A stretch of 64,000 nucleotides of DNA from contig NZ_QYUR01000002.1 in assembly GCF_003596405.1 (NCBI RefSeq), positions 822,501 through 886,500 of the forward strand, written 5' to 3'. Positions 1 through 64,000 of this stretch are shown here, in pieces. The stretch is from Pseudomonas cavernicola. Its GTDB lineage: Bacteria > Pseudomonadota > Gammaproteobacteria > Pseudomonadales > Pseudomonadaceae. The notes below the pieces were generated by a model. The model saw only the letters and a program-made list of their open reading frames with translations. It did no database searches and was not told the DNA's origin. Position numbers and translations under genes: made by a program. Numbering within the stretch: the first letter of the stretch is position 1; the number at the start of each line of letters is the position of its first letter.

Positions 1-707
1 TGGTCGGCGACGTCAGTGCCAGCGAGGTGAAAACCCTCGCCGAGCGTTATTTCGGCGCCATCCCCCGCCGCGCCGTACCGAGCGCGAAGACGCCCCAGGA
101 GCTGGCCGAACCGGGCGAGCGGCGCATTCGCCTGCACCTGAAGACCCAACTGCCGAGCCTGCTGATGGGCTTTAACGTACCGAGCCTAGCGACCGCCAAG
201 AATGCCCGCCAAGTGCATGCCCTGCGACTGATCTCCGCGCTGCTCGACGGAGGCTACAGCGCGCGCTTACCGGCCCGTCTGGAACGCGGCGAAGAGTTGG
301 TTTCCGGCGCCTCGGCCTACTACGACGCCTTTACCCGCGGCGACAGCCTGTTCGTACTATCCGCCACACCGAATGGGCAAACCGGGAAAACCCTGAAACA
401 GGCCGAAGCAGGCCTTTGGCGGCAACTCGACGACCTCAAGAAGAACCCGCCGTCCGCCGAGGAGCTGCAGCGCGTGCGCGCCCAGGTGATTGCCGGCCTG
501 GTCTTCGAGCGTGACTCCATTACCAGCCAGGCCACCACCATCGGTGAACTGGAAACCGTCGGCCTGTCCTGGAAGCTGATGGATGAAGATCTGGCTACCC
601 TGGAGGCGGTGACCGCCGCCGATATCCAGCAAGCGGCCCGCACCTACTTCACCCGCGAGCGCCTGAGCGTCGCCGAGATACTGCCGAAGGAGGCTGCTCA
701 TGAGTGA
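1..707 (+). CDS. M16 family metallopeptidase, C-terminal part (5' end outside window)
   Basis: The frame is open from the first bases of the window, so the start and the HxxEH zinc site, which lie in the N-terminal half of this family, are not visible. What remains is the C-terminal M16 domain, starting in the VGDV strand and containing the GGYSARLPARLERGEE segment typical of the LuxS/MPP-like fold. M16 peptidases degrade small proteins or peptides inside a clam-shell of two such domains. The stop codon overlaps the next gene by 8 bases, so the two are translationally coupled. From memory this pair sits next to ftsY in pseudomonads. This copy is probably the catalytic partner because the next gene lacks the zinc motif. 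Confidence 0.88.
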   Translation, partial: VGDVSASEVKTLAERYFGAIPRRAVPSAKTPQELAEPGERRIRLHLKTQLPSLLMGFNVPSLATAKNARQVHALRLISALLDGGYSARLPARLERGEELVSGASAYYDAFTRGDSLFVLSATPNGQTGKTLKQAEAGLWRQLDDLKKNPPSAEELQRVRAQVIAGLVFERDSITSQATTIGELETVGLSWKLMDEDLATLEAVTAADIQQAARTYFTRERLSVAEILPKEAAHE

Positions 708-2181
708 GCGCAACGGTCTGCGTTACGGCCTGCTTGGCCTGACCCTGTTGGCTCTGCTTGCAGTGTTGGCTTTCCTTATCAACCGCCCTTCCCAAGCCCC
801 GACCACCCCAGCAGCGGCGCCTAGCAATCAATTGCAATCCCTGGCCGCCCTCAACGGCCAGGCACCCAGCCACCGGGCCCTGGAGATCCAGACCTGGCAG
901 ACCGCCGAGGGCGCCAAGGTGCTGTTCGTCGAGGCGCATCAGTTGCCGATGTTCGATCTGCGCCTGACCTTCGCCGCCGGCAGCAGCCAGGACGCCGGCA
1001 CACCCGGTCTGGCCATGCTGACCAACGCCATGCTCAACGAAGGTGTGGCCGACCAGGACGTCAGTGCCATCGCCGAAGGCTTTGAAAACCTAGGCGCCGA
1101 CTTCGGCAACGGCGCCTATCGCGACATGGCCGTCGCCAGCCTGCGCAGCCTGGCCGCCACCGACAAACGCGAAGCGGCACTGCATCTGTTCGCCCAGGTC
1201 ATCGGCCAGCCGAGCTTCCCCGCCGACTCCCTGGCGCGGATCAAGAACCAAGTACTGGCCGGTTTCGAATACCAGAAGCAGAACCCCAGCAAGCTGGCCA
1301 GCCTGGAGCTGTACAAGCGGCTCTACGGCGAGCACCCCTATGCCCACTCCAGCGAGGGCACCGCGCAGTCGATTCCAGGGATCACCGTCGCGCAGCTGCG
1401 CGCCTTCCACCACAAGGCCTACGCCGCCGGGAATGCGGTAATCGCGCTAGTGGGCGACCTCTCGCGCGCCGAAGCCGAAGCGTTGGCGGCGCAGGTTTCC
1501 GCCGCACTGCCGAAAGGTCCGGCACTGGCCAAAACGGCCCAGCCGCAGGAGCCGAAAGCCGGCCCCAGCCATATCGAGTTTCCCTCGAAACAAACTACCT
1601 TGTTGCTGGCCCAACTGGGCATCGACCGCCGCGACCCGGACTACGCCGCGCTGTACCTGGGTAATCAGATCCTCGGTGGCGGCGGTTTTGGTACGCGATT
1701 GATGGAGGAGGTGCGGGAGAAACGCGGGCTGACCTACGGCATATCCTCTGGTTTTAGCGCCATGCAGGCGCGTGGGCCGTTCATGATCAGCCTGCAGACC
1801 CGTGCCGAACTCAGTGAAGGCACCCTCAAACTGGTGCAAGACATCCTCCGCGACTACCTGGCCAGCGGCCCGACGCAGAAGGAGCTGGATGACGCCAAGC
1901 GCGAGCTGGCAGGCAGCTTCCCACTGTCTACCGCAAGCAATGCCGATATCGTCGGTCAGTTGGGTGCCATTGGTTTCTACGACCTCTCGCTAACCTATAT
2001 GGAAGACTTTATGCAGCAGATCCAGGCGCTCGACGTCGCGCAGGTCAAAACCGCGATGGCCAAGCATCTGCAGCCGAACGCCCTGGTAGTCGTCAGCGCC
2101 GGCCCGAGCGTGCCACAGAAAGAACTGCCGCCACCCACCGACCATCCCGTCGAGCAGCCGCTCGGCGTACCGGAGCACTGA
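700..2181 (+). CDS. M16 family peptidase-like protein without zinc site, membrane-anchored
   Basis: A 493-residue protein with an N-terminal hydrophobic anchor (about residues 8-27, LLGLTLLALLAVLAFLI) followed by two M16 domains. The HxxEH motif should fall near residue 105, but the segment reads GTPGLAMLTNAMLNEG, so both histidines and the glutamate are missing. The glycine-rich ILGGGGFGTRLMEEVREKRG segment of the second domain is well kept. The pattern is that of a non-catalytic partner that pairs with an active M16 subunit, here the upstream gene. The anchor suggests the complex works on the periplasmic side of the inner membrane, which is an inference. It overlaps rsmD by one base (TGATG). 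Confidence 0.87.
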   Translation: MSERNGLRYGLLGLTLLALLAVLAFLINRPSQAPTTPAAAPSNQLQSLAALNGQAPSHRALEIQTWQTAEGAKVLFVEAHQLPMFDLRLTFAAGSSQDAGTPGLAMLTNAMLNEGVADQDVSAIAEGFENLGADFGNGAYRDMAVASLRSLAATDKREAALHLFAQVIGQPSFPADSLARIKNQVLAGFEYQKQNPSKLASLELYKRLYGEHPYAHSSEGTAQSIPGITVAQLRAFHHKAYAAGNAVIALVGDLSRAEAEALAAQVSAALPKGPALAKTAQPQEPKAGPSHIEFPSKQTTLLLAQLGIDRRDPDYAALYLGNQILGGGGFGTRLMEEVREKRGLTYGISSGFSAMQARGPFMISLQTRAELSEGTLKLVQDILRDYLASGPTQKELDDAKRELAGSFPLSTASNADIVGQLGAIGFYDLSLTYMEDFMQQIQALDVAQVKTAMAKHLQPNALVVVSAGPSVPQKELPPPTDHPVEQPLGVPEH

Positions 2182-2780
2182 TGAGCCGTCCCGTGAAACC
2201 CGCCAACGTTCCAGCCCACGGCGGCCAAGGCCAGCTGCGGATCATCGGTGGCGAGTGGCGTAGCCGCCAGTTCAGCTTCCCGATGGCGCATGGCTTGCGG
2301 CCCACCCCGAACCGGGTGCGTGAAACCCTGTTCAACTGGCTTGCCCCCTATGTCGCCGGCGCCCGCGTGCTCGACCTGTTTGCCGGCAGCGGCGCTCTGT
2401 ACCTGGAAGCCTTGTCGCGCGGCGCCAGCATGGCCTTGGCGCTGGACCTGAATGCGGCGGCCATCGCCAGCCTGCGTCAGGCGCTGGACACCCTCAAATG
2501 TGGCAACGGCCAGTTGCTGCAGAGCGATGCCCTGCGTTATCTGGAAAATCAGCCGAGCACCGCGTTCGACCTGGTCTTTCTCGACCCGCCGTTCAGCCAG
2601 AACCTGCTGCTGCCCGCCTGTACCCTGCTGGAAGAAAAAGGCTGGCTAGCCAGCGACGCCTGGATCTATACCGAAAGCGAAACCTCACCCTCGAGCCTCG
2701 GCCTGCCGGGCAACTGGCGGCTGCACCGGGAACAAAAGGCGGGACAGGTTTACTACGCGTTATGGCAACGCACGACGTAG
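2181..2780 (+). CDS. rsmD: 16S rRNA (guanine(966)-N(2))-methyltransferase RsmD
   Basis: A 199-residue Rossmann-fold methyltransferase that methylates the N2 of G966 in 16S rRNA using S-adenosylmethionine during 30S assembly. The SAM-binding motif DLFAGSGALYLEALSRGA is near residues 63-80 and the catalytic DPPF motif near residues 134-137. The N-terminal RIIGGEWRSRQF and RPTPNRVRETLFNWL blocks are diagnostic of RsmD. The start codon overlaps the preceding stop (TGATG). The stop codon TAG is the TAG of the GTAGGGCGG edge of a dispersed repeat, so the last residues may be slightly altered from the ancestral form. Confidence 0.95.
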   Translation: MSRPVKPANVPAHGGQGQLRIIGGEWRSRQFSFPMAHGLRPTPNRVRETLFNWLAPYVAGARVLDLFAGSGALYLEALSRGASMALALDLNAAAIASLRQALDTLKCGNGQLLQSDALRYLENQPSTAFDLVFLDPPFSQNLLLPACTLLEEKGWLASDAWIYTESETSPSSLGLPGNWRLHREQKAGQVYYALWQRTT

Positions 2781-2864
2781 GGCGGGTTAGCCGCACAGCG
2801 GCGTAACCCGCCAAGACTACCGTGCCGCCCAATGGTGGGTTACGCCTAAGCTAACCCACCCTAC
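2777..2864. repeat. GTAGG/CCTAC-bounded repeat (GGGTTAGCC family), copy 1
   Basis: It runs from GTAGGGCGGGTTAGCC to CTAACCCACCCTAC. The inner palindrome GGGTTAGCCGC/GCGGCGTAACCC is followed by a second arm in inverse order. The left edge overlaps the rsmD stop codon. Further copies are at 8587-8684, 9372-9483, 15377-15471 and, more diverged, 44103-44191. Confidence 0.8.
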
Positions 2865-2885
2865 GACTGGTTTATCAACAAGGCT

Positions 2886-3869
2886 ATGAACACGACCTTC
2901 AAGCCCGCCTGGTGGCTCCCTGGCGCTCACCTGCAGACCCTGTGGAATGCGCTGTGCCGGCGCCCGCCCGTGCTCGAGCGGCAGCGCGAACGCTTGTGGC
3001 TGGCCGATGGCGACTTTCTCGATCTGGACTGGCACGGCCCACATGATGCCAAGGCGCCGCTGGTGCTGGTGCTGCACGGCCTGACCGGCTCATCCAGCTC
3101 ACTGTACGTGCTCGGCTTGCAGCAAAAGCTGGCCGCCCAGGGTTGGGCCAGCGTGGCGCTGAATTGGCGCGGCTGTTCCGGCGAACCGAACCTGCTGCCG
3201 CGCGGCTATCACTCAGGGGTGAGCGAAGACCTCGCCGCGGTCATCGAACACCTGCGCAGCGCTCGACCAATGGCCCCCCTGTATGCGGTCGGCTATTCGC
3301 TAGGCGGTAATGTGCTGCTCAAGCACCTGGGTGAAACCGGCGCGGCGTGCGGGTTGCAGGCGGCAGTCGCGGTGTCGGTGCCGTTTCGCCTGGACCAATG
3401 CGCGGATCGCATCGGCATCGGCTTTTCCAAGGTCTACCAAACGCACTTCATGCGCGAAATGCTCGCCTATGTGCGCGATAAGCAAAAGCGCTTCAAGCAT
3501 GAAGGCCAAGCCGAGCGCCTGGCCACCCTGGAGCAGCTCGGGCCACTGGACGGCATGCGCACGTTCTGGGATTTCGACGGCCGCGTCACCGCGCCGCTGC
3601 ACGGCTTTGCCGATGCCAATGATTACTACCGGCGCGCGTCGAGTCGCTACTACCTCGGCACGATTCAAACGCCGACGCTGATCATCCAGTCGACCGACGA
3701 CCCCTTCGTGTTCCGCCACAGCCTGCCGGAAACTGCCGAGCTCGCCGCCTGTACCACACTCGAGCTGCACCCGCGCGGCGGCCACGTTGGTTTTATCGAA
3801 GGTTCTTTAGTGCGCCCCGGCTATTACCTGGAGCGGCGGATTCCACGCTGGCTGGCGGAACAGGCGTAG
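2886..3869 (+). CDS. YheT-type alpha/beta hydrolase
   Basis: A 327-residue hydrolase of the YheT/AB-hydrolase-4 family, which contains esterase-like enzymes of poorly known substrate. The PAWWLPGAHLQTLW opening is the family signature. The oxyanion-hole loop LHGLTGSSSS is near residues 63-72 and the nucleophile elbow GYSLGGN near residues 139-145. A late STDDPFV acidic residue and GGHVGF histidine complete a Ser-Asp-His triad. There is no signal peptide, so it is likely cytoplasmic. The TAG stop lies in a GTAGGGCG motif like the edges of the neighbouring repeats. Confidence 0.9.
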   Translation: MNTTFKPAWWLPGAHLQTLWNALCRRPPVLERQRERLWLADGDFLDLDWHGPHDAKAPLVLVLHGLTGSSSSLYVLGLQQKLAAQGWASVALNWRGCSGEPNLLPRGYHSGVSEDLAAVIEHLRSARPMAPLYAVGYSLGGNVLLKHLGETGAACGLQAAVAVSVPFRLDQCADRIGIGFSKVYQTHFMREMLAYVRDKQKRFKHEGQAERLATLEQLGPLDGMRTFWDFDGRVTAPLHGFADANDYYRRASSRYYLGTIQTPTLIIQSTDDPFVFRHSLPETAELAACTTLELHPRGGHVGFIEGSLVRPGYYLERRIPRWLAEQA

Positions 3870-3907
3870 GGCGAATAAATCGCGCTCGGGTTATCCGCCC
3901 GGCATGC

Positions 3908-4573
3908 CTAGCTCGGAATCACCAACTCCAGCGGCACATACAGCTTCTGATACAGCGCCTGCACGGCGGCCTGCGCCGACGGGGCGATATAGCCACCTTC
4001 CAGCGCCAAGACCTGATAGATACCACGCCGCAGCATTTCTTCGCTGAGATCGCCCGGGTCACCGCGTGATGTGCAGAGAAAGCGCACCCAGGAGGTCATG
4101 ATGATCCAGCTATTGAGGGTCAATGCCTCGATCTGCTGACGATCCATCAACAGAATCCCCGCCTCGACGAAGCCCTGATAAATCGCCTGCGCATGGCTCA
4201 GGCAACGCTGGGAGAACAGCCGATACTGCGCCGCCAGTTCAGCATCGGACTCCAGCAGGTGCTCGAGATCGCGATGCAGAAAGCGGTAGTACCACATGGC
4301 CGCCAGCAGCGCTTCCAGATAGAAGGTCTTATCCGCCACCGTCATGGCGCGGCCTTGCGGGCGCCGCAGAAAGGTATCCACCTGACACTCATACTGGTTG
4401 AACAGCTCGGCGATGATCGCCTGCTTGTTGCGGAAGTAGTAATACAGGTTGCCTGGGGACATCCCCAGGTGCGCGGCAATATGGTTGGTCGTCACGTTGC
4501 GCTCACCCTGGGCGTTGAACAGCTCCAGGCTGGCTTGGATGATGCGTTCGCGGGTTTTGATCGGCGCGGCCAT
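3908..4573 (-). CDS. TetR family transcriptional regulator
   Basis: A 221-residue repressor-type regulator. The N-terminal helix-turn-helix (about residues 7-50) contains TRERIIQASLELFNAQGER, NVTTNHIAAHLGMS and PGNLYYYFRNKQAII, standard for TetR. The long C-terminal domain would bind a small ligand. The frame stays open upstream, but the methionine at 4573 directly before AAPIKTRERI gives the usual spacing to the HTH. It is divergent from the aldehyde dehydrogenase at 4837. The near-palindrome at 4731-4748 in the shared promoter region is the likely operator. The ligand is probably an aldehyde or alcohol substrate of the downstream cluster (inference). Confidence 0.9.
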   Translation of the reverse strand: MAAPIKTRERIIQASLELFNAQGERNVTTNHIAAHLGMSPGNLYYYFRNKQAIIAELFNQYECQVDTFLRRPQGRAMTVADKTFYLEALLAAMWYYRFLHRDLEHLLESDAELAAQYRLFSQRCLSHAQAIYQGFVEAGILLMDRQQIEALTLNSWIIMTSWVRFLCTSRGDPGDLSEEMLRRGIYQVLALEGGYIAPSAQAAVQALYQKLYVPLELVIPS

Positions 4574-4722
4574 AAAGCAGCTCTGGGGTTGGATTCGGGT
4601 ATGTCGCATTGCTGCGCCAAAGGTACACGGGCAAGCCCCTGCGGTGTTACCCAAGACCACGGCAACGGGCGCCCGCTAGCTTTTCGTTGGGCTGCATCGC
4701 GGTACTTAGAGCGGCATGCTAT

Positions 4723-4751
4723 TTGACACATTAGAGTAATTGCTCTAAAAA
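4723..4751 (+). promoter_or_regulatory. Promoter of the aldehyde dehydrogenase cluster with overlapping TetR-type operator
   Basis: A consensus -35 TTGACA (4723-4728) is followed 17 bases later by an A/T-rich -10 (TAAAAA, 4746-4751). The spacer holds TTAGAGTAATTGCTCTAA (4731-4748), an inverted repeat matching at 16 of 18 positions, and another TTAGAGC half-site lies at 4706-4712. A bound TetR dimer here would block RNA polymerase. The assignment to the adjacent regulator is inference. Confidence 0.7.
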
Positions 4752-4836
4752 TCCAACGCACACTTCCCACGAAGCCCAAAACCGTCATCTCACCGGTTCC
4801 CGGGTTTCCCACGCTGGATCGCCGAGGAACCGCAGC

Positions 4837-6267
4837 ATGGTCGCCGACATCGCTTACCTACAACATAGCCAACAACAGATCACCCAGCTGGATGACCTGT
4901 TCAGCCGCCAGCGCGCGGCTTTCCGCGCCAACCCGATGCCCGCGGCGGAGCAGCGCATGCAGTGGCTGAATGCCCTGCGTGAGCTGCTGCTCAGCGAGCA
5001 GGCGGCGTTGATCCAGGCGATTTCCCAGGACTTCAGCAACCGTGCTGCCGAGGAGACCTTGCTGGCGGAGATCATGCCCAGCGTGCAGGGCATCCATTAC
5101 GCCCATAAGCGCATCAAGAAGTGGATGAAACCCTCGCGCCGCGCGGTCGGCCTGGCCTTCCAGCCGGCCAGTGCCAAGGTGGTGTACCAGCCGCTGGGCG
5201 TGGTCGGCGTCATCGTGCCGTGGAACTACCCGCTGTTTCTCGCCGTCGGCCCGCTGGTCGGTGCGCTTGCGGCCGGCAACCGGGTAATGATCAAGATGAG
5301 CGAGTCGACGCCGGCCACCTCACAATTGTTCAAAGACCTGCTGGCGCGGATCTTTCCGGAAGACCTGGTCGCCGTGGTCCTGGGTGAAGCGGAGGTCGGC
5401 ATGGCCTTCTCCAAACTGCCCTTCGATCACCTGCTGTTCACCGGCGCCACCAGCATCGGCAAGCACGTGATGCGTGCCGCCGCGGAAAACCTGACCCCAG
5501 TCACCCTGGAGCTGGGCGGCAAATCGCCGGCGATCGTCTCGGCCGAAGTACCGCTGAGCGACGCCGCCGAACGCATCGCCTTCGGCAAAACCATGAACGC
5601 CGGGCAGACCTGCGTGGCGCCGGACTACGTGCTGGTACCGAAAGATCGCGTGGAAGGCTTTGTCGCCGCTTACCGCCAGGCGGTGCAGAGCTTCTACCCG
5701 ACCCTTAAAGACAACCCGGACTACACCGCGATCATCAACGAGCGGCAGCTACAGCGCCTGCAGAGCTACCTGAGCGACGCCGAAAGCAAAGGCGCCAAGC
5801 TGATCCCCCTGTTCGCCGAAGGCCAGGGCCGACGTATGCCGCAGACCGTGCTGCTGAACGTGAGCGACGAGATGAAGATCATGCAGGACGAGATCTTCGG
5901 CCCGCTGCTGCCGATCGTGCCTTACGAGCGCATCGAGGAGGCCTTCGCCTACATCAACGACCGCCCACGGCCGCTGGCGCTCTACTACTTCGGCTACAAC
6001 AAGGGCGAACAGCAACGCGTGCTGCACGAAACCCACGCCGGCGGTGTGTGCCTGAACGACACCTTGCTGCATGTGGCCCAGGACGATATGCCATTTGGCG
6101 GTGTCGGCCCGTCCGGTATGGGCCACTACCACGGCCACGAAGGCTTCCTGACCTTCAGCAAAGCCAAAGGTGTGTTTATCAAACAGCGTTTCAACGCCGC
6201 CAAGCTGATCTACCCCCCCTACGGCAAGGCGTTGCAGAAGCTGGTGTACAAGCTGTTCATCCGTTAA
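4837..6267 (+). CDS. Coniferyl-aldehyde-dehydrogenase-type NAD(P)+ aldehyde dehydrogenase
   Basis: A 476-residue aldehyde dehydrogenase oxidising an aldehyde to its acid. The general-base glutamate is in VTLELGGKSP (Glu225) and the catalytic cysteine in NAGQTCVAP (Cys259). The nucleotide-binding segment VVPWNYPLFLAVGPLVGALA is intact, and the C-terminal PFGGVGPSGMGHYHGHEGF is typical of the CalB-like (coniferyl aldehyde) subgroup. The true substrate is not certain; medium or long aliphatic aldehydes are possible because an alcohol-oxidising GMC enzyme follows. It is first of a likely operon with the Tat lipoprotein and the GMC oxidoreductase, read from the promoter at 4723. Confidence 0.92.
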   Translation: MVADIAYLQHSQQQITQLDDLFSRQRAAFRANPMPAAEQRMQWLNALRELLLSEQAALIQAISQDFSNRAAEETLLAEIMPSVQGIHYAHKRIKKWMKPSRRAVGLAFQPASAKVVYQPLGVVGVIVPWNYPLFLAVGPLVGALAAGNRVMIKMSESTPATSQLFKDLLARIFPEDLVAVVLGEAEVGMAFSKLPFDHLLFTGATSIGKHVMRAAAENLTPVTLELGGKSPAIVSAEVPLSDAAERIAFGKTMNAGQTCVAPDYVLVPKDRVEGFVAAYRQAVQSFYPTLKDNPDYTAIINERQLQRLQSYLSDAESKGAKLIPLFAEGQGRRMPQTVLLNVSDEMKIMQDEIFGPLLPIVPYERIEEAFAYINDRPRPLALYYFGYNKGEQQRVLHETHAGGVCLNDTLLHVAQDDMPFGGVGPSGMGHYHGHEGFLTFSKAKGVFIKQRFNAAKLIYPPYGKALQKLVYKLFIR

Positions 6268-6297
6268 GTCGTCACCGACCCGAGGTGCATAACAACA

Positions 6298-6843
6298 ATG
6301 ACTGACACCACCTTCGACGCGCCGGGCCTGTCCCGGCGCGGCCTGCTCAAGATTGGCCTGTTCGGCACAGCCTTTCTCGCCACCGCCGGGGTCACCGCGA
6401 CACTCAGCGGTTGCTCGGCCAGTGCTCCGGCCAGCGGCTTGACCGTCCTGCGGGCCTCCGACTTGCCGTTTCTGAAGGCTCTGATCCCGGTGATGCTCGA
6501 AGGCGCCGTCGCCCCGGAGCAGATGCCGCAGGCCATCGACGGCACGTTGCAAAGCCTCGACTACAGCCTCAATCGGCTGTCGCCAGAGATGCTCAAACTC
6601 ACCGTGCAGCTGTTCGATGTACTCGCCCTGCCGATCACCCGCGGACCGCTGACCGGGATCTGGGGCAGTTGGGCTAACGCGTCTGGCGAAGACGTGCGCA
6701 ACTTCCTCGGCCGCTGGCAGAACAGCTCCATCGGCCTGCTGAAGATGGGCCACAGCTCGCTACTGCAACTGGTGATGATGGCCTGGTACGGGCGCCCGGA
6801 GTCGTGGGCGCATTGCGGCTATCCAGGGCCGCCGACGGTCTGA
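6298..6843 (+). CDS. Tat-exported lipoprotein, probable small partner of the GMC oxidoreductase
   Basis: A 181-residue protein beginning with a twin-arginine signal: SRRGLLK at residues 12-18, then a hydrophobic stretch and the lipobox LSGC with the modifiable cysteine at residue 39. The mature part is helical with no catalytic motif I recognise. It lies 30 bases after the aldehyde dehydrogenase and is followed by a GMC oxidoreductase with no signal peptide. This resembles gluconate 2-dehydrogenase, whose small Tat-signal subunit carries the flavoprotein to the periplasm. A similar escort role here is an inference. Homologues are usually named only Tat-pathway signal protein. Confidence 0.85.
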   Translation: MTDTTFDAPGLSRRGLLKIGLFGTAFLATAGVTATLSGCSASAPASGLTVLRASDLPFLKALIPVMLEGAVAPEQMPQAIDGTLQSLDYSLNRLSPEMLKLTVQLFDVLALPITRGPLTGIWGSWANASGEDVRNFLGRWQNSSIGLLKMGHSSLLQLVMMAWYGRPESWAHCGYPGPPTV

Positions 6844-6853
6844 GGCAACACCT

Positions 6854-6959
6854 GTAGGAGCGAGCTTGTGACCCACATGGATGTGGGGAATGCGGCAAAC
6901 CGTAAGGAACGGCTACCGCCTCGCGATTTGCCCCCGTCGCGAGCAGAGCTCGCTCCTAC
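6854..6959. repeat. REP-type palindromic repeat GTAGGAGCGAGC ... GCTCGCTCCTAC with inner insert
   Basis: The outer arms GTAGGAGCGAGC and GCTCGCTCCTAC are perfect inverted repeats. The centre holds a second small palindrome, CCCACATGGATGTGGG, plus CCGTAAGGAACGG. The same inner modules recur at 40582-40690, 33121-33180 and 50100-50170. It sits between the Tat lipoprotein and GMC genes without breaking either. Confidence 0.85.
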
Positions 6960-6994
6960 AAAACACACCATAAGAATTAACTGAGAGCGCCTGC

Positions 6995-8590
6995 ATGCCT
7001 GTACCCGATTTGTTCGCCGAAGGCCTCGCCCGCGGCTGGAAAACCCACAACGGTTCGCGCCTGGAGCATGACCTGACCCTGGAGGCCGACGTCGCCATCA
7101 TCGGCACGGGCGCTGGCGGCGGAACCACCGCGGAAATCCTCAGCGCCGCCGGGTTCAAGGTGCTGCTGATCGAAGAGGGGCCGCTGAAGACCAGCAGCGA
7201 CTTCAAGATGCAGGAGGCCGAGGCCTATCCCAGTCTGTATCAGGAAGGCATCGGGCGGATGAGTAAAGATGGCGCCATCACCATCCTGCAGGGCCGCGCA
7301 GTGGGCGGTACCACGCTGGTCAACTGGACCTCGAGTTTCCGCACCCCCGACCCGACCTTGGAGCACTGGGCCAAGGAACACGGCGTCAAAGGCCATAGTT
7401 CGGCGGAGATGGCTCCCTGGTTCGAGAAGATGGAGCAGCGGCTGGGTGTTGCGCCGTGGGCGCTGCCACCCAATGCCAACAACGATGTGATCCGCGCCGG
7501 CTGCGACAAGCTCGGTTACCCCTGGAAGGCTATCCCGCGTAACGTCCGCGGCTGCTGGAACCTCGGTTACTGCGGCCTGGGCTGCCCGACCAACGCCAAG
7601 CAATCGATGCTGGTCACCACCATTCCGGCGACGCTGGCGAAAGGCGGCGAGCTGCTCTATCTGGCACGTGCCGAGCGCCTGCTGCTCGACGGCGATCAGG
7701 TCAGCGGCATCGAATGCGTGGGCATGGACGAGCGCTGCGTGGCGCCGAACGGCCGCAAGATCAGGGTCAAGGCCAAGCATTACGTGCTGGCCGGCGGCGG
7801 CATCAACACCCCGGCGATCCTGCTGCGCTCTAAGGCACCGGACCCGCACCAGCGGGCCGGCAAGCGCACCTTCCTGCACTTGGTGAATTTCTCCGCCGCG
7901 CAGTTCGAACAGGTGATCAACCCGTTCTACGGCGCGCCGCAGTCGATCTACTCCGACCATTTCCAGTGGGACGACGGCAGCACCGGGCGCATGTCCTACA
8001 AACTGGAAGTACCGCCCTTGCATCCGGCGCTGACCGCCACCCTGCTCGGCCGCTTCGGCGTCGACAACGCTTTGCGCATGGAACAGCTACCGCACACCAA
8101 CATGATGCTGGCGCTGTTGCGCGACGGCTTCCACCCGGACAGCGCCGAAGGCACGGTGGAACTGCGCGGCGACGGCAGCCCGGTACTCGACTACCGGATG
8201 ACCGACTACACCTGGGACGGCGTGCGCCGCGCCTTCCACACCATGGCCGACATCCAGTTCGCTGCGGGGGCTAAAGCGGTATTGCCGATGCACGCCGACG
8301 CCGACTACGTGAAAACGCCCAAGGAAGTCCACGCACTGATCGACAATCTGAGCCTGGAGCTGTATCGCACCCGCCTCGGCAGCGCCCACGTGATGGGCGG
8401 CTGCGCCATGGGCGAAGACCCGCAACTGGCCGTTGCCGACAGCCTCGGTCGCCACCACCAACTTAGCAACCTGTCGATCCACGACGGCTCGCTGTTCCCC
8501 ACCAGCATCGGCGCCAACCCACAGCTATCGGTTTATGGCCTGACCGCGCAACTGGCTACGCAGCTGGCCGAGCGCCTCGGCAAAGCGTAG
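6995..8590 (+). CDS. GMC family FAD-dependent oxidoreductase
   Basis: A 531-residue flavoenzyme of the glucose-methanol-choline family, probably oxidising an alcohol to the aldehyde used by the upstream dehydrogenase. The FAD-binding dinucleotide fold DVAIIGTGAGGGTTAE is near residues 30-45, followed by VLLIEEG and the GRAVGGTTLVNW block. The C-terminal GGCAMGEDP and SLFPTSIGANPQLSVYGL motifs carry the usual GMC active-site region. A cysteine-rich loop (RGCWNLGYCGLGCPTNAK) is near residues 184-201. No signal peptide is present; export with the Tat lipoprotein is possible. Its TAG stop falls inside the edge of a GTAGG repeat. Confidence 0.93.
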   Translation: MPVPDLFAEGLARGWKTHNGSRLEHDLTLEADVAIIGTGAGGGTTAEILSAAGFKVLLIEEGPLKTSSDFKMQEAEAYPSLYQEGIGRMSKDGAITILQGRAVGGTTLVNWTSSFRTPDPTLEHWAKEHGVKGHSSAEMAPWFEKMEQRLGVAPWALPPNANNDVIRAGCDKLGYPWKAIPRNVRGCWNLGYCGLGCPTNAKQSMLVTTIPATLAKGGELLYLARAERLLLDGDQVSGIECVGMDERCVAPNGRKIRVKAKHYVLAGGGINTPAILLRSKAPDPHQRAGKRTFLHLVNFSAAQFEQVINPFYGAPQSIYSDHFQWDDGSTGRMSYKLEVPPLHPALTATLLGRFGVDNALRMEQLPHTNMMLALLRDGFHPDSAEGTVELRGDGSPVLDYRMTDYTWDGVRRAFHTMADIQFAAGAKAVLPMHADADYVKTPKEVHALIDNLSLELYRTRLGSAHVMGGCAMGEDPQLAVADSLGRHHQLSNLSIHDGSLFPTSIGANPQLSVYGLTAQLATQLAERLGKA

Positions 8591-8684
8591 GGCGGGTTAG
8601 CCGCCTAGTGGCGTAACCCGCCATCGGCACCCGAGGCGTAGCCTGCGCTGACATTGGTGGATTGCTTCGCTGAATCCACCCTAC
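8587..8684. repeat. GTAGG/CCTAC repeat (GGGTTAGCC family), copy 2
   Basis: It begins GTAGGGCGGGTTAGCCGC and ends TGAATCCACCCTAC. The left GTAG contains the stop codon of the GMC oxidoreductase. The second arm is a variant (GGTGGATTGCTTCGCTGAATCCACC). Confidence 0.75.
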
Positions 8685-8701
8685 GCCTGACTGGAACCCG
8701 C

Positions 8702-9366
<665 letters not shown>

Positions 9367-9371
9367 GCCGC

Positions 9372-9483
9372 GTATGGATTAGCCGCACAGCGGCGTAATC
9401 CACCAACGATGCCGCCAGCCACCGCCACTCGCCGGTCTGATGCCCGGCTGGTGGGTTACGGCCTACGGCCTAACCCACCCTAC
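9372..9483. repeat. GTAGG-type repeat (GGGTTAGCC family), copy 3
   Basis: A variant left arm (GTATGGATTAGCCGCACAGCGG) is followed by a clean right arm (GTGGGTTACGGCCTACGGCC then TAACCCACCCTAC). It begins 5 bases after the coaD stop codon. Confidence 0.7.
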
Positions 9484-9506
9484 AAACTAAGTCCGCCAGG
9501 CGGTAG

Positions 9507-9848
<342 letters not shown>

Positions 9849-9852
9849 ACCC

Positions 9853-11577
9853 GTGGGCTGCCTGATCCGCGGCAGCTCGCCTGCTAGAGCGCTGTTCGGC
9901 GCCCTGCTGCTATTTTTTGTCCTGCTCGCCCAGGCCGCGCCAACCCCCAAGCAGGCTGTCATCGCCAGCGCCCATCCCGCCGCAACCGTAGCGGGTTTGG
10001 AAACCCTGGCTGCGGGTGGTAACGCCTTCGACGCCGCCGTGGCGGTCAGCGCCGCCCTCGCTGTGGTCGAGCCCTATGGTTCGGGCCTCGGCGGTGGCGG
10101 CTTCTTTCTATTGCGCGAGGCGGGCGAACAACCGACCTACCGCTTTCTCGACGCCCGCGAACGGGCACCGTTGGCCGCCCACTAAGATATGTACCGGCGT
10201 GGCGGCCAGGTGCAGCCAGCCTTGTCCCTGGAGGGCGGCCTGGCCGCAGCCATACCTGGATTGCCCGCAGCTCTGGTGGAGTTGGCTCAGCGCTTCGGGC
10301 GCTTACGTTTGATCGACTCCCTGGCTCCGGCGATCCGCCTGGCGCGCGACGGAGTGTCTATCGACCGCGTCTACCGCGAGCGCGCCACCTGGCGCCTGGC
10401 GGCCTTGCGCGACGATGCGGAAAGCGCGCGGATCTTCCTCGATAAGGGCGCCGTCCCCGAGCAATGGGGCCTGTTGCTTCAGCCGGAACTCGCCGACACC
10501 CTGGAGCGCCTGGCCCGCTACGGCAAGGCCGGCTTCTATGCCGGCGAAACGGCGCAGAAACTGGTCAGCGGAGTCAGGGCGGCCGGCGGGATCTGGAGCC
10601 TCGCCGACCTGGCGCAATATCGGGTGGTGGAGCGCGCGCCGTTGCGCTATCCGCTCGCCGAGGGGCGTGAGTTGATCAGCGCGCCGCCGCCCTCCGCCGG
10701 CGGCATCGCCCTGGCGCAAAGCCTGACCATGCTGCAACAGCTGCCCTGGCGTGAGGCCGACAAGCTGCAGCGCAGTCACTATGTGGTGGAAGTGCTACGT
10801 CGCGCCTATCGCGACCGCGGCCTGCTCGGTGACCCGGACTTTGTCGCCAACCCCATCGCCAAGTTGCTCGATAGTCGCTATCTGCAGCAACTGGCGCGCG
10901 GCATCGACCCGCTGAAAGCCACACCCAGCAGCAGTCTGCCGCCGGCTCCAACGTGGCGCGAAGGTGATCACACCACCCATTTCGCGGTGCTCGACAGCGC
11001 CGGCAACGCCGTTGCCGCCACCCTCTCGGTCAACCTACCGTTCGGCGCCGCCTTCACCGTGCCGGGCACCGGCGTGCTGCTCAACGATGAAATGGACGAC
11101 TTCGCCGCCAATCCCCAAGGCGCCAATACCTACGGCCTAAGCGCTAGCCGGGCCAATGCCATCGCCGCCGGTAAACGCCCACTGTCGAGCATGAGCCCAA
11201 GCTTTATCGAGAGCCCTAGCCAGTTCACCGCGTTCGGCACGCCAGGCGGTAGCCGCATCCCCAGCATGGTGTTGCTGTCGATTCTCGAATACCTGGACGG
11301 CCGACCGGTGGCGAGCTGGCCGGCTGTACCGCGCTATCACCATCAATACCTGCCAGACCAGATCGAGTACGAGCCAGCGGCCTTCACCCCGGCAGAAATC
11401 ACCGCGCTGCAAACCCGTGGCTATCAGCTCAAAGCCGTAGAGCGCAGTTACGGGAATCAGCAGGTACTGTTGTGGAACAAGGACAGCGCGAGCGTCGAGG
11501 CCGCCAGCGATCCACGCGGGATTGGCCGGGCCATACTCTTCACGCCAGATGCAGAGACAAAAAAGCCGGTCGATTGA
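9853..11577 (+). pseudogene. ggt: Gamma-glutamyltranspeptidase, interrupted by one in-frame stop codon
   Basis: The reading frame codes for a full periplasmic gamma-glutamyltransferase (574 residues) that would cleave glutathione, but a TAA at 10183-10185 splits it after residue 110. The frame is the same on both sides: ARERAPLAAH, stop, DMYRRGGQVQPALSLEGG. The N-terminal part has a signal peptide (LLLFFVLLAQAAP) and the GGNAFDAAVAVSAALAVVEP block. The second part keeps the autoprocessing and catalytic threonine in DHTTHFAVLD (codon about 10972) and the PLSSMSPSF loop. Only one codon seems affected, so this is a recent nonsense mutation, a sequencing error, or less likely recoding. The proposed start is GTG. 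Confidence 0.85.
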
Positions 11578-11586
11578 CCGGCTTTT
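11561..11586. terminator. Bidirectional Rho-independent terminator
   Basis: A perfect 11-bp stem AAAAGCCGGTC/GACCGGCTTTT around a GATT loop, with A-tract and T-tract on the two sides. It serves ggt from the left and the convergent small gene at 11603-11944 from the right. It overlaps the ggt stop codon. Confidence 0.9.
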
Positions 11587-11602
11587 CAGCGTGACTACTT
11601 GA

Positions 11603-11944
11603 TCAGTCCCTTTTGTAGCCGCTGGTGGTGCATCCCAGGCAGCGCACAAACGCCTCCTTGCCTGGCACTGCCACCAGCTCTTGCGCGGCCTCACCGACAT
11701 TGCCACCCAGCGCCGTGAACGGCAGGCTGACGACAAAGGCCACTACGCCAATCGCCGTAGCGCCAATCAGCAATGGGCGGGCAATCAGCAAATCACCGAT
11801 CATCGAATAGGCCGGCGGGGCGTCGGCGGTGTACAGCGGATCACCACTGGCATTCTGCTGATAGACCATTTCCGCCTGTGCCGGCAGCGCCAGTAGGCCA
11901 GTGGTCAGCGCCAAGACAACAGCGGTTGAGCGAAACAGGTTCAT
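11603..11944 (-). CDS. Small exported membrane-associated protein of unknown function
   Basis: A 113-residue protein with a clear Sec signal peptide (residues 1-24, ending LPAQAEM) and one hydrophobic glycine-containing segment ([23 protein letters not shown], split here as about residues 54-76). It ends with a short CLGC pair near the C-terminus. Some homologues are labelled multidrug transporter, but nothing here supports transport. From memory a similar gene lies between ggt and mutM in other pseudomonads. It faces ggt across a shared terminator. Confidence 0.75.
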
Positions 11945-12140
11945 GAGTGCGATCCTTCAGCTATTCAGGGTGCGATGGCACTAACTATAACAGTGCTCCG
12001 GCGATTGTCAGCGTGACGGCCGTCAATCGCCGCAGAACGCGTATCGCGGCTTTTTCGGTAGAAAAGGCCAATAGAAGGCCAAGATCGCCTTGAGGTCGGC
12101 GTGTTCATCGCCACTTGACCGGCACAGCAGGCCGATAACT

Positions 12141-12953
12141 TCAGCGTTGGCAGCGCGGGCAATAGACGCTGGCGCGCTGGCCCAGACGAATCTCGCGCAA
12201 GGTGCTGCCGCAGGTTTTGCAGAACTCACCGCCGCGCCCATACACGAACAACTCCTGCTGAAAGTAACCCGGCTGACCATCGCCGCCGACGAAATCCCGC
12301 AGGGTGGTACCGCCGCGTTCGATGGCGTGGGCGAGGATACGTTTGATCTCCTGCGCCAACTTCAGATAACGCGCCCGCGAGATCGAGCCGGCTTCGCGAC
12401 GCGGGTCGATACCGGCGGCGAACAACGCCTCGCTGGCGTAGATATTGCCAACCCCGACCACTACCGCGTTATCCATGATGAACGGCTTGACCGCCATGCT
12501 TTTGCCGCGCGACAGCTGATATAGCCGTTCGCCGTCAAACAACTCGGTCAACGGCTCAGGCCCCAGGCGCAGCAGCAACTCGTGGTTGAGCGGATCGGCA
12601 CTCCAGAGCAGCGCACCAAAGCGCCGCGGGTCGGTGTAACGCAGCGCCAGCCCGGACTCCAGCACGATATCCACATGCTCGTGCTTGGCCACCGGTGTAT
12701 CGGCAGGCACTAGGCGCAAACTGCCGGACATGCCGAGGTGGCTGATCAACGTCCCCGCCTCGGCCTTGATCAGCAGGTACTTGGCGCGCCGCTCGACACA
12801 CTCGATGCGCTGCCCGGACAGGCGCACGTCGAGGTCTTCGGGGATTGGCCAACGTAGGCGGCGCTCACGCACGATCACCCGGCTGACGCGCTGGCCTTCG
12901 AGATAGGGCGCGATCCCGCGGCGGGTGGTTTCGACTTCGGGTAATTCAGGCAT
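12141..12953 (-). CDS. mutM: Formamidopyrimidine-DNA glycosylase (Fpg)
   Basis: A 270-residue bifunctional DNA glycosylase/AP lyase that removes 8-oxoguanine and formamidopyrimidines. It begins [13 protein letters not shown], so removal of Met exposes the catalytic N-terminal proline with the following glutamate. The C-terminal zinc finger [11 protein letters not shown] ... CPRC is intact. The frame extends about 35 codons upstream, but the essential MPELPEVE start fixes the N-terminus at 12953. No nearby gene seems to share its operon. Confidence 0.97.
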
Positions 12954-13065
12954 AAAAGGCGGGCACGGCAACGGCAGAGTGAGAGCAGACAACCACCTTA
13001 GCAGGAAAGGCCAAGGCCGACGAGGCGCTGCCGTCGCTGGCTTAGAAGCCGCCCGCAACGAGCCT

Positions 13066-13136
13066 CTAGGAGCCAGCTCTGCAGGCGATCAGCGACATCG
13101 GCGTTGACCGCAATCGCGAGCAGAGCTCGCTCCTAC
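13066..13136. repeat. REP-type repeat, degenerate copy
   Basis: The right arm GAGCAGAGCTCGCTCCTAC is intact, while the left arm (CTAGGAGCCAGCTCTGC) is degraded. It lies between mutM and the HDOD gene. Confidence 0.65.
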
Positions 13137-13174
13137 GGAAAGCATTGCGCATGACGAGACCTCGAGAGCGCCCT

Positions 13175-14041
13175 TTAGCGGGTGCCGAGTTCGCGGAGGC
13201 TTTCCTTGAGATTTTCGAAGTCGTATTCGGACAGCCCGACATACTCCAGCACCAGTTGCTCGATGCTCTGCCACTCATGGTCATCCGCCTGGTTGCCCAG
13301 TACCCGATGGCTCTCGCAAATATGCTCGGCCATCTTCAGGATCGCCAGCAGCGTCTTCAGCTGCGCATCGCGGCCGGAGTCGTCGGTGAAAATCGACAAG
13401 GCGTTGTGATGGTTGGCAATTGCCTCGCACAGGTGCAACGGCAGGTTCCACGACTTGGCGGTGAAGTAGCCGACCACCGCGTGGTTGGTATTCAGCAGGC
13501 GGTTCTCGGTGTCGACGATACGCCGCTCGAGACTGGCGCTGGCATAAGCCTCCTCCAGCACCGTCATATAGTCGGGAAAGCGCTTGAGCATCAGCGGGAT
13601 GCCGCAGTTGTGGAACAGGCCGAGGGTATAGGCCTCATCCGCAGCCTGGTAGCCGATGCGCTTGGCCAGGCTCAGGCAGGTCATCGCCACATCCTGGGCG
13701 GTGTCCCAGAAACGGTTGAGGGTGACGATGGCCTCGTCGGTCATCTCGCCCTTGATCGACTGCGCGTTGATCAGGTTGATCACGGTGTTGCAGCCGAGCA
13801 GGTTGACCGCCTGCTGGATCGAGGCGATGCGGTTGGACAGCCCAAAAAACGGCGAATTGACGATTTTCAGCAACGCCCCGGACAAGCCAGGGTCCTGGCT
13901 AATCAGCTTGGCGATGGTCTTCAGGTCGGGATTGGGCATGACCTGCTCCATCTGCAGGTCGACCATAATCTGCGGCTGCGGTGGCACACTGATGCCCTGC
14001 AAGACCTTTTGAATCTGTTCGGCGGATAACTCGTGAGCCAT
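13175..14041 (-). CDS. HDOD domain protein
   Basis: A 288-residue protein consisting essentially of one HDOD domain, an HD-like helical fold that usually lacks phosphohydrolase activity and acts in signalling. Recognisable blocks are PNPDLKTIAKLISQDPGLSGALLKIVNSPFF split over residues 37-66, SIQQAVNLLG, and a C-terminal helical half with GLFHNCGIPLML. The start at 14041 follows a G-rich region and gives the usual N-terminus. The function is unknown; related proteins influence motility or second-messenger pathways. Confidence 0.9.
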   Translation of the reverse strand: MAHELSAEQIQKVLQGISVPPQPQIMVDLQMEQVMPNPDLKTIAKLISQDPGLSGALLKIVNSPFFGLSNRIASIQQAVNLLGCNTVINLINAQSIKGEMTDEAIVTLNRFWDTAQDVAMTCLSLAKRIGYQAADEAYTLGLFHNCGIPLMLKRFPDYMTVLEEAYASASLERRIVDTENRLLNTNHAVVGYFTAKSWNLPLHLCEAIANHHNALSIFTDDSGRDAQLKTLLAILKMAEHICESHRVLGNQADDHEWQSIEQLVLEYVGLSEYDFENLKESLRELGTR

Positions 14042-14140
14042 GGCGGCGATAACTGTTGGTAGCTGAAAACCGCCACAGTCTAGCCAAATGCCAGCATTTC
14101 CACAGTAACTCGCTGCAACCTAGCGGGTTGTCGCCTGGGC

Positions 14141-14146
14141 TATAAT
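14141..14146 (+). promoter_or_regulatory. Likely -10 element of the rlmI promoter
   Basis: A perfect TATAAT lies 27 bases before the rlmI start codon. A convincing -35 is not visible, so only the -10 is reported. The 5' leader would be about 20 bases. Confidence 0.5.
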
Positions 14147-14173
14147 CCCGCTCTTTTTCCGGAGAGCGACCCC

Positions 14174-15367
14174 ATGTCCCTGCCCAGCCTGCGCCTCAAA
14201 GCCAATGCCGATCGCCGCCTGCGCGCCGGACACTTGTGGGTCTACAGCAACGAAGTCGATGTCGTCGCCACCCCGCTGAACGGTTTCAATGCCGGCGACC
14301 AGGCCATCCTCGAAGCGGCCGGCGGCAAACCGCTGGGCATCGTCGCGCTGAGCCCGAACAACCTGATCTGCGCCCGCCTGATCTCCCGCGATACCAAGCA
14401 TGTGCTGGACAAATCCCTGCTGGTGCACCGGATCAATGTCGCGCTGTCGCTGCGCGAGCGGCTGTTCGACAAGCCTTACTACCGTCTGGTCTATGGCGAT
14501 TCCGACCTGCTGCCGGGCCTGGTGGTCGACCGTTTCGGCGATATCGTCGTGGTCCAGTTGGCCTCCGCCACCATGGAGCGGCATAAGGACGACGTGCTCG
14601 CCGCGCTGATCCAGGTGCTCAAACCCAGCGGCGTGCTGTGGAAGAACGACTCCGCCGCCCGTGATGCCGAAGGCCTGAGCCGCTACGTCGACACGGCGTT
14701 CGGCACGGTGCCGGAGTGGGTAGCCCTGGAAGAGAACGGCGTGAAGTTCGAAGCGCCGGTCATGGAAGGCCAGAAAACCGGCTGGTTCTACGACCACCGG
14801 ATGAACCGCGCGCGACTGGCGCCCTACGTCAAAGGCAAGCGCGTGCTCGACCTGTTCAGCTACATCGGCGGCTGGGGCGTGCAGGCGGCGGCGTTTGGCG
14901 CCAGCGAAGTGATGTGCGTAGACGCCTCCGGTTTTGCCCTTGACGGTGTCGAGCGCAATGCCACGCTAAACGGCCTGTCCGAGCGCGTGGCTTGCGTGGA
15001 AGGCGATGTCTTCGAAGCCCTGAAGGAACTGAAAGCCGCCGAAGAGCGCTTCGACGTGATCGTCGCCGATCCGCCAGCCTTCATTAAGCGCAAGAAGGAT
15101 CTGAAAAACGGTGAGGCCGCCTACCGTCGCCTCAACGAACAAGCCATGCGCCTGCTGAACAAGGACGGCATCCTGGTCAGCGCCTCCTGCTCCATGCACC
15201 TGCCGGAAGACGACCTGCAGAACATCCTGCTCAGCAGCGCCCGCCACCTGGATCGCAATATCCAGCTGCTCGAACGTGGCGGCCAAGGCCCGGATCACCC
15301 GGTACACCCGGCTATCGTCGAGACCCGCTACATCAAGAGCCTGACCTGCCGCTTGCTGCCAGTCTGA
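14174..15367 (+). CDS. rlmI: 23S rRNA (cytosine(1962)-C(5))-methyltransferase RlmI-like
   Basis: A 397-residue SAM-dependent methyltransferase. The N-terminal PUA domain (about residues 1-75) contains LRAGHLWVYSNEV and GDQAILEAAGGKPLG. A central beta-hairpin domain is followed by the Rossmann domain with VLDLFSYIGGWGVQAAAFGA, and by the catalytic region with DPPAFIKRKKDL and the SCSMHL cysteine. The match to E. coli RlmI in length and layout is good, and the modification would be m5C1962 of 23S rRNA. The leader has GGAGAG before the ATG. Confidence 0.9.
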   Translation: MSLPSLRLKANADRRLRAGHLWVYSNEVDVVATPLNGFNAGDQAILEAAGGKPLGIVALSPNNLICARLISRDTKHVLDKSLLVHRINVALSLRERLFDKPYYRLVYGDSDLLPGLVVDRFGDIVVVQLASATMERHKDDVLAALIQVLKPSGVLWKNDSAARDAEGLSRYVDTAFGTVPEWVALEENGVKFEAPVMEGQKTGWFYDHRMNRARLAPYVKGKRVLDLFSYIGGWGVQAAAFGASEVMCVDASGFALDGVERNATLNGLSERVACVEGDVFEALKELKAAEERFDVIVADPPAFIKRKKDLKNGEAAYRRLNEQAMRLLNKDGILVSASCSMHLPEDDLQNILLSSARHLDRNIQLLERGGQGPDHPVHPAIVETRYIKSLTCRLLPV

Positions 15368-15376
15368 GTTGACTGT

Positions 15377-15471
15377 GTAGGGTGGGTTAGCCGCTCCGCG
15401 GCGTACCCCACCACCGGTGCCGCGAACCAATCCGTCTGGTGGGTTACGGCCTACGGCCTAACCCACCCTAC
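15377..15471. repeat. GTAGG/CCTAC repeat (GGGTTAGCC family), copy 4
   Basis: It begins GTAGGGTGGGTTAGCCGC and ends GGCCTAACCCACCCTAC. It starts 9 bases after the rlmI stop codon and is followed by the long leader of ilvD (15472-15697), in which I see only a possible TAGAAT -10 at 15516. Confidence 0.75.
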
Positions 15472-15697
15472 CCCGCGCCCGACCATCAGCCTTTCCACGG
15501 TCCGAGCGCCAAGAGTAGAATCCAGGCATCCCTCGCCACTCATCCCCGGCGGGCATGTGAGCCCAGGCCCAGCATGCGGTGATCCCGCTACGCCTCCCGG
15601 CCTTGATCCGAACACACAGCGACTACTGTTTGCATCCGATCCAAGCGACGCTCACCATACGTACATAACCGCTACCTGATTAGCTGCAGGAACTACC

Positions 15698-17545
15698 ATG
15701 CCTGACTATCGCTCGAAAACCTCCACCCACGGCCGCAACATGGCCGGCGCCCGCGCCCTGTGGCGTGCCACCGGGATGAAGGACGAGGACTTCAAGAAGC
15801 CGATCATCGCCATCGCCAACTCCTTCACCCAGTTCGTGCCCGGCCATGTGCACCTGAAGGACCTCGGTCAGTTGGTCGCCCGCGAGATCGAGCGGGCCGG
15901 CGGCGTCGCCAAAGAATTCAACACCATCGCCGTGGATGACGGCATCGCCATGGGCCACGACGGCATGCTCTATTCGCTGCCGAGCCGCGAGATCATCGCC
16001 GACTCCGTCGAATACATGGCCAACGCCCACTGCGCCGACGCCATCGTCTGCATTTCCAACTGCGACAAGATCACCCCCGGCATGCTGATGGCCTCCTTGC
16101 GCCTGAATATCCCGGTGATCTTCGTCTCCGGCGGGCCGATGGAAGCCGGCAAGACCAAACTGGCCAGCCACGGCCTGGATCTGGTCGACGCCATGGTGAT
16201 CGCCGCTGACGACAGCGCCTCCGACGAGAAAGTCGCCGAGTACGAGCGCAGCGCCTGCCCGACCTGTGGCTCCTGCTCCGGCATGTTCACCGCCAACTCG
16301 ATGAACTGCCTGACCGAAGCCCTCGGCCTGGCCCTGCCGGGCAACGGCTCGACCCTGGCCACCCACAGCGACCGCGAACAGTTGTTCCTGCAAGCCGGGC
16401 GCACCATCGTCGAATTGTGCAAACGCTATTACCAGGACGGCGACGAGTCGGCCCTGCCACGCAATATCGCCAGCTTCAAGGCGTTCGAGAACGCCATGAC
16501 CCTGGATATCGCCATGGGCGGTTCGACCAACACCATCCTGCATCTGCTGGCCGCCGCCCAGGAGGCCGAGATCGACTTCGACCTGCGCGACATCGATCGC
16601 CTGTCGCGCGAAGTGCCGCAGCTGTGCAAGGTCGCGCCGAACATCCAGAAGTACCACATGGAAGACGTGCACCGCGCCGGCGGCGTCTTCAGCATCCTCG
16701 GCGAACTGGCCCGTGGCGGCCTGCTGCACACCGAGCTGCCGACCGTGCACAGCCAGACCATGGCCGACGCCATCGCCAAGTGGGACATCACCCAGACCGA
16801 CGATGAAGCCGTGCACACCTTCTTCAAGGCCGGCCCGGCGGGCATTCCGACCCAGACCGCATTCAGCCAGTCGACCCGTTGGGAAACACTCGACGACGAC
16901 CGCGCCGAAGGCTGCATCCGCAGCGTCGAGCACGCCTACTCGCAAGAAGGCGGCCTGGCTGTGCTCTACGGCAACATCGCCCGCGACGGCTGCGTGGTGA
17001 AGACCGCCGGTGTCGACGAATCGATCTACGTCTTCGAAGGCAACGCAAAAATCTTCGAGAGCCAGGACAGCGCCGTACGCGGCATCCTCGCCGACGAAGT
17101 GAAAGCCGGCGACATCGTGATCATCCGTTACGAAGGCCCGAAAGGCGGTCCGGGCATGCAGGAAATGCTCTATCCCACCAGCTACCTGAAATCCAAGGGC
17201 CTGGGCAAAGCCTGCGCACTGCTCACCGACGGGCGTTTCTCCGGCGGTACCTCGGGCCTGTCCATCGGCCACGCCTCGCCGGAAGCGGCAGCGGGTGGTG
17301 CCATCGGTCTGGTGCGTGAAGGCGATAAAATCCTGATCGACATTCACAACCGCTCGATCAACCTGCTGGTCAGCGACGAAGAGCTGGCTCACCGCCGTCA
17401 CGAACAGGACAAGAAAGGCTGGAAACCGGTGGAAAAACGCCCACGCAAGGTGACCACCGCACTGAAGGCCTACGCCCTGCTCGCCACCAGCGCCGACAAG
17501 GGTGCGGTACGCGACAAGGCGATGCTCGACAAACTGACGCCGTAA
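15698..17545 (+). CDS. ilvD: Dihydroxy-acid dehydratase
   Basis: A 615-residue Fe-S dehydratase that converts 2,3-dihydroxy-3-methylbutanoate and the methylvalerate analogue into the 2-oxo acids for valine and isoleucine synthesis. The cluster-binding cysteines are in [11 protein letters not shown] and in [19 protein letters not shown]. The C-terminal [17 protein letters not shown] motif is the usual IlvD/Edd signature. Length is that of the bacterial long form. A strong terminator follows at 17559, so it is probably monocistronic. Confidence 0.98.
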
Positions 17546-17558
17546 GCACCCAGCAATG

Positions 17559-17588
17559 CAAAAGCCCGGCACCACGCCGGGTTTTTGC
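17559..17588 (+). terminator. Rho-independent terminator of ilvD
   Basis: The stem GCAAAAGCCCGGC/GCCGGGTTTTTGC encloses ACCAC. The T-tract is part of the 3' arm. It lies 14 bases after the ilvD stop codon. Confidence 0.9.
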
Positions 17589-17629
17589 TTTCTACCGTTT
17601 ACGAAAAAAGGCGAGAGGGCAATCAGCGC

Positions 17630-18100
17630 ATGAAGACCCGCATGAAAGTCGGCCTGATCTCCGACACTCACGGCCTGCTGCGCCCCGAGGCACTGGCGGC
17701 GTTGGAAGGCTGCGACCACATCCTCCATGCCGGCGATATCGGCAAGCCGGAAATCCTCGACAGCCTGCGCGCGCTGGCACCGCTGACGGTGGTGCGCGGC
17801 AATAACGATCAAGGCGAGTGGGCGCACAGCCTGCCGGAGCACCTCAGGCTGAATCTGGCGGGCGTCTCGCTCTATCTGCTGCACGACCTGGCCGAGCTGA
17901 CACTCGATCCCGCCGCCGAAGGCATTCGTGTGGTCATCAGCGGCCACTCCCACAAACCCAAACGGGAAGAGCGCAACGGCGTGCTCTACCTCAACCCCGG
18001 CAGCGCCGGGCCTCGGCGCTTCAAGCTACCGATCTCCGTCGGTCTGCTGCATGTGGATGACCAAGGTGTGCGCGGCGAGCTGATAGCCCTCACCCCGTAA
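17630..18100 (+). CDS. YfcE/MJ0936-type metallophosphoesterase
   Basis: A 156-residue calcineurin-like phosphoesterase. The metal-binding motifs appear in order: SDTHG (residues 11-15), HAGDIG, RGNND and GHSH, with the LNPGSAG motif near the end. Members of this family hydrolyse phosphodiesters in vitro; the natural substrate is unknown. I chose the ATG at 17630 because GAGAGGG lies about 12 bases upstream; a second ATG at 17642 is possible. It begins 42 bases after the ilvD terminator. Confidence 0.92.
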   Translation: MKTRMKVGLISDTHGLLRPEALAALEGCDHILHAGDIGKPEILDSLRALAPLTVVRGNNDQGEWAHSLPEHLRLNLAGVSLYLLHDLAELTLDPAAEGIRVVISGHSHKPKREERNGVLYLNPGSAGPRRFKLPISVGLLHVDDQGVRGELIALTP

Positions 18101-18204
18101 CCGGATGCAATCCAGGATGGTTCCCAAGCGAACAGCCCAGGATTAGCTTTCCCTCGTTATTCCCGCGTAGGCGGAAATCCAGTGTCTATTACATCCCCGA
18201 ACCT

Positions 18205-18267
18205 GTAGGAGCGAGCTTGCTCGCGATGTTTTCTGCCATGCCCGATCGCGAGCAAGCTCGCTCCTAC
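18205..18267. repeat. REP-type repeat pair GTAGGAGCGAGCTTGCTCGCGA
   Basis: The clearest REP copy of the window: GTAGGAGCGAGCTTGCTCGC, then its inverse GCGAGCAAGCTCGCTCCTAC, separated by about 23 bases. Next to it (18272-18304) is a fragment of the CATGAGGTGCAT repeat in reverse orientation. Confidence 0.9.
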
Positions 18268-18332
18268 AAGGGTGAGGTACATGTATGCACCTCATGAAAC
18301 CCAGCAGATACCCGCGTCCCACGCTCAACCTC

Positions 18333-18845
18333 TTAGCGCCGCTCCCACACCTCAAAGGCATAACCCGGTGTTTCTGCCGTTGCTGCATGCTCGATGCTCG
18401 AAGCCATGCGCCAGTCGCTGTCCGCATATTCCGGGAACCAGGCGTCACCCTCCGGGCTCAGCGCGACGCGGGTCAGGTACAGCCGGTCGGCCTGCCGCAA
18501 CCCTTGCTCATACAACTGCGCACCACCGATCAGCATCAACTCTTCGGCATCCTCAGCACGCGCCCAGGCTTCGGCACGGATCAGCGCCGCCTCCAACGAC
18601 GGGAAGACTTCGGCGCCTTCCAGCCGCAAACCCGGCTGACGGCTGACCACCAGATTGAGGCGGCCCGGCAACGGCCGGCCGAGGGAATCCCAGGTCTTGC
18701 GGCCCATGATGATCGGCTTGCCGAGGGTCAGCGCCTTGAAGTGCTTGAGATCCACCGGCAAATGCCAGGGCAGTTGATTGTCGCGGCCGATCACGCGGTT
18801 GTCGGCGATGGCGGCGATGAGACAGAGGGGGAGTGTTTTTTTCAT
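18333..18845 (-). CDS. folA: Dihydrofolate reductase
   Basis: A 170-residue NADPH-dependent enzyme that regenerates tetrahydrofolate, supplying thymidylate synthase (thyA, 3.4 kb away). The signature IAAIADNRVIGRDNQLPWHL is at residues 9-28, and PIIMGRKTWDSLGRPLPGR holds the NADPH and substrate loop. The GGAQLYEQGL block is also present. The open frame continues far upstream across the opposite-strand gene, but the methionine at 18845 before KKTLPLCLIAAIA gives the family length. It is divergent from the DUF2868 gene, with 103 bases between the starts. Confidence 0.95.
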   Translation of the reverse strand: MKKTLPLCLIAAIADNRVIGRDNQLPWHLPVDLKHFKALTLGKPIIMGRKTWDSLGRPLPGRLNLVVSRQPGLRLEGAEVFPSLEAALIRAEAWARAEDAEELMLIGGAQLYEQGLRQADRLYLTRVALSPEGDAWFPEYADSDWRMASSIEHAATAETPGYAFEVWERR

Positions 18846-18948
18846 AGCGGCGAGGATAACGGCTCCGGGGACCGGAAAGAAAGCAAACGGATGATGGGCT
18901 CGCCCTGAGCGGTTATCCTCTGGGCACAGCCTAAGCACGAGCCGCCGC

Positions 18949-20349
18949 GTGACTGAGTCGAACCGCCCCGCCCACTCTCTTTCCTCCCTTGAGCGCCTCT
19001 GGCTTACGGAAGCCGTGCGTCTACGTGAAGAACACGCCGGCCCGTTGGAAGATCGCGAAGCGAACCGCCTCGCCCAGGCCGCGGGCGGCGATCTGGTTAG
19101 CCGTATCGAGAGCCGCGCGCTGTGGCTGGCGCAACGCGATGGCTTGTTCGGTGCATTGCAGCATTGGCGCCAAGGTGCGCAGCTAGCGCTGATTGTCCTG
19201 CTGAGCCTGGCGCTACTGAGCGGCGCCGGCCTGGCGCTCGCCGCACTGGGCGACGGCCAACGGCCGGTCAATGTGTTCTGGGCGCTGGGCAGCCTGCTCG
19301 GCCTGCACCTGCTGATGCTGCTCGGCTGGGCCTTGGGCCTGGCGTTTGCCGGGGACAGCGCCGGTTCGCTGGGCAGGCTCTGGCTGTGGCTAAGTGAAAA
19401 ACTCGCGCGTGACGCCCAAGCGGCGCAGCTCGCACCGGCGCTGCTGCTCTTGCTGCAACGCCAGCGACTCAGCCGTTGGGCCCTGGGCCTGCTGGTGCAT
19501 GGCCTCTGGCTAGTGGTGCTGCTGGCTGCTTTGCTCAGCCTGCTGGCCCTTTTGGCCACTCGCCGATATGGCTTTGTCTGGGAGACCACCATCCTCAGCG
19601 GCGAGACCTTCGTCGCGCTGACCCAAGCGCTCGGCGCACTCCCCGCGCTACTGGGGTTTGCCTTGCCGGATGCCGAACTGATCCGCGCCAGCGGCGATAG
19701 TGCGTTGGCAGTCGAGAGCGCCCGGCAAGCCTGGGCTGCCTGGCTGGTCGGCGTACTGCTGGCCTACGGCGTGCTGCCGCGCGGGCTCCTCGCGCTGCTC
19801 TGCCTGTGGCGCTGGCGACGGGGGCGCGCGGCTCTCGCGCTGGATCTGAATCTGCCTGGCTACAGCTTGCTGCGCGACCGCCTCCTGCCCAGTAGCGAAC
19901 GCTTGGGCGTTTGCGATGAGGCGCCGCAACACCTGGCCGAACCCCAGGCCGGTGCTGCGGCAAGCAATAGCGCAGGTGCGCTGCTGGTGGCGATCGAACT
20001 GGACGACCGCCGTCCCTGGCCGCCGGCACTACCGAAAGGCCTCGCCAATGCCGGCGTGATCGACAGCCGTGAACAGCGCCAGCGCCTGCTCGAGCAACTG
20101 ACGCGATTTCCACCGGCCCGCCTGGCCATCGCCTGCGACCCGCAGCGCTCGCCGGATCGCGGCACCCTGACATTGCTCTCCGAACTGGCCCGCTGCGCTG
20201 GCGCCACCCGGATCTGGCTGCTGCAAGCACAACCCGGCGAAGCACTGGATAGCGAACGCCTGGGCGACTGGCAACAGGCCTTGGCGAAACTGGGCTTGAG
20301 CTATGCCAACAGCGCGCCGCTGAGCTGGCTGGAGACAGGCCATGATTGA
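18949..20349 (+). CDS. DUF2868 multi-pass membrane protein
   Basis: A 466-residue protein with GTG start, a soluble N-terminal helical part (residues 1-75), about four to six hydrophobic segments between residues 76 and 290, and a C-terminal soluble domain with Rossmann-like composition (LLVAIELDDRRPWP). It fits DUF2868, a family without assigned function. Its stop lies inside a perfect stem-loop (20344-20368), and the next gene is a DUF3482 GTPase. The pair is conserved in many proteobacteria as far as I know, which suggests that membrane protein and GTPase act together. Confidence 0.82.
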   Translation: MTESNRPAHSLSSLERLWLTEAVRLREEHAGPLEDREANRLAQAAGGDLVSRIESRALWLAQRDGLFGALQHWRQGAQLALIVLLSLALLSGAGLALAALGDGQRPVNVFWALGSLLGLHLLMLLGWALGLAFAGDSAGSLGRLWLWLSEKLARDAQAAQLAPALLLLLQRQRLSRWALGLLVHGLWLVVLLAALLSLLALLATRRYGFVWETTILSGETFVALTQALGALPALLGFALPDAELIRASGDSALAVESARQAWAAWLVGVLLAYGVLPRGLLALLCLWRWRRGRAALALDLNLPGYSLLRDRLLPSSERLGVCDEAPQHLAEPQAGAAASNSAGALLVAIELDDRRPWPPALPKGLANAGVIDSREQRQRLLEQLTRFPPARLAIACDPQRSPDRGTLTLLSELARCAGATRIWLLQAQPGEALDSERLGDWQQALAKLGLSYANSAPLSWLETGHD

Positions 20350-20368
20350 CGCTCACATAGCGTCAATC
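20344..20368 (+). other. Perfect intercistronic stem-loop
   Basis: GATTGACGCT/AGCGTCAATC with a CACAT loop, overlapping the stop codon of the DUF2868 gene. No T-tract follows, so it is more likely an mRNA-stability or coupling element than a terminator. Confidence 0.7.
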
Positions 20369-20403
20369 TGCTGCGCTGATTGCGCTCGACAAGGAAGCCA
20401 CTC

Positions 20404-21777
20404 ATGAGCAAGCCGCTGAAACTGGCAGTCGTCGGCCACACCAACGTCGGCAAGACCTCGCTGCTGCGCACCCTGACCCGCGACGTCGACTTTGGTGAAG
20501 TGTCGCATCGGCCGAGCACCACCCGGCATGTCGAGGGTGCTCGGTTGTCGGTGAATGGCGAGGCGTTGCTGGAGCTGTATGACACGCCCGGTCTGGAAGA
20601 CGCCATCGCCCTGCTCGACTATCTAGAACGGCTGGATCGCCCCGGTGAGCGCCTCGACGGCCCGGCGCGATTGACGCGCTTCCTCGAGAGTAGCGAAGCG
20701 CGCCAGCGCTTCGAGCAGGAGGCCAAGGTGTTGCGCCAATTATTGGCATCGGATGCCGGCCTGTATGTGATCGACGCCCGCGAGCCAGTGTTGGCCAAGT
20801 ACCGCGACGAACTGGCGGTGTTGGCCAGTTGCGGCAAACCGCTACTGCCGGTGCTGAACTTCGTCACCAGCGCCCAGCAACGCGAGCCCGACTGGCGTGC
20901 CGCCTTGGCCCGTCTCGGCCTGCACGCGCTAGTGCGCTTCGACACGGTTGCGCCGCCGCTGGACGGCGAACGGCGGCTCTACGACAGCCTGGCGTTGCTG
21001 CTGGAAAAGTCCCGCCCGCAGCTGGAGCGCTTGATCCTCGACCATGAAGCGCAGGCGCGCGCGCGCCAGCACAGCGGTGCACGGCTGATCGCCGAATTGC
21101 TGCTGGATAGCGCCGCCTGCCGCCGTAGCGTGGCCGCCCAGCCGACCCTGGAACAGGGCGCGATCCGCGAGTTGCGTGAAGCGATCCGCCAACGTGAGCA
21201 ACGCTGCGTGGCAGCCTTGCTGCGCCTGTATGCCTTCCGCCCGGGGGATGCCGCCGCTGCGGACCTGCCGCTGCTCGACGGGCGCTGGGGCGACGACCTG
21301 TTCAACCCGGAAACCCTCAAGCAGCTCGGTGTGCGTGTCGGCAGCGGCATTGCCGCAGGCGCCGCAGCTGGCGCCGGTATCGACTTGCTGGTCGGCGGTC
21401 TGACCCTGGGCGTGGCCGCCGTCGCTGGCGCCATCGCTGGCGGCGCGCTGCAGACCGCGCGCAGCTACGGCGGGCGCCTGCTCGGCAAGCTCAAGGGCCA
21501 GCGCGAGTTGACCGTGGACGATGCGGTGCTGCGGCTCCTGGCTCTGCGCCAACGGCAGTTGCTGCAAGCGTTGCAGGCGCGCGGGCATGCGGCCGTGGAG
21601 ACGCTGCGCGTGGCCACGCCGGAGGATAACGCCTGGCGCACCGGCAAGTTGCCACAGCCCCTGCTCAAGGCCCGCGCTCACCCCGAGTGGTCGGCGCTCA
21701 GCCCCGCGCCCCAGCTGGAGCAAGCGGAGCGGCAAGCCCAGTTGCAACGGTTGAGCGAGCAACTGGCCGCCGGATAA
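20404..21777 (+). CDS. DUF3482 GTPase
   Basis: A 457-residue Era/Der-like GTPase. The P-loop is GHTNVGKTS (residues 11-19), a switch I threonine lies in RPSTTRHVEG, and DTPGLED is the G3 motif. A conventional NKxD is not obvious; VLNFVTS may replace it. The C-terminal half (DUF3482) has a glycine/alanine-rich hydrophobic stretch around residues 314-355 (AAGAAAGAGIDLLVGG), suggesting membrane insertion. The start at 20404 has AAGGA upstream. It lies 54 bases after the DUF2868 gene and probably works with it at the inner membrane; the task is unknown. Confidence 0.85.
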   Translation: MSKPLKLAVVGHTNVGKTSLLRTLTRDVDFGEVSHRPSTTRHVEGARLSVNGEALLELYDTPGLEDAIALLDYLERLDRPGERLDGPARLTRFLESSEARQRFEQEAKVLRQLLASDAGLYVIDAREPVLAKYRDELAVLASCGKPLLPVLNFVTSAQQREPDWRAALARLGLHALVRFDTVAPPLDGERRLYDSLALLLEKSRPQLERLILDHEAQARARQHSGARLIAELLLDSAACRRSVAAQPTLEQGAIRELREAIRQREQRCVAALLRLYAFRPGDAAAADLPLLDGRWGDDLFNPETLKQLGVRVGSGIAAGAAAGAGIDLLVGGLTLGVAAVAGAIAGGALQTARSYGGRLLGKLKGQRELTVDDAVLRLLALRQRQLLQALQARGHAAVETLRVATPEDNAWRTGKLPQPLLKARAHPEWSALSPAPQLEQAERQAQLQRLSEQLAAG

Positions 21778-21787
21778 AGCCTGCCGG

Positions 21788-22204
21788 CTAGCCTAATAAA
21801 CGCTGCAGCTGCTCATAAAACGGCTGCAGCGGCCTCAACGCACCCTCATCGCTCGCCGCGATATCGATCTTGTACGGGTTGGAAACCTCGAACTGCGCAT
21901 GCCACTGCGAGCAGCGCGACACGATCACCGCCTCGTCGATCCCAGGGAACTGATCGGCCGTCAGGTCGACGATCAAGTCGCCCTGCTGAATCCAGGCATG
22001 GGAAGGAATCCCCTCGCGGCTGCCATGCAAATACTCGAAGCGGCCGAAGCCCTTTTCTTCAAGATAACTGCCGATCAGCTCGGAGGTACTGCCACAGCTG
22101 GCATGCGGGAAGTTCTTCAAGGACGCATGCCGAGCCGCGGGCTCCACACTGAAAATTGCCGCGCGCAGCTGCTCGGCGATTTTCTGAATCGCCACCAAGG
22201 GCAT
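21788..22204 (-). CDS. Small protein with Cys-His-Asp pattern, coupled to thyA
   Basis: A 138-residue protein from the ATG at 22204; a TTG at 22219 overlapping the thyA stop would add five residues. I do not recognise the family. A cysteine in HASCGSTSELIGSYL, a histidine in IPSHAWIQQGD and an aspartate in LIVDLTADQFPG follow the order and spacing of a papain-like or transglutaminase-like triad. The HAW-x-GD-LIVDLTADQF arrangement resembles bacterial transglutaminase-like proteins. It is last in the run lgt-thyA-this gene. An enzymatic role is inference only. Confidence 0.65.
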   Translation of the reverse strand: MPLVAIQKIAEQLRAAIFSVEPAARHASLKNFPHASCGSTSELIGSYLEEKGFGRFEYLHGSREGIPSHAWIQQGDLIVDLTADQFPGIDEAVIVSRCSQWHAQFEVSNPYKIDIAASDEGALRPLQPFYEQLQRLLG

Positions 22205-22215
22205 ATCGGCGCCGG

Positions 22216-23010
22216 TCAAACCGCTACCGGCGCTTTGATATGCGGGTGGGCGTGATAGCCGACCAGCTCGAAGTCGTCGAACTTGAAGGCGAACAGATCC
22301 TTCACCGCCGGGTTGAGCTTCATGGTCGGCAACGGCAGCGGCTCGCGCGACAGTTGCAGGTCAGTCTGCTCGATATGGTTGGCATACAGGTGGCAGTCGC
22401 CGCCAGTCCAGATGAACTCACCCGGCTCGAGGTCGCAGACCTGCGCCACCATCAGCGTCAGCAGCGCGTAGCTGGCAATATTGAACGGCACACCGAGGAA
22501 GATGTCCGCCGAACGCTGATACAGCTGGCAGCTGAGCTTGCCGTCGGCGACGTAGAACTGGAACAGCGCATGGCACGGCGGCAGAGCCATCTGCTCGACC
22601 AGCGCCGGGTTCCAGGCGGAAACGATCAGCCGGCGCGAGTCCGGGTTCTTCTTGATCATCTCGATCAGCTTGCTGATCTGGTCGATCGACCCACCGTTCG
22701 GTGCCGGCCAGTTGCGCCACTGGTAGCCGTACACCGGGCCAAGGTTACCGTTTTCGTCGGCCCACTCGTCCCAGATGCGTACACCGTGGTCCTGCAGGTA
22801 CTTGATATTGGTGTCGCCCTGAAGGAACCACAGCAGCTCATGGATGATGGATTTCAGGTGACATTTCTTGGTGGTCACCAGCGGAAAGCCATCGGCCAGA
22901 TTGAAGCGCATCTGATGGGCGAACAGGCTGTAGGTGCCGGTGCCGGTGCGGTCGGGCTTGAAGGTGCCGGTCTCGCGCACCAGGCGCATCAGCTCGAGGT
23001 ACTGTTTCAT
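22216..23010 (-). CDS. thyA: Thymidylate synthase
   Basis: A 264-residue enzyme making dTMP from dUMP with methylene-tetrahydrofolate. The nucleophile Cys146 is in [10 protein letters not shown], and [24 protein letters not shown] and [20 protein letters not shown] provide the phosphate- and dUMP-binding residues. The length is identical to the E. coli enzyme. Its start overlaps the lgt stop by 4 bases (ATGA), the classic lgt-thyA pairing of gammaproteobacteria. Confidence 0.98.
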
Positions 23011-23825
23011 TGCGCGGCTCCCTTAGTAATGGGTGGTGCAGTGGAGGGACGGCGATAAGCCCAGATCAGCAGGCCGATACCCCCGAGAATCATCGGCACA
23101 CAGAGCACCTGCCCCATGGTCAGCCAGCCAAAGGCCAGGTAGCCCAACTGGGCATCCGGCACGCGGACGAACTCGACGATAAAGCGGAACAAGCCGTAGA
23201 ACAGCGCGAACACGCCGGAGACCGCCATGGTCGGCCGTGGTTTACGCGAAAACGCCCAGAGCACCAGGAACAGCGCCACGCCTTCGAGGGCGAATTGGTA
23301 GAGCTGCGACGGATGGCGCGGCAGTTGTGCCGGGTCGGTCGGGAAGATCATCGCCCACGGCAGATCGGTGGCCTTGCCCCACAGCTCGGCATTGATGAAG
23401 TTGCCGATGCGCCCGGCACCCAGCCCAATCGGCACCAGCGGCGCGATAAAGTCCATCAGCTCGAAGAAGCTCTTGCCGTTGCGCTTACCGAACCACCACG
23501 TCGCCAGCATGACGCCGATAAAACCGCCGTGGAACGACATGCCGCCCTTCCAGACTTCGAAGATCAGTAGCGGATTGGCTACATAGGCCTGTAAGTCGTA
23601 GAACAACACATAACCCAGCCGCCCACCGAGGATCACCCCCATCGCCACCCAGAACACCATGTCGGAGAGTTTCTCCTTGCTCCAGGTCGGGTCGAAGCGC
23701 TGCAAGCGGTACGAGGCCAACAGCCAGGCACCGCCGATGCCGATCAGGTACATCAAGCCGTACCAGTGGATTTTCAGCGGGCCGATGGCCAGCGCCACCG
23801 GGTCGATTTGCGGGTAAGCCAGCAT
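23007..23825 (-). CDS. lgt: Prolipoprotein diacylglyceryl transferase
   Basis: A 272-residue inner-membrane enzyme that transfers diacylglycerol from phosphatidylglycerol to the lipobox cysteine of prolipoproteins. Seven hydrophobic segments are visible. Conserved motifs are [11 protein letters not shown] near residue 20, the catalytic-histidine motif [10 protein letters not shown], and [13 protein letters not shown], the Lgt signature. The Tat lipoprotein at 6298 would be one of its substrates. It is translationally coupled to thyA. Confidence 0.97.
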
Positions 23826-23835
23826 GTGGACTCCT

Positions 23836-24039
23836 TAGAGCCTTTTCACGGTCTTGCGAGCTAAGGTCAGGCAAGGCGAAATCGGGCGAAATGTAGCGAA
23901 GCGGAGCAACAGCCAAAGGCTGGCCCGCAGGGTGAGCGAAGCGAGTCAAAAGCGCAGTTTACACGTAGTAAACGAGCATTTTTAGCCCGATTTCAGCACA
24001 GCATGGCTGACGCGCAGCAGATCATGAGCAGGCTCTTAA
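23836..24039. repeat. About 204-bp element with imperfect inverted-repeat ends (module family E), copy 1
   Basis: The ends TAGAGCCTTTTCACGGTCT and AGATCATGAGCAGGCTCTTA are imperfect inverted repeats. Inner modules GCGGAGCAACAGCC/GGCTGGCCCGCAGGGTGAGCG and GTTTACACGTAGTAAACGAG recur at 33040-33110 and 50180-50220. It fills the gap between lgt and the TauE/SafE gene and touches the latter's 3' end. Confidence 0.6.
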
Positions 24040-24818
24040 ACCAAGAAACTCGTGCCCACGCAGAACAGCAGCAGGGCGAACAAACGTTTAAGCAAACGCG
24101 GCGACAGTTTATGTGCCAGGCGCGCGCCAAAGCGGGCGAAAAACATGCTGGTGATGGCAATCCCGGCCATCGCCGGCAGGTAGACGAAGCCCAGACTCCA
24201 CGACGGCAGCAGTGGATCGTGCCAGCCCAGCAGCATAAAACTCAGCGTACTGGCCGCGGCAATTGGCAAGCCACAGGCGGAAGAGGTTGCCACCGCCTGC
24301 TGCATCGGCACACTGCGCCAGCTCAGGAACGGCACGGTCAACGAGCCGCCGCCGATGCCGAAAATCGCCGAGGCCCAACCGATTACGGTGCCGGCAGCAC
24401 TCAAACCGAGCCTGCCTGGGACACCACGACTGGCTTGCGGTTTCAGCTCCAGGGCCATCTGCAGCGCAATAGTGATCGCGAACACGCCGATGATCTTCTG
24501 CAGCAGCGGCCCGGTGATCGCCGTCGCCGTCAGCGCACCGAAACCGGCACCGAACAGAGTCCCGAGGGTCATCCAGCCGAAGATCGGCCAGCGCACCGCG
24601 CCCTTGCGCTGATGCTCCAACACCGCATTGATCGAGGTGAAGATAATGGTCGCCAGCGAGGTACCGACCGCCAGGTGGGTGAGGATCGACGCATCGAAGC
24701 CTTGAGCGGTAAAACTGAACACCAGCACCGGGACAATGATGATGCCCCCGCCCACGCCGAACAGCCCGGCGAGCACGCCAGCACCAGCCCCCAGTAGCAA
24801 ATAGAGTAGAAGTTCCAT
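24036..24818 (-). CDS. TauE/SafE (TSUP) family sulfite-exporter-type permease
   Basis: A 260-residue protein with seven or eight hydrophobic helices in two repeats. The repeats are marked by GLFGVGGGIIIVPVL near residue 19 and GWASAIFGIGGGSLTVPFL near residue 148, the GVGGG/GIGGG glycine motifs of the family. TSUP proteins move sulfur-containing or organic anions across the inner membrane. Nothing in the neighbourhood indicates the substrate. The gene is on its own, flanked by repeats and the divergent NRDE gene. Confidence 0.9.
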   Translation of the reverse strand: MELLLYLLLGAGAGVLAGLFGVGGGIIIVPVLVFSFTAQGFDASILTHLAVGTSLATIIFTSINAVLEHQRKGAVRWPIFGWMTLGTLFGAGFGALTATAITGPLLQKIIGVFAITIALQMALELKPQASRGVPGRLGLSAAGTVIGWASAIFGIGGGSLTVPFLSWRSVPMQQAVATSSACGLPIAAASTLSFMLLGWHDPLLPSWSLGFVYLPAMAGIAITSMFFARFGARLAHKLSPRLLKRLFALLLFCVGTSFLV

Positions 24819-24995
24819 CTATACCCCCGAAAAACAAAGCGGCATGGTAACGGATGCGCCCCCACCCCTTCACCTGCGACGATGGATGCCAGGGCCGGCT
24901 TCTCGTACAGTGGGGATCGTCTAAGAGTTTGTCGGACTTAGAGCTGCCCTACTGTGAAAGCCTGGATACTGGCCCGGCAACCCCAAGGAGCCTTT

Positions 24996-25725
<730 letters not shown>

Positions 25726-25742
<17 letters not shown>

Positions 25743-26616
25743 CAGGTTGTTCGCCAAGACCATCCAGGGCAAACAGCGGCGCCGCGATCGTCGGATCGTC
25801 AGCATCGGCCACCAGCAGCAAACGGCCATCGGCCTGGAAGGCTAGCCCTTCGATCTTCACCCGTGGCTCCAATCGAGCCAGTTGCACGATGTTGAAGTCC
25901 TGATCGAAACGCCCGAGTGCACTGCCGACGCAGGCCCCGTCCAGATAGCTGGAGTCGGTGGCTTCCGCAGCGGCGCTGAAGTACAGACGCCCGGCGGGAT
26001 CCACGCTGAGATCGGTCAGGCTCAATGGCACGCCGTCCAACTCCGGCAACTGCAACGGCAGGATGCGCACCAAGGCGGCCGCACTTAACTGGCCGCTGTC
26101 GAGGTCGTCCAGGGCTTGTTGCAGATCGAGAAACACCAGGGCATTTTCCCCGCCCACCCCATTGCCGCGCTGCGCCAACAACAATTGCCCGTCGTGCACC
26201 ACGGCGCCTTCCAGATTCAATTCCTGGAAATGCTCGGCGAGCTTCAGGTACAGCGGGCTGAGGTCGATGACGCGAACGGCTCCGGTTCGGATCAAACAAC
26301 CGCGACGGCGCCGCTTGGTCGAACCAGAACCGAGCGCCAGCAAGGCGCCATCGGGCAATAGCAGCAACGCCTCGAAATCCGCTTTGAGTTTTTTGCGCAG
26401 CTTGGCGCCCTCCGGCAACTCGCCGGGTAGCAGCGCCCGCTCAGCCAGCCAGTCACCCGTCAGGCTATAGTGCTGCAGGCACAACGCATCGTCGGCCACC
26501 AGCCAGAGGCTCTGCCCCTGACAGACCAGCGCGCTGGCCGCCGACAGGCGCAGATTGGCCAGCAAGCACAGCGACAACGGCTGAGCCGATGGCTCCAGCA
26601 AAACCGATTGTTCCAT
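25726..26616 (-). CDS. DUF6929-like protein, probable beta-propeller
   Basis: A 296-residue protein without signal peptide or membrane segment. Repeating hydrophobic strands with GxLLALGSG, EGAVVHDGQLLLAQRGNG and IEGLAFQADGRLLLVADAD suggest a propeller of six or so blades, distantly like phytase or SdiA-regulated proteins. The function is not known. The ATG at 26616 is preferred to a TTG one codon earlier. It lies 16 bases downstream of ptsP on the same strand, so rppH-ptsP-this gene could be one transcript. Confidence 0.7.
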
Positions 26617-26632
26617 CAAAACAGTACGCCGC

Positions 26633-28912
26633 TTAGGCCTGAATCGCCGACGCGGGATTGAGCACTCGGCTCAGGCCAAGATTGCGTAAGGCCAGGTGCA
26701 GGGTGCTGTGGGTGACCTGCGGATTGTCGATAGCCATCAGCTGCGCCAGTAGTTCCTTGGCTTTGCTCAGGCTGATCTGCCGCAACAACCATTTCACCTT
26801 GGGTAGGTTGGTGGCGTTCATCGACAGGCTGTCAAAACCCATGGCCATCAGCAGCACCGCCGCCGACGGGTCACCCGCCATCTCACCACAGATGCTCACG
26901 GGCTTGCCTTCGGCATGAGCACCATCGACCACCATCCGCAGCGCTTGCAGCACCGCCGGGTGGAGGAAGTCATAGAGATCGGCCACCCGCGGGTTGTTGC
27001 GGTCGACGGCAAGCAAGTACTGGGTCAGGTCATTCGAACCGACCGAAAGGAAATCGACCTGCCGCGCCAGTTCGCGAACCTGATAGACCGCCGCGGGAAT
27101 TTCGATCATCACCCCCACCGGTGGCAGCAGCACGTCGGCGCCTTCGTCGCGCACCTCGCCCCAGGCGCGGTGGATCAGGTGCAGCGCCTCCTCCAACTCG
27201 CGGGTGCCGGAGATCATCGGCAGCAGGATGCGCAGATTATCCAGCCCCTCGCTGGCTTTGAGCATCGCGCGGGTCTGCACCAGGAAGATTTCCGGGTGGT
27301 CGAGGGTGACGCGAATGCCGCGCCAACCGAGGAACGGGTTGTCTTCCTTGATCGGGAAATACGACAGTGCCTTGTCGCCGCCGATATCCAGGCTGCGCAT
27401 GGTCACCGGCAGCGGATGGAAAGCCGCCAACTGCTCGCGATAGATCGCCAGCTGCTCTTTCTCGCTGGGGAAGCGGTCCTTGATCATGAACGGCACTTCG
27501 GTGCGATACAGCCCCACGCCCTCGGCACCCCGCTCCTGGGCCCGCACCACGTCGGCGAGCAGGCCGGTGTTCACCCACAACGGCATGCGGTGGCCATCCA
27601 GGGTTTCGCACGGCAGCGCACGCAGTGCACTCAAGCCCTGAGTCAGTTGGCGCTCTTCCTCAACCACCTCGGCATATTGCTTTCGCAGCACTTCGCTGGG
27701 GTTGGTGAAGACTTCGCCGTGGTAACCATCGACGATCAGCTGGATGCCATCGATTTTCGAATACGGCAGGTCGACCGCGCCCATGACCGTGGGAATACCC
27801 ATGGCACGGGCGAAAATCGCCACATGCGAGTTACCCGAGCCGAGCACCGAGACCAGGCCGACCAGCTTGCCTGCCGGTACTTCGCCAAGCATTGCCGGCG
27901 ACAGCTCCTCGCTGACCAGAATGGTGTTATCCGGGTAGACCAGGCTCTGCTGCCGCTCTTGTTGCAGATAGGCCAACAACCGGCGACCGAGGTCCTTTAC
28001 ATCCGAGGCGCGTTCGCGCAGGTAAGCATCGTCCATCAATTCAAAGCGGTTGACGTGCTCACCGACCACTTGGCGCAATGCGCCCTGCGCCCACTGACCG
28101 GTCTTGATCACCGTGGTCACTTCGCTACCCAGGGCGGCGTCGTCGAGCATCATCAGGTAGACGTCGAACAGTGCGCGCTCTTCCGGGCGCAGTTGCGTCG
28201 CCAACTTGGCCGACAACGCCCGCATGTCCTCGCGCACCCTCTCCAACGCCTGGTTGAACAGCTGCAGCTCGGCGGCGATATCATCGACGGCCTTGTCCGG
28301 CACCACTTCCAGATCGGCCGGCGGCAACACAACTACCGCAGTACCCACGGCCGCACCTGGCGAACCCGCCACCCCGATGAACTTGGCTTCCTGGATACCC
28401 TTGCCCTGCTTGCCCAGGCCACGGATCGAACCGGTGGCCTCGGCGTGCGCGATCACCCCGGCCAGTTGCGCGCTCATGGTGACCAGGAAGGCTTCCTCGC
28501 CCTCGTCGAACTGGCGGCGCTCCTTTTGCTGGATCACCAGTACACCCACCACTCGCCGGTGGTGGATGATCGGCGCGCCGAGGAAGGAGGCGTAGCGTTC
28601 CTCGCCGGTTTCGGCGAAGTAGCGGAAGCGCGGGTGGCTGGCCGCGTCTTCCAGGTTGAGCGGCTCCTCGCGGGTACCGACCAGGCCGACCAAGCCTTCG
28701 CTCGGCGCCATGCTGACCTTGCCGATCGAGCGCTTGTTCAAACCCTCGGTGGCCATCAGCACGAAGCGATTGGTTTCCGTGTCGAGCAGGTAAACCGAGC
28801 AGACCTGACTGCCCATGGCCTCTTTAACCCGCTGCACAATGATCGTCAGCGCCGCCTTGAGATCCTTGGCGGAGTTTACTTCCTGGACGATTTTGCGCAG
28901 CGTGTTGAGCAT
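26633..28912 (-). CDS. ptsP: PTS enzyme I(Ntr), phosphoenolpyruvate-protein phosphotransferase PtsP
   Basis: A 759-residue first enzyme of the nitrogen-related phosphotransferase chain (PtsP to NPr to EIIA-Ntr). An N-terminal GAF domain (residues 1-165) senses glutamine/2-oxoglutarate in relatives. The phosphohistidine is in GSGNSHVAIFARAMG near residue 355. The PEP-binding TIM barrel contains GVGLYRTEVPFM, FLGWRGIRVTL and SVGSNDLTQYLLAVDRNN. Length and order match E. coli and Pseudomonas PtsP. It is directly downstream of rppH, the standard arrangement, and is probably co-transcribed. Confidence 0.97.
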   Translation of the reverse strand: MLNTLRKIVQEVNSAKDLKAALTIIVQRVKEAMGSQVCSVYLLDTETNRFVLMATEGLNKRSIGKVSMAPSEGLVGLVGTREEPLNLEDAASHPRFRYFAETGEERYASFLGAPIIHHRRVVGVLVIQQKERRQFDEGEEAFLVTMSAQLAGVIAHAEATGSIRGLGKQGKGIQEAKFIGVAGSPGAAVGTAVVVLPPADLEVVPDKAVDDIAAELQLFNQALERVREDMRALSAKLATQLRPEERALFDVYLMMLDDAALGSEVTTVIKTGQWAQGALRQVVGEHVNRFELMDDAYLRERASDVKDLGRRLLAYLQQERQQSLVYPDNTILVSEELSPAMLGEVPAGKLVGLVSVLGSGNSHVAIFARAMGIPTVMGAVDLPYSKIDGIQLIVDGYHGEVFTNPSEVLRKQYAEVVEEERQLTQGLSALRALPCETLDGHRMPLWVNTGLLADVVRAQERGAEGVGLYRTEVPFMIKDRFPSEKEQLAIYREQLAAFHPLPVTMRSLDIGGDKALSYFPIKEDNPFLGWRGIRVTLDHPEIFLVQTRAMLKASEGLDNLRILLPMISGTRELEEALHLIHRAWGEVRDEGADVLLPPVGVMIEIPAAVYQVRELARQVDFLSVGSNDLTQYLLAVDRNNPRVADLYDFLHPAVLQALRMVVDGAHAEGKPVSICGEMAGDPSAAVLLMAMGFDSLSMNATNLPKVKWLLRQISLSKAKELLAQLMAIDNPQVTHSTLHLALRNLGLSRVLNPASAIQA

Positions 28913-28934
28913 GGCTCGGGGTCGAACTCCGTAG

Positions 28935-29414
28935 TCAGTCGCGCGCCAACAGGCGCGGCGCTAATTCCTTGAGCGCGCGGCGGTAAACCTCGCGCTTGAA
29001 TGTCACCACTTGTCCCAGCGGGTACCAGTAACTGACCCACTTCCAGCCATCGAATTCCGGCTTGCTGGTCAGATCCATGCGCACCCGCTCTTCGGCGGAC
29101 TTCAGGCGCAGAAGAAACCACTTCTGTTTCTGCCCAATGCACAACGGCTGACTGTGGGTACGTACTAAACGTTGCGGCAGACGATAACGCAACCAGCCAC
29201 GCGTGCAGGCAAGAATCTGCACATCGTGCTGTTCCAGGCCGACTTCTTCGTTCAATTCGCGATACAGCGCCTCTTCCGGCGACTCGTGATCATTGATCCC
29301 GCCTTGCGGAAACTGCCAGGCATCCTGATTTATACGACGCGCCCACAGCACTTGACCGACATCATTGGTCAGAATGATGCCGACATTCGGGCGAAAACCA
29401 TCAGAATCGATCAC
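28935..29414 (-). CDS. rppH: RNA pyrophosphohydrolase
   Basis: A 159-residue Nudix hydrolase that removes pyrophosphate from 5'-triphosphate mRNA and so starts decay. The Nudix box runs [20 protein letters not shown] followed by VGL, with all glutamates in place. It begins at a GTG ([15 protein letters not shown]), the usual RppH N-terminus; the frame is open 11 codons further upstream, but the longer form would be unusual. It lies 22 bases before ptsP, as in many gammaproteobacteria. Confidence 0.95.
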
Positions 29415-29571
29415 GGCACACAACCTCGCAAACGCTTGTTTCGGCATTCTTTCACAAAGGTCGTGACAGCAGCAACGCGACTGCCCGCCTTATGGGCAGG
29501 CTGGGCGAAAGCTCGTATTCTGTGGGCCTTTTTCCAGCCCCTGGCTTCAACTAGTGCAGCGAGAAACTAAC

Positions 29572-30225
29572 ATGCGCCTGGCTTTATTCGATCTTGACAA
29601 CACCTTATTGGCCGGCGACAGCGACCACGCCTGGGGCGATTACCTGTGCGCACGCGGGATTCTCGACGGCGTGGCGTATAAAGCGCGCAATGATGCGTTT
29701 TATCAGGACTACCTGGCCGGCCGCCTGGATATCACCGACTACCTGAACTTCAGCCTGGAAATTCTTGGCCGTAGCGAGATGGCGCAGCTCGAGCAGTGGC
29801 ACCGCGAATTCATGCGCGACTGCATCGAACCGATCATCCTGGCCAAGGGCGAAGCACTGCTGGCGGAACACCGTGCAGCCGGCGACAAGCTGCTGATCAT
29901 CACTGCCACCAACCGCTTCGTCACCGCGCCGATCGCCGCGCGCCTAGGCGTCGACACCCTGCTGGCGACCGAGTGCGAGCTGGCTGACGGGCGCTATACC
30001 GGCCGCATGACTGACGTGCCGTGCTTTCGCGAAGGCAAGGTCACCCGCATCAACCGTTGGTTGCAGGAAAACGGCTTCGACCTGGAAGACAGCTGTTTCT
30101 ATAGCGATTCGATGAACGATTTGCCGCTGCTGGAACAAGTCAGTCGCCCGATCGCCGTCGACCCCGACCCGAACCTGCGCGCCGAGGCCGAGCGCCGTGG
30201 CTGGCCGGTGATGTCCCTGCGCTAA
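29572..30225 (+). CDS. HAD superfamily IB phosphatase
   Basis: A 217-residue hydrolase of the SerB-like HAD-IB group. Motif I is [12 protein letters not shown] (residues 7-18), motif II TATNR, motif III the lysine in EGKVTRIN, and motif [14 protein letters not shown]. The helical cap between motifs I and II fits a small phosphorylated substrate such as phosphoserine or histidinol phosphate, although this gene is not the principal serB. It is divergent from rppH and convergent, almost touching, with the DUF2269 gene. Confidence 0.92.
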
Positions 30226-30226
30226 A

Positions 30227-30694
30227 TCAGACCGGCTTGGCGACCATCAGGAAAAAGATCGCCACGAAGGCGATAAAGGCCGGCCAGCCGAGAATGAACC
30301 AGATCGCCATATAACGCTGCGCCAATGCAGGCAGCTCGACACCCTCCCGCTGCGCGACCTCGACCAGATCGCGCAGACGAATCTGCAGCCACAGCACCGG
30401 CAGCCAGCACAGTCCGGCCAGCGCATAGAGCCCCAGACTCCAGAGCAGCCAGAGTTGGTTCAAGGGCCAGCCGGCCAGATGGGCCAGGGCCAAGCCGCTC
30501 AATGGCTGGAACACCGCAGTGGTGGCGATGAACAGCCAGTCAGCGGTCACCAGGTGCCGGAAGGTCACGGCTATGGCCTGCAGGTTGCCGGTGCGCCATG
30601 CCCGCCAGGCGTAATACGCCGAGCCCAGGCCGGTGCCGAACAGCAGGGTCGACGAGAGGATATGCAGGGTTTTCAGCAACAGATAAAGACTCAT
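30227..30694 (-). CDS. DUF2269 family membrane protein (copy 1)
   Basis: A 155-residue inner-membrane protein with four hydrophobic helices. It begins MSLYLLLKTLHILSSTLLFG, where the histidine in the first helix (KTLHILS) is the DUF2269 hallmark, and ends with FIAFVAIFFLMVAKP. The function is unknown. A paralogue follows at 30877-31320 with the same LLLK-LH opening and -KP ending, so the two arose by tandem duplication or act as a pair. A 108-bp repeat sits between them. Confidence 0.85.
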   Translation of the reverse strand: MSLYLLLKTLHILSSTLLFGTGLGSAYYAWRAWRTGNLQAIAVTFRHLVTADWLFIATTAVFQPLSGLALAHLAGWPLNQLWLLWSLGLYALAGLCWLPVLWLQIRLRDLVEVAQREGVELPALAQRYMAIWFILGWPAFIAFVAIFFLMVAKPV

Positions 30695-30743
30695 CGGTGT
30701 CCGTTCCAGGTCGTTCGATCGGAGCCTGTCGGCGGCTCGGTCC

Positions 30744-30851
30744 GTAGGCTGGGTTTCATGAGGTGCATCCATGCACCTCACCCTACGGGCAGCTAAAGCT
30801 GTGCAAAACGGCTTTCCTACCGTTTTGTCGCTTCGCTCTACACCAGCCTAC
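30744..30851. repeat. GTAGGCTGGGT ... ACCAGCCTAC repeat (family D), full copy
   Basis: The edges GTAGGCTGGGT/ACCAGCCTAC are inverted. Inside are the palindrome AGGTGCATCCATGCACCT and the hairpin GCAAAACGGCTTTCCTACCG / TTTTGTCGCTTCGCTCTAC. A reversed full copy lies at 51146-51295 and fragments at 8702 and 18272. Confidence 0.85.
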
Positions 30852-30876
30852 CGGTCGCGCGAACCGGGCAAAGGGC

Positions 30877-31320
30877 TCAGGCCGGCTTCGCACCCATCAG
30901 GCCGAGGATCACCAGCAAGAGAAGCAGAATCAACGCGGCGTAAGCCAGATTGAAACGCAGCAACCGCTGCGGCGCCGGCGTATCGCCCAGGGCTTCCCAG
31001 GCGGCAAGGCGGCCAGCCAGCAGCAGGCCGAAGAGGATCAACACGGCAAACAGCAGGGCACTGCCGAGCAGCCAGAACTGGCTCAGCGGCCAGCCGACCA
31101 TATGCACCAGCTGCCAGCCGCTGACGGGCAGCGTCACGGCCAGCACGCCCATGACCGGCAGGCTGATCAGCCGGGTACGGCGCAATTTGCTTGGCAGTAC
31201 GCCCGGTTCGGCACGCTGGCGGGCCTTCCACAGCAGCACGACATGGGCAATCACACCGAGCGGCAGCAGGACGGCGGGCAGACTGTGGAGAATCTTCAGC
31301 AGCAGGTAGTGATCCATCAT
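30877..31320 (-). CDS. DUF2269 family membrane protein (copy 2)
   Basis: A 147-residue membrane protein with four hydrophobic helices, starting MMDHYLLLKILHSLPAVLL, which keeps the KxLH element of copy 1, and ending LLVILGLMGAKPA. WPLSQFWLL here mirrors WPLNQLWLL in copy 1, showing common origin. Two adjacent ATG codons (31320, 31317) are equally possible; AGGGA upstream favours this pair over an earlier ATG. The function is unknown. Confidence 0.85.
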   Translation of the reverse strand: MMDHYLLLKILHSLPAVLLPLGVIAHVVLLWKARQRAEPGVLPSKLRRTRLISLPVMGVLAVTLPVSGWQLVHMVGWPLSQFWLLGSALLFAVLILFGLLLAGRLAAWEALGDTPAPQRLLRFNLAYAALILLLLLVILGLMGAKPA

Positions 31321-31406
31321 TGCGTCCCTGTCATTAATCACATTGAGCCTAGAAGGCCGGCTGATTGAAGTCGACGCTCAGGCGCGTCATCCCTCAGGGC
31401 TTGCTC

Positions 31407-32921
31407 TTAGCCGAGAAACAGTTGGTAGGCCGGATTATCGCTCTCATCCCAATACGGATAGCCGATATCCTCCAGCGCCGCCGGCACCAGATGGCGGTCG
31501 CCGGTCGGCACTTGCAGGCCAACCACCACACGACCATCGGCGGCACCGTGGTTGCGGTAGTGGAACATCGAGATGTTCCAGCGCCCGCCGAGCTTGTGCA
31601 GGAAGTTGAACAGCGCGCCCGGCCGCTCGGGGAACTCGAAGCGATACACCACCTCATCGCTGACCCGCACCGCATGGCCGCCGACCATGTGGCGGATATG
31701 CAGCTTGGCCAGTTCGTTGTCGGTCAGATCGAGCACCGGGAAACCCTGCACCTGCAGGTTCTTCACCAATGCCTCACGCGGATCGGTCTCCGGGTGGGTC
31801 TGCACACCGACGAAGATGTGCGCCTCTTTGTCGGTGTGGTAGCGGTAATTGAACTCGGTGATCTGGCGTTTGCCGATGGCCTCGCAGAACGCCTTGAAAC
31901 TGCCCGGCTTCTCTGGAATGGTCACAGCGATGATCGCCTCACGACCCTCGCCCAACTCGGCACGCTCGGCGACATGCCGCAGGCGGTCGAAGTTGACGTT
32001 GGCGCCAGAATCGATGGCTACCAGCACCTGACCGCTACAGCCTTCACGCTCGACGTACTTCTTGATCCCGGCCACGCCCAGGGCGCCGGCCGGCTCGGTG
32101 ATCGAGCGAGTGTCATCGTAGATGTCCTTGATCGCCGCACAAATCTCGTCGGTGCTGACTGTCAGCACTTCGTCGACATAGTCGCGGCAGATATCGAAGG
32201 TGTGCCGACCGATTTGCGCCACCGCCACGCCATCGGCGAACAAGCCGACCTGGCTCAGCACCACGCGCTCGCCGGCGGCCATCGCCGCTTGCAGGCAGTT
32301 GGAGTCATCCGGCTCGACGCCGATTACCTTGATCTCCGGGCGCAGGTATTTGACGTAGGCGGCGATCCCGGCGATCAGCCCACCGCCGCCGACCGGTACG
32401 AAGATCGCGTCCAGTTGGCCGGGGTGCTGGCGAAGGATTTCCATGGCCACCGTGCCCTGGCCGGCGATGGTGTGCGGGTCGTCGTAGGGGTGGATGTAGA
32501 CGTAGCCCTTCTCCTCGACCAGCTTCAGCGAATACGCCAGCGCCTCGGGGAAGGAATCGCCATGCAGCACCACTTTGCCGCCGCGCGAACGCACGCCATG
32601 CACCTTGATTTCCGGGGTGGTCTTGGGCATGACGATAGTCGCCTTGATGCCCAGCTCCTTCGCCGCCAGGGCCACGCCCTGGGCGTGGTTACCCGCCGAG
32701 GCCGTCACCACACCGCGCGCCAGCTCCACCGCGGTCAATTGCGCCAGCTTGTTGTAAGCGCCGCGAATCTTGAAGGAGAACACCGGCTGCAGGTCTTCGC
32801 GCTTGAGCAGAATCTGGTTAGCCAGACGTTCGGACAGCTGATGAGCCGGTTGCAGGGGGGTTTCCACCGCGATGTCATAGACCCGCGAGGTAAGGATTTT
32901 CTTGACGTACTGTTCGAGCAT
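31407..32921 (-). CDS. ilvA: Threonine ammonia-lyase, biosynthetic
   Basis: A 504-residue PLP enzyme deaminating threonine to 2-oxobutanoate, the first committed step to isoleucine. The Schiff-base lysine is Lys51 in FSFKIRGAYNKL. The glycine loop is VPVGGGGLIAGIAAYVK, and SAGNHAQGVALAAKELG precedes it. The C-terminal 180 residues hold two ACT-like regulatory domains (AIIAVTIPEKPGSFKAFCEA and RFEFPERPGALFNFLHKLG), the form inhibited by isoleucine and relieved by valine. With ilvD in the window it belongs to branched-chain amino acid synthesis. Confidence 0.97.
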   Translation of the reverse strand: MLEQYVKKILTSRVYDIAVETPLQPAHQLSERLANQILLKREDLQPVFSFKIRGAYNKLAQLTAVELARGVVTASAGNHAQGVALAAKELGIKATIVMPKTTPEIKVHGVRSRGGKVVLHGDSFPEALAYSLKLVEEKGYVYIHPYDDPHTIAGQGTVAMEILRQHPGQLDAIFVPVGGGGLIAGIAAYVKYLRPEIKVIGVEPDDSNCLQAAMAAGERVVLSQVGLFADGVAVAQIGRHTFDICRDYVDEVLTVSTDEICAAIKDIYDDTRSITEPAGALGVAGIKKYVEREGCSGQVLVAIDSGANVNFDRLRHVAERAELGEGREAIIAVTIPEKPGSFKAFCEAIGKRQITEFNYRYHTDKEAHIFVGVQTHPETDPREALVKNLQVQGFPVLDLTDNELAKLHIRHMVGGHAVRVSDEVVYRFEFPERPGALFNFLHKLGGRWNISMFHYRNHGAADGRVVVGLQVPTGDRHLVPAALEDIGYPYWDESDNPAYQLFLG

Positions 32922-32994
32922 CGGAAGGCATCGCAGGCAGGCTTGCAGGGATCACGGAGTCTACCCCACGGATCCGCCGAACGACCATACGAAT

Positions 32995-33208
32995 CAGGCC
33001 GTGTGAAAACTACTGCAGGCTTCGCGCGTTATACGGCGTTAAAAACGCTCACAAAAGCGAAGCAGCGCTCGCTCTTCGGGCCAGCCTGCGGCTGTTACTC
33101 CGCTTTGCTGCGTTGCGCCTTGTGACCCACATGGATGTGGGGAATGCCGCTACCCGTAGGGAACGGGTGCGGCCCTAACCTTCGCTCGCTACGTTTTCAC
33201 ACAACCTG
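32995..33208. repeat. About 214-bp element with GTGTGAAAAC inverted ends (module family E), copy 2
   Basis: The ends CAGGCCGTGTGAAAAC and GTTTTCACACAACCTG are inverted repeats. Inside are GAGCGAGCGCTGCTTCGC-type sequence, the CCAGCCTGCGGCTG hairpin in reverse of copy 1, and the CCCACATGGATGTGGGG plus CCCGTAGGGAACGGG modules also found inside REP copies. It fills most of the 360-base ilvA-rpiA space. Confidence 0.65.
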
Positions 33209-33281
33209 AAATCCCGGGGTTTTGCCGCGCCATGCCGCTATAATCCGCACCTTCAGATTTTCCGTTCGCCGTGGAGCCCGC

Positions 33282-33953
33282 ATGACTCAGGATCAGCTCA
33301 AACAAGCAGTAGCGCAGGCCGCTGTCGACTTCATCCTTGCGCAACTCGATGACAAGAGCATCGTCGGGGTCGGCACCGGGTCCACCGCTAACTGCTTCAT
33401 CGACGCGCTGGCCCTGCACAAAGGCGCCTTCGATGGCGCCGTGGCCAGTTCGGAAGCCACCGCACAGCGCCTGAAAGGCCATGGCATTCCAGTCTACGAG
33501 CTGAACACCGTCAGCGACCTGGAGTTTTACGTGGACGGCTGCGATGAGAGCAACGAACGCCTGGAACTGATCAAGGGCGGCGGCGCGGCGCTGACTCGCG
33601 AGAAAATCGTCGCCGCAGTGGCCAAGACCTTCGTCTGCATCGCCGACGGCAGCAAGCTGGTGCCGCTGCTCGGGGCCTTCCCGCTACCGGTGGAAGTCAT
33701 CCCCATGGCCCGCAGCCATGTCGCCCGTGAACTGGTCAAGCTCGGCGGCGACCCGGTGTACCGTGAAGGGGTGATCACCGATAACGGCAATATCATCATC
33801 GACGTGTTCAACCTGCAGATCAGCAACCCTAGCGAGCTGGAAGCGCAGATCAACGCCATCGTCGGCGTGGTCTGCAATGGTTTATTCGCCGCGCGCCCCG
33901 CCGATTTGCTGCTGCTCGGCACCACGGACGGGGTAAAAACCCTGCGCCGCTGA
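33282..33953 (+). CDS. rpiA: Ribose-5-phosphate isomerase A
   Basis: A 223-residue enzyme interconverting ribose 5-phosphate and ribulose 5-phosphate in the pentose phosphate pathway. The substrate loop [15 protein letters not shown] is at residues 28-42. The acid residues are in DGCDESN, the catalytic glutamate and lysine in [14 protein letters not shown], and DGSK follows. The ATG at 33282 gives the family length. A TATAAT at 33239-33244 is a plausible -10. It is divergent from ilvA, as in other pseudomonads. Confidence 0.97.
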
Positions 33954-33980
33954 TCGACCTCAGCTGGCCATTGCGCGAAC

Positions 33981-34007
33981 GGGGGCTAGCCTGAAACAGG
34001 CTCCCCC
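33981..34007 (+). other. Stable hairpin in the leader of the YegP gene
   Basis: GGGGGCTAGCCTG/CAGGCTCCCCC with an AAA loop and a two-base bulge, 19 bases before the start codon and directly before the AGGAGG ribosome binding site. There is no T-tract. It may influence translation or shield the transcript. Confidence 0.45.
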
Positions 34008-34026
34008 ACCGACCAGGAGGTCTGCT

Positions 34027-34359
34027 ATGGCTAGCAAATTCCATCTGAAAAAGGCCAGCGACGGCCAGTTCCACTTCAATCTACTCGCCGGCAATGGCGA
34101 GATCATTCTCACCAGCGAACTGTACAAGGCCAAAGACTCGGCACTGAACGGCATCGAGTCGGTACGCAAGAATATCGCCCGCGAAGGCGCCTTCGAAGTC
34201 AAAGCCACCAGCAACGGCAAACACCATTTCGTACTCAAAGCCAGCAACGGCCAGGTGATCGGGCAAAGCCAGATGTACAGCACGCCGGCCAGTTGTGAAC
34301 AGGGCGTGCAGTCGGTGACCAAGAACGCCCCCGCCGCCACCCTGCAGGACGACAGCTAA
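34027..34359 (+). CDS. YegP (DUF1508) family protein
   Basis: A 110-residue protein made of two tandem DUF1508 units of about 48 residues: KFHLKKASDGQFHFNLLAGN and FEVKATSNGKHHFVLKASNG, each followed by a G-I/Q-SV-KN helix. YegP-type proteins are small stress-associated proteins of unknown activity. A perfect AGGAGG lies 8 bases before the ATG, suggesting high expression. It is convergent with the propeller gene at 34376. Confidence 0.93.
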   Translation: MASKFHLKKASDGQFHFNLLAGNGEIILTSELYKAKDSALNGIESVRKNIAREGAFEVKATSNGKHHFVLKASNGQVIGQSQMYSTPASCEQGVQSVTKNAPAATLQDDS

Positions 34360-34375
34360 AGCTCCGGCAAATGCA

Positions 34376-35296
34376 CTAGTTGGCCTGTTTTCTGAACACA
34401 TAAAACAGGTTCGGCTCGCTGACCAGGAAGATATTGCCGGCATCGTCGCTGGCAATCCCTTCGGCCTGCGGCACGGTTTTTTTCAGCCCGTGCTGACCGC
34501 GCATCAGCGACAGGCTGCTGATCGGCCGGCCATCGGCATTCAGCTCCAGCAGCAGTCGCGACTCATCGGAAAGCGCCAGCAGATGGCCGCTGCGCTGGTC
34601 GAAGGCGAGACTGGACAGATCGCGGACGAACAAGCCGGCATCGCGCTCGGGGTCATCGACCACATGCACGGCGAAGGGGCGCTCTGGATTGGTATGGGGA
34701 AAGCCGTGCACCTCATAGATGCGCACCGGATCGCGCTCCTTGGCGACGAACAGGCGCTTGCCGGCTGGATCGTAGGCCAGCCCCTCGAAACCCTTGTTGC
34801 CGCTGAGGCCGATGCCCAGCGTCAGCTGTTGGGCATCGGCCGCCTTGATCGGCGCCGAGCCCTCACCCAGGCGCACCTTGATCAGGCGCTGCTGGCGCTC
34901 GTCGGTGATCACATAGAGGCCTGGGCTGATGTACTCGATCGCCTCCGGATCGCCAAACCCCAGCAAGGGAATGCGCCGCAGAACCCGCCCATCCAGCGAC
35001 AACTCAATGAGCTGGGAATTCTGGTTGGTGACGGTGAACAGCGTCTTGCGGTCCGGGTCGTAGGCCAGCGCGGAAACGTCATCCTCCAGCCCGGCAATGG
35101 GCTGCGCTTCGATGACCACCCGATAGTCCGGCAGCCAGATCGAAACTTCCCGCCACTCGCTGCCATGGCGCCATTCTTGCACTTGGAACCAGGCCCGCTC
35201 GAACAGGCGGAACTCCTGAGCCGCCGCTGCCAATAGCAGCAACAGGCCCAGCAGCAGGGCGCCCAGCAGGTGTTTCAGGGTCAGCAGGCGACGCAT
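34376..35296 (-). CDS. carP: CarP-like SdiA-regulated/YjiK-family beta-propeller protein
   Basis: A 306-residue protein with an N-terminal hydrophobic anchor (residues 8-27) and a phytase-like propeller: EDDVSALAYDPDRKTLFTVT, IPLLGFGDPEAIEYI, NKGFEGLAYDPAGKRLFVAK and FRKQAN at the end. Its position between the YegP gene and a polyamine ABC operon matches PAO1 PA0327, named CarP for calcium-regulated beta-propeller, from memory. A homologue is at 42363-43307. It probably acts in the periplasm or outer face of the inner membrane; a role in calcium or oxidative-stress responses is transferred knowledge. Confidence 0.8.
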   Translation of the reverse strand: MRRLLTLKHLLGALLLGLLLLLAAAAQEFRLFERAWFQVQEWRHGSEWREVSIWLPDYRVVIEAQPIAGLEDDVSALAYDPDRKTLFTVTNQNSQLIELSLDGRVLRRIPLLGFGDPEAIEYISPGLYVITDERQQRLIKVRLGEGSAPIKAADAQQLTLGIGLSGNKGFEGLAYDPAGKRLFVAKERDPVRIYEVHGFPHTNPERPFAVHVVDDPERDAGLFVRDLSSLAFDQRSGHLLALSDESRLLLELNADGRPISSLSLMRGQHGLKKTVPQAEGIASDDAGNIFLVSEPNLFYVFRKQAN

Positions 35297-35425
35297 TCGG
35301 TTGAGCTCACGAGGAAAAGATCGGCTAGAAATAACATACCCATACTGAATTGAAGCTTAACGCCCCAAGTCTGGGGGAACCTGAGAGCTCAAGCGTTACA
35401 AGAAGAAGCACAAAAGGGACAAAGA

Positions 35426-36442
35426 ATGGTTTTGTCATTGCTACCTGAAGAGCGCGCCCTGACCACCTTGCACACCATCGCCCTGGCGGTTAGCCAGCTC
35501 AGCGTAAGCGGGGTGCCACGCCAGCGCTTGCTGCAAGACAGCGGCCTGACCAGTGCGGATCTGGAAACCCCGGACAAACTGATCAGCCACGCCCAAGAAC
35601 TGCGGGTCTTCGCCAACGCCATCCATTGCACCCGCGACCCGGCACTCGGCCTATCGCTAGGCCTACGGATGCACGTTTCGGCATACGGCATGCTCGGCTA
35701 CAGCATGCTCGCCAGCCGCACCCTGCGCGATGCGCTGAGCCTGGCACTGGCGCATCCGGCGCTGCTCGGCACCTACTTCAAATTGAGCCTGCAAGAGGAC
35801 GGCGACGAGGCCCGCCTGGTGGCGACCGGTTATCGCTACGCCCCGGAGTTGACGGTATTCAACACCGAGCTGTGCCTGACCTCGCTGCTCACAGTAATCC
35901 AGGATCTACTCGGTGAAGCGGTGCGTCCTCGGCGCTTACAACTGCCCTTCCGCCAACCGCTGCACGCCCAGGCCTATACCGACAAACTCGGCTGCCCGGT
36001 GGACTTCGGTGCCCCCGCGAGCGCGCTGTGCTTCAACGCCGCGCTGCTCGACCGCGAGTTGCCGCTGGCCGACCCGGTGACTTGCCATTACGGCCTGCAG
36101 CAATGCCTGAAGCTGGATGCTCAGTTGAACAGTGGCCACGATGTGCTCGAGCAGATCCGCCAGCACCTGGCCAGTCATTTGCGTGAAGCCAGTAGCCTGG
36201 AACGGGTCGCGGCTCAACTGCATCGCAGTGCGCGCACCCTGCGCCGTCATTTGCAACGGATGAACACCAGCTACCAACGCCTGCTCGACGAGGTGCGCTA
36301 CGACAAGGCGCGCCAGCTGTTGATGCAGACCGACCTGCCTATCTACCTGATCGCCGAACAGCTCGGTTACAGCGAAACCGCCAGCTTCCGCCATGCCTTC
36401 CTACGCTGGAGCGGGCAGACGCCGAGCCTGTATCGGCGGTAG
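35426..36442 (+). CDS. AraC family transcriptional regulator
   Basis: A 338-residue regulator of the OruR/MmsR-type subgroup. The N-terminal ligand domain contains GYSMLASRTLRDALSLALAH, and the C-terminal double HTH runs SLERVAAQLHRSARTLRRHL, then IYLIAEQLGYSETASFRHAF and RWSGQTPSLYRR. It lies upstream of, and in the same direction as, the polyamine ABC operon, with a repeat and a poly-C tract between, so it may control that operon, though this is unproven. A chromosomal AraC gene at this place is not what I remember from PAO1. Its TAG stop is in a GTAGGG motif. Confidence 0.9.
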   Translation: MVLSLLPEERALTTLHTIALAVSQLSVSGVPRQRLLQDSGLTSADLETPDKLISHAQELRVFANAIHCTRDPALGLSLGLRMHVSAYGMLGYSMLASRTLRDALSLALAHPALLGTYFKLSLQEDGDEARLVATGYRYAPELTVFNTELCLTSLLTVIQDLLGEAVRPRRLQLPFRQPLHAQAYTDKLGCPVDFGAPASALCFNAALLDRELPLADPVTCHYGLQQCLKLDAQLNSGHDVLEQIRQHLASHLREASSLERVAAQLHRSARTLRRHLQRMNTSYQRLLDEVRYDKARQLLMQTDLPIYLIAEQLGYSETASFRHAFLRWSGQTPSLYRR

Positions 36443-36470
36443 GGCCGACGCCACCGATGCTGAGCGGGGT

Positions 36471-36563
36471 GTAGGAGCGGATTTATCCGCGATAAATCGG
36501 TGAATGCAGGGCGTGCGCATGCTCGCCCTACGCTAGCCCCATCGCGGATAAATCCGCTCCCAC
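36471..36563. repeat. REP variant GTAGGAGCGGATTTATCCGCGATAAAT and inverse
   Basis: The arms GTAGGAGCGGATTTATCCGC and GCGGATAAATCCGCTCCCAC enclose a small GGGCGTGCGCATGCTCGCCC palindrome. This is a second REP subfamily of the window, where GGATTTATCC replaces GAGCTTGCTC. Confidence 0.85.
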
Positions 36564-36572
36564 AGAAGCCTG

Positions 36573-36588
36573 CCCCCCCCCCCCCCCC
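36573..36588 (+). repeat. Poly-C tract of 16 bases
   Basis: A run of 16 C between the REP variant and the ABC operon, about 155 bases before the ATPase start. The length could vary by slippage; the count is as given in the sequence. The rest of the gap (36589-36742) is A-rich near the gene (AACTATAACAACAAGTTAAGG), perhaps promoter DNA, but I cannot name boxes with confidence. Confidence 0.9.
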
Positions 36589-36742
36589 GCACCACGCAAC
36601 TTGGCCACGATTATCCCCTTTTGTCCTGATCTATCGTTCTTAGCCACGCGGCACGCTGCCAGAATCAAGTCAAAGCGGGGCATGATCGCCTCAAGAAAGA
36701 TAAAAAACCAACTATAACAACAAGTTAAGGTTATCTATCAGC

Positions 36743-37792
36743 ATGTCCAGCGCGATCAGCATCGAACACCTGTGCATGGAATTCGGCGATCCAGGCCAGG
36801 GCGTCAAAGCCCTCGACAACGTCTCGCTAGAGATCCACGCCAACGAATTCTTCACCCTACTCGGCCCCTCCGGCTGCGGCAAAACCACCCTCCTGCGGCT
36901 CATCGCCGGCTTCGAGCAACCGAGCTCCGGCACCATCCGCCTGTACGGCGAGCCGATGCAGGATTTACCGCCGTTCCGACGGCCGGTGAACACCGTATTC
37001 CAGAGCTACGCGCTGTTCCCACACATGACGGTGGCGCAGAACATCGCCTTCGGCCTGGAGATGCGCGGCCTGTCGAAAAGCGAGATCGCCCAGACGGTCA
37101 GCGCCATGCTCGAGCTGGTCAAACTGCCGGAGGTCGGCAACCGCCGCGCCGATCAGCTTTCCGGTGGCCAACAACAGCGCATCGCCCTGGCCCGCGCGCT
37201 GGCCAACCGGCCCAAGGTGCTGCTACTCGATGAATCGCTCTCGGCCCTCGACCAGAAACTGCGCAAAGACATGCAGATCGAGTTGAAGCGCCTGCAGGGC
37301 GAAACCGGCATCACCTTCATCTTCGTCACCCACGATCAGGAAGAAGCCCTGACCATGTCCGACCGTATCGCGGTGATCAATAAGGGCCAGGTGCTGCAAG
37401 TCGGCACCCCCACCGAGATTTACGAGGCGCCGGTCAACCGTACGGTGGCGGATTTTATCGGCGAAACCAATTTCCTCGCGGCCGTGGCGCTGGAGACCGG
37501 CGTGCGCCTGGCTGACGGCCAGCTGCTCAGCGCCTTTAGCAGCAAACGCGGGGCCGTGACCCTGGCCATCCGCCCGGAACGGGTCAGCCTGGCCGAGGAT
37601 GGCCAACTGGAGGCGCTGGTGGAAAACGTGGTGTATGTCGGCACCGACACCGTCTACCACCTGCAAGTCGCCGGGCAGAGCGGCTTTCGCGTGCGCCAGC
37701 AGAATCGCGACGGTGCACTCTGCGCCTATGGACCCGGAGAGCGCGTGCGCGTGCGGGTCGCGGCCACCGCGATCAAGGTGCTCAACGAATGA
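36743..37792 (+). CDS. Polyamine ABC transporter ATP-binding protein (PotA/PotG type)
   Basis: A 349-residue ATPase energising uptake. Walker A is GPSGCGKTT (about residues 39-47), the signature is [15 protein letters not shown], Walker [12 protein letters not shown] (Ser where Pro/Glu-Pro is more usual), and the switch histidine is in FVTHDQEEA. The C-terminal TOBE domain (about residues 265-345) is typical of spermidine/putrescine importers. It is first of four coupled genes: 4-base overlaps join it to both permeases. From memory the PAO1 equivalent is PA0326-PA0323. Confidence 0.92.
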
Positions 37793-38703
37793 ACAGCCCA
37801 CGCCTTGTCGCCGCTCGGCGCCAGCTCAACCTCCGCATGCTGCTGAGCGCGCCAGCCATGCTGACCTTGCTGGTGTTCATGCTGTTGCCGCTGGGGATCA
37901 TGTTCGTCATCTCGATCCTGCAATCGGGTGACTACGGCGGCGTGAAGTGGGGCCAGTACTCGCTGGAGGCCTACCGCAACTTCTTCTACGAGCGCGACCT
38001 GGACGACAGCCTGGTGTTCAACACCGACTACCTGCAGATTTTCCAGCGTTCGTTCTGGCTGTCGATACTGACCACCGCTGGCTGCCTGCTGATCGGCTTC
38101 CCCACCGCGCTGTACCTGGCCTTGCAGACCGAGCGCAAACGCAACCTGCTGCTGTTTCTGGTCACCGTGCCGTTCTGGACCAACCTGTTGGTACGCGCCT
38201 ACGCCTGGATGCTGCTGCTGCGCAACGGTGGCCTGGTCGATGGCGGCTTGCAGGGGCTGGGGCTCACCGAGCAGGGTCTCGGTCTGCTCTACACCGACAA
38301 CGCAGTGATCATCGGCCTGCTCTACACCTACCTACCGTTTATGGTGCTGCCGATCTACACCAGCCTGGAAAAACTCGACTGGCGCCTGGTGGAGGCTGCC
38401 TTCGACCTCGGCGCCAACCGTTTCCAGGCGCTGAAACGGATCATCGTGCCGCTGGCCATGCCCGGCATCGTCGCCGGCAGCATTCTGGTGTTCATCCCGT
38501 CGCTGGGTAACTACATCATTCCGGAACTGCTCGGCGGCGGTAAGACGTTGATGATCGGCAACCTGATCCAGCTGCAGTTCGGCGCCTCGCACAACTGGCC
38601 GCTGGGCGCCGCGCTGTCCTTCGCCCTGCTCAGCTTCGTGTTACTGGCCATGCTGATCTATAGCCTGCGCTTCAAACCGGTCACCGCCGGAGGCCACCCA
38701 TGA
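37789..38703 (+). CDS. Polyamine ABC transporter permease 1 (PotB/PotH type)
   Basis: A 304-residue inner-membrane protein with six hydrophobic helices. The cytoplasmic EAA loop that contacts the ATPase is [40 protein letters not shown] is the conserved segment of PotB/PotH permeases. It overlaps the ATPase gene and the second permease by 4 bases on each side, so all three are translationally coupled. Confidence 0.93.
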
Positions 38704-39488
38704 ACACGCAAAATCCCTTGTGGCGCTTCGCCGGCATGCGCCCGGCGGCCTGGTTCTTCTTCATCTTCCTGTATCTGCCGATTCTGGTGCTGGTGGTGCT
38801 GAGCTTCAACGGCGGGCAATCGGCGACCCTCTGGGATGGCTTCAGCTTGAAATGGTACTCGGTGGTGGCGAATGATCCGGACATCGTCCGCGCGGCGAAG
38901 AACTCGCTGATCGTCGCCAGCTTCGCCACCTTGATTTCCACCGGCCTGGCCACCTTGGCCGCGCTGGGCATGCGCGGCCGCGCTTTCCGCGGGCAGACCC
39001 TGATGAGCGGCGTACTCGGCCTGCCGCTGCTGGTGCCGGAGATTGTCACCGCGGTGGCGACCCTGATGTTCTTCGCCTTTATCGGTTTGAAGCTGTCGCT
39101 GTTCACCATCCTGATCGCCCATGTGGTGTTCTGCATCCCCTTCGCCTACCTGCCGATCCGAGCACGCCTGGAGGGCATGAACCCGCAACTGCTGGAAGCT
39201 GCTGCCGATCTCTACGCCTCTCCCTGGCACGCGTTCTGGAAGGTGAGCTTTCCGCTGCTGATGCCGGGGATTGTCTCGGGAGCGATGCTGGCGTTCATCA
39301 TTTCCATGGACGACTTCGTCATCACCTACTTCGTCGCCGGCGCCGGCTCCACCACCCTGCCGGTGTACATCTTCAGTTCGATCCGCATGGGTATTTCGCC
39401 GAAGATCAACGCGATTTCCTCGATCATTCTCGTGATTTCCATAGCGTTTGTTGCGTTGTCCTACTACGTCGGTCAGCGCAAACGCTGA
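38700..39488 (+). CDS. Polyamine ABC transporter permease 2 (PotC/PotI type)
   Basis: A 262-residue permease with six helices and the EAA loop EAAADLYASPWHAFWKVSFP. The FIISMDDFVITYFVAGAGSTTLP block is diagnostic of PotC/PotI. It forms the heterodimeric channel with the preceding permease. The substrate-binding protein gene follows after 29 bases. Confidence 0.93.
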   Translation: MNTQNPLWRFAGMRPAAWFFFIFLYLPILVLVVLSFNGGQSATLWDGFSLKWYSVVANDPDIVRAAKNSLIVASFATLISTGLATLAALGMRGRAFRGQTLMSGVLGLPLLVPEIVTAVATLMFFAFIGLKLSLFTILIAHVVFCIPFAYLPIRARLEGMNPQLLEAAADLYASPWHAFWKVSFPLLMPGIVSGAMLAFIISMDDFVITYFVAGAGSTTLPVYIFSSIRMGISPKINAISSIILVISIAFVALSYYVGQRKR

Positions 39489-39517
39489 CCTCACTCCGAC
39501 CTGCAAGGAGATTTGCC

Positions 39518-40564
39518 ATGCACCTACGCCGTACCTCGCTCGCGCTGTCCATCCTCTGCGGTTTCAGCCTCGCCAGTTCGGCCCAGGCCGCCGGCACCCT
39601 GCACTTCGCCAACTGGTCGGACTATTACCCGCCGGAGCTGCTGAAGAAGTTCGAGGCCGACACCGGGATCAAGGCCACGCTGGACGCCTACGACTCCAAC
39701 GAAACCCTGCTGGCCAAGCTGAAAGCCGGCGGCGGCAGCTATGACGTGGTAGTACCGTCCGACAGCTTTATCGAGATCATGGTCAAAGAGGACCTACTGC
39801 AGAAATTCGACAAGAGCAAACTGCCCAACCTGGCAAACCTCAAGCCAACCTTCAAGGAGCTGCGCTTCGACCCCGGCCACGACTACAGCGTGCCGTATCT
39901 GTGGGGTACCACGGGCTATAGCTATGACAGCACCCAAGTGCCGGGCGGCAAGCTGGAAGAAAGCTGGAAATCCTTCTTCGAACCACCGGCCGAGCTGAAG
40001 GGCAAGGTGGTGGCGCTCAACTCCATCGAAGAGGTGTACATCCCGGCGGCCTTCTACCTAGGCGTCGACCAGTGCACCGAAGACCCAAAGGTCGCGCTGC
40101 AAATCCAAGAAGTGCTGCTCAAGCAGAAGCCCATGCTGGCCATGTACAACAGCGACGGCACCATCGAGCGGATGGCCGCCGGTGAAGTGGCGATGCACGA
40201 ACAGTGGAACGGAGCCTTCCACCGCGCCCACGCGCAGCGCTCGACCCTCACTTACGTCTATCCGAAGGAAGGTATCAACGTCTTCATCGACAACTTGGTC
40301 ATCCCCAAAGACGCCACCAACGTCGCCGAGGCCCACACTTTTATCAACTGGATGATGCAGCCGGAGAACATCGCCGCCGCCTCCAACTTCGCCAAGTACA
40401 ACAATGCCATCGAGGGCTCGGACAAGTTCATGGACAAGGAGTTGTTCGACGACCCGGCGATCAACACCCCGGCCGACAAACTCGAGCGCCTGAAGCCATT
40501 CAAACTCTGCTCGCCGAAGGCCCTGAGCCTGCGCAGCAAGGTCTGGACCAAGCTGAAGAAGTAA
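39518..40564 (+). CDS. Polyamine-type periplasmic substrate-binding protein (PotD/PotF type)
   Basis: A 348-residue periplasmic binding protein. The signal peptide covers residues 1-25 (ending SSAQAAG). The mature protein begins with FANWSDYYPPELLKKFEADT and has VPYLWGTTGYSYD, hallmarks of PotD/PotF. The ligand (putrescine, spermidine, acetylated polyamine or another amine) cannot be told from sequence alone. The adjacent acetylpolyamine deacetylase gene makes acetylated polyamines plausible. The start has AAGGAG 8 bases upstream. Confidence 0.92.
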   Translation: MHLRRTSLALSILCGFSLASSAQAAGTLHFANWSDYYPPELLKKFEADTGIKATLDAYDSNETLLAKLKAGGGSYDVVVPSDSFIEIMVKEDLLQKFDKSKLPNLANLKPTFKELRFDPGHDYSVPYLWGTTGYSYDSTQVPGGKLEESWKSFFEPPAELKGKVVALNSIEEVYIPAAFYLGVDQCTEDPKVALQIQEVLLKQKPMLAMYNSDGTIERMAAGEVAMHEQWNGAFHRAHAQRSTLTYVYPKEGINVFIDNLVIPKDATNVAEAHTFINWMMQPENIAAASNFAKYNNAIEGSDKFMDKELFDDPAINTPADKLERLKPFKLCSPKALSLRSKVWTKLKK

Positions 40565-40581
40565 CGGACGGCATGGCCCCT

Positions 40582-40690
40582 GTAGGAGCGAGCTTGTGCC
40601 CCACATGGATGTGGGAAATGCAGTCAGCCGTAAGGAACGGCTGCTGCCTCGCGATATACCCGCGCAATCGCGAGCAGAGCTCGCTCCTAC
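40582..40690. repeat. REP-type repeat with inner CCCACATGGATGTGGG module
   Basis: Arms GTAGGAGCGAGC/GCTCGCTCCTAC with the same inner CCCACATGGATGTGGG and CCGTAAGGAACGG modules as the copy at 6854-6959. It separates the binding-protein gene from the deacetylase. Confidence 0.85.
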
Positions 40691-40752
40691 AACAAGCAGG
40701 CCTGCGTGCTCCTACTCACGGAACCGAACCCAGCACCGCCGAGACAACACCT

Positions 40753-41784
40753 ATGCTGACTATTTATAGCGACGACCATCACCTGCACCACGGCAAGCAC
40801 GAGCTGATCGGCGGCCAATTCAAGCCCTGCTTCGAGATGCCCAGCCGCGCCGACATGGTGCTCGACCGAGCCAAAGCCGTTGCTCTCGGCAACGTGCAGA
40901 GCCCACTGGACTTTGGCCTGGCGCCGATCCGCCGGGTGCATAGCGAGGGCTTCCTGCGCTTTTTGCAAAACGCCTGGGCCGACTGGCAAGCCATCGGCCG
41001 TAGCCACGACATGCTGCCGATCGCCTGGCCCACCCGGCGCCTGCGACAAGTGGAACCGACCGACATCGACGGCCGCCTTGGCTACTACTCCTTCGACGCC
41101 GGCGCCCCCATCACCGCCGGTACCTGGCAGGCCATCCTCAGCTCGGCCAACGTCGCCCTGACCGGCCAGGCCGAACTGGCCAAGGGCGCGCGTGGGGTCT
41201 TCTCGCTGTGCCGGCCGCCGGGCCACCACGCCGCCGCCGACTATATGGGCGGCTATTGCTACCTGAACAACGCCGCCATCGCCGTGCAGGCGCTGCTCGA
41301 TCTCGGCGCCAAACGCGTGGCGGTGCTGGATGTGGACTACCACCATGGCAACGGCACCCAGGACATCTTCTACGACCGCGCCGACGTGCTGTTCACCTCG
41401 ATCCACGGCGACCCGCGCTTCGAGTACCCGTACTTCCTCGGCTTTGCCGACGAGAAAGGCACAGGTGTCGGTGCAGGCTTCAACTTCAACTATCCATTGG
41501 CTGCCGGCAGCGATTGGTCGGTCTGGAGCCTGGCGCTGGCGGATGCCTGCCGGCAGATTCACGAGTACGCACCAGACGCGCTGGTCGTATCGCTCGGGGT
41601 GGACACCTTCAAGGCAGACCCGATCTCGCAGTTCAAGCTGGACAGCCCGGACTACCTGCGAATGGGCGAAGTGATCGGCAAACTTGGGTTGCAGACCCTG
41701 TTCGTCATGGAGGGTGGCTATGCCGTAGAGGAGATCGGCATCAATGCCGTGAACGTGTTGCAGGGCTTCGACAGCATCGCGTAG
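40753..41784 (+). CDS. Acetylpolyamine amidohydrolase (histone deacetylase family)
   Basis: A 343-residue zinc hydrolase removing acetyl groups from acetylated polyamines. The active site has the tandem histidines in CRPPGHHAAADYMGGYCY, zinc ligands Asp and His in VLDVDYHHGNGTQDIFY, and the third aspartate in GVDTFKADPI; HGDPRFEYPYF is the loop that shapes the narrow acetylpolyamine channel and dimer interface. It corresponds to PAO1 PA0321 from memory. The frame is open upstream through the previous gene, but MLTIYSDDHHLHHGKHEL is the family start. The TAG stop is in the GTAGG edge of a repeat. Confidence 0.94.
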   Translation: MLTIYSDDHHLHHGKHELIGGQFKPCFEMPSRADMVLDRAKAVALGNVQSPLDFGLAPIRRVHSEGFLRFLQNAWADWQAIGRSHDMLPIAWPTRRLRQVEPTDIDGRLGYYSFDAGAPITAGTWQAILSSANVALTGQAELAKGARGVFSLCRPPGHHAAADYMGGYCYLNNAAIAVQALLDLGAKRVAVLDVDYHHGNGTQDIFYDRADVLFTSIHGDPRFEYPYFLGFADEKGTGVGAGFNFNYPLAAGSDWSVWSLALADACRQIHEYAPDALVVSLGVDTFKADPISQFKLDSPDYLRMGEVIGKLGLQTLFVMEGGYAVEEIGINAVNVLQGFDSIA

Positions 41785-41914
41785 GTTGGTGCTGAACGCA
41801 GTGATGCCCAACAAGGAGTCGCTTAGCGACTCCCTCTGCTCGGTCTTGAACGTGAACGCCCGGCCTTGCAGGCCGGTTGCGGGGCATCGCTTCGCTCAGC
41901 ACCAACCTACCACC
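41781..41914. repeat. GTAGGTTGGTGCTGA ... TCAGCACCAACCTAC inverted-repeat element
   Basis: The 15-bp ends are perfect inverted repeats around 104 bases that contain the further small palindromes AGTCGCTTAGCGACT and CCGGCCTTGCAGGCCGG. The left GTAGG includes the stop codon of the amidohydrolase. It could also fold as one long hairpin acting as a terminator. Confidence 0.8.
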
Positions 41915-41928
41915 AACCCATCGCCGGG

Positions 41929-42279
41929 TTACTTCAGCACTTCGACGATATCGACGTCGATTTCCCGGCCGGTCAGGTGGCGTTCGACTTCACCGCTGAG
42001 CCTGACCTTGGCCTGCTCGGAAACGGCTTGCGGCGGCCAGTCCTCATCATCGATCTCGACTTCCAGGGTGCCGGTGGCATCCTGGAACTCATAGGTGTCG
42101 TCTTTCAGACGTTTGACGATCTGCCCTTGCAGCATCACCGGCGTGTCATCGGCAGCTTCCAGGGCCGCGGCGACCGTGGTGATCTGCATATTGGCGCCCG
42201 GGCCGGTGTAACCGCCGGCCGCCAGAGCCGCGCCGGACAACAGTGGAGCAAACAGCAGAGCGAGTACTTGAGCTTTCAT
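41929..42279 (-). CDS. carO: CarO-like YgiW/YdeI-family OB-fold stress protein
   Basis: A 116-residue periplasmic protein with signal peptide (residues 1-20) and a single bacterial OB-fold: GYTGPGANMQITTVAAALEA then DDTPVMLQGQIVKRLKDDTY and FQDATGTLEVEIDDEDW, which is the BOF signature. Its place next to the amidohydrolase matches PAO1 PA0320, named CarO for calcium-regulated OB-fold, from memory. Relatives take part in peroxide, cadmium or calcium stress. Transcription is opposite to the upstream gene. It shares a strand with the propeller gene 83 bases upstream. Confidence 0.88.
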   Translation of the reverse strand: MKAQVLALLFAPLLSGAALAAGGYTGPGANMQITTVAAALEAADDTPVMLQGQIVKRLKDDTYEFQDATGTLEVEIDDEDWPPQAVSEQAKVRLSGEVERHLTGREIDVDIVEVLK

Positions 42280-42362
42280 AGCGAGGTTCCCATCACAGTG
42301 GTTGATGGGGCCAGGCTAAAGGGCGTGGCTGAACTGAGGCTTAATTGCGCCTTAAGCCAAGC

Positions 42363-43307
42363 TTAAGACGCCGGCACCTCGGCCGTCGCCGGCTCAGGCG
42401 ACTCAGGCTCCTTGCGAAACACATAGAACAGGTTCGGCTCGCTGACCATGTAGATGGTGCCCTGCTCGTCGATGGCCACGCCCTCGGCGCGCGGGATGCT
42501 CTTGTGCAGGCCGTTCATGCCGCCGTACAGGCTGATGAAGCTGATCGGCTGGCCGTGCTCATCCAGCTCCAGCAACAGCTTGGACTGAGCCGACAGTACC
42601 AGGGAGTGGCCCGTGCGCGGGTCGACGCTCAGCGCCGAGAGGTTGCGCATGTACAACTGGTCGCTGGGCAGCGGTACCATCTTGCCCTCGAGCCCCGCAG
42701 TGCCATCGCTGCTCCAGCTGAACATGGCCGTGGGCGAACGCTCTTTACCCAACAGCAAACGCTGCTGGGCCGGATCCCAGGCAATGCCCTCGAAGCCCTT
42801 ATTGCCCGAATCGGCGAAGCCCAGGTCGAACTCCTGGGTATCGATGGCGCGCAATTCGATGGTCAGCGGGCTGAGCTTGAAAATCGATAGCGTACGTCGG
42901 CGCTCATCGGTGATCGCCATATTGCCATTGCTCAGCATCGCCACTCCTTCCGGGTTGGAGAAGCCGATCAGGTCGATACGCCGCAGCACTTCGCCATCCA
43001 GGCTCAACTCGACCAATTGGGGGTCCATGCCGGTCACGGTGAATAGCGTCTTGCTTTCGGGGTTGTAGGTCAGGTCCGAGGGTTCGTCGTCATCCAGATC
43101 GGCCAGAGGCTTGGCCTGGATCACCGCGCGGTAACCCGGCAACCAGATGCTGGCATCGCGCTGGGATTGGCTGACATTGCGTTCGTCGAACCAGTACAGC
43201 CCCTGCCCGAGCCAACGCTGGGTGTAGCCAAGGACCGCAACGACCAGGACAACGAAAACCAGCAGGAGCCGGCGCGGGCGCCACAGACGGGACAAAAGGT
43301 TAGACAT
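42363..43307 (-). CDS. SdiA-regulated/YjiK-family beta-propeller protein, CarP paralogue
   Basis: A 314-residue protein with N-terminal hydrophobic anchor (residues 12-30) and repeated propeller motifs: DDEPSDLTYNPESKTLFTVT, IDLIGFSNPEGVAML, NKGFEGIAWDPAQQRLLLGK. The layout, anchor and C-terminal NLFYVFRK match the CarP-like protein at 34376-35296, so they are paralogues. It is probably held at the periplasmic face of the inner membrane. It is likely co-transcribed with the OB-fold gene downstream. The function is unknown. Confidence 0.85.
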   Translation of the reverse strand: MSNLLSRLWRPRRLLLVFVVLVVAVLGYTQRWLGQGLYWFDERNVSQSQRDASIWLPGYRAVIQAKPLADLDDDEPSDLTYNPESKTLFTVTGMDPQLVELSLDGEVLRRIDLIGFSNPEGVAMLSNGNMAITDERRRTLSIFKLSPLTIELRAIDTQEFDLGFADSGNKGFEGIAWDPAQQRLLLGKERSPTAMFSWSSDGTAGLEGKMVPLPSDQLYMRNLSALSVDPRTGHSLVLSAQSKLLLELDEHGQPISFISLYGGMNGLHKSIPRAEGVAIDEQGTIYMVSEPNLFYVFRKEPESPEPATAEVPAS

Positions 43308-43418
43308 ATGAACCGGCTCGACAAGACAAAGACGGGCAAACTAGCCGCCACTGCATGACAGTCCCCTAACATCATCCCTGACAGAACCCTGGTCTCTGCA
43401 GCGCAGAGACCACCGACC

Positions 43419-44084
43419 TTACAACACCTGGCTGACGAAACGCGAGTGGCCGACCAGCTCCAGTACCAGCTCATCGCCGCGGCTCAGCGGGCCAACACCG
43501 GCCGGCGTGCCGGTCAGCAGCACATCGCCCGGCTGCAGGCTGAAGTGGCCGCAGATGTGCTGGATCATCGGCAGGATCGGGTTGAGCATGTCGCGGCTAT
43601 TACCGTCCTGACGCACTTCGCCGTTGATGCTCAGGCGAATGCCGATGTCAGTCAGGTCTTCGATTGCGCTGCCCGGCACGAAAGGCGCAAGCACGCAGGC
43701 GCCGTCGAAGGACTTGGCGACCTCCCAGGGGTAACCCTTTTCCTTGAGCCTGGCTTGCACGTCGCGCAGGGTCAGGTCGAGCGCCGGGGCGAAGCCGGAA
43801 ATGGCGTCCAGCACTTCTTCCTGGTTCGGCGTGCGCGATAGCGGTTTGCCGATCAGCACGGCGATTTCCGCCTCGTAATGCACTACGCCGCGATCCACAG
43901 GAATGCTGAAGCCACCCTCCAGCGGCACCACGCAACTACCCGGCTTGATGAACAGCAGCGGCTCGCTCGGCACCGGGTTATCCAACTCCTTGGCGTGCTC
44001 GGCGTAGTTGCGGCCGATACACACCACCTTGCCCAGCGGGAAGTGGATGCGAGTGCCGTCGATGTACTGGTGCTGGTAGCTCAT
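43419..44084 (-). CDS. Fumarylacetoacetate hydrolase (FAH) family protein
   Basis: A 221-residue FAH-fold enzyme, as in oxaloacetate decarboxylase/acylpyruvase proteins (YcgM, FAHD1). The metal-binding residues are in VHYEAEIAVLIG, with VVCIGRNYAEHAKEL at the N-terminus and LTGTPAGVGPLSRGD near the C-terminus. The start at 44084 (MSYQHQYIDGTRI) gives the usual length; the frame runs 22 codons further. Neighbouring central-metabolism genes would fit an oxaloacetate- or acylpyruvate-clearing role, but this is a guess. Confidence 0.92.
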   Translation of the reverse strand: MSYQHQYIDGTRIHFPLGKVVCIGRNYAEHAKELDNPVPSEPLLFIKPGSCVVPLEGGFSIPVDRGVVHYEAEIAVLIGKPLSRTPNQEEVLDAISGFAPALDLTLRDVQARLKEKGYPWEVAKSFDGACVLAPFVPGSAIEDLTDIGIRLSINGEVRQDGNSRDMLNPILPMIQHICGHFSLQPGDVLLTGTPAGVGPLSRGDELVLELVGHSRFVSQVL

Positions 44085-44102
44085 ACCGATTCCTAATCTC
44101 TG

Positions 44103-44191
44103 GTAGGGCGGGTGAAACCCGCCATCCGGCCCTGCTGGCCGGTGCTTCAATGGGTGCCGACGGCAGCAACGCGGGTTACAACCCGCCCTAC
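44103..44191. repeat. GTAGG/CCTAC repeat, diverged copy
   Basis: GTAGGGCGGGTGAAACCCGC to GCGGGTTACAACCCGCCCTAC. It is a variant of the GGGTTAGCC family with different inner arms, immediately upstream of the FAH gene. Confidence 0.7.
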
Positions 44192-44206
44192 AACTACGCC
44201 TTACCC

Positions 44207-44267
44207 GTAGGAGCGAGCATCGCGAGCGATCACTCGGGGGCCAATCGCGAGCAGAGCTCGCTCCTAC
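44207..44267. repeat. REP-type repeat, short copy
   Basis: GTAGGAGCGAGCATCGCGAG followed by TCGCGAGCAGAGCTCGCTCC and TAC. It lies just before the 3' end of the dehydrogenase gene. Confidence 0.85.
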
Positions 44268-44281
44268 AAGAGCCCGACGCG

Positions 44282-45673
44282 TCAGGCGAAGATTTTACCG
44301 GGGTTCATGATGCCGTTTGGATCGAAGGTGGCCTTGATCGCCTTCATGTAGGCAATCTCCACTTCCGAACGGCTGTAAGTCAGGTAGTCGCGCTTGGTCA
44401 TACCGACGCCATGCTCGGCGGAGATCGAGCCGTTGTACTTCTGCACGATCTCGAACACCCACTTATTCACCGTGGCGCACTTGGCGAAGAACTCGTCCTT
44501 GCTCAGGTTGTCTGGCTTGAGGATGTTCAGGTGCAGGTTGCCGTCACCGATATGGCCGAACCAGACGATCTCGAAGTCCGGGTAGTGTTCGCCGACGATA
44601 GCGTCGATATCGTGCAAGAAGGCTGGCACTTTCGCCACGGTTACCGAAATATCGTTTTTGTACGGGGTCCAGTGCGAGATGGTCTCGGAGATGAACTCAC
44701 GCAGTTTCCAGAGGTTCTGCAGCTGCTGTTCGCTCTGGCTCATCACGCCATCGAGCACCCAGCCCTGCTCGACGCAATGCTCAAAGGTGGCCAACGCAGC
44801 ATTGGCGACTTCCTCGGTGGAGGCCTCGAACTCCAGCAGCGCATAGAACGGGCAATCGGTGTCGAACGGCGCCGGCACATCGCCACGCGCCAGCACCTTG
44901 GCCAGCGCCTTGTCGGAGAAAAACTCGAAGGCCGTCAGGTCCAGCTTGTTCTGGAAGGCATGCAGCACCGGCATGATCGAGTCGAAATCAGCCGCGCCAA
45001 GGACCATCGCGGTGAGGTTCTGCGGGGCGCGATCGAGGCGCATGGTCGCTTCGACCACGAAGCCCAAAGTGCCTTCTGCGCCGATAAACAGCTGGCGCAG
45101 GTCGTAGCCGGTGGCGTTCTTGATCAGGTCTTTGTTCAACTCAAGCAGATCACCCTTGCCGGTGACGACTTTCAGCCCAGCCACCCAGTTGCGGGTCATG
45201 CCGTAGCGAATCACCTTGATTCCGCCGGCATTGGTGCCGATATTGCCGCCAATTTGACTGGAACCAGCCGAGGCGAAGTCCACCGGGTAGTACAGGCCCT
45301 GCTCTTCGGCGTACATCTGCAGCTGTTTGGTGACCACACCCGGCTGGCAGACCACGGTGCGGTCGAATTCGCTGAAGGCAAGAATCTGGTTCATGTAGTC
45401 GAAGGCCACCACCACTTCGCCATTGGCGGCGACGGCGGCGGCAGAAAGCCCGGTACGGCCACCCGAAGGCACCAGCGCGACCTGCTTGTCGTTCGCCCAG
45501 CGGACGATGGCTTGCACTTGCTCGATGCTCTTGGGGAAGACGATGGCCAGCGGCGCCGGGGCGAAATGCTTGGTCCAATCCTTGCCGTAGGTATTCAGGG
45601 AGTCGGCGTCGGTCAGCACCTTGCCAGGCTCAACCAGGGTCTTCAGCTGTTCAATCAGGGCAACGTCGGTCAT
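44282..45673 (-). CDS. FAD-linked D-2-hydroxyglutarate dehydrogenase (GlcD/VAO fold)
   Basis: A 463-residue flavoprotein. The PCMH-type FAD domain contains PSGGRTGLSAAAVA and GGNIGTNAGGIKVIRYG, and GAEGTLGFVVEATMRL closes it. The C-terminal cap has WFGHIGDGNLHLNI and SAEHGVGMTKRDYL, the metal-binding and signature segments of D-2-hydroxy acid dehydrogenases. It is divergent from serA. In pseudomonads this enzyme re-oxidises the D-2-hydroxyglutarate that SerA makes when it couples to 2-oxoglutarate, so it keeps serine synthesis moving. That assignment relies on published work in P. stutzeri and on synteny; D-lactate dehydrogenase is the alternative. Confidence 0.88.
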   Translation of the reverse strand: MTDVALIEQLKTLVEPGKVLTDADSLNTYGKDWTKHFAPAPLAIVFPKSIEQVQAIVRWANDKQVALVPSGGRTGLSAAAVAANGEVVVAFDYMNQILAFSEFDRTVVCQPGVVTKQLQMYAEEQGLYYPVDFASAGSSQIGGNIGTNAGGIKVIRYGMTRNWVAGLKVVTGKGDLLELNKDLIKNATGYDLRQLFIGAEGTLGFVVEATMRLDRAPQNLTAMVLGAADFDSIMPVLHAFQNKLDLTAFEFFSDKALAKVLARGDVPAPFDTDCPFYALLEFEASTEEVANAALATFEHCVEQGWVLDGVMSQSEQQLQNLWKLREFISETISHWTPYKNDISVTVAKVPAFLHDIDAIVGEHYPDFEIVWFGHIGDGNLHLNILKPDNLSKDEFFAKCATVNKWVFEIVQKYNGSISAEHGVGMTKRDYLTYSRSEVEIAYMKAIKATFDPNGIMNPGKIFA

Positions 45674-45872
45674 CTACGGAACTCTCGCAATATTCATGGT
45701 CGCCCTGAGAACGTTTCAGGTCGCAACCGAGCAAGGAAAAAGGAGAACATGCTAGCATACGCACCCCGCGAATCGTGCCCTCCGCTCGGTTTGCGCAGCG
45801 GCTCCACGCCGGCTCGGCCAGCCCGCGCTGTCCGCTTTCCCTGACATTTTTACCGGGACAACAGGTACTCAG

Positions 45873-47102
45873 ATGAGCAAGACCTCTCTCGACAAGAGCA
45901 AGATCAAGTTCCTTCTCCTGGAAGGCGTCCATCAATCCGCCGTGGACACCATCAAGGCTGCCGGCTACACCAACATTGAGTACCTGACCGGCTCGCTGCC
46001 TGAAGATCAGCTCAAGGAAAAGATCGCCGACGCCCACTTCATCGGCATTCGCTCGCGCACTCAGCTGACCGAAGAGATTTTCGACTGCGCGAAGAGGCTG
46101 GTCGCGGTCGGTTGCTTCTGCATCGGCACCAACCAGGTCGACCTGAACGCCGCCCGCGAACGCGGCATCGCGGTGTTCAACGCGCCCTATTCGAACACCC
46201 GCTCGGTGGCCGAACTGGTGCTGGCCGAAGCCATCCTGCTGCTGCGCGGCATCCCGGAAAAGAACGCCTCCTGCCACCGTGGCGGCTGGATCAAGAGCGC
46301 GGCCAATTCCTTCGAGATCCGCGGCAAGAAGCTCGGCATCGTCGGCTACGGCTCGATCGGCACCCAGCTCTCGGTGCTGGCCGAAGCGCTGGGCATGCAG
46401 GTGTATTTCTATGACGTGGTGACCAAGCTGCCGCTGGGCAACGCCACCCAGGTCGGTAAGCTGCACGATCTGCTCGGCATGGCCGATATCGTCTCGCTGC
46501 ACGTACCGGAACTGCCGTCCACCCAGTGGATGATCGGCGAGCCGGAAATCCGCGCGATGAAGAAGGGCGGCATCCTGATCAACGCGGCACGCGGCACGGT
46601 GGTCGAACTCGATCACCTGGCCAATGCGATCAAGGACAAACACCTGATCGGCGCCGCCATCGACGTGTTCCCGGTCGAGCCGCGCTCCAACGATGAAGAG
46701 TTCGAGAGCCCGCTGCGCGGCTTGGACAACGTGATCCTGACCCCGCACATCGGTGGTTCGACTGCCGAAGCGCAAGCCAACATCGGCCTGGAAGTCGCAG
46801 AGAAGTTGGTCAAGTACAGCGACAACGGTACCTCGGTGTCCTCGGTCAACTTCCCGGAAGTGGCGCTGCCCGCCCACCCCGGCAAGCACCGCCTGCTGCA
46901 CATTCACGAGAACGTGCCGGGTGTGATGAGCGAGATCAACAAGGTGTTCGCCGACAACGGCATCAACATCTCCGGTCAGTATCTGCAGACCAACGACAAG
47001 GTCGGCTACGTGGTGATCGACGTCGACGCCGACTACTCCGACCTGGCGCTGGAGAAGCTGCAACACGTCAACGGCACTATCCGTAGCCGCGTGCTGTTCT
47101 AA
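45873..47102 (+). CDS. serA: D-3-phosphoglycerate dehydrogenase
   Basis: A 409-residue NAD-dependent dehydrogenase, first step of serine synthesis. The Rossmann loop is GIVGYGSIGTQLSVLAEALG (about residues 155-174), the catalytic Arg/Glu/His triad lies in NAARGTVVEL and LTPHIGGST, and the C-terminal ACT domain (HENVPGVMSEINKVFADNGI) is the serine sensor. The length matches the E. coli type. Expected pairing is with the divergent D-2-hydroxyglutarate dehydrogenase. The start has ACAGG upstream. It ends at a strong terminator that is also a group IIC intron target. Confidence 0.97.
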   Translation: MSKTSLDKSKIKFLLLEGVHQSAVDTIKAAGYTNIEYLTGSLPEDQLKEKIADAHFIGIRSRTQLTEEIFDCAKRLVAVGCFCIGTNQVDLNAARERGIAVFNAPYSNTRSVAELVLAEAILLLRGIPEKNASCHRGGWIKSAANSFEIRGKKLGIVGYGSIGTQLSVLAEALGMQVYFYDVVTKLPLGNATQVGKLHDLLGMADIVSLHVPELPSTQWMIGEPEIRAMKKGGILINAARGTVVELDHLANAIKDKHLIGAAIDVFPVEPRSNDEEFESPLRGLDNVILTPHIGGSTAEAQANIGLEVAEKLVKYSDNGTSVSSVNFPEVALPAHPGKHRLLHIHENVPGVMSEINKVFADNGINISGQYLQTNDKVGYVVIDVDADYSDLALEKLQHVNGTIRSRVLF

Positions 47103-47127
47103 GCACGCTGCGGCAAAGTGACCGTGA

Positions 47128-47155
47128 AAAGGGAGGCTTCGGCCTCCCTTTTTTG
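47128..47155 (+). terminator. Rho-independent terminator of serA
   Basis: AAAAGGGAGGC, TTCG tetraloop, GCCTCCCTTTTTT. It begins 25 bases after the serA stop. The group IIC intron starts four bases after the T-tract, the normal insertion position for this intron class. Confidence 0.93.
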
Positions 47156-47159
47156 TGTG

Positions 47160-47839
47160 GTGCGCCAGGCATGGCGCGTAGCGCCGTGACTGGCGCTGTC
47201 TGGCTCACTGTGGTGGTGAGCTGGATGACTTGGAGGTGGAAGTCCTCTACACACCCGGCAAGGGGAAGTGTTAGCTGAAGGCAAGGGTGTCGCGGGCGAC
47301 TGCGAATCTGAAGGAAGCCGAAGGCAAACTGCTGGCCTGACGAACAGGAAGCGGATTAGGCGGCGTAGCGGGGTGAGGTAGCCATAATTGCCAAAGCCCG
47401 ATACTTGCACGGAACGCTACGACGTATATCCGACAGGCATAAGCAGGAAGGTCGCGCGAATTACCCTGGGAGATCTGTTCGCCTGCCATGTGCTACCGGC
47501 ATCGTGAGGTGACGGGATGGGCGAGCAGAAGTCAGCCGAGGCCGTAGTAGTTGCTCGGAACCGGAGCAATGAAGGGCTGAACCTGCCATGAGCGGATAGT
47601 CAGGTGTGCTCTCTGAGCGGGTCGCAGGCACAAGCTCCCTTATACGGAGGCCTGGACAATCAGGAGGTAGGGGCCGGAAGTCCCGAGAGCCTGTCCGGGT
47701 GCTTAGACTACGCGGGCGACACATCGAACGAAACCAAGCTCGCTGATGCAGTTTGTCAGTAGGCAGGAACCGCCGTATACGGAACCGTACGTACGGTGGT
47801 GTGGGAGGACGGCGGGGGTGACCCCGCCTCCTACCCGAT
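47160..47839 (+). ncRNA. Group IIC intron lacking its reverse transcriptase (ORF-less)
   Basis: The 5' end GTGCGCCAGGCATGGCGC matches the first stem of group IIC introns. Domain I carries AAGGGTGTCGCGGGCGAC and GAATCTGAAGGAAGC; TTACCCTGGGAGATCTG and GCAGAAGTCAGCCGAGGCC follow. Domain V (about 47769-47801) is ACCGCCGTATACGG, AACC, GTACGTACGGTGGT with the CGC triad typical of IIC. Domain VI ends CTCCTACCCGAT. CCTGCC (47582-47587) and GGCAGG (47762-47767) can form the base stem of domain IV, whose loop is only about 175 bases and has no reverse-transcriptase frame. The element is about 680 nt, whereas full IIC introns are near 2 kb. The exact 5' and 3' ends are predictions. Confidence 0.85.
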
Positions 47840-47988
47840 CACTCCGATTGGTTTTTGTGTGTCCCCTGATGGGCGGATGAGAAGAGCGTCATCCACCCTC
47901 CGCAAGGCGAGAGCCTGCGCAGGGTGGAAAACCCGCACCGCGGTTTTCCACCGAGGGTCTGCCTGGCGCCTCGCGCGGCCCCGTCCGC
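47840..47988. other. Non-coding flank between intron and DUF523 gene
   Basis: I see no gene. The stretch has a GATGAGAAGAGCGTCATCC palindromic piece and a CAGGGTGGAAAACCCGCACC / GCGGTTTTCCACCGAGGG hairpin, both looking like fragments of dispersed repeats. Confidence 0.5.
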
Positions 47989-48489
47989 TCAAGCGCTAGC
48001 TTCGGCCTCCAAGACCAGCAAGGCCGCTGCCGCCGCCGGTAGCTCCTCCTCGTTAAAGACTTGCACCCCGGCGCGCCTGAGCAACGCGGCGGTGACGCCC
48101 TCACCCGCCACCTTCATCCCGCTGAAACTGCCATCGTAGTTCTCACGATTGCCGCACGACGGGCTGCGCGCCTTGAGCACAGCCAGGCGAATACCCTGTG
48201 CTTGCACCAGTTCCAGGGCCTGCTGCGCACCGGCGAGAAAAGCCGCACTGACATCCTCGCCATCGATCGTCAGAACCGCACGCTGGCCGTCGAGCACCAG
48301 AGCCCCCTGACCGCCGGGAATTTCCGCTGGTGGCCGTGGCGTCGGCAGACCACCCGCGACTTCCGGACACAGCGCCACCACGCGACCTTCCGCCTGCCAA
48401 AGCGCCAGCAGCTCAAAGGGGCCGTGGGCGCCGCCGTCATAACGCACCCGATGCCCAAGCAGACAGCGGCTGACCAAGACTTTTTGCAT
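47989..48489 (-). CDS. DUF523 family protein
   Basis: A 166-residue protein starting MQKVLVSRCLLGHRVRYDGG. The three cysteine motifs of DUF523 are present: SRCLLG, LCPEVAGGLPTPRPPAEI and KARSPSCG. These residues suggest a metal or cofactor site; the role is unknown. The frame extends 14 codons upstream, but GGAG 6 bases before the ATG at 48489 supports this start; the adjacent ATG at 48492 is possible. It is the first gene after the intron, on the opposite strand. Confidence 0.88.
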   Translation of the reverse strand: MQKVLVSRCLLGHRVRYDGGAHGPFELLALWQAEGRVVALCPEVAGGLPTPRPPAEIPGGQGALVLDGQRAVLTIDGEDVSAAFLAGAQQALELVQAQGIRLAVLKARSPSCGNRENYDGSFSGMKVAGEGVTAALLRRAGVQVFNEEELPAAAAALLVLEAEASA

Positions 48490-48756
48490 CATGATCTCCA
48501 GATTCAAACTCCAGCCTAACCCGCCAAGCACGCAAGGTCACCGCCGGTAACAGCACTCGCAGGTGCCTGGCGAGGCGGCCTGATCGAAGGTGCGGTAATG
48601 CCCTGAGAATGCCAAGCCAATCACCCGACAAACCCGTACAACCCACGGCAATCGAGCGCGCCAGGCCCATCCTTAGACGGGAAACGCTCAACGCCGATGG
48701 CCAGTCCAGGTCTCTCACTCCAGACTGGCCAGGCACCCCGTCAAGGAAGTCCCAGC

Positions 48757-49314
48757 ATGTTCAGCCTAAGAAACCTCCTGCTCCTGCCATTGGTCTGCGG
48801 CTCCACCCTGTTGGCCTTGCCCAGCCAGGCAGCTTTGCTGGCCTTGGACAACCAGTCACTCAGCGAGGTCAGCGGCCAAGCCGGTATCAGCATTCGCCTG
48901 GACCTGATGGCGCGGATCAATGAGCTGCGCTGGAGCGATACCACCGGCAACGTATCGCTACGCAACATCAAGATCGACAACGGCTGCGTCAATCCAGGCG
49001 ATTGCCCAAATGGCGCCGGTGGCAGCTTCGCCTTAGGCGCCGCGCAATTGGGCCTGGTGCTGCCGATCTTCGGCGTCAACCAGCCGACGCTGATGATCGA
49101 CGTAGTCAAAAACGCCAGCGGCCAGGAGCAGCTGCAATTCACCCTGCCGGACCTGACCACCATCAACCAGCAACTGATCGCCAGCGGCCTGGCGGCGCAG
49201 CGCATTCGCCTACGGGTCTTAAGCGATATGTATGTCGGCACTAACCGCCTCGGGAGTCTCGAAATCCGCGACATCACCGACCTGCACGGCAGCATTAAAG
49301 TCTGGGGCCACTGA
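48757..49314 (+). CDS. DUF6160-like exported protein
   Basis: A 185-residue exported protein with a signal peptide (residues 1-25, LLALPSQAA). The mature start LLALDNQSLSEVSGQAGISI is a conserved LxxVSGQAGI motif seen in a family of Pseudomonas surface-exposed or pilus-associated proteins (DUF6160/FilA-like). A short cysteine pair (NGCVNPGDCPNG) near residue 80 could form a disulfide. The C-terminal part is a beta-rich repeat. The exact job is unknown; an outer-membrane or extracellular place is inferred. Confidence 0.75.
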   Translation: MFSLRNLLLLPLVCGSTLLALPSQAALLALDNQSLSEVSGQAGISIRLDLMARINELRWSDTTGNVSLRNIKIDNGCVNPGDCPNGAGGSFALGAAQLGLVLPIFGVNQPTLMIDVVKNASGQEQLQFTLPDLTTINQQLIASGLAAQRIRLRVLSDMYVGTNRLGSLEIRDITDLHGSIKVWGH

Positions 49315-49385
49315 GCACCTGCTCAATATCTGCTGCGCTTGACCATGCTGCGTTGAACAGGTTCTGAGCTGCAACCAAGCCCAGG

Positions 49386-50009
49386 CTACAACGGGCTACC
49401 GCCGCGGCGACGAAACCAGCCGGCCAGTGACAAGCGCTCGCGAGCCGCCGGTAACACCTCGTGCGGCAACTCGGCCGACATGAACACCACCAGGCTGCCG
49501 CCTAGCGGGGCAAGGTCATGCTCCCGCTCGCCCTTGAGATACAGGCGCAAGGCGCCGCCGTGTTCCGGCAGCCAGTCCTGATTGAGGTAGAGCACGACCG
49601 AGACTGCCCGCCGATCATCGTCGCGAAAGCGATCCAGATGCTTCTGGTAGTAAGCCCCGGGCGGATACAGGGCGAAGTGGCTTTCGTAGTCCTCCAGTCC
49701 CAGGTAGAGCCCCTGGTTCAGCGCCTGGCGCAAGCCTTCCATTAGGTCCAAGTAGCGATCGGAGGCCGCCGACTGGCCCCTTTCCAGCCACTGGATCTGG
49801 TCGCCACGAACCCCCTCGCGCACCACCTGAGTCGCGCCACGGCCGATACTGGCCGGGCTTAAGCCACCTTGCGCAGCACGCTTACGGCACTCCGTCGCCA
49901 GTTCGAGGGTCAGATCTTGCGCGATAAAGAGGTTCTGCCGCGACCAGCCAGACTCGGCCAGGTCATCGACGATAGCTAACAGCAGTGAGTGATCGGTAGT
50001 CGTAGGCAT
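49386..50009 (-). CDS. 2OG-Fe(II) oxygenase (SM-20/prolyl 4-hydroxylase-like)
   Basis: A 207-residue dioxygenase. The iron ligands are His and Asp in YYQKHLDRFRDDD and His in ELPHEVLP; an arginine in AARERLSLAGWF would hold 2-oxoglutarate. It has the double-stranded beta-helix pattern of SM-20/PiuC relatives. The substrate is unknown and may be a protein or tRNA residue. The methionine at 50009 was chosen because the upstream extension overlaps a repeat element. Confidence 0.87.
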   Translation of the reverse strand: MPTTTDHSLLLAIVDDLAESGWSRQNLFIAQDLTLELATECRKRAAQGGLSPASIGRGATQVVREGVRGDQIQWLERGQSAASDRYLDLMEGLRQALNQGLYLGLEDYESHFALYPPGAYYQKHLDRFRDDDRRAVSVVLYLNQDWLPEHGGALRLYLKGEREHDLAPLGGSLVVFMSAELPHEVLPAARERLSLAGWFRRRGGSPL

Positions 50010-50021
50010 AGCCTGGATTCT

Positions 50022-50264
50022 AGGTTCTGTACGGAAGTCAGCCAAGCGAAGTCAGGGCCGCACCCGTTCTCGAAAATGCTCCCGGCATTTTTCCTACCTC
50101 CCCCATCCATGGGGTCGCCTACGGGTAGCGGCATTCCCCACATCCATGTGGGTCACAAGGCGTAACAACAGGCGAGAAAGCGGAGTTTACAAGTTGTAAA
50201 TGAGCATTCCGAGCCACTTTTTAACGCAGCATCACCGAGAGCAGGCACTTTTCGTATAGAACCT
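50022..50264. repeat. About 243-bp element with AGGTTCTGTACG inverted ends (module family E), copy 3
   Basis: The ends AGGTTCTGTACGGAAGT and ACTTTTCGTATAGAACCT are imperfect inverted repeats. Inside are CCTACGGGTAGCGG, CCCACATCCATGTGGG, GCGGAGTTTACAAGTTGTAA and AACGCAGCATCACCGAG. The rest of the gap to 50339 shows nothing recognisable apart from a CAGGAG ribosome site for the next gene. Confidence 0.7.
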
Positions 50265-50339
50265 GACAGCGCGGCTCACGCGCCTCGACAAGCCTGGGTC
50301 AAGCCGCTGAAAATAGCCGCCTGCTCGACAGGAGTCCTT

Positions 50340-51107
50340 ATGCGCGTCCTTTTTGCTTTTGTGTTGTTGCTTTGCAGTCTGCCAGCTCTGGCCGACGACC
50401 TCGCCCAGCTGTATCAGGTGGCCGGCTGGCCGCAGCAACGCGCGCATTTCAGTGACGCCCTCAGCGCCGCCCAGCAGCGTTACCGCAACAGTTTGCCGCC
50501 AGCGGTCTATCAGGCACTGGTCAACAACAGCAATCAGCGCTTCGCGCCCCAGGCCATGGATCAACGTGCCCAGGCCGGGCTGCGGCAAAATCTGCCCGAC
50601 CCAGGTCCGGCGCTGGCGTTTTTCCAATCACCGCTGGGCCTCAAGATCACTGCGGCCGAGGTCAACGCGACCCACCGCGAGCAACTCGCTAAACATGCCA
50701 ACGGCATTCCAAAGATCGAAGCCAGCGCCACCCGCCGCCTGCTGATCCGCCACCTGGCCCAAGCCTTGCCGGCGAAAGAGGCAGGCGCCGAAGTCAGCCT
50801 GGCTCTGGCCGGAGTCGCCGCAGACAGCCTCAGCCAGATGATCCCCGGCCTGCTCGGCGCCGATCAGGCCCAAGGCTTGCTGAACAGTCAGCGGCAGCGG
50901 TTGATGGAGCAGATCGGCGCCGATCTGGATAACACGCTGCTTTACGTCTACCGCGACTTGTCCGACCCGGAACTGGAAGAGTTCGCTACCTTCGCCGAGT
51001 CCGCCGCCGGCAAGGCTTACTACCAGGCCGCGCTGGCCGCGATGCGCGCCGGTTTGGCAGTCGGCCAGAGCAGCGCCAACCTGGCACCGGCGCAGCCAGG
51101 TATCTAA
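50340..51107 (+). CDS. DUF2059 family exported protein
   Basis: A 255-residue periplasmic protein with signal peptide (residues 1-18, LLCSLPALA). It contains two DUF2059-like helical halves; FQSPLGLKITAAEVNATHRE is the conserved segment with a S-xx-GxK motif, and DLSDPELEEFATFAESAAGK with YYQAALAAM near the end is the second. The function is unknown. The start has CAGGAG 10 bases upstream. No operon partner is apparent. Confidence 0.85.
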   Translation: MRVLFAFVLLLCSLPALADDLAQLYQVAGWPQQRAHFSDALSAAQQRYRNSLPPAVYQALVNNSNQRFAPQAMDQRAQAGLRQNLPDPGPALAFFQSPLGLKITAAEVNATHREQLAKHANGIPKIEASATRRLLIRHLAQALPAKEAGAEVSLALAGVAADSLSQMIPGLLGADQAQGLLNSQRQRLMEQIGADLDNTLLYVYRDLSDPELEEFATFAESAAGKAYYQAALAAMRAGLAVGQSSANLAPAQPGI

Positions 51108-51145
51108 CTCGCGCAGTGGCTACGGCGGTCAATGGACATGTATCT

Positions 51146-51295
51146 GTAGGCTGGGTAGAGCGAAGCGACAAAACGGCAGGGAAGCCGTTTTGCACAGCTT
51201 TAGCTGCCCACAGGGCGAGGTGCATGGATGCACCTCATGAAACCCAGCGTCTGCCCAGCTGGGTTTCGGCTAAAAAACGCCTCTACCCAGCCTAC
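51146..51295. repeat. Family D repeat with perfect 15-bp ends GTAGGCTGGGTAGAG/CTCTACCCAGCCTAC
   Basis: A 150-bp full copy in the orientation opposite to 30744-30851. Inside are GACAAAACGGCAGGGAAGCC / GTTTTGCACAGC and the AGGTGCATGGATGCACCT palindrome. The perfect 15-bp ends could fold into a long hairpin. Confidence 0.88.
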
Positions 51296-51339
51296 GGTCT
51301 GGGTAGAGCCTACGGCCTGAGCCTGTTTTTAACGCAGCA

Positions 51340-52311
51340 TCATGCGCGAAGCCCGCAGGCACTTTCCGTACAGGACTTAAGACGCTCAGTGAGAAAGTCG
51401 AAGTAGCGCGCCCGCAGCGCCGCGGACTCATTCGCCAGATGATGGCGCGCCTCAGGCACCATCAGCACCGTCGGGCTAGCGAATTTGTCCTGCAACACCG
51501 CCAGGTTATGGCGCCAGTCCACCGTCAGGTCGGCATCGCCCTGTACGATCAACGGACTCCGCGCACTCCGTGGCGCAGCCTCGATATAGGGCACCCAGCG
51601 CGCCAGCGCGCCCACCCAAGCGGTCGGCAGACTCAGCGGCTGCAAGGGGTCGCGCTGGACGAACTCGAGAAAGTTGGCGTCGTTGGAGTTGGCGTTGAAG
51701 CGCCGCTCAATCCCGGTGACGAAGGGTTTGAGCAAGCGATAGCTGAACTTCGACCAGCCCCAAGCGCGGGGCCGTACCAGCGGCGAGAGCAGGATAGTTT
51801 CGCCCAGTTCGGGACGCCCGCCATCATTTAGCAGATAGTCGACCAGAATCGCCCCACCGGTGCTCTGCCCGCACAGGTGCCAGGGCTGCGGCAGCTCGAG
51901 CGCGGCGGCTTCGGCAAACAGCCCCTGGAGCACCGTCTGGTACTCGGCGAAGTCGCCGATGCTGGCACGCGTGCCGCTGGACAGGCCATGCCCCGGTAGA
52001 TCACAGGCGAGCACGGCAAAACCCATCCCCAGCGCCCAGTCGACCACATGCCGATACAACCCCATGTGGTCGTAGTAGCCGTGCTGCAGCAGCAAGGTTG
52101 CCACCGGCTGCACGGGCCACCAGAGCTGGGCGACAATCTTATAGCCTGCCGCCTGGAAGCAGCCAAGGCGGCTCTGCAAGTGAGGATAGCGCTCAGCCAA
52201 GTCAAGGCCATAGAAGCGCCGATAGGCCTGTACCTCCGGCGGTTCGGCCGCCGCTGCGACTAAGGGTCGCAGGCGTGGACGCAGGGTATCGGGTTGAAAA
52301 CGCTCTGGCAT
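51340..52311 (-). CDS. Alpha/beta hydrolase (monoglyceride-lipase-like)
   Basis: A 323-residue serine hydrolase. The oxyanion loop is LLLQHGYYDHMGLYRHVVDW, then DLPGHGLSSG, the nucleophile elbow HLCGQSTGG and the late aspartate and histidine in GDADLTVDW and EARHHLANE. It fits the lysophospholipase/monoglyceride-lipase group. No signal peptide is present. The last 13 or so codons (KSCTESACGLRA) come from a degenerate end of a family E repeat, so the native C-terminus was probably altered. The ATG at 52311 is the most likely start. Confidence 0.9.
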   Translation of the reverse strand: MPERFQPDTLRPRLRPLVAAAAEPPEVQAYRRFYGLDLAERYPHLQSRLGCFQAAGYKIVAQLWWPVQPVATLLLQHGYYDHMGLYRHVVDWALGMGFAVLACDLPGHGLSSGTRASIGDFAEYQTVLQGLFAEAAALELPQPWHLCGQSTGGAILVDYLLNDGGRPELGETILLSPLVRPRAWGWSKFSYRLLKPFVTGIERRFNANSNDANFLEFVQRDPLQPLSLPTAWVGALARWVPYIEAAPRSARSPLIVQGDADLTVDWRHNLAVLQDKFASPTVLMVPEARHHLANESAALRARYFDFLTERLKSCTESACGLRA

Positions 52312-52428
52312 AAGACTTTCCACGGACCTCTCAGATAAGCGGCGGACATCCCGCAGGGATTTATCCGCCCGGCGACGGCTGCCGATATTCAGCTGCCGGG
52401 CCTGACATGGCAAGCTACACGCCCCCTA

Positions 52429-52692
52429 GGCTCTGTTAACGTAAGCGAGCATGCCGCGACGGAGGCCGTCTTGTCGCAGGGCAAGGCGCGAGGAGAGAAG
52501 TTTGGTATTCCAAATGAACGACGAGTCACGCAGCCCTGCGACAAGACTGCACCGTCCCTGCGGGTTGCGCGTCAAAGCCCACCATGCGTTGTTGCGGGAC
52601 TTGCCAAGGGAATGACCATTGCCTGCGTCCCGCGCCTAGCCTGGCGGGCTTTGACGCGGCAACGCGGCGCGCTCGCTTACGTCAACAGAGCC
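52429..52692. mobile_element. 264-bp MITE with about 31-bp terminal inverted repeats and TA target duplication
   Basis: The termini GGCTCTGTTAACGTAAGCGA and its inverse TCGCTTACGTCAACAGAGCC are bounded on both sides by TA, fitting an IS5-type or related target duplication. The arms agree over about 31 bases with three mismatches. Inside are two further hairpins: TCTTGTCGCAGGGC/GCCCTGCGACAAGA and GCGTCAAAGCCC/GGGCTTTGACGC. No transposase is encoded. It ends 11 bases before the start of the next gene and may carry its promoter. Confidence 0.75.
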
Positions 52693-52703
52693 TAAGATCT
52701 GCC

Positions 52704-53291
52704 ATGCGCTTGCCTCGCCGTAAAACTCTGCTCGCCAGCCTGCTCGCCGTGGTTTGGCTGGGCGCCATGCTGGTTGCCTTCTGGTGGTTCGAGGCCCGCT
52801 ATATCCGCCCTTTCAGCGAACAGACCGCGTTGTTCGCCGGCGATGGTCTGCGCCTACCGGACGAGTTGGCAGGGCCGGGGCCAATCCGCGTGGTGCACTT
52901 CTGGGATCCCGCCTGCCCGTGCAATGTCGGCAACCTGCAACACCTGGCGGAACTCCTCGAACGCTTCGCACCGCAAGGCGTGGCCTTCTATGCCGTGCAA
53001 AAGCCCGGCAGCCATGGGCAATTGCCGGACACCCTGAGCGCGTTGCAACCGCTGAGCCACTTGCCCGGCGCCGAACAACTGCCCGCCAGCCCCGCCGTGG
53101 GCATCTGGGATAAAGACGGGCGCCTGGCCTATTTCGGCCCTTACAGCGAAGGCGCGACCTGCACCTCCAGCAACAGCTTCATCGAGCCGATTCTCGAAGC
53201 GCTGGCGCAGGGCCGACCGGTCAACGCCACGCATACCCTGGCCGTCGGCTGTTACTGCCCATGGCCGGAAACCACCAATAAATCCGGATAA
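52704..53291 (+). CDS. DUF6436-like membrane-anchored thioredoxin-fold protein
   Basis: A 195-residue protein with an N-terminal hydrophobic anchor (about residues 10-28, LLASLLAVVWLGAMLVAFW) and a thioredoxin-like domain. The usual CxxC is replaced by a DPACPCNVGN motif (CxC), which is typical for DUF6436 proteins. Other cysteines lie in GATCTSS and GCYCPWP. It probably acts in the periplasm in disulfide or metal handling; substrate unknown. The frame is open upstream through the MITE, but MRLPRRKTLLASLL gives a normal anchor start. Confidence 0.82.
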   Translation: MRLPRRKTLLASLLAVVWLGAMLVAFWWFEARYIRPFSEQTALFAGDGLRLPDELAGPGPIRVVHFWDPACPCNVGNLQHLAELLERFAPQGVAFYAVQKPGSHGQLPDTLSALQPLSHLPGAEQLPASPAVGIWDKDGRLAYFGPYSEGATCTSSNSFIEPILEALAQGRPVNATHTLAVGCYCPWPETTNKSG

Positions 53292-53474
53292 ATCGGGCGC
53301 AGGCCACCCTTACTGGTCTTTGCGGCTTTACGCCCGCGCACCTTCACCCCGCACCATCAACGACTGCCTGCCCTGACTGTCCTGGCCCGCTGCGACCGGC
53401 AAATGACCGGCGCCAACCTTTCGTCGGATTTAACCCGCTGCCAATTGGACATTCGTGCCACTCCCGCAAAACTC

Positions 53475-53500
53475 AGTGATGCCATTACTCTGGCATCACT
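53475..53500 (+). other. Stem-loop in the leader of the chemoreceptor gene
   Basis: AGTGATGCCA/TGGCATCACT, perfect 10-bp stem with a TTACTC loop and a following TTT. It ends 26 bases before the start codon and could act as an attenuator or a terminator of upstream transcription. Confidence 0.6.
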
Positions 53501-53526
53501 TTTATCCGGGCAGCGGGAGGGAAACC

Positions 53527-55077
53527 ATGTCCACCAGCTTCTATCGTCAAGCCGACCGCCTGATGCTCGCCGTACTCTGGGCGATGACGCTGTACGCGTT
53601 CGGCCTGGCCTTCTGGCATTCCACCTGGGCGGCCGCGCTGACCATCGGCGGCGGTACCGCCCTGGCGCTGAGCGCGCTGTACTCACTGATTGGCGGGAGT
53701 CGCGCGTACCGCTGCCTGATCGGCGTCGCCTTTATGGCGATCGCCGCCCTGCATATCCAACAAAGCCACGGCATGATCGAGATGCACTTCAGCGTCTTCG
53801 TGCTGCTGGCCATTCTGGTGTATTACCGCGACTGGCTGCCGATCCTGCTGGCGGCGGGAACCATCGCTGTGCACCACTTGCTGTTTTTCATCGCCCAGCA
53901 GAACGGCGATACCATCCACCTCGTGCAGGCCGGTGCGGGCTGGCCGGTGATTCTGATCCACGCCTCCTATGTAGTAGTGGAAACCCTGATCCTGTTGGTT
54001 TTGGCCCTCCACAGCGCGCGCGAAGCGGCGGTTGGCGAGGATCTGCAGCGCACCTCCGCACACCTGTTGCGCGATGGCGAGCCGGTCGATCTGGCCTACC
54101 GCAGCCCCTCGAGCGAACGCCTGGCCCAACGCTTCAACCGTTTCCTCGACTTGCTCGATCGCCTGGTCAGCCGCGTGGTCGGCGCCGGCGATGAATTGCG
54201 CGCAACCAGCAGCCATCTCAGCCGCTCGACCGCCCAGCTGAACCAGGGCGCCGAAACCTTACAAAGCGCCACTGCACAGATGGGCCGCGCCATCGAAGAA
54301 ATGACCCAGGCGGTGGGCGCGGTCTCGAATGACGCCGAGCAGGCCGCCCTGACCGCGCGCCAGGCGGATGCCGATGCCGCCGCAGGGACTGCGGCCATCG
54401 CCGCGACGCAGGTGGGGATTCAGGAACTGGCGCGGGAAATGGACGGCAGCAGCGAAGTGGTGCGCGCGCTGGCCGAGGAATCACAACAGATCGGCCGGGT
54501 GCTGGAAGTGATTCGCGCGGTAGCCGAACAAACCAACCTGCTGGCGCTTAACGCCGCGATCGAGGCTGCCCGTGCCGGTGAGCATGGCCGCGGTTTCGCC
54601 GTGGTCGCCGACGAGGTGCGCCAGTTGGCACGCCGCACCCAGGAGGCCACCGGCGAAATCCAGAACATGATCGGCCGCCTGCAGCAAGGCGCCGCCAATG
54701 CCGTGGCGGCCATGGCGCAGAGCCATGAAGGGGTGGCGCGCTGTGTCGGCCACACCGAGCGCACCGTGACCCTGCTCGACAACGTGCACCGCTCGATTGA
54801 GGCGATTCAGGCGATCAGTGTGTCCACCCGCCAACAGTTGGCCGCCACCAGCGAAGTGGCGCGGCTGATCGACAGCGTGCGCGCGATTGCCGGCGAGACC
54901 GCCCGCGATGCCGCCGAGGTGGCCGAGGACAGCCAGCGTCTGGAGCAACTCGCCGAGCATCTGACCAGCCTGTGCGGCGAGTTCCGGGTCAGCAGTGCTC
55001 CGCCCGTGAGCCCGGCGTCGGATGAGGCCTGGCCGGCCGCCTCAACGGGCTACTTCCAGCCCGTGTCAGCCTACTAG
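53527..55077 (+). CDS. Methyl-accepting chemotaxis protein with multi-helix membrane sensor
   Basis: A 516-residue chemoreceptor. The N-terminal 180 residues hold about six hydrophobic helices rather than a periplasmic ligand domain, suggesting an intramembrane sensor. A coiled-coil region leads to the highly conserved signalling tip [20 protein letters not shown] then [20 protein letters not shown]. The start at 53527 has GGGAGGGAAACC upstream. No che genes are nearby, so it would feed an arrays system coded elsewhere. The stimulus is unknown. Confidence 0.92.
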
Positions 55078-56117
55078 GTCTGGGGGGCAGTGCAACGCGA
55101 CCTATAGGCCTGCGGGGTACAGCCAAACCAACGGCGGAACGCCCGGTAGAACGGCGACAGCTCGGCAAAGCCGCAGGCGCGGGCCACTTCGCGGATCGCC
55201 TGGCCAGCGCCGAGTAGTTCCAGCGCGCGCTGCCGGCGCACTTCCTCATGCAAGGCGCGGAAGCTGCTGCCCTGGGCCGCCAGGCCACGCTGCAAGGCGC
55301 CGCCGCTCAAATCCAGCGCCACGGCGCAGGCCTTCAAGTTACAGCCCGGTTGCCCAAGGTTGCCCGTCAGCCAATAGCGTACCCGGTTGAACAACTGATT
55401 CTCCGCCAACTCCGCCAGCTCCAGTTCCGCCTGCTGGCTGAGCAAGGCAAACAACCGTGGATTGGCACTACGCGACGGCCGCGCTAGCAGCGCGCTCGGG
55501 AAGATCAACGCGTCATGCGCCTGCGCAAAGCGTGGGGTCAGACCGAACAAGCGCCGATGCTCACTGAGCCGTCGCGGCGCCGGATGGCGGAAGTCGATGC
55601 CCTGCACCGCAAACTCACCATCGCTGACGCTGCCAAGCATCTTGATCAGCAGCAGCGCCAGGCATTCCATCTGCTGGCGCAGCGAGCCAAAACCGCGATA
55701 GTTCAGATCCAGCACCAGGCGCACCGTTTCGCCCTCCTCCTCCAGGCGCGCGGCAAAACCGCCGGAGAGAATGTGCTGATAGCGCACAAAGCACAGCACC
55801 GCCTCGCGCAGGTCGCGACTGGCGAGCAGCAGGTAACTCACCACATCCAGCGGCCGTGGCTTCATCACTTCGCCCAGGTGCAGGCCAATGTCCACATCCC
55901 CCGTCAGCCCAGCCAGTGCCTGCCAGAACAACGGTGCGTTGTCGTGCTCCTCCCGCCCGCTGAACAAGGGTGGTGGCAGCGGCACGCCCTGATAGGCACG
56001 GCGGTAGGTATCGGTGGGATCCAGCCCCAGACTGGCCAGCGCCTCGTACAACAAACGCCGCAAGGTCGGCGAATGGGTCAGCGCCGCAGAGCTGTGACTT
56101 GCCTGTTCTAAGTTCAT
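55074..56117 (-). CDS. AraC family transcriptional regulator
   Basis: A 347-residue regulator with an Arabinose-bd-like N-terminal domain ([20 protein letters not shown]) and a C-terminal helix-turn-helix: [21 protein letters not shown] then [20 protein letters not shown] and [15 protein letters not shown]. It is divergent from the acylase at 56255 and likely controls it, with the perfect inverted repeat at 56131-56169 as candidate site. Its 3' end overlaps the chemoreceptor by 4 bases, convergent. Confidence 0.9.
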
Positions 56118-56130
56118 TGTCTACCCCTAT

Positions 56131-56169
56131 ATTGACCAAAGACTTCCAGTATTCGAGCGCCTGGTCAAT
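56131..56169. promoter_or_regulatory. Inverted repeat in the AraC/acylase intergenic region, candidate operator
   Basis: ATTGACCA (56131-56138) and TGGTCAAT (56162-56169) are perfect inverted repeats with 23 bases between them. They lie 13 bases upstream of the regulator start and 85 bases before the acylase start. The spacing equals about three helical turns between centres, suitable for a dimer. Confidence 0.6.
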
Positions 56170-56254
56170 GTCGCAGCGCCTCAAGCTGCGCAGAATGCAG
56201 GGCGCTCTGCGATTGCTGCGCATGCCCACGCCCCATAAGAACAAGGAAAACTCG

Positions 56255-58639
56255 ATGAAACGCACCCTAACTGTCCTCGCCGTGGTGGTTACTGCTGTGG
56301 CTGCCGGCGCGACCTGGTATGTCCACAGCAAGCAGCCGGTCCGCGACGGCCAAGCGCAGATCGCGCATCTGCAGGCGGCGGTCAGCGTGCGTTACGACGA
56401 ACGCGGCGTGCCACATATCAAGGCCCAGAACGAAGCGGATATGTACCGCGCGCTGGGCTATGTGCATGCTCAAGATCGCCTGTTCCAGATGGAAATGCTC
56501 CGCCGCCTGGCGCGTGGCGAGCTGGCGGAAGTGCTCGGCGCCAAGCTGCTCGACACCGACCGGCTGTTCCGCACCCTGCGCATCCGCGAGCATGCCGACG
56601 AGTACGTGACCAAGCTCGACAAGCAGTCACCTTCCTGGCTGGCGCTGGAGGCCTATCTGGATGGCATCAACCAATACCAGGCCAGCCACGCCAAACCTGT
56701 CGAGTTCGACCTGCTGGGGATCGAGCCGCGCCCCTTCACCGCGGAAGATACCGTCAGCGTTGCCGGTTACATGGCCTACAGCTTTGCCGCGGCCTTGCGC
56801 ACCGAGCCGGTATTGACCTATGTGCGTGATGAACTGGGCGCCAATTATCTGAAGGTGTTCGACCTCGACTGGCACCCACAAGGCGTAGTCGGTCAAGCGA
56901 GCCTGGCCGCCAGCGACTGGAAAGACCTCAACGCCATCGCCCGGATCAGCCAGCAGGCGCTGGTCGAAGCTGGCCTGCCGCAGTTCGAGGGCAGCAACGC
57001 CTGGGCCATCGCCGGCAACCGCAGCCAAAGCGGCAAGCCGCTGCTGGCCGGCGACCCGCATATCCGCTTCGCCGTGCCAGCGGTGTGGTACGAGGCGCAG
57101 CTGTCTGCGCCGGGCTTCGAGCTGTACGGTCACCACCAGGCGCTCAACCCCTTCGCCTCGCTCGGCCATAACCTGGATTTCGGCTGGAGCCTGACCATGT
57201 TCCAGAACGACGACCTCGACCTGATCGCCGAAAAGGTCAACCCGGCCAACGCCAATCAGGTCTGGTTCAACGGCCAGTGGGTCGAGCTGACAACCAGCGA
57301 GCAGGAAATCCGCGTCAAAGGCGAGGCAGCGGTCAAGCTGACCCTGCGCCAGTCGCCCCACGGCCCGATCATCAACGACGCCCTTGGCGTCAGCGGCGGC
57401 AACACCCCGATCGCCATGTGGTGGGCCTTCCTCGAAACCGAGAACCCGCTGCTCGACGGTTTCTACCAGCTCAACCGCGCCGACAGCCTGGCAAAGATGC
57501 GCAGCGCCGCGGCGAAAATCCAGGCCCCCGGCCTCAACCTGGTCTGGGCCAACGCCAAGGGGGATATCGGCTGGTGGGCAGCCGCGCAGTTGCCAAAACG
57601 CCCGGCCGGGGTGAACCCGAATTTCATCCTCGACGGCAGCACGACTGAAGCGGACAAGAACGGCTTCTATCCGTTCAGCGACAATCCGCAGGAAGAGAAC
57701 CCGGCGCGTGGCTATATCGTCTCCGCCAACTTCCAGCCGGTTTCGCCGACGGCTATGGGGATTCCCGGTTACTACAACCTGCCGGACCGCGGCCAGCGCC
57801 TCAATCAACAGCTGGCCGACAACTCGGTGAAATGGAACCTGGACAACAGCCAGGCGCTGCAACTCGACACCGCCACCGGCTACGGCCCACGCCTGGTCGC
57901 ACCGTTGCTGCCGGTGCTGCGTGAAGTGGTGACGGCGCCGGAAGAACGCGCGCTGCTGGAACAGCTGGCGACCTGGCAAGGCGACCACCCGCTCGGTTCG
58001 ACCAGCGCCACGCTGTTCAACCAGTTGCTGTTCCAACTAGCCGATAGCGCCATGCATGACGAACTCGGCGATGCCTTCTTCGACAACCTGCTGTCGACCC
58101 GCGTGCTCGACGTCGCCTTGCCACGGTTGACGGCAGACGCCGACTCGCCCTGGTGGGACAACCGCAACACGCCGGCACAAGAAAGCCGCGCCGATACCGT
58201 CAAAGCGGCGTGGCAGACCAGCCTCGCCCACCTCAAACAGACCCAGGGCAACGATCCCGCCGGCTGGGACTGGGGCAAGGCCCATACCCTCACCCTCGGC
58301 CATCCGCTCGGTCAGCAAAAGCCGCTGGATAAGCTGTTCAACGTCGGCCCCTTCGCGGCCCCGGGCGGCCACGAAACGCCGAATAACCTCTCCGCCCGTG
58401 TCGGCCCAGCACCCTGGCAAGTGGTCTACGGCCCGTCGACCCGCCGCCTGATCGACTTCGCCGACCCGGCGCACAGCCTCGGCATCAACCCAGTCGGCCA
58501 GAGCGGTGTGCGCTTCGATCAGCACTATGCGGATCAGGCGGAGACTTATATGCAGGGCGGCTACCTGCCGCAGCACTTCGAAGAGTCGGAAGTGGCGGCC
58601 AATACCAAAGGCACGCTAAAACTGATGCCGGCCCAGTAG
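56255..58639 (+). CDS. hacB: Acyl-homoserine-lactone acylase (penicillin amidase family)
   Basis: A 794-residue Ntn-hydrolase precursor. A signal peptide/anchor covers residues 1-24. The alpha subunit contains DERGVPHIKAQNEADMYRAL and YVHAQDRLFQMEMLRRLARG. The autocleavage site and nucleophile serine are in FEGSNAWAIAGNRSQSGKPL near residue 248, and the beta subunit has GDPHIRFAVPAVWYEAQLS. In P. aeruginosa the gene at this position, PA0305, is HacB, which degrades long-chain acyl-homoserine lactones. So the call is family knowledge plus synteny; penicillin or other amides cannot be excluded. It may be regulated by the divergent AraC gene. Confidence 0.9.
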   Translation: MKRTLTVLAVVVTAVAAGATWYVHSKQPVRDGQAQIAHLQAAVSVRYDERGVPHIKAQNEADMYRALGYVHAQDRLFQMEMLRRLARGELAEVLGAKLLDTDRLFRTLRIREHADEYVTKLDKQSPSWLALEAYLDGINQYQASHAKPVEFDLLGIEPRPFTAEDTVSVAGYMAYSFAAALRTEPVLTYVRDELGANYLKVFDLDWHPQGVVGQASLAASDWKDLNAIARISQQALVEAGLPQFEGSNAWAIAGNRSQSGKPLLAGDPHIRFAVPAVWYEAQLSAPGFELYGHHQALNPFASLGHNLDFGWSLTMFQNDDLDLIAEKVNPANANQVWFNGQWVELTTSEQEIRVKGEAAVKLTLRQSPHGPIINDALGVSGGNTPIAMWWAFLETENPLLDGFYQLNRADSLAKMRSAAAKIQAPGLNLVWANAKGDIGWWAAAQLPKRPAGVNPNFILDGSTTEADKNGFYPFSDNPQEENPARGYIVSANFQPVSPTAMGIPGYYNLPDRGQRLNQQLADNSVKWNLDNSQALQLDTATGYGPRLVAPLLPVLREVVTAPEERALLEQLATWQGDHPLGSTSATLFNQLLFQLADSAMHDELGDAFFDNLLSTRVLDVALPRLTADADSPWWDNRNTPAQESRADTVKAAWQTSLAHLKQTQGNDPAGWDWGKAHTLTLGHPLGQQKPLDKLFNVGPFAAPGGHETPNNLSARVGPAPWQVVYGPSTRRLIDFADPAHSLGINPVGQSGVRFDQHYADQAETYMQGGYLPQHFEESEVAANTKGTLKLMPAQ

Positions 58640-58738
58640 GCCGGCTCGAAGCATAAAAAGCTCCGCACTGGCGGTAATGCTGTTCACTTAAGTATGCGTC
58701 TGCGCTTTTTATCCCCTCGCCCCTCCGGGGAGCGGGTT

Positions 58739-58774
58739 AGGGAGAGGGAGAGGGAGAGGGAGAGGGAGAGGGGA
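58739..58774 (+). repeat. GGGAGA tandem hexanucleotide repeat
   Basis: Nearly six copies of GGAGAG in a row, at the end of a CCCCTCGCCCCTCCGGGGAG / CGGGTTAGGGAGAGG piece. The rest of 58640-59141 contains no convincing gene; it includes CGCCCAGTAAAACGGGCG and an AATCGCCCCGGGT stretch that could be an IS remnant, but I cannot place it. Confidence 0.85.
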
Positions 58775-59141
58775 GCATGGCCAAATGAATTCACTTTTGG
58801 CCGAGACTCACTCTCTCCCCCGGCCCCCGCTCCGCGCCCCGGCCTGCACGCGGAGCGTTCAGGCGCTCATCGGCACACGAGCCTGCGGCTCTAAAAACAT
58901 GCCTCCTCGCCCAGTAAAACGGGCGAGGGGGGTCAGGCGCACAGACCTTATGCTGCGAACAAAGTGCTTCATCTGAATAGCCGGTTGCATGGGTTCCGAA
59001 CACCCCGATGAATCGCCCCGGGTCACAGAGCCCAACCAAGGCCGGGTATACGAATGCAACCGCACTGACGACAGGGTTGGAAAAGCATTACTCGCCACTT
59101 GCGGGGGAGAGTCCATATACGACTTGCTAGAGCCCAACTAT

Positions 59142-59837
59142 TTAAGTGCTAAGGGATTTTGCTGCCTCAATGATCAGGGCAGACACTTCAGAAGGTTGAG
59201 AGGCTAACGATGCATGACTGGCTGCCAGTGTGATGGTCTTCCGCGGATTCATTCGGGTGGACATCAACCTCTGGTTCTCGGGGTTGATCATGCGGTCTTC
59301 GCTGGAAATCTGATACCAAGAGGGCTTTGTTTTCCACGCTGGTGTGCTCACGGTGTCGCCAAAAGTACTAGCTAATGGCGCCTTTTGAGTGATAGCCATG
59401 GCCAAGGCTTCGTCAGCAGGCAGGTCTTGGCAGAAACTCTCGTGATACTTGTCGTAGTTGAGCCACAAATAACCATCACTGTCAGGAGTGAGGTTGGCGA
59501 TGGCTGCAGGGGGATGAGCCTGACTAATTCCACCTGGGCTTTCCCCGGCGCCAGGTGCGAAAGCAGCAATAAAGACCAAGCCAACTACGTTTGGTAGATT
59601 GCCCGCTTCTGTAATTACGGCCCCACCGTAGGAGTGCCCAACCAGCAAGACGGGCCCTTGTTGCTGCTTCACCATTTTTCGCGTGCGTTCAGCATCATCA
59701 GCAAGTGATGTGAGTGGCAGTTCAACGGCTCGCAGGTCGGTGTATCCATTTCTGGAGAGATCGATAATCACCTTATTCCAGTGTGCTGCGCCGCCCCAAA
59801 ACCCATGCACAAGGATGATTGTAGGAGATGTGCTCAT
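59142..59837 (-). CDS. Alpha/beta hydrolase
   Basis: A 231-residue serine hydrolase of the pheophorbidase/salicylate-binding or RsbQ-like type. The oxyanion loop is ILVHGFWGGAAHW (residues 8-20), the nucleophile elbow VGHSYGG (about 67-73), and the late aspartate and histidine are in SSEDRMI and AASHASLA. The codons look less GC-rich than those of neighbours, and both flanks are non-coding, so it is probably an acquired gene. The substrate is unknown. Confidence 0.88.
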   Translation of the reverse strand: MSTSPTIILVHGFWGGAAHWNKVIIDLSRNGYTDLRAVELPLTSLADDAERTRKMVKQQQGPVLLVGHSYGGAVITEAGNLPNVVGLVFIAAFAPGAGESPGGISQAHPPAAIANLTPDSDGYLWLNYDKYHESFCQDLPADEALAMAITQKAPLASTFGDTVSTPAWKTKPSWYQISSEDRMINPENQRLMSTRMNPRKTITLAASHASLASQPSEVSALIIEAAKSLST

Positions 59838-60480
59838 TCTGCGACTCCATGGCTGAGAGAGAGGAAAGCCATTTTGCTATACGTCTATAGCTCATTATTC
59901 AAGCGAGTCAATTAGCAGAGGCGGTTACAGGCTTGGTGGATAACATTCCTTATTCTCTCGCCTACCCTCTGACGAGGCCGGGCTTTGTGTCAGCCTGGTG
60001 ACCGCTGAAGGGGTTTATACACCATGGACGGAAAGCCCAATCTGCTCAGTCAGTTCCGGCAGTAGAAGAAGCATAGCTACTCATTTGCCATCGCTCCGCC
60101 CAATGGCTGCTTCACGCCGAAAAGCGCCAGTCATACGGTGGCCATATGGCGCCTTCAGAACCGACTTTCGCCGCTCAAGTCGAACGTCATTGCGTGTTCC
60201 AGTTGAATGCAGCCAGGTGTACAAAGCCCTACCATTGCCTCGTGGCCTGTGTGGCTAGTTCCATTAGTCAATTTCGGCGCCTGAAGCCCCGATACTGCGT
60301 TGCCGCGGATCAAAGTAGCCCAGCTATGACTCGTCACGGCGCCTTGTCTCAGGACTCCAGGCATCCGAACTTGAGTTAACCAACTAGCCGTACAGGCCAC
60401 TAGTCAACACTCAGCACGACTTAACCAGCCTAGCGGGCGGCGGTTTGGCGCAATCGCCGGGGCGGAACGCTTAACCAAGC
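59838..60480. other. Non-coding or degenerate stretch with atypical composition
   Basis: About 640 bases without a gene I can support. Short frames exist on both strands, but none resembles a protein family. The lower GC and disorganised content suggest decayed mobile DNA. The hydrolase promoter probably lies at its left end. Confidence 0.6.
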
Positions 60481-60487
60481 GATAAAA

Positions 60488-60511
60488 AAAGGGCCACCGA
60501 AGTGACCCTTT
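60488..60511 (-). terminator. Rho-independent terminator of the spuEFGH genes
   Basis: On the minus strand AAAGGGTCAC, TTCG loop, GTGGCCCTTT followed by a T-run (seven A on the plus strand). It begins 21 bases after the stop codon of the last permease. Confidence 0.9.
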
Positions 60512-60532
60512 GTTGTGCTAACTCCCGACCGC

Positions 60533-61432
60533 TTAGGCGGCGATTTGCTGTTGCGACGGATCGCGACGGCTGTCCGGCCCCTTCAGCAAGGCCGCACCGG
60601 TGGTTTCATCCATGGCTTGCTGGATGTGGCGCTTGCGCCGTTCTTCGGCCTTACGGCCGAAGAACCAGATCATGAAGGTCATCAGGGACACCGCCAGCAG
60701 GATCAAGCTGGCCACCGCGTTGATCTCCGGCTTCACCCCCAGACGCACGGCGGAGAACACTTCCATCGGCAAGGTGGTGGAACCCGGTCCGGAGACGAAG
60801 CTGGCCAGCACCAGGTCATCCAGCGACAGGGCGAAGGACATCATGCCACCCGCCGCCAGCGAGGGCGCGATCATCGGGATGGTGATCAGGAAGAAGACTT
60901 TCCACGGCTTGGCGCCGAGGTCCATCGCCGCTTCCTCGATCGACAGGTCCAGCTCACGCAAGCGCGCCGACACCACCACTGCCACATAGGCTGCGCAGAA
61001 GGTGGTGTGGGCGATCCAGATGGTGAGGATGCCACGCTCAGCCGGCCAGCCGATCAACTGAGCCATGGCCACGAACAACAGCAACAGCGACAGACCGGTG
61101 ATCACTTCCGGCATCACCAGCGGCGCGGTGACCAGGCCACCGAACAGCGTGCGACCCTTGAAGCGGGTAACCCGGGTCAGCACGAAGGCCGCCAGGGTGC
61201 CCAGCGCGACCGCGGCAATCGCCGTGTAGCAGGCGATTTCCAGCGAGCGCACCACCGAGTTCATCAGTTGAGTGTTGTCGAGCAGACCGACATACCACTT
61301 CACCGACCAGCCGCCCCAGACCGTCACCAGCTTGGAGGCGTTGAACGAGTAGATCACCAGAATCAGCATCGGCAGGTAGATGAATACCAGCCCCAGTACC
61401 AGCATCAGATTCGAGAAACTGAAGCGCTTCAT
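60533..61432 (-). CDS. spuH: Polyamine ABC transporter permease SpuH (PotI type)
   Basis: A 299-residue permease with six hydrophobic helices. The EAA loop is EEAAMDLGAKPWKVFFLITI, and SFALSLDDLVLASFVSGPGS is the conserved PotI segment. A C-terminal tail of about 35 residues is charged. The start overlaps the spuG stop by 4 bases. From memory this is PAO1 PA0304, part of the main spermidine/putrescine uptake system. Confidence 0.93.
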   Translation of the reverse strand: MKRFSFSNLMLVLGLVFIYLPMLILVIYSFNASKLVTVWGGWSVKWYVGLLDNTQLMNSVVRSLEIACYTAIAAVALGTLAAFVLTRVTRFKGRTLFGGLVTAPLVMPEVITGLSLLLLFVAMAQLIGWPAERGILTIWIAHTTFCAAYVAVVVSARLRELDLSIEEAAMDLGAKPWKVFFLITIPMIAPSLAAGGMMSFALSLDDLVLASFVSGPGSTTLPMEVFSAVRLGVKPEINAVASLILLAVSLMTFMIWFFGRKAEERRKRHIQQAMDETTGAALLKGPDSRRDPSQQQIAA

Positions 61433-62337
61433 GCTCTGCCCTCCATTTCCTTCGCCTGACTACGGTTGAACAGAATGATTGGCACTATCAGGATCGCCAG
61501 CATCACCACCGCCAGAGCCGAGGCTACCGGCCAGTCGCGGTTATTGAAGAACTCTTGCCAGAGCACCTTACCGATCATCAATGTCTCCGGCCCGCCGAGC
61601 AGTTCCGGAATCACGAACTCGCCGACTACCGGGATAAACACCAGCATGCAGCCGGCGATGACGCCGTTCTTCGACAGCGGCACGGTGATCTTCCAGAAGC
61701 TGTTGAAGTTGCTCGAACCGAGGTCGGCCGCGGCTTCCAGCAGCGACAGGTCATGTTTGACCAGGTTCGCGTAGAGCGGCAGCACCATAAACGGCAGATA
61801 GGAGTACACCACACCTATGTAGACCGCGAGGTTGGTGTTGAGGATCTGCAGCGGCTCATCGATCAGCCCGAGGCCCATCAGGAAGGCATTCAGCAAACCG
61901 TTGTTGCTGAGAATGCCCATCCAGGCATACACGCGGATCAGGATCGCCGTCCAGGTCGGCATCATGATCAAGAGCAGCAGCACCGTCTGCATTTCCTTGC
62001 TGGAGCGAGCGATGCCGTAGGCCATCGGGAAGCCAATCAGCAGGCAGAGCAAGGTGCTGAAGAAAGCCATCTTCAGCGAGCCCAGATAGGCCGCGATATA
62101 CAGCTCGTCCTCGCCGAGCAGCAGGTAGTTGCCGAGGTTGAGGAGCACCTGCAACTTCTGCTCAACGAAGCTGTAGATCTCGGTATAGGGCGGAATGGCG
62201 ACGTCGGCTTCGGCGAAGCTGATCTTCAGGACGATGAAGAACGGCAGCATGAAGAACAGGAACAGCCAAATGAACGGCACGCCGATGACGACGTGTCGGC
62301 CCCTGGGCAGGAGCCGCTTTAGTTTTCGAGTGTTCAT
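61429..62337 (-). CDS. spuG: Polyamine ABC transporter permease SpuG (PotH type)
   Basis: A 302-residue permease with a charged amino end and six helices. The EAA loop is LEAAADLGSSNFNSFWKITV, followed by FIPVVGEFVIPELLGGPETL, the PotH hallmark. It overlaps spuF and spuH by 4 bases on each side, so the three are coupled. Confidence 0.94.
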   Translation of the reverse strand: MNTRKLKRLLPRGRHVVIGVPFIWLFLFFMLPFFIVLKISFAEADVAIPPYTEIYSFVEQKLQVLLNLGNYLLLGEDELYIAAYLGSLKMAFFSTLLCLLIGFPMAYGIARSSKEMQTVLLLLIMMPTWTAILIRVYAWMGILSNNGLLNAFLMGLGLIDEPLQILNTNLAVYIGVVYSYLPFMVLPLYANLVKHDLSLLEAAADLGSSNFNSFWKITVPLSKNGVIAGCMLVFIPVVGEFVIPELLGGPETLMIGKVLWQEFFNNRDWPVASALAVVMLAILIVPIILFNRSQAKEMEGRA

Positions 62338-63476
62338 GAGCGCAATGCTACCCCGCTATCGTCTTCCCACCAGACGAACACTTCGTCGTTCCAAGTCGGC
62401 CGAGTGCCGCGGCGCTCGGCGTTGGCCGCGAAGGACTGGACGACTTTGCCGCTCGGCAGCTCGACGTAGAACACCGAGTGGCCACCCAGGTAGGCAATGT
62501 CCTGCACCTTGCCACGTGACCAGTTGTACTCGCCGGTCGGTTTTTCGGTGGTGACCAGCAGCTTTTCCGGGCGAATGGCGTAGGTGATGTTCTTGTCCTG
62601 CACCGAGGTGCTGACGCCGTGGCCGACGTAGATGTTGCGCTCCAGCGCCGGGCTGTCGATCACCGCGTGGCCCTCGGCGTCCTCCACCACTTGACCGTCG
62701 AACAGGTTCACGTTGCCGATGAATTCGCAGACCATGCGGCTGGTCGGCGTTTCATAGATGTCGATCGGGCTACCGATCTGCGCGATCCAGCCGAGGTGCA
62801 TGATGGCGATGCGCTCGGCCATGGTCATGGCCTCTTCCTGGTCGTGGGTCACCATCACGCAGGTCACGCCGACCCGCTCGATGATTTCCACCAGTTCCAA
62901 CTGCATCTGCGAGCGCAGCTTCTTGTCCAGCGCGCCCATCGGCTCATCGAGCAGCAGCAGTTTCGGGCTCTTGGCCAGCGAACGGGCCAGGGCCACACGC
63001 TGACGCTGGCCGCCGGACAGCTGATGCGGCTTGCGCTTGGCATACTGGCTCATCTGTACCAGCTTGAGCATCTCGGCCACTCGCGCATCAATCTCGGCGG
63101 CCGGCATTTTGTCCTGCTTCAGGCCGAAGGCGATATTTTGCGCCACGGTCATGTGCGGGAACAGTGCGTAGGACTGGAACATCATGTTGATCGGCCGCTC
63201 GTAAGGCGGCATATCGGTAATGTCTTCACCATCGAGGAAGATCCGGCCCTCGGTTGGACGTTCGAAACCTGCCAGCATCCGCAGCAAGGTGGATTTACCC
63301 GAACCAGAGCCGCCGAGCAGGGCGAAAATCTCGCCCTTGTTGATAGTCAGGGACACATCGTCCACCGCTATAGTCTCGTCGAACTTCTTGGTCACCCGGT
63401 CGATTTTAACCAGCACCTCTTTAGGTTGCTGGTTGCCCTCGAGGGCTTTCTTGTAGGCGCCGGAGGCAACTGCCAT
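62334..63476 (-). CDS. spuF: Polyamine ABC transporter ATPase SpuF (PotG type)
   Basis: A 380-residue ATPase. Walker A is GGSGSGKSTLLRMLAG (about residues 54-69), the signature is LSGGQRQRVALARSL, Walker B LLLDEPMGALDKKL, and the switch histidine lies in [13 protein letters not shown]. The C-terminal TOBE domain ends with the EVFVWWEDDSGVALRS tail. Unlike the ATPase at 36743, its Walker B has the normal DEP. It lies 54 bases after the binding-protein gene, with a hairpin between. Confidence 0.95.
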   Translation of the reverse strand: MAVASGAYKKALEGNQQPKEVLVKIDRVTKKFDETIAVDDVSLTINKGEIFALLGGSGSGKSTLLRMLAGFERPTEGRIFLDGEDITDMPPYERPINMMFQSYALFPHMTVAQNIAFGLKQDKMPAAEIDARVAEMLKLVQMSQYAKRKPHQLSGGQRQRVALARSLAKSPKLLLLDEPMGALDKKLRSQMQLELVEIIERVGVTCVMVTHDQEEAMTMAERIAIMHLGWIAQIGSPIDIYETPTSRMVCEFIGNVNLFDGQVVEDAEGHAVIDSPALERNIYVGHGVSTSVQDKNITYAIRPEKLLVTTEKPTGEYNWSRGKVQDIAYLGGHSVFYVELPSGKVVQSFAANAERRGTRPTWNDEVFVWWEDDSGVALRS

Positions 63477-63499
63477 TACAAAACTCCCAACTTATAGAG

Positions 63500-63522
63500 G
63501 GCCAGGCCACTGCGGTCTGGCC
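63500..63522 (-). other. Hairpin between spuE and spuF
   Basis: On the minus strand GGCCAGACC and GGCCTGGCC form a 9-bp stem with one wobble pair around a five-base loop. No long T-tract follows. Such hairpins between a binding-protein gene and the membrane genes usually keep the upstream transcript abundant. Confidence 0.65.
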
Positions 63523-63530
63523 TTTTGCAC

Positions 63531-64000
<470 letters not shown>

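Follow-up and report, generated by a model that had tools for sequence, protein, structure and literature searches.

An ORF-less group IIC intron behind the serA terminator of Pseudomonas cavernicola that appears to spread using the enzyme of full-length relatives

How does a group II intron that carries no protein gene come to lie directly behind the terminator of serA in Pseudomonas cavernicola, and by what means might such an RNA still move? The locus lies on the plus strand of the window, by which we mean the whole 64,000-nucleotide stretch of DNA that was analyzed. The original prediction, made from sequence alone, described a group IIC intron running from a 5′ GTGCG to the end of domain VI, and raised the question of its copy number. 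Three Rfam group II models match here, all on the plus strand, in the expected order and above the Rfam gathering threshold: the domain I core (group-II-D1D4-3, RF02001, 135.7 bits) at 47290..47459, the region of domains II-III (group-II-D1D4-1, RF01998, 72.4 bits) at 47493..47577, and domains V and VI (RF00029, 47.3 bits) at 47768..47839. The CGC catalytic triad of domain V, a feature linked to the IIC class, can be read from the sequence at 47771-47773. Both the assignment to group IIC and the predicted limits are thus upheld, the latter to the base. The intron opens with GTGCG at 47160 and closes with CTACCCGAT at 47839, which is also the last base of the RF00029 match, and the same ends are set by nine copies with unrelated flanks. 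These limits define a complete ORF-less intron of 680 nt (47160..47839), in which the presumed branch-point A, placed by its position, is at 47833.

The claim that domain IV encodes no protein also stands, with the correction that the domain spans about 190 bases and not 175. No reverse-transcriptase frame occurs among the open reading frames of at least 50 amino acids in the domain IV of this intron; the sole plus-strand frame of that size encodes 52 amino acids, and an 87-amino-acid frame lies on the minus strand. Among 30 relatives the domain varies from 165 to 190 nt by amounts that are not multiples of three, and there is therefore no conserved coding content.

The intron had been placed right after the serA terminator, and this is where it lies. 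The upstream gene at 45873..47102 (plus strand) encodes D-3-phosphoglycerate dehydrogenase (SerA; NF008759, 694 bits), and its intrinsic terminator, the insertion target, occupies 47131..47154 on the same strand, where a hairpin of 7 perfect base pairs (47131-47148) is followed by a T-run (47149-47154) directly 5′ of the intron. An identical serA hairpin without the intron is found in a related genome (G001, locus L190). All 43 ORF-less insertions and all 10 full-length ones satisfy a lenient terminator rule, compared with 493 of 4000 random window positions; one of the 43 calls concerns a tandem copy in genome G012, where the rule fires on domain VI of the neighboring intron. Also in G012 (L072, 2037-4643), a full-length intron sits one base within the 5′ end of an ORF-less copy, with one terminator for both.

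The question of copy number has a clear answer. The P. cavernicola genome (G000; 5.63 Mb in 8 contigs) holds nine full ORF-less copies, of which the other eight are 99.3-99.9% identical to the copy in the window. Over 679 aligned bases, six of them differ from it by 1 base (the same base in each), one by 2 and one by 5. The flanks of the nine are unrelated, identity goes no further than the intron ends, and every copy follows a different terminator with its own hairpin and T-run (9 of 9). G012 has eight full ORF-less copies of 681-683 nt: seven follow terminators, and the eighth follows a full-length intron in tandem.

Target choice can be examined through the pairing between EBS1 of the intron and IBS1 of the 5′ exon. 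EBS1 was read off one alignment of 43 ORF-less and 9 full-length introns, a set that leaves out partial copies without a 5′ end, duplicate records or insertions, and unfetched copies. In the window copy this guide is CATAA at 47383..47387 (plus strand), as evident by covariation with IBS1 across the 43 insertions. ORF-less introns pair with their own 5′ exons at 190 of 215 positions, where at least one pair of insertions in G012 and P. mendocina looks orthologous and the counts are therefore not all independent; shuffled pairings average 139.9 with a maximum of 165, and 0 of 20,000 are as high. Omitting the tandem copy gives 189 of 210, and when the comparison is made by EBS1 type (10 types), 1 of 20,000 permutations is as good. 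Matched sets such as CATAA-TTATG (eight of the nine copies in G000), AACGA-TCGTT, CAATA-TATTG and CATGA-TCATG illustrate the correspondence. Pairing of the window copy with its IBS1, GTGTG at 47155..47159, covers 4 of 5 positions, and the other eight copies pair at 5 of 5 with TTATG. Six of the 43 insertions pair at three or fewer of the five positions (the tandem copy, S. stutzeri CLN100, P. oleovorans, G172, one S. kirkiae copy and a Citrobacter plasmid). Because EBS1 matches the insertion site across this collection, we conclude that the ORF-less RNAs chose their own sites. The close full-length introns resident in P. cavernicola are differently matched, with EBS1 AAAGA and sites such as TCTTT.

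We consider it highly probable, in keeping with the original prediction of dependence on a maturase from elsewhere in the genome, that the intron in the window is a long-lived, non-autonomous group IIC retroelement that is moved in trans by the class C protein of resident full-length introns. The ORF-less RNA would be a complete ribozyme that lost its reverse-transcriptase gene and kept a compact domain IV, possibly with a docking DIVa. A class C protein from a resident full-length intron would bind this RNA in trans and aid its splicing. The RNA would then reverse-splice behind a terminator hairpin with its own EBS1 as guide, after which the resident protein would copy it. The lineage would have persisted and moved between species, in part on conjugative plasmids. 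The stripped-down form is also found in other species and on plasmids, as detailed below, and so it appears to spread using the enzyme of its full-length relatives. What we observe is the structure, the copy number, the targeting of terminators, the EBS1-IBS1 match, a conserved domain IV and the presence of candidate helpers; splicing, binding by the helper protein and trans mobility are what we infer.

This explanation calls attention to what remains of domain IV. Its structured part (47582..47767, plus strand, 186 nt) conforms to a structure of 44 pairs in eight helices, in which 92.1% of cells are paired and 18 of the 44 pairs have changed on both sides in an alignment of 30 rows (29 distinct), with 0 of 500 shuffles as high by any of five measures. 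The structure was drawn by hand from covarying helices, a choice that favors it and against which the shuffles and controls with slid partners serve as a guard; the slid controls yield at most 10 pairs with two-sided change. One of the drawn pairs is non-standard in 24 of the 29 rows. RNAalifold applied to an earlier 37-row alignment gives 7 of 30 pairs with two-sided change. Folding of the single domain IV sequence is no more stable than that of shuffles (z -0.69), and the case for structure therefore rests on covariation. A covariance model of the domain, R1, gives 189 bits for the window copy and 67.7 bits for that of G729, a genome outside its alignment. The ORF-less domain IV is thus a conserved structured RNA and not an empty stump.

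The reading that this RNA is the protein-docking DIVa element, with the ORF replaced by a small hairpin, has at best moderate support. Against 17 loci with full-length or RT-bearing introns, R1 finds the right place in four, weakly (27.2, 14.5, 14.5 and 14.4 bits; E 1e-4 to 0.1); each of these matches lies directly after domain III and runs into the beginning of the protein gene. Among the full-length introns at the remaining loci, FL1-4 of P. cavernicola included, R1 finds nothing at E 1 or better, and there is one further weak match elsewhere. A loose motif search of full-length introns recovers both strands of a similar closing helix in 19 of 22 rows, in other letters (CCGC/GCGG vs GAGY/GCUC), together with similar hairpins. 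Because R1 recognizes full-length domain IV weakly, at 4 of 17 loci, docking of the same protein on the ORF-less domain IV is no more than possible. We dropped loss of the start codon as a mark of the ORF-less form, since several full-length introns also lack an ATG there.

The relationships among these introns bear on the age of the ORF-less form. A tree was built from 424 nt of the 5′ ribozyme, with 23 ORF-less rows and 14 comparison rows (bearing an RT frame or remnant) chosen for diversity. Nineteen ORF-less introns from Pseudomonas, Stutzerimonas and plasmids fall in one clade (support 98/94) in which one RT-bearing S. kirkiae intron is nested; a clade of those 19 without it is rejected (p 0.015). 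Eleven RT-bearing introns form a separate clade (98/95). The copies of the beta-proteobacteria (Rhodocyclus/Sulfuricella), the Citrobacter plasmid and G729 lie outside the Pseudomonas-type clade, and the AU test rejects a single clade of all ORF-less rows (p 3.8e-6). The window copy shares 92-94% identity (up to 93.8%) with six ORF-less rows elsewhere and 87-91% with most other Pseudomonas-type rows, compared with 89.3% for the best full-length introns (those of G032 and G425) and 83.3% for FL1 of its own genome. The tree and identities together point to one old ORF-less group in Pseudomonas and, overall, to either more than one origin or the exchange of parts between introns. The nested intron, from Stutzerimonas kirkiae (L163), may be a chimera, having a 5′ ribozyme half from the ORF-less group and a protein just 50% identical to the P. 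cavernicola FL1 protein (P0001); the fetched stretch holds no domain V/VI match.

A stronger form of our explanation, somewhat less likely than not, is that of an old, self-standing lineage: the bacterial equivalent of SINEs, relaxed in its helper specificity, whose domain IV is kept for a purpose, whose RNA alone sets the target, and which passes long periods without its own enzyme, exploits any resident class C RT and travels between genera on conjugative plasmids. Set against the single lineage is the possibility, somewhat doubtful in our view, that separate deletions of the ORF produced the ORF-less state more than once. The rejection of one clade for all ORF-less rows, with the Rhodocyclus/Sulfuricella, Citrobacter-plasmid and G729 copies apart from the Pseudomonas group, is what repeated loss would produce; yet exchange of parts between introns could also break monophyly, the ORF-less rows share an alignable domain IV down to its closing helices, and the nineteen Pseudomonas-type rows hold together apart from their single nested RT-bearing intron.

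If the ORF-less RNA is moved in trans, a source of protein should be at hand, and the P. cavernicola genome does hold full-length relatives of the intron with a reverse transcriptase. Four close ones (FL1-4), 1920 nt each, have class C RT frames bearing YADD and are ~87% identical to the ORF-less intron across its first 390 bases by blastn; by global alignment FL1 and FL4 show 83% over 420 columns. Three of the four frames give an uninterrupted match of 460 amino acids, and FL2 has a stop near the N-terminus that leaves an open frame of 426. P0001 (FL1, 460 aa) is a group II RT/maturase with YADD (TIGR04416, 416 bits), and its nearest solved structure is the GsI-IIC RT (E 9.6e-141). Two more distant relatives (83% by blastn) are both altered, one of them in a stretch within its RT frame, and neither has GTGCG at the expected 5′ end. 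Two intron fragments are also present. A scan of the whole genome for domain V/VI yields 18 matches, 17 of them above threshold, and an RVT_1 scan yields seven frames. Additional RT or group II domain V/VI matches at C8:388573-389797, C8:632209-632283 and C8:488557-488631 (the last below threshold) lie outside the IIC families analyzed.

Across the genus, 36 of 398 genomes hold RTs that match P0001 at E 1e-100 or better, with identities as low as 45%, and such RTs are commoner in carriers of the ORF-less form (8 of 21) than in other genomes (28 of 377; Fisher p 1.8e-4). At that threshold, 13 of the 21 carriers have no class C RT. When these 13, several of which are drafts, are examined at E 1e-20, three hold fragments of close RTs (69-87% identical; G103, G298 and G339), four have distant RTs only (34-36%) and six have none. 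The two genomes with many intact copies, G000 and G012, both have close helpers, G012 in the form of three nearly identical full-length RT frames. Contiguous genomes that lack an intact close helper have one copy (G365), two (G298) or partial copies (G376). RVT_1 finds no match in G365, G376, G729 or G969, each with one ORF-less copy or fragments; these fit stranded copies, yet they also show that the intron can reside without a helper. G276 has close helpers, yet just two full ORF-less copies. In a small sample, this pattern fits trans mobilization followed by stranding. Besides the IIC helpers, G276 contains another amplified RT-bearing family, represented by twelve RVT_1 frames that all score 135.6 bits, ten of which are 487 aa long.

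The helper might instead be a different RT, such as the group II RT at C8:388573 or the family of 83% relatives. Seven RVT_1 frames do offer a choice, and the class C RT found in another genome, G223, is just 49% identical to P0001. We nevertheless regard this as unlikely, because FL1-4 share ~87% of the first 390 ribozyme bases with the ORF-less intron and are its sole close relatives in the genome with open RT frames and regular ends.

We judge it very improbable that the window intron is a dead deletion derivative of a resident full-length intron, multiplied beforehand or by accident. Its protein gene is absent, and a review, in the parts drawn on here, calls introns without a protein splicing-only (PMC4424553). 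A dead RNA, however, would not be expected to leave nine near-identical copies, an EBS1/IBS1 match maintained after divergence, or structural selection on domain IV. In addition, a derivative of this kind should most resemble the full-length intron of its own genome (83.3%), whereas the closest relatives are the six ORF-less rows elsewhere (92-94%) and even the best full-length introns (89.3%) are in other genomes. The narrower idea of a fresh deletion was dropped because the copy groups with ORF-less introns of other species and plasmids.

Carriers of the ORF-less form extend well beyond P. cavernicola. In a set of 57 genomes (P. cavernicola and relatives), 13 have some match to the intron. 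Within the genus, 21 of 398 genomes carry the domain IV sequence, in some cases as fragments alone, and copies are undercounted because two candidates were scored per genome. A 20-base domain IV pattern finds 40 stretches in named genomes, 39 of which match the intron by blastn, some of them partly; the one in a Pedobacter MAG does not. The matching records are from Pseudomonas and Stutzerimonas species, Rhodocyclus purpureus, a Sulfuricella MAG and other MAGs, and those MAG-labeled matches that fall outside Proteobacteria (L139, L140) may be binning errors. By covariance model, two other families of the order have one copy each, complete in G729 and without its 5′ part in G969. Broader samples, for which six or seven candidates per genome were scored under strict filters, show the form to be rare (2 of 398 phylum genomes and 3 of 341 order genomes, P. 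cavernicola being counted in both). No E. coli genome among 5426 holds it at 80% coverage or more, no stretch in viral contigs has the domain IV pattern, and no phage record reaches 80% of the intron.

Among 72,556 plasmid records, 11 contain 80% or more of the intron, from Aeromonas (three), an uncultured host, P. alcaligenes, P. putida, P. fulva (two), Citrobacter and P. veronii (two, 3′-truncated). The ORF-less domain IV is present in all three that were inspected, namely one from Aeromonas (IncP, with the intron behind a ParB-family gene), that of Citrobacter (IncC, with the intron before traL) and that of P. putida. The gene table, which is incomplete, annotates nothing at the matched stretch in 10 of the 11 records, and draft assemblies are often broken at the intron, as in P. 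oleovorans DSM 1045 and P. borbori, where many contigs start or stop within it. For these reasons the ORF-less form is easily overlooked.

Mobilization of ORF-less introns in trans is already known from a cyanobacterium. The TeI introns of Thermosynechococcus elongatus are not IIC but of class IIB, with a chloroplast-like protein. As reported in the portion of that study used here, the ORF-less TeI3 introns are moved by TeI4 proteins, with trans mobility established by experiment (PMC2882425). The P. cavernicola intron resembles them in having related introns with open protein frames in its genome (FL1-4) and in its multiple copies at EBS-matched sites; its domain IV has no protein gene and may have kept DIVa. 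The TeI introns are described from one genome and still show discernible ORF remnants (PMC2882425, in part), whereas the present family is IIC, targets terminators, spans genera and plasmids, and owes its mobility to inference. With full-length IIC introns such as B.h.I1 and GsI-IIC the window intron shares its ribozyme type, a CGC domain V, insertion behind terminators and, in its candidate helper, a class C protein, but it is 680 nt long without a protein gene, compared with 1920 nt for the resident full-length introns. C.te.I1 of Clostridium tetani is likewise an ORF-less bacterial group II intron; the passages used from PMC4424553 and PMC3919590 describe a genome without a related protein gene and alternative splicing in a surface-layer gene, and no multi-copy, terminator-targeting family. 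The Listeria jumbo phage LPJP1 likewise has ORF-less introns and one that bears an RT, with trans mobility proposed, in a phage genome with introns 40-50% identical (PMC12350094, in part), unlike the near-identical copies at bacterial terminators described here.

Within the literature searched, no widespread IIC family of this kind is described. Titles and abstract openings on ORF-less IIC introns, Pseudomonas or terminators, and the sections used of PMC3522654, contain no description of one, and members may figure in a 2008 survey of ORF-less introns. According to the sections of the review used here, protein-less group II introns are no longer retromobile and are uncommon in bacteria, with comparatively few that have escaped notice (PMC4424553); a later survey, again in part, finds no protein in 888 of 13,041 group II introns and remarks on an increase of ORF-less introns in certain genomes (PMC8919778). 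The family described here has nine copies in one genome, eight in another, carriers in 21 of the 398 genomes of the genus and members on IncP and IncC plasmids. At 680 nt, the intron is also a compact natural substrate for learning how a group II protein recognizes RNA in trans and how helper-dependent introns survive.

Several ORF-less copies (L098, L099, L100, L102, L142, L153 and those of the P. veronii plasmids, H10 and H11) are cut at an identical 3′ place, with flanks that are the same or nearly so where printed (L098-L100, L102), and this recurrent copy is probably carried by another mobile element. That all copies spread in such a manner, by another element or by recombination rather than by retrohoming of the intron RNA, is the least probable of the alternatives: the truncated copy with identical flanks in several genomes, and its likes on P. 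veronii plasmids, do suggest a larger carrier, but in the nine G000 copies identity stops at the intron ends, the target matches EBS1, and 30-60 bases per side contain no common flanking element. Separately shortened IIC introns of 711 and 1008 nt, with RT remnants and a different domain IV, lie between bcsB and bcsC on E. coli plasmids (L203, L204). In G005 (L084), the protein gene of a full-length IIC intron is, as judged by eye, interrupted by an element with a transposase-like ORF.
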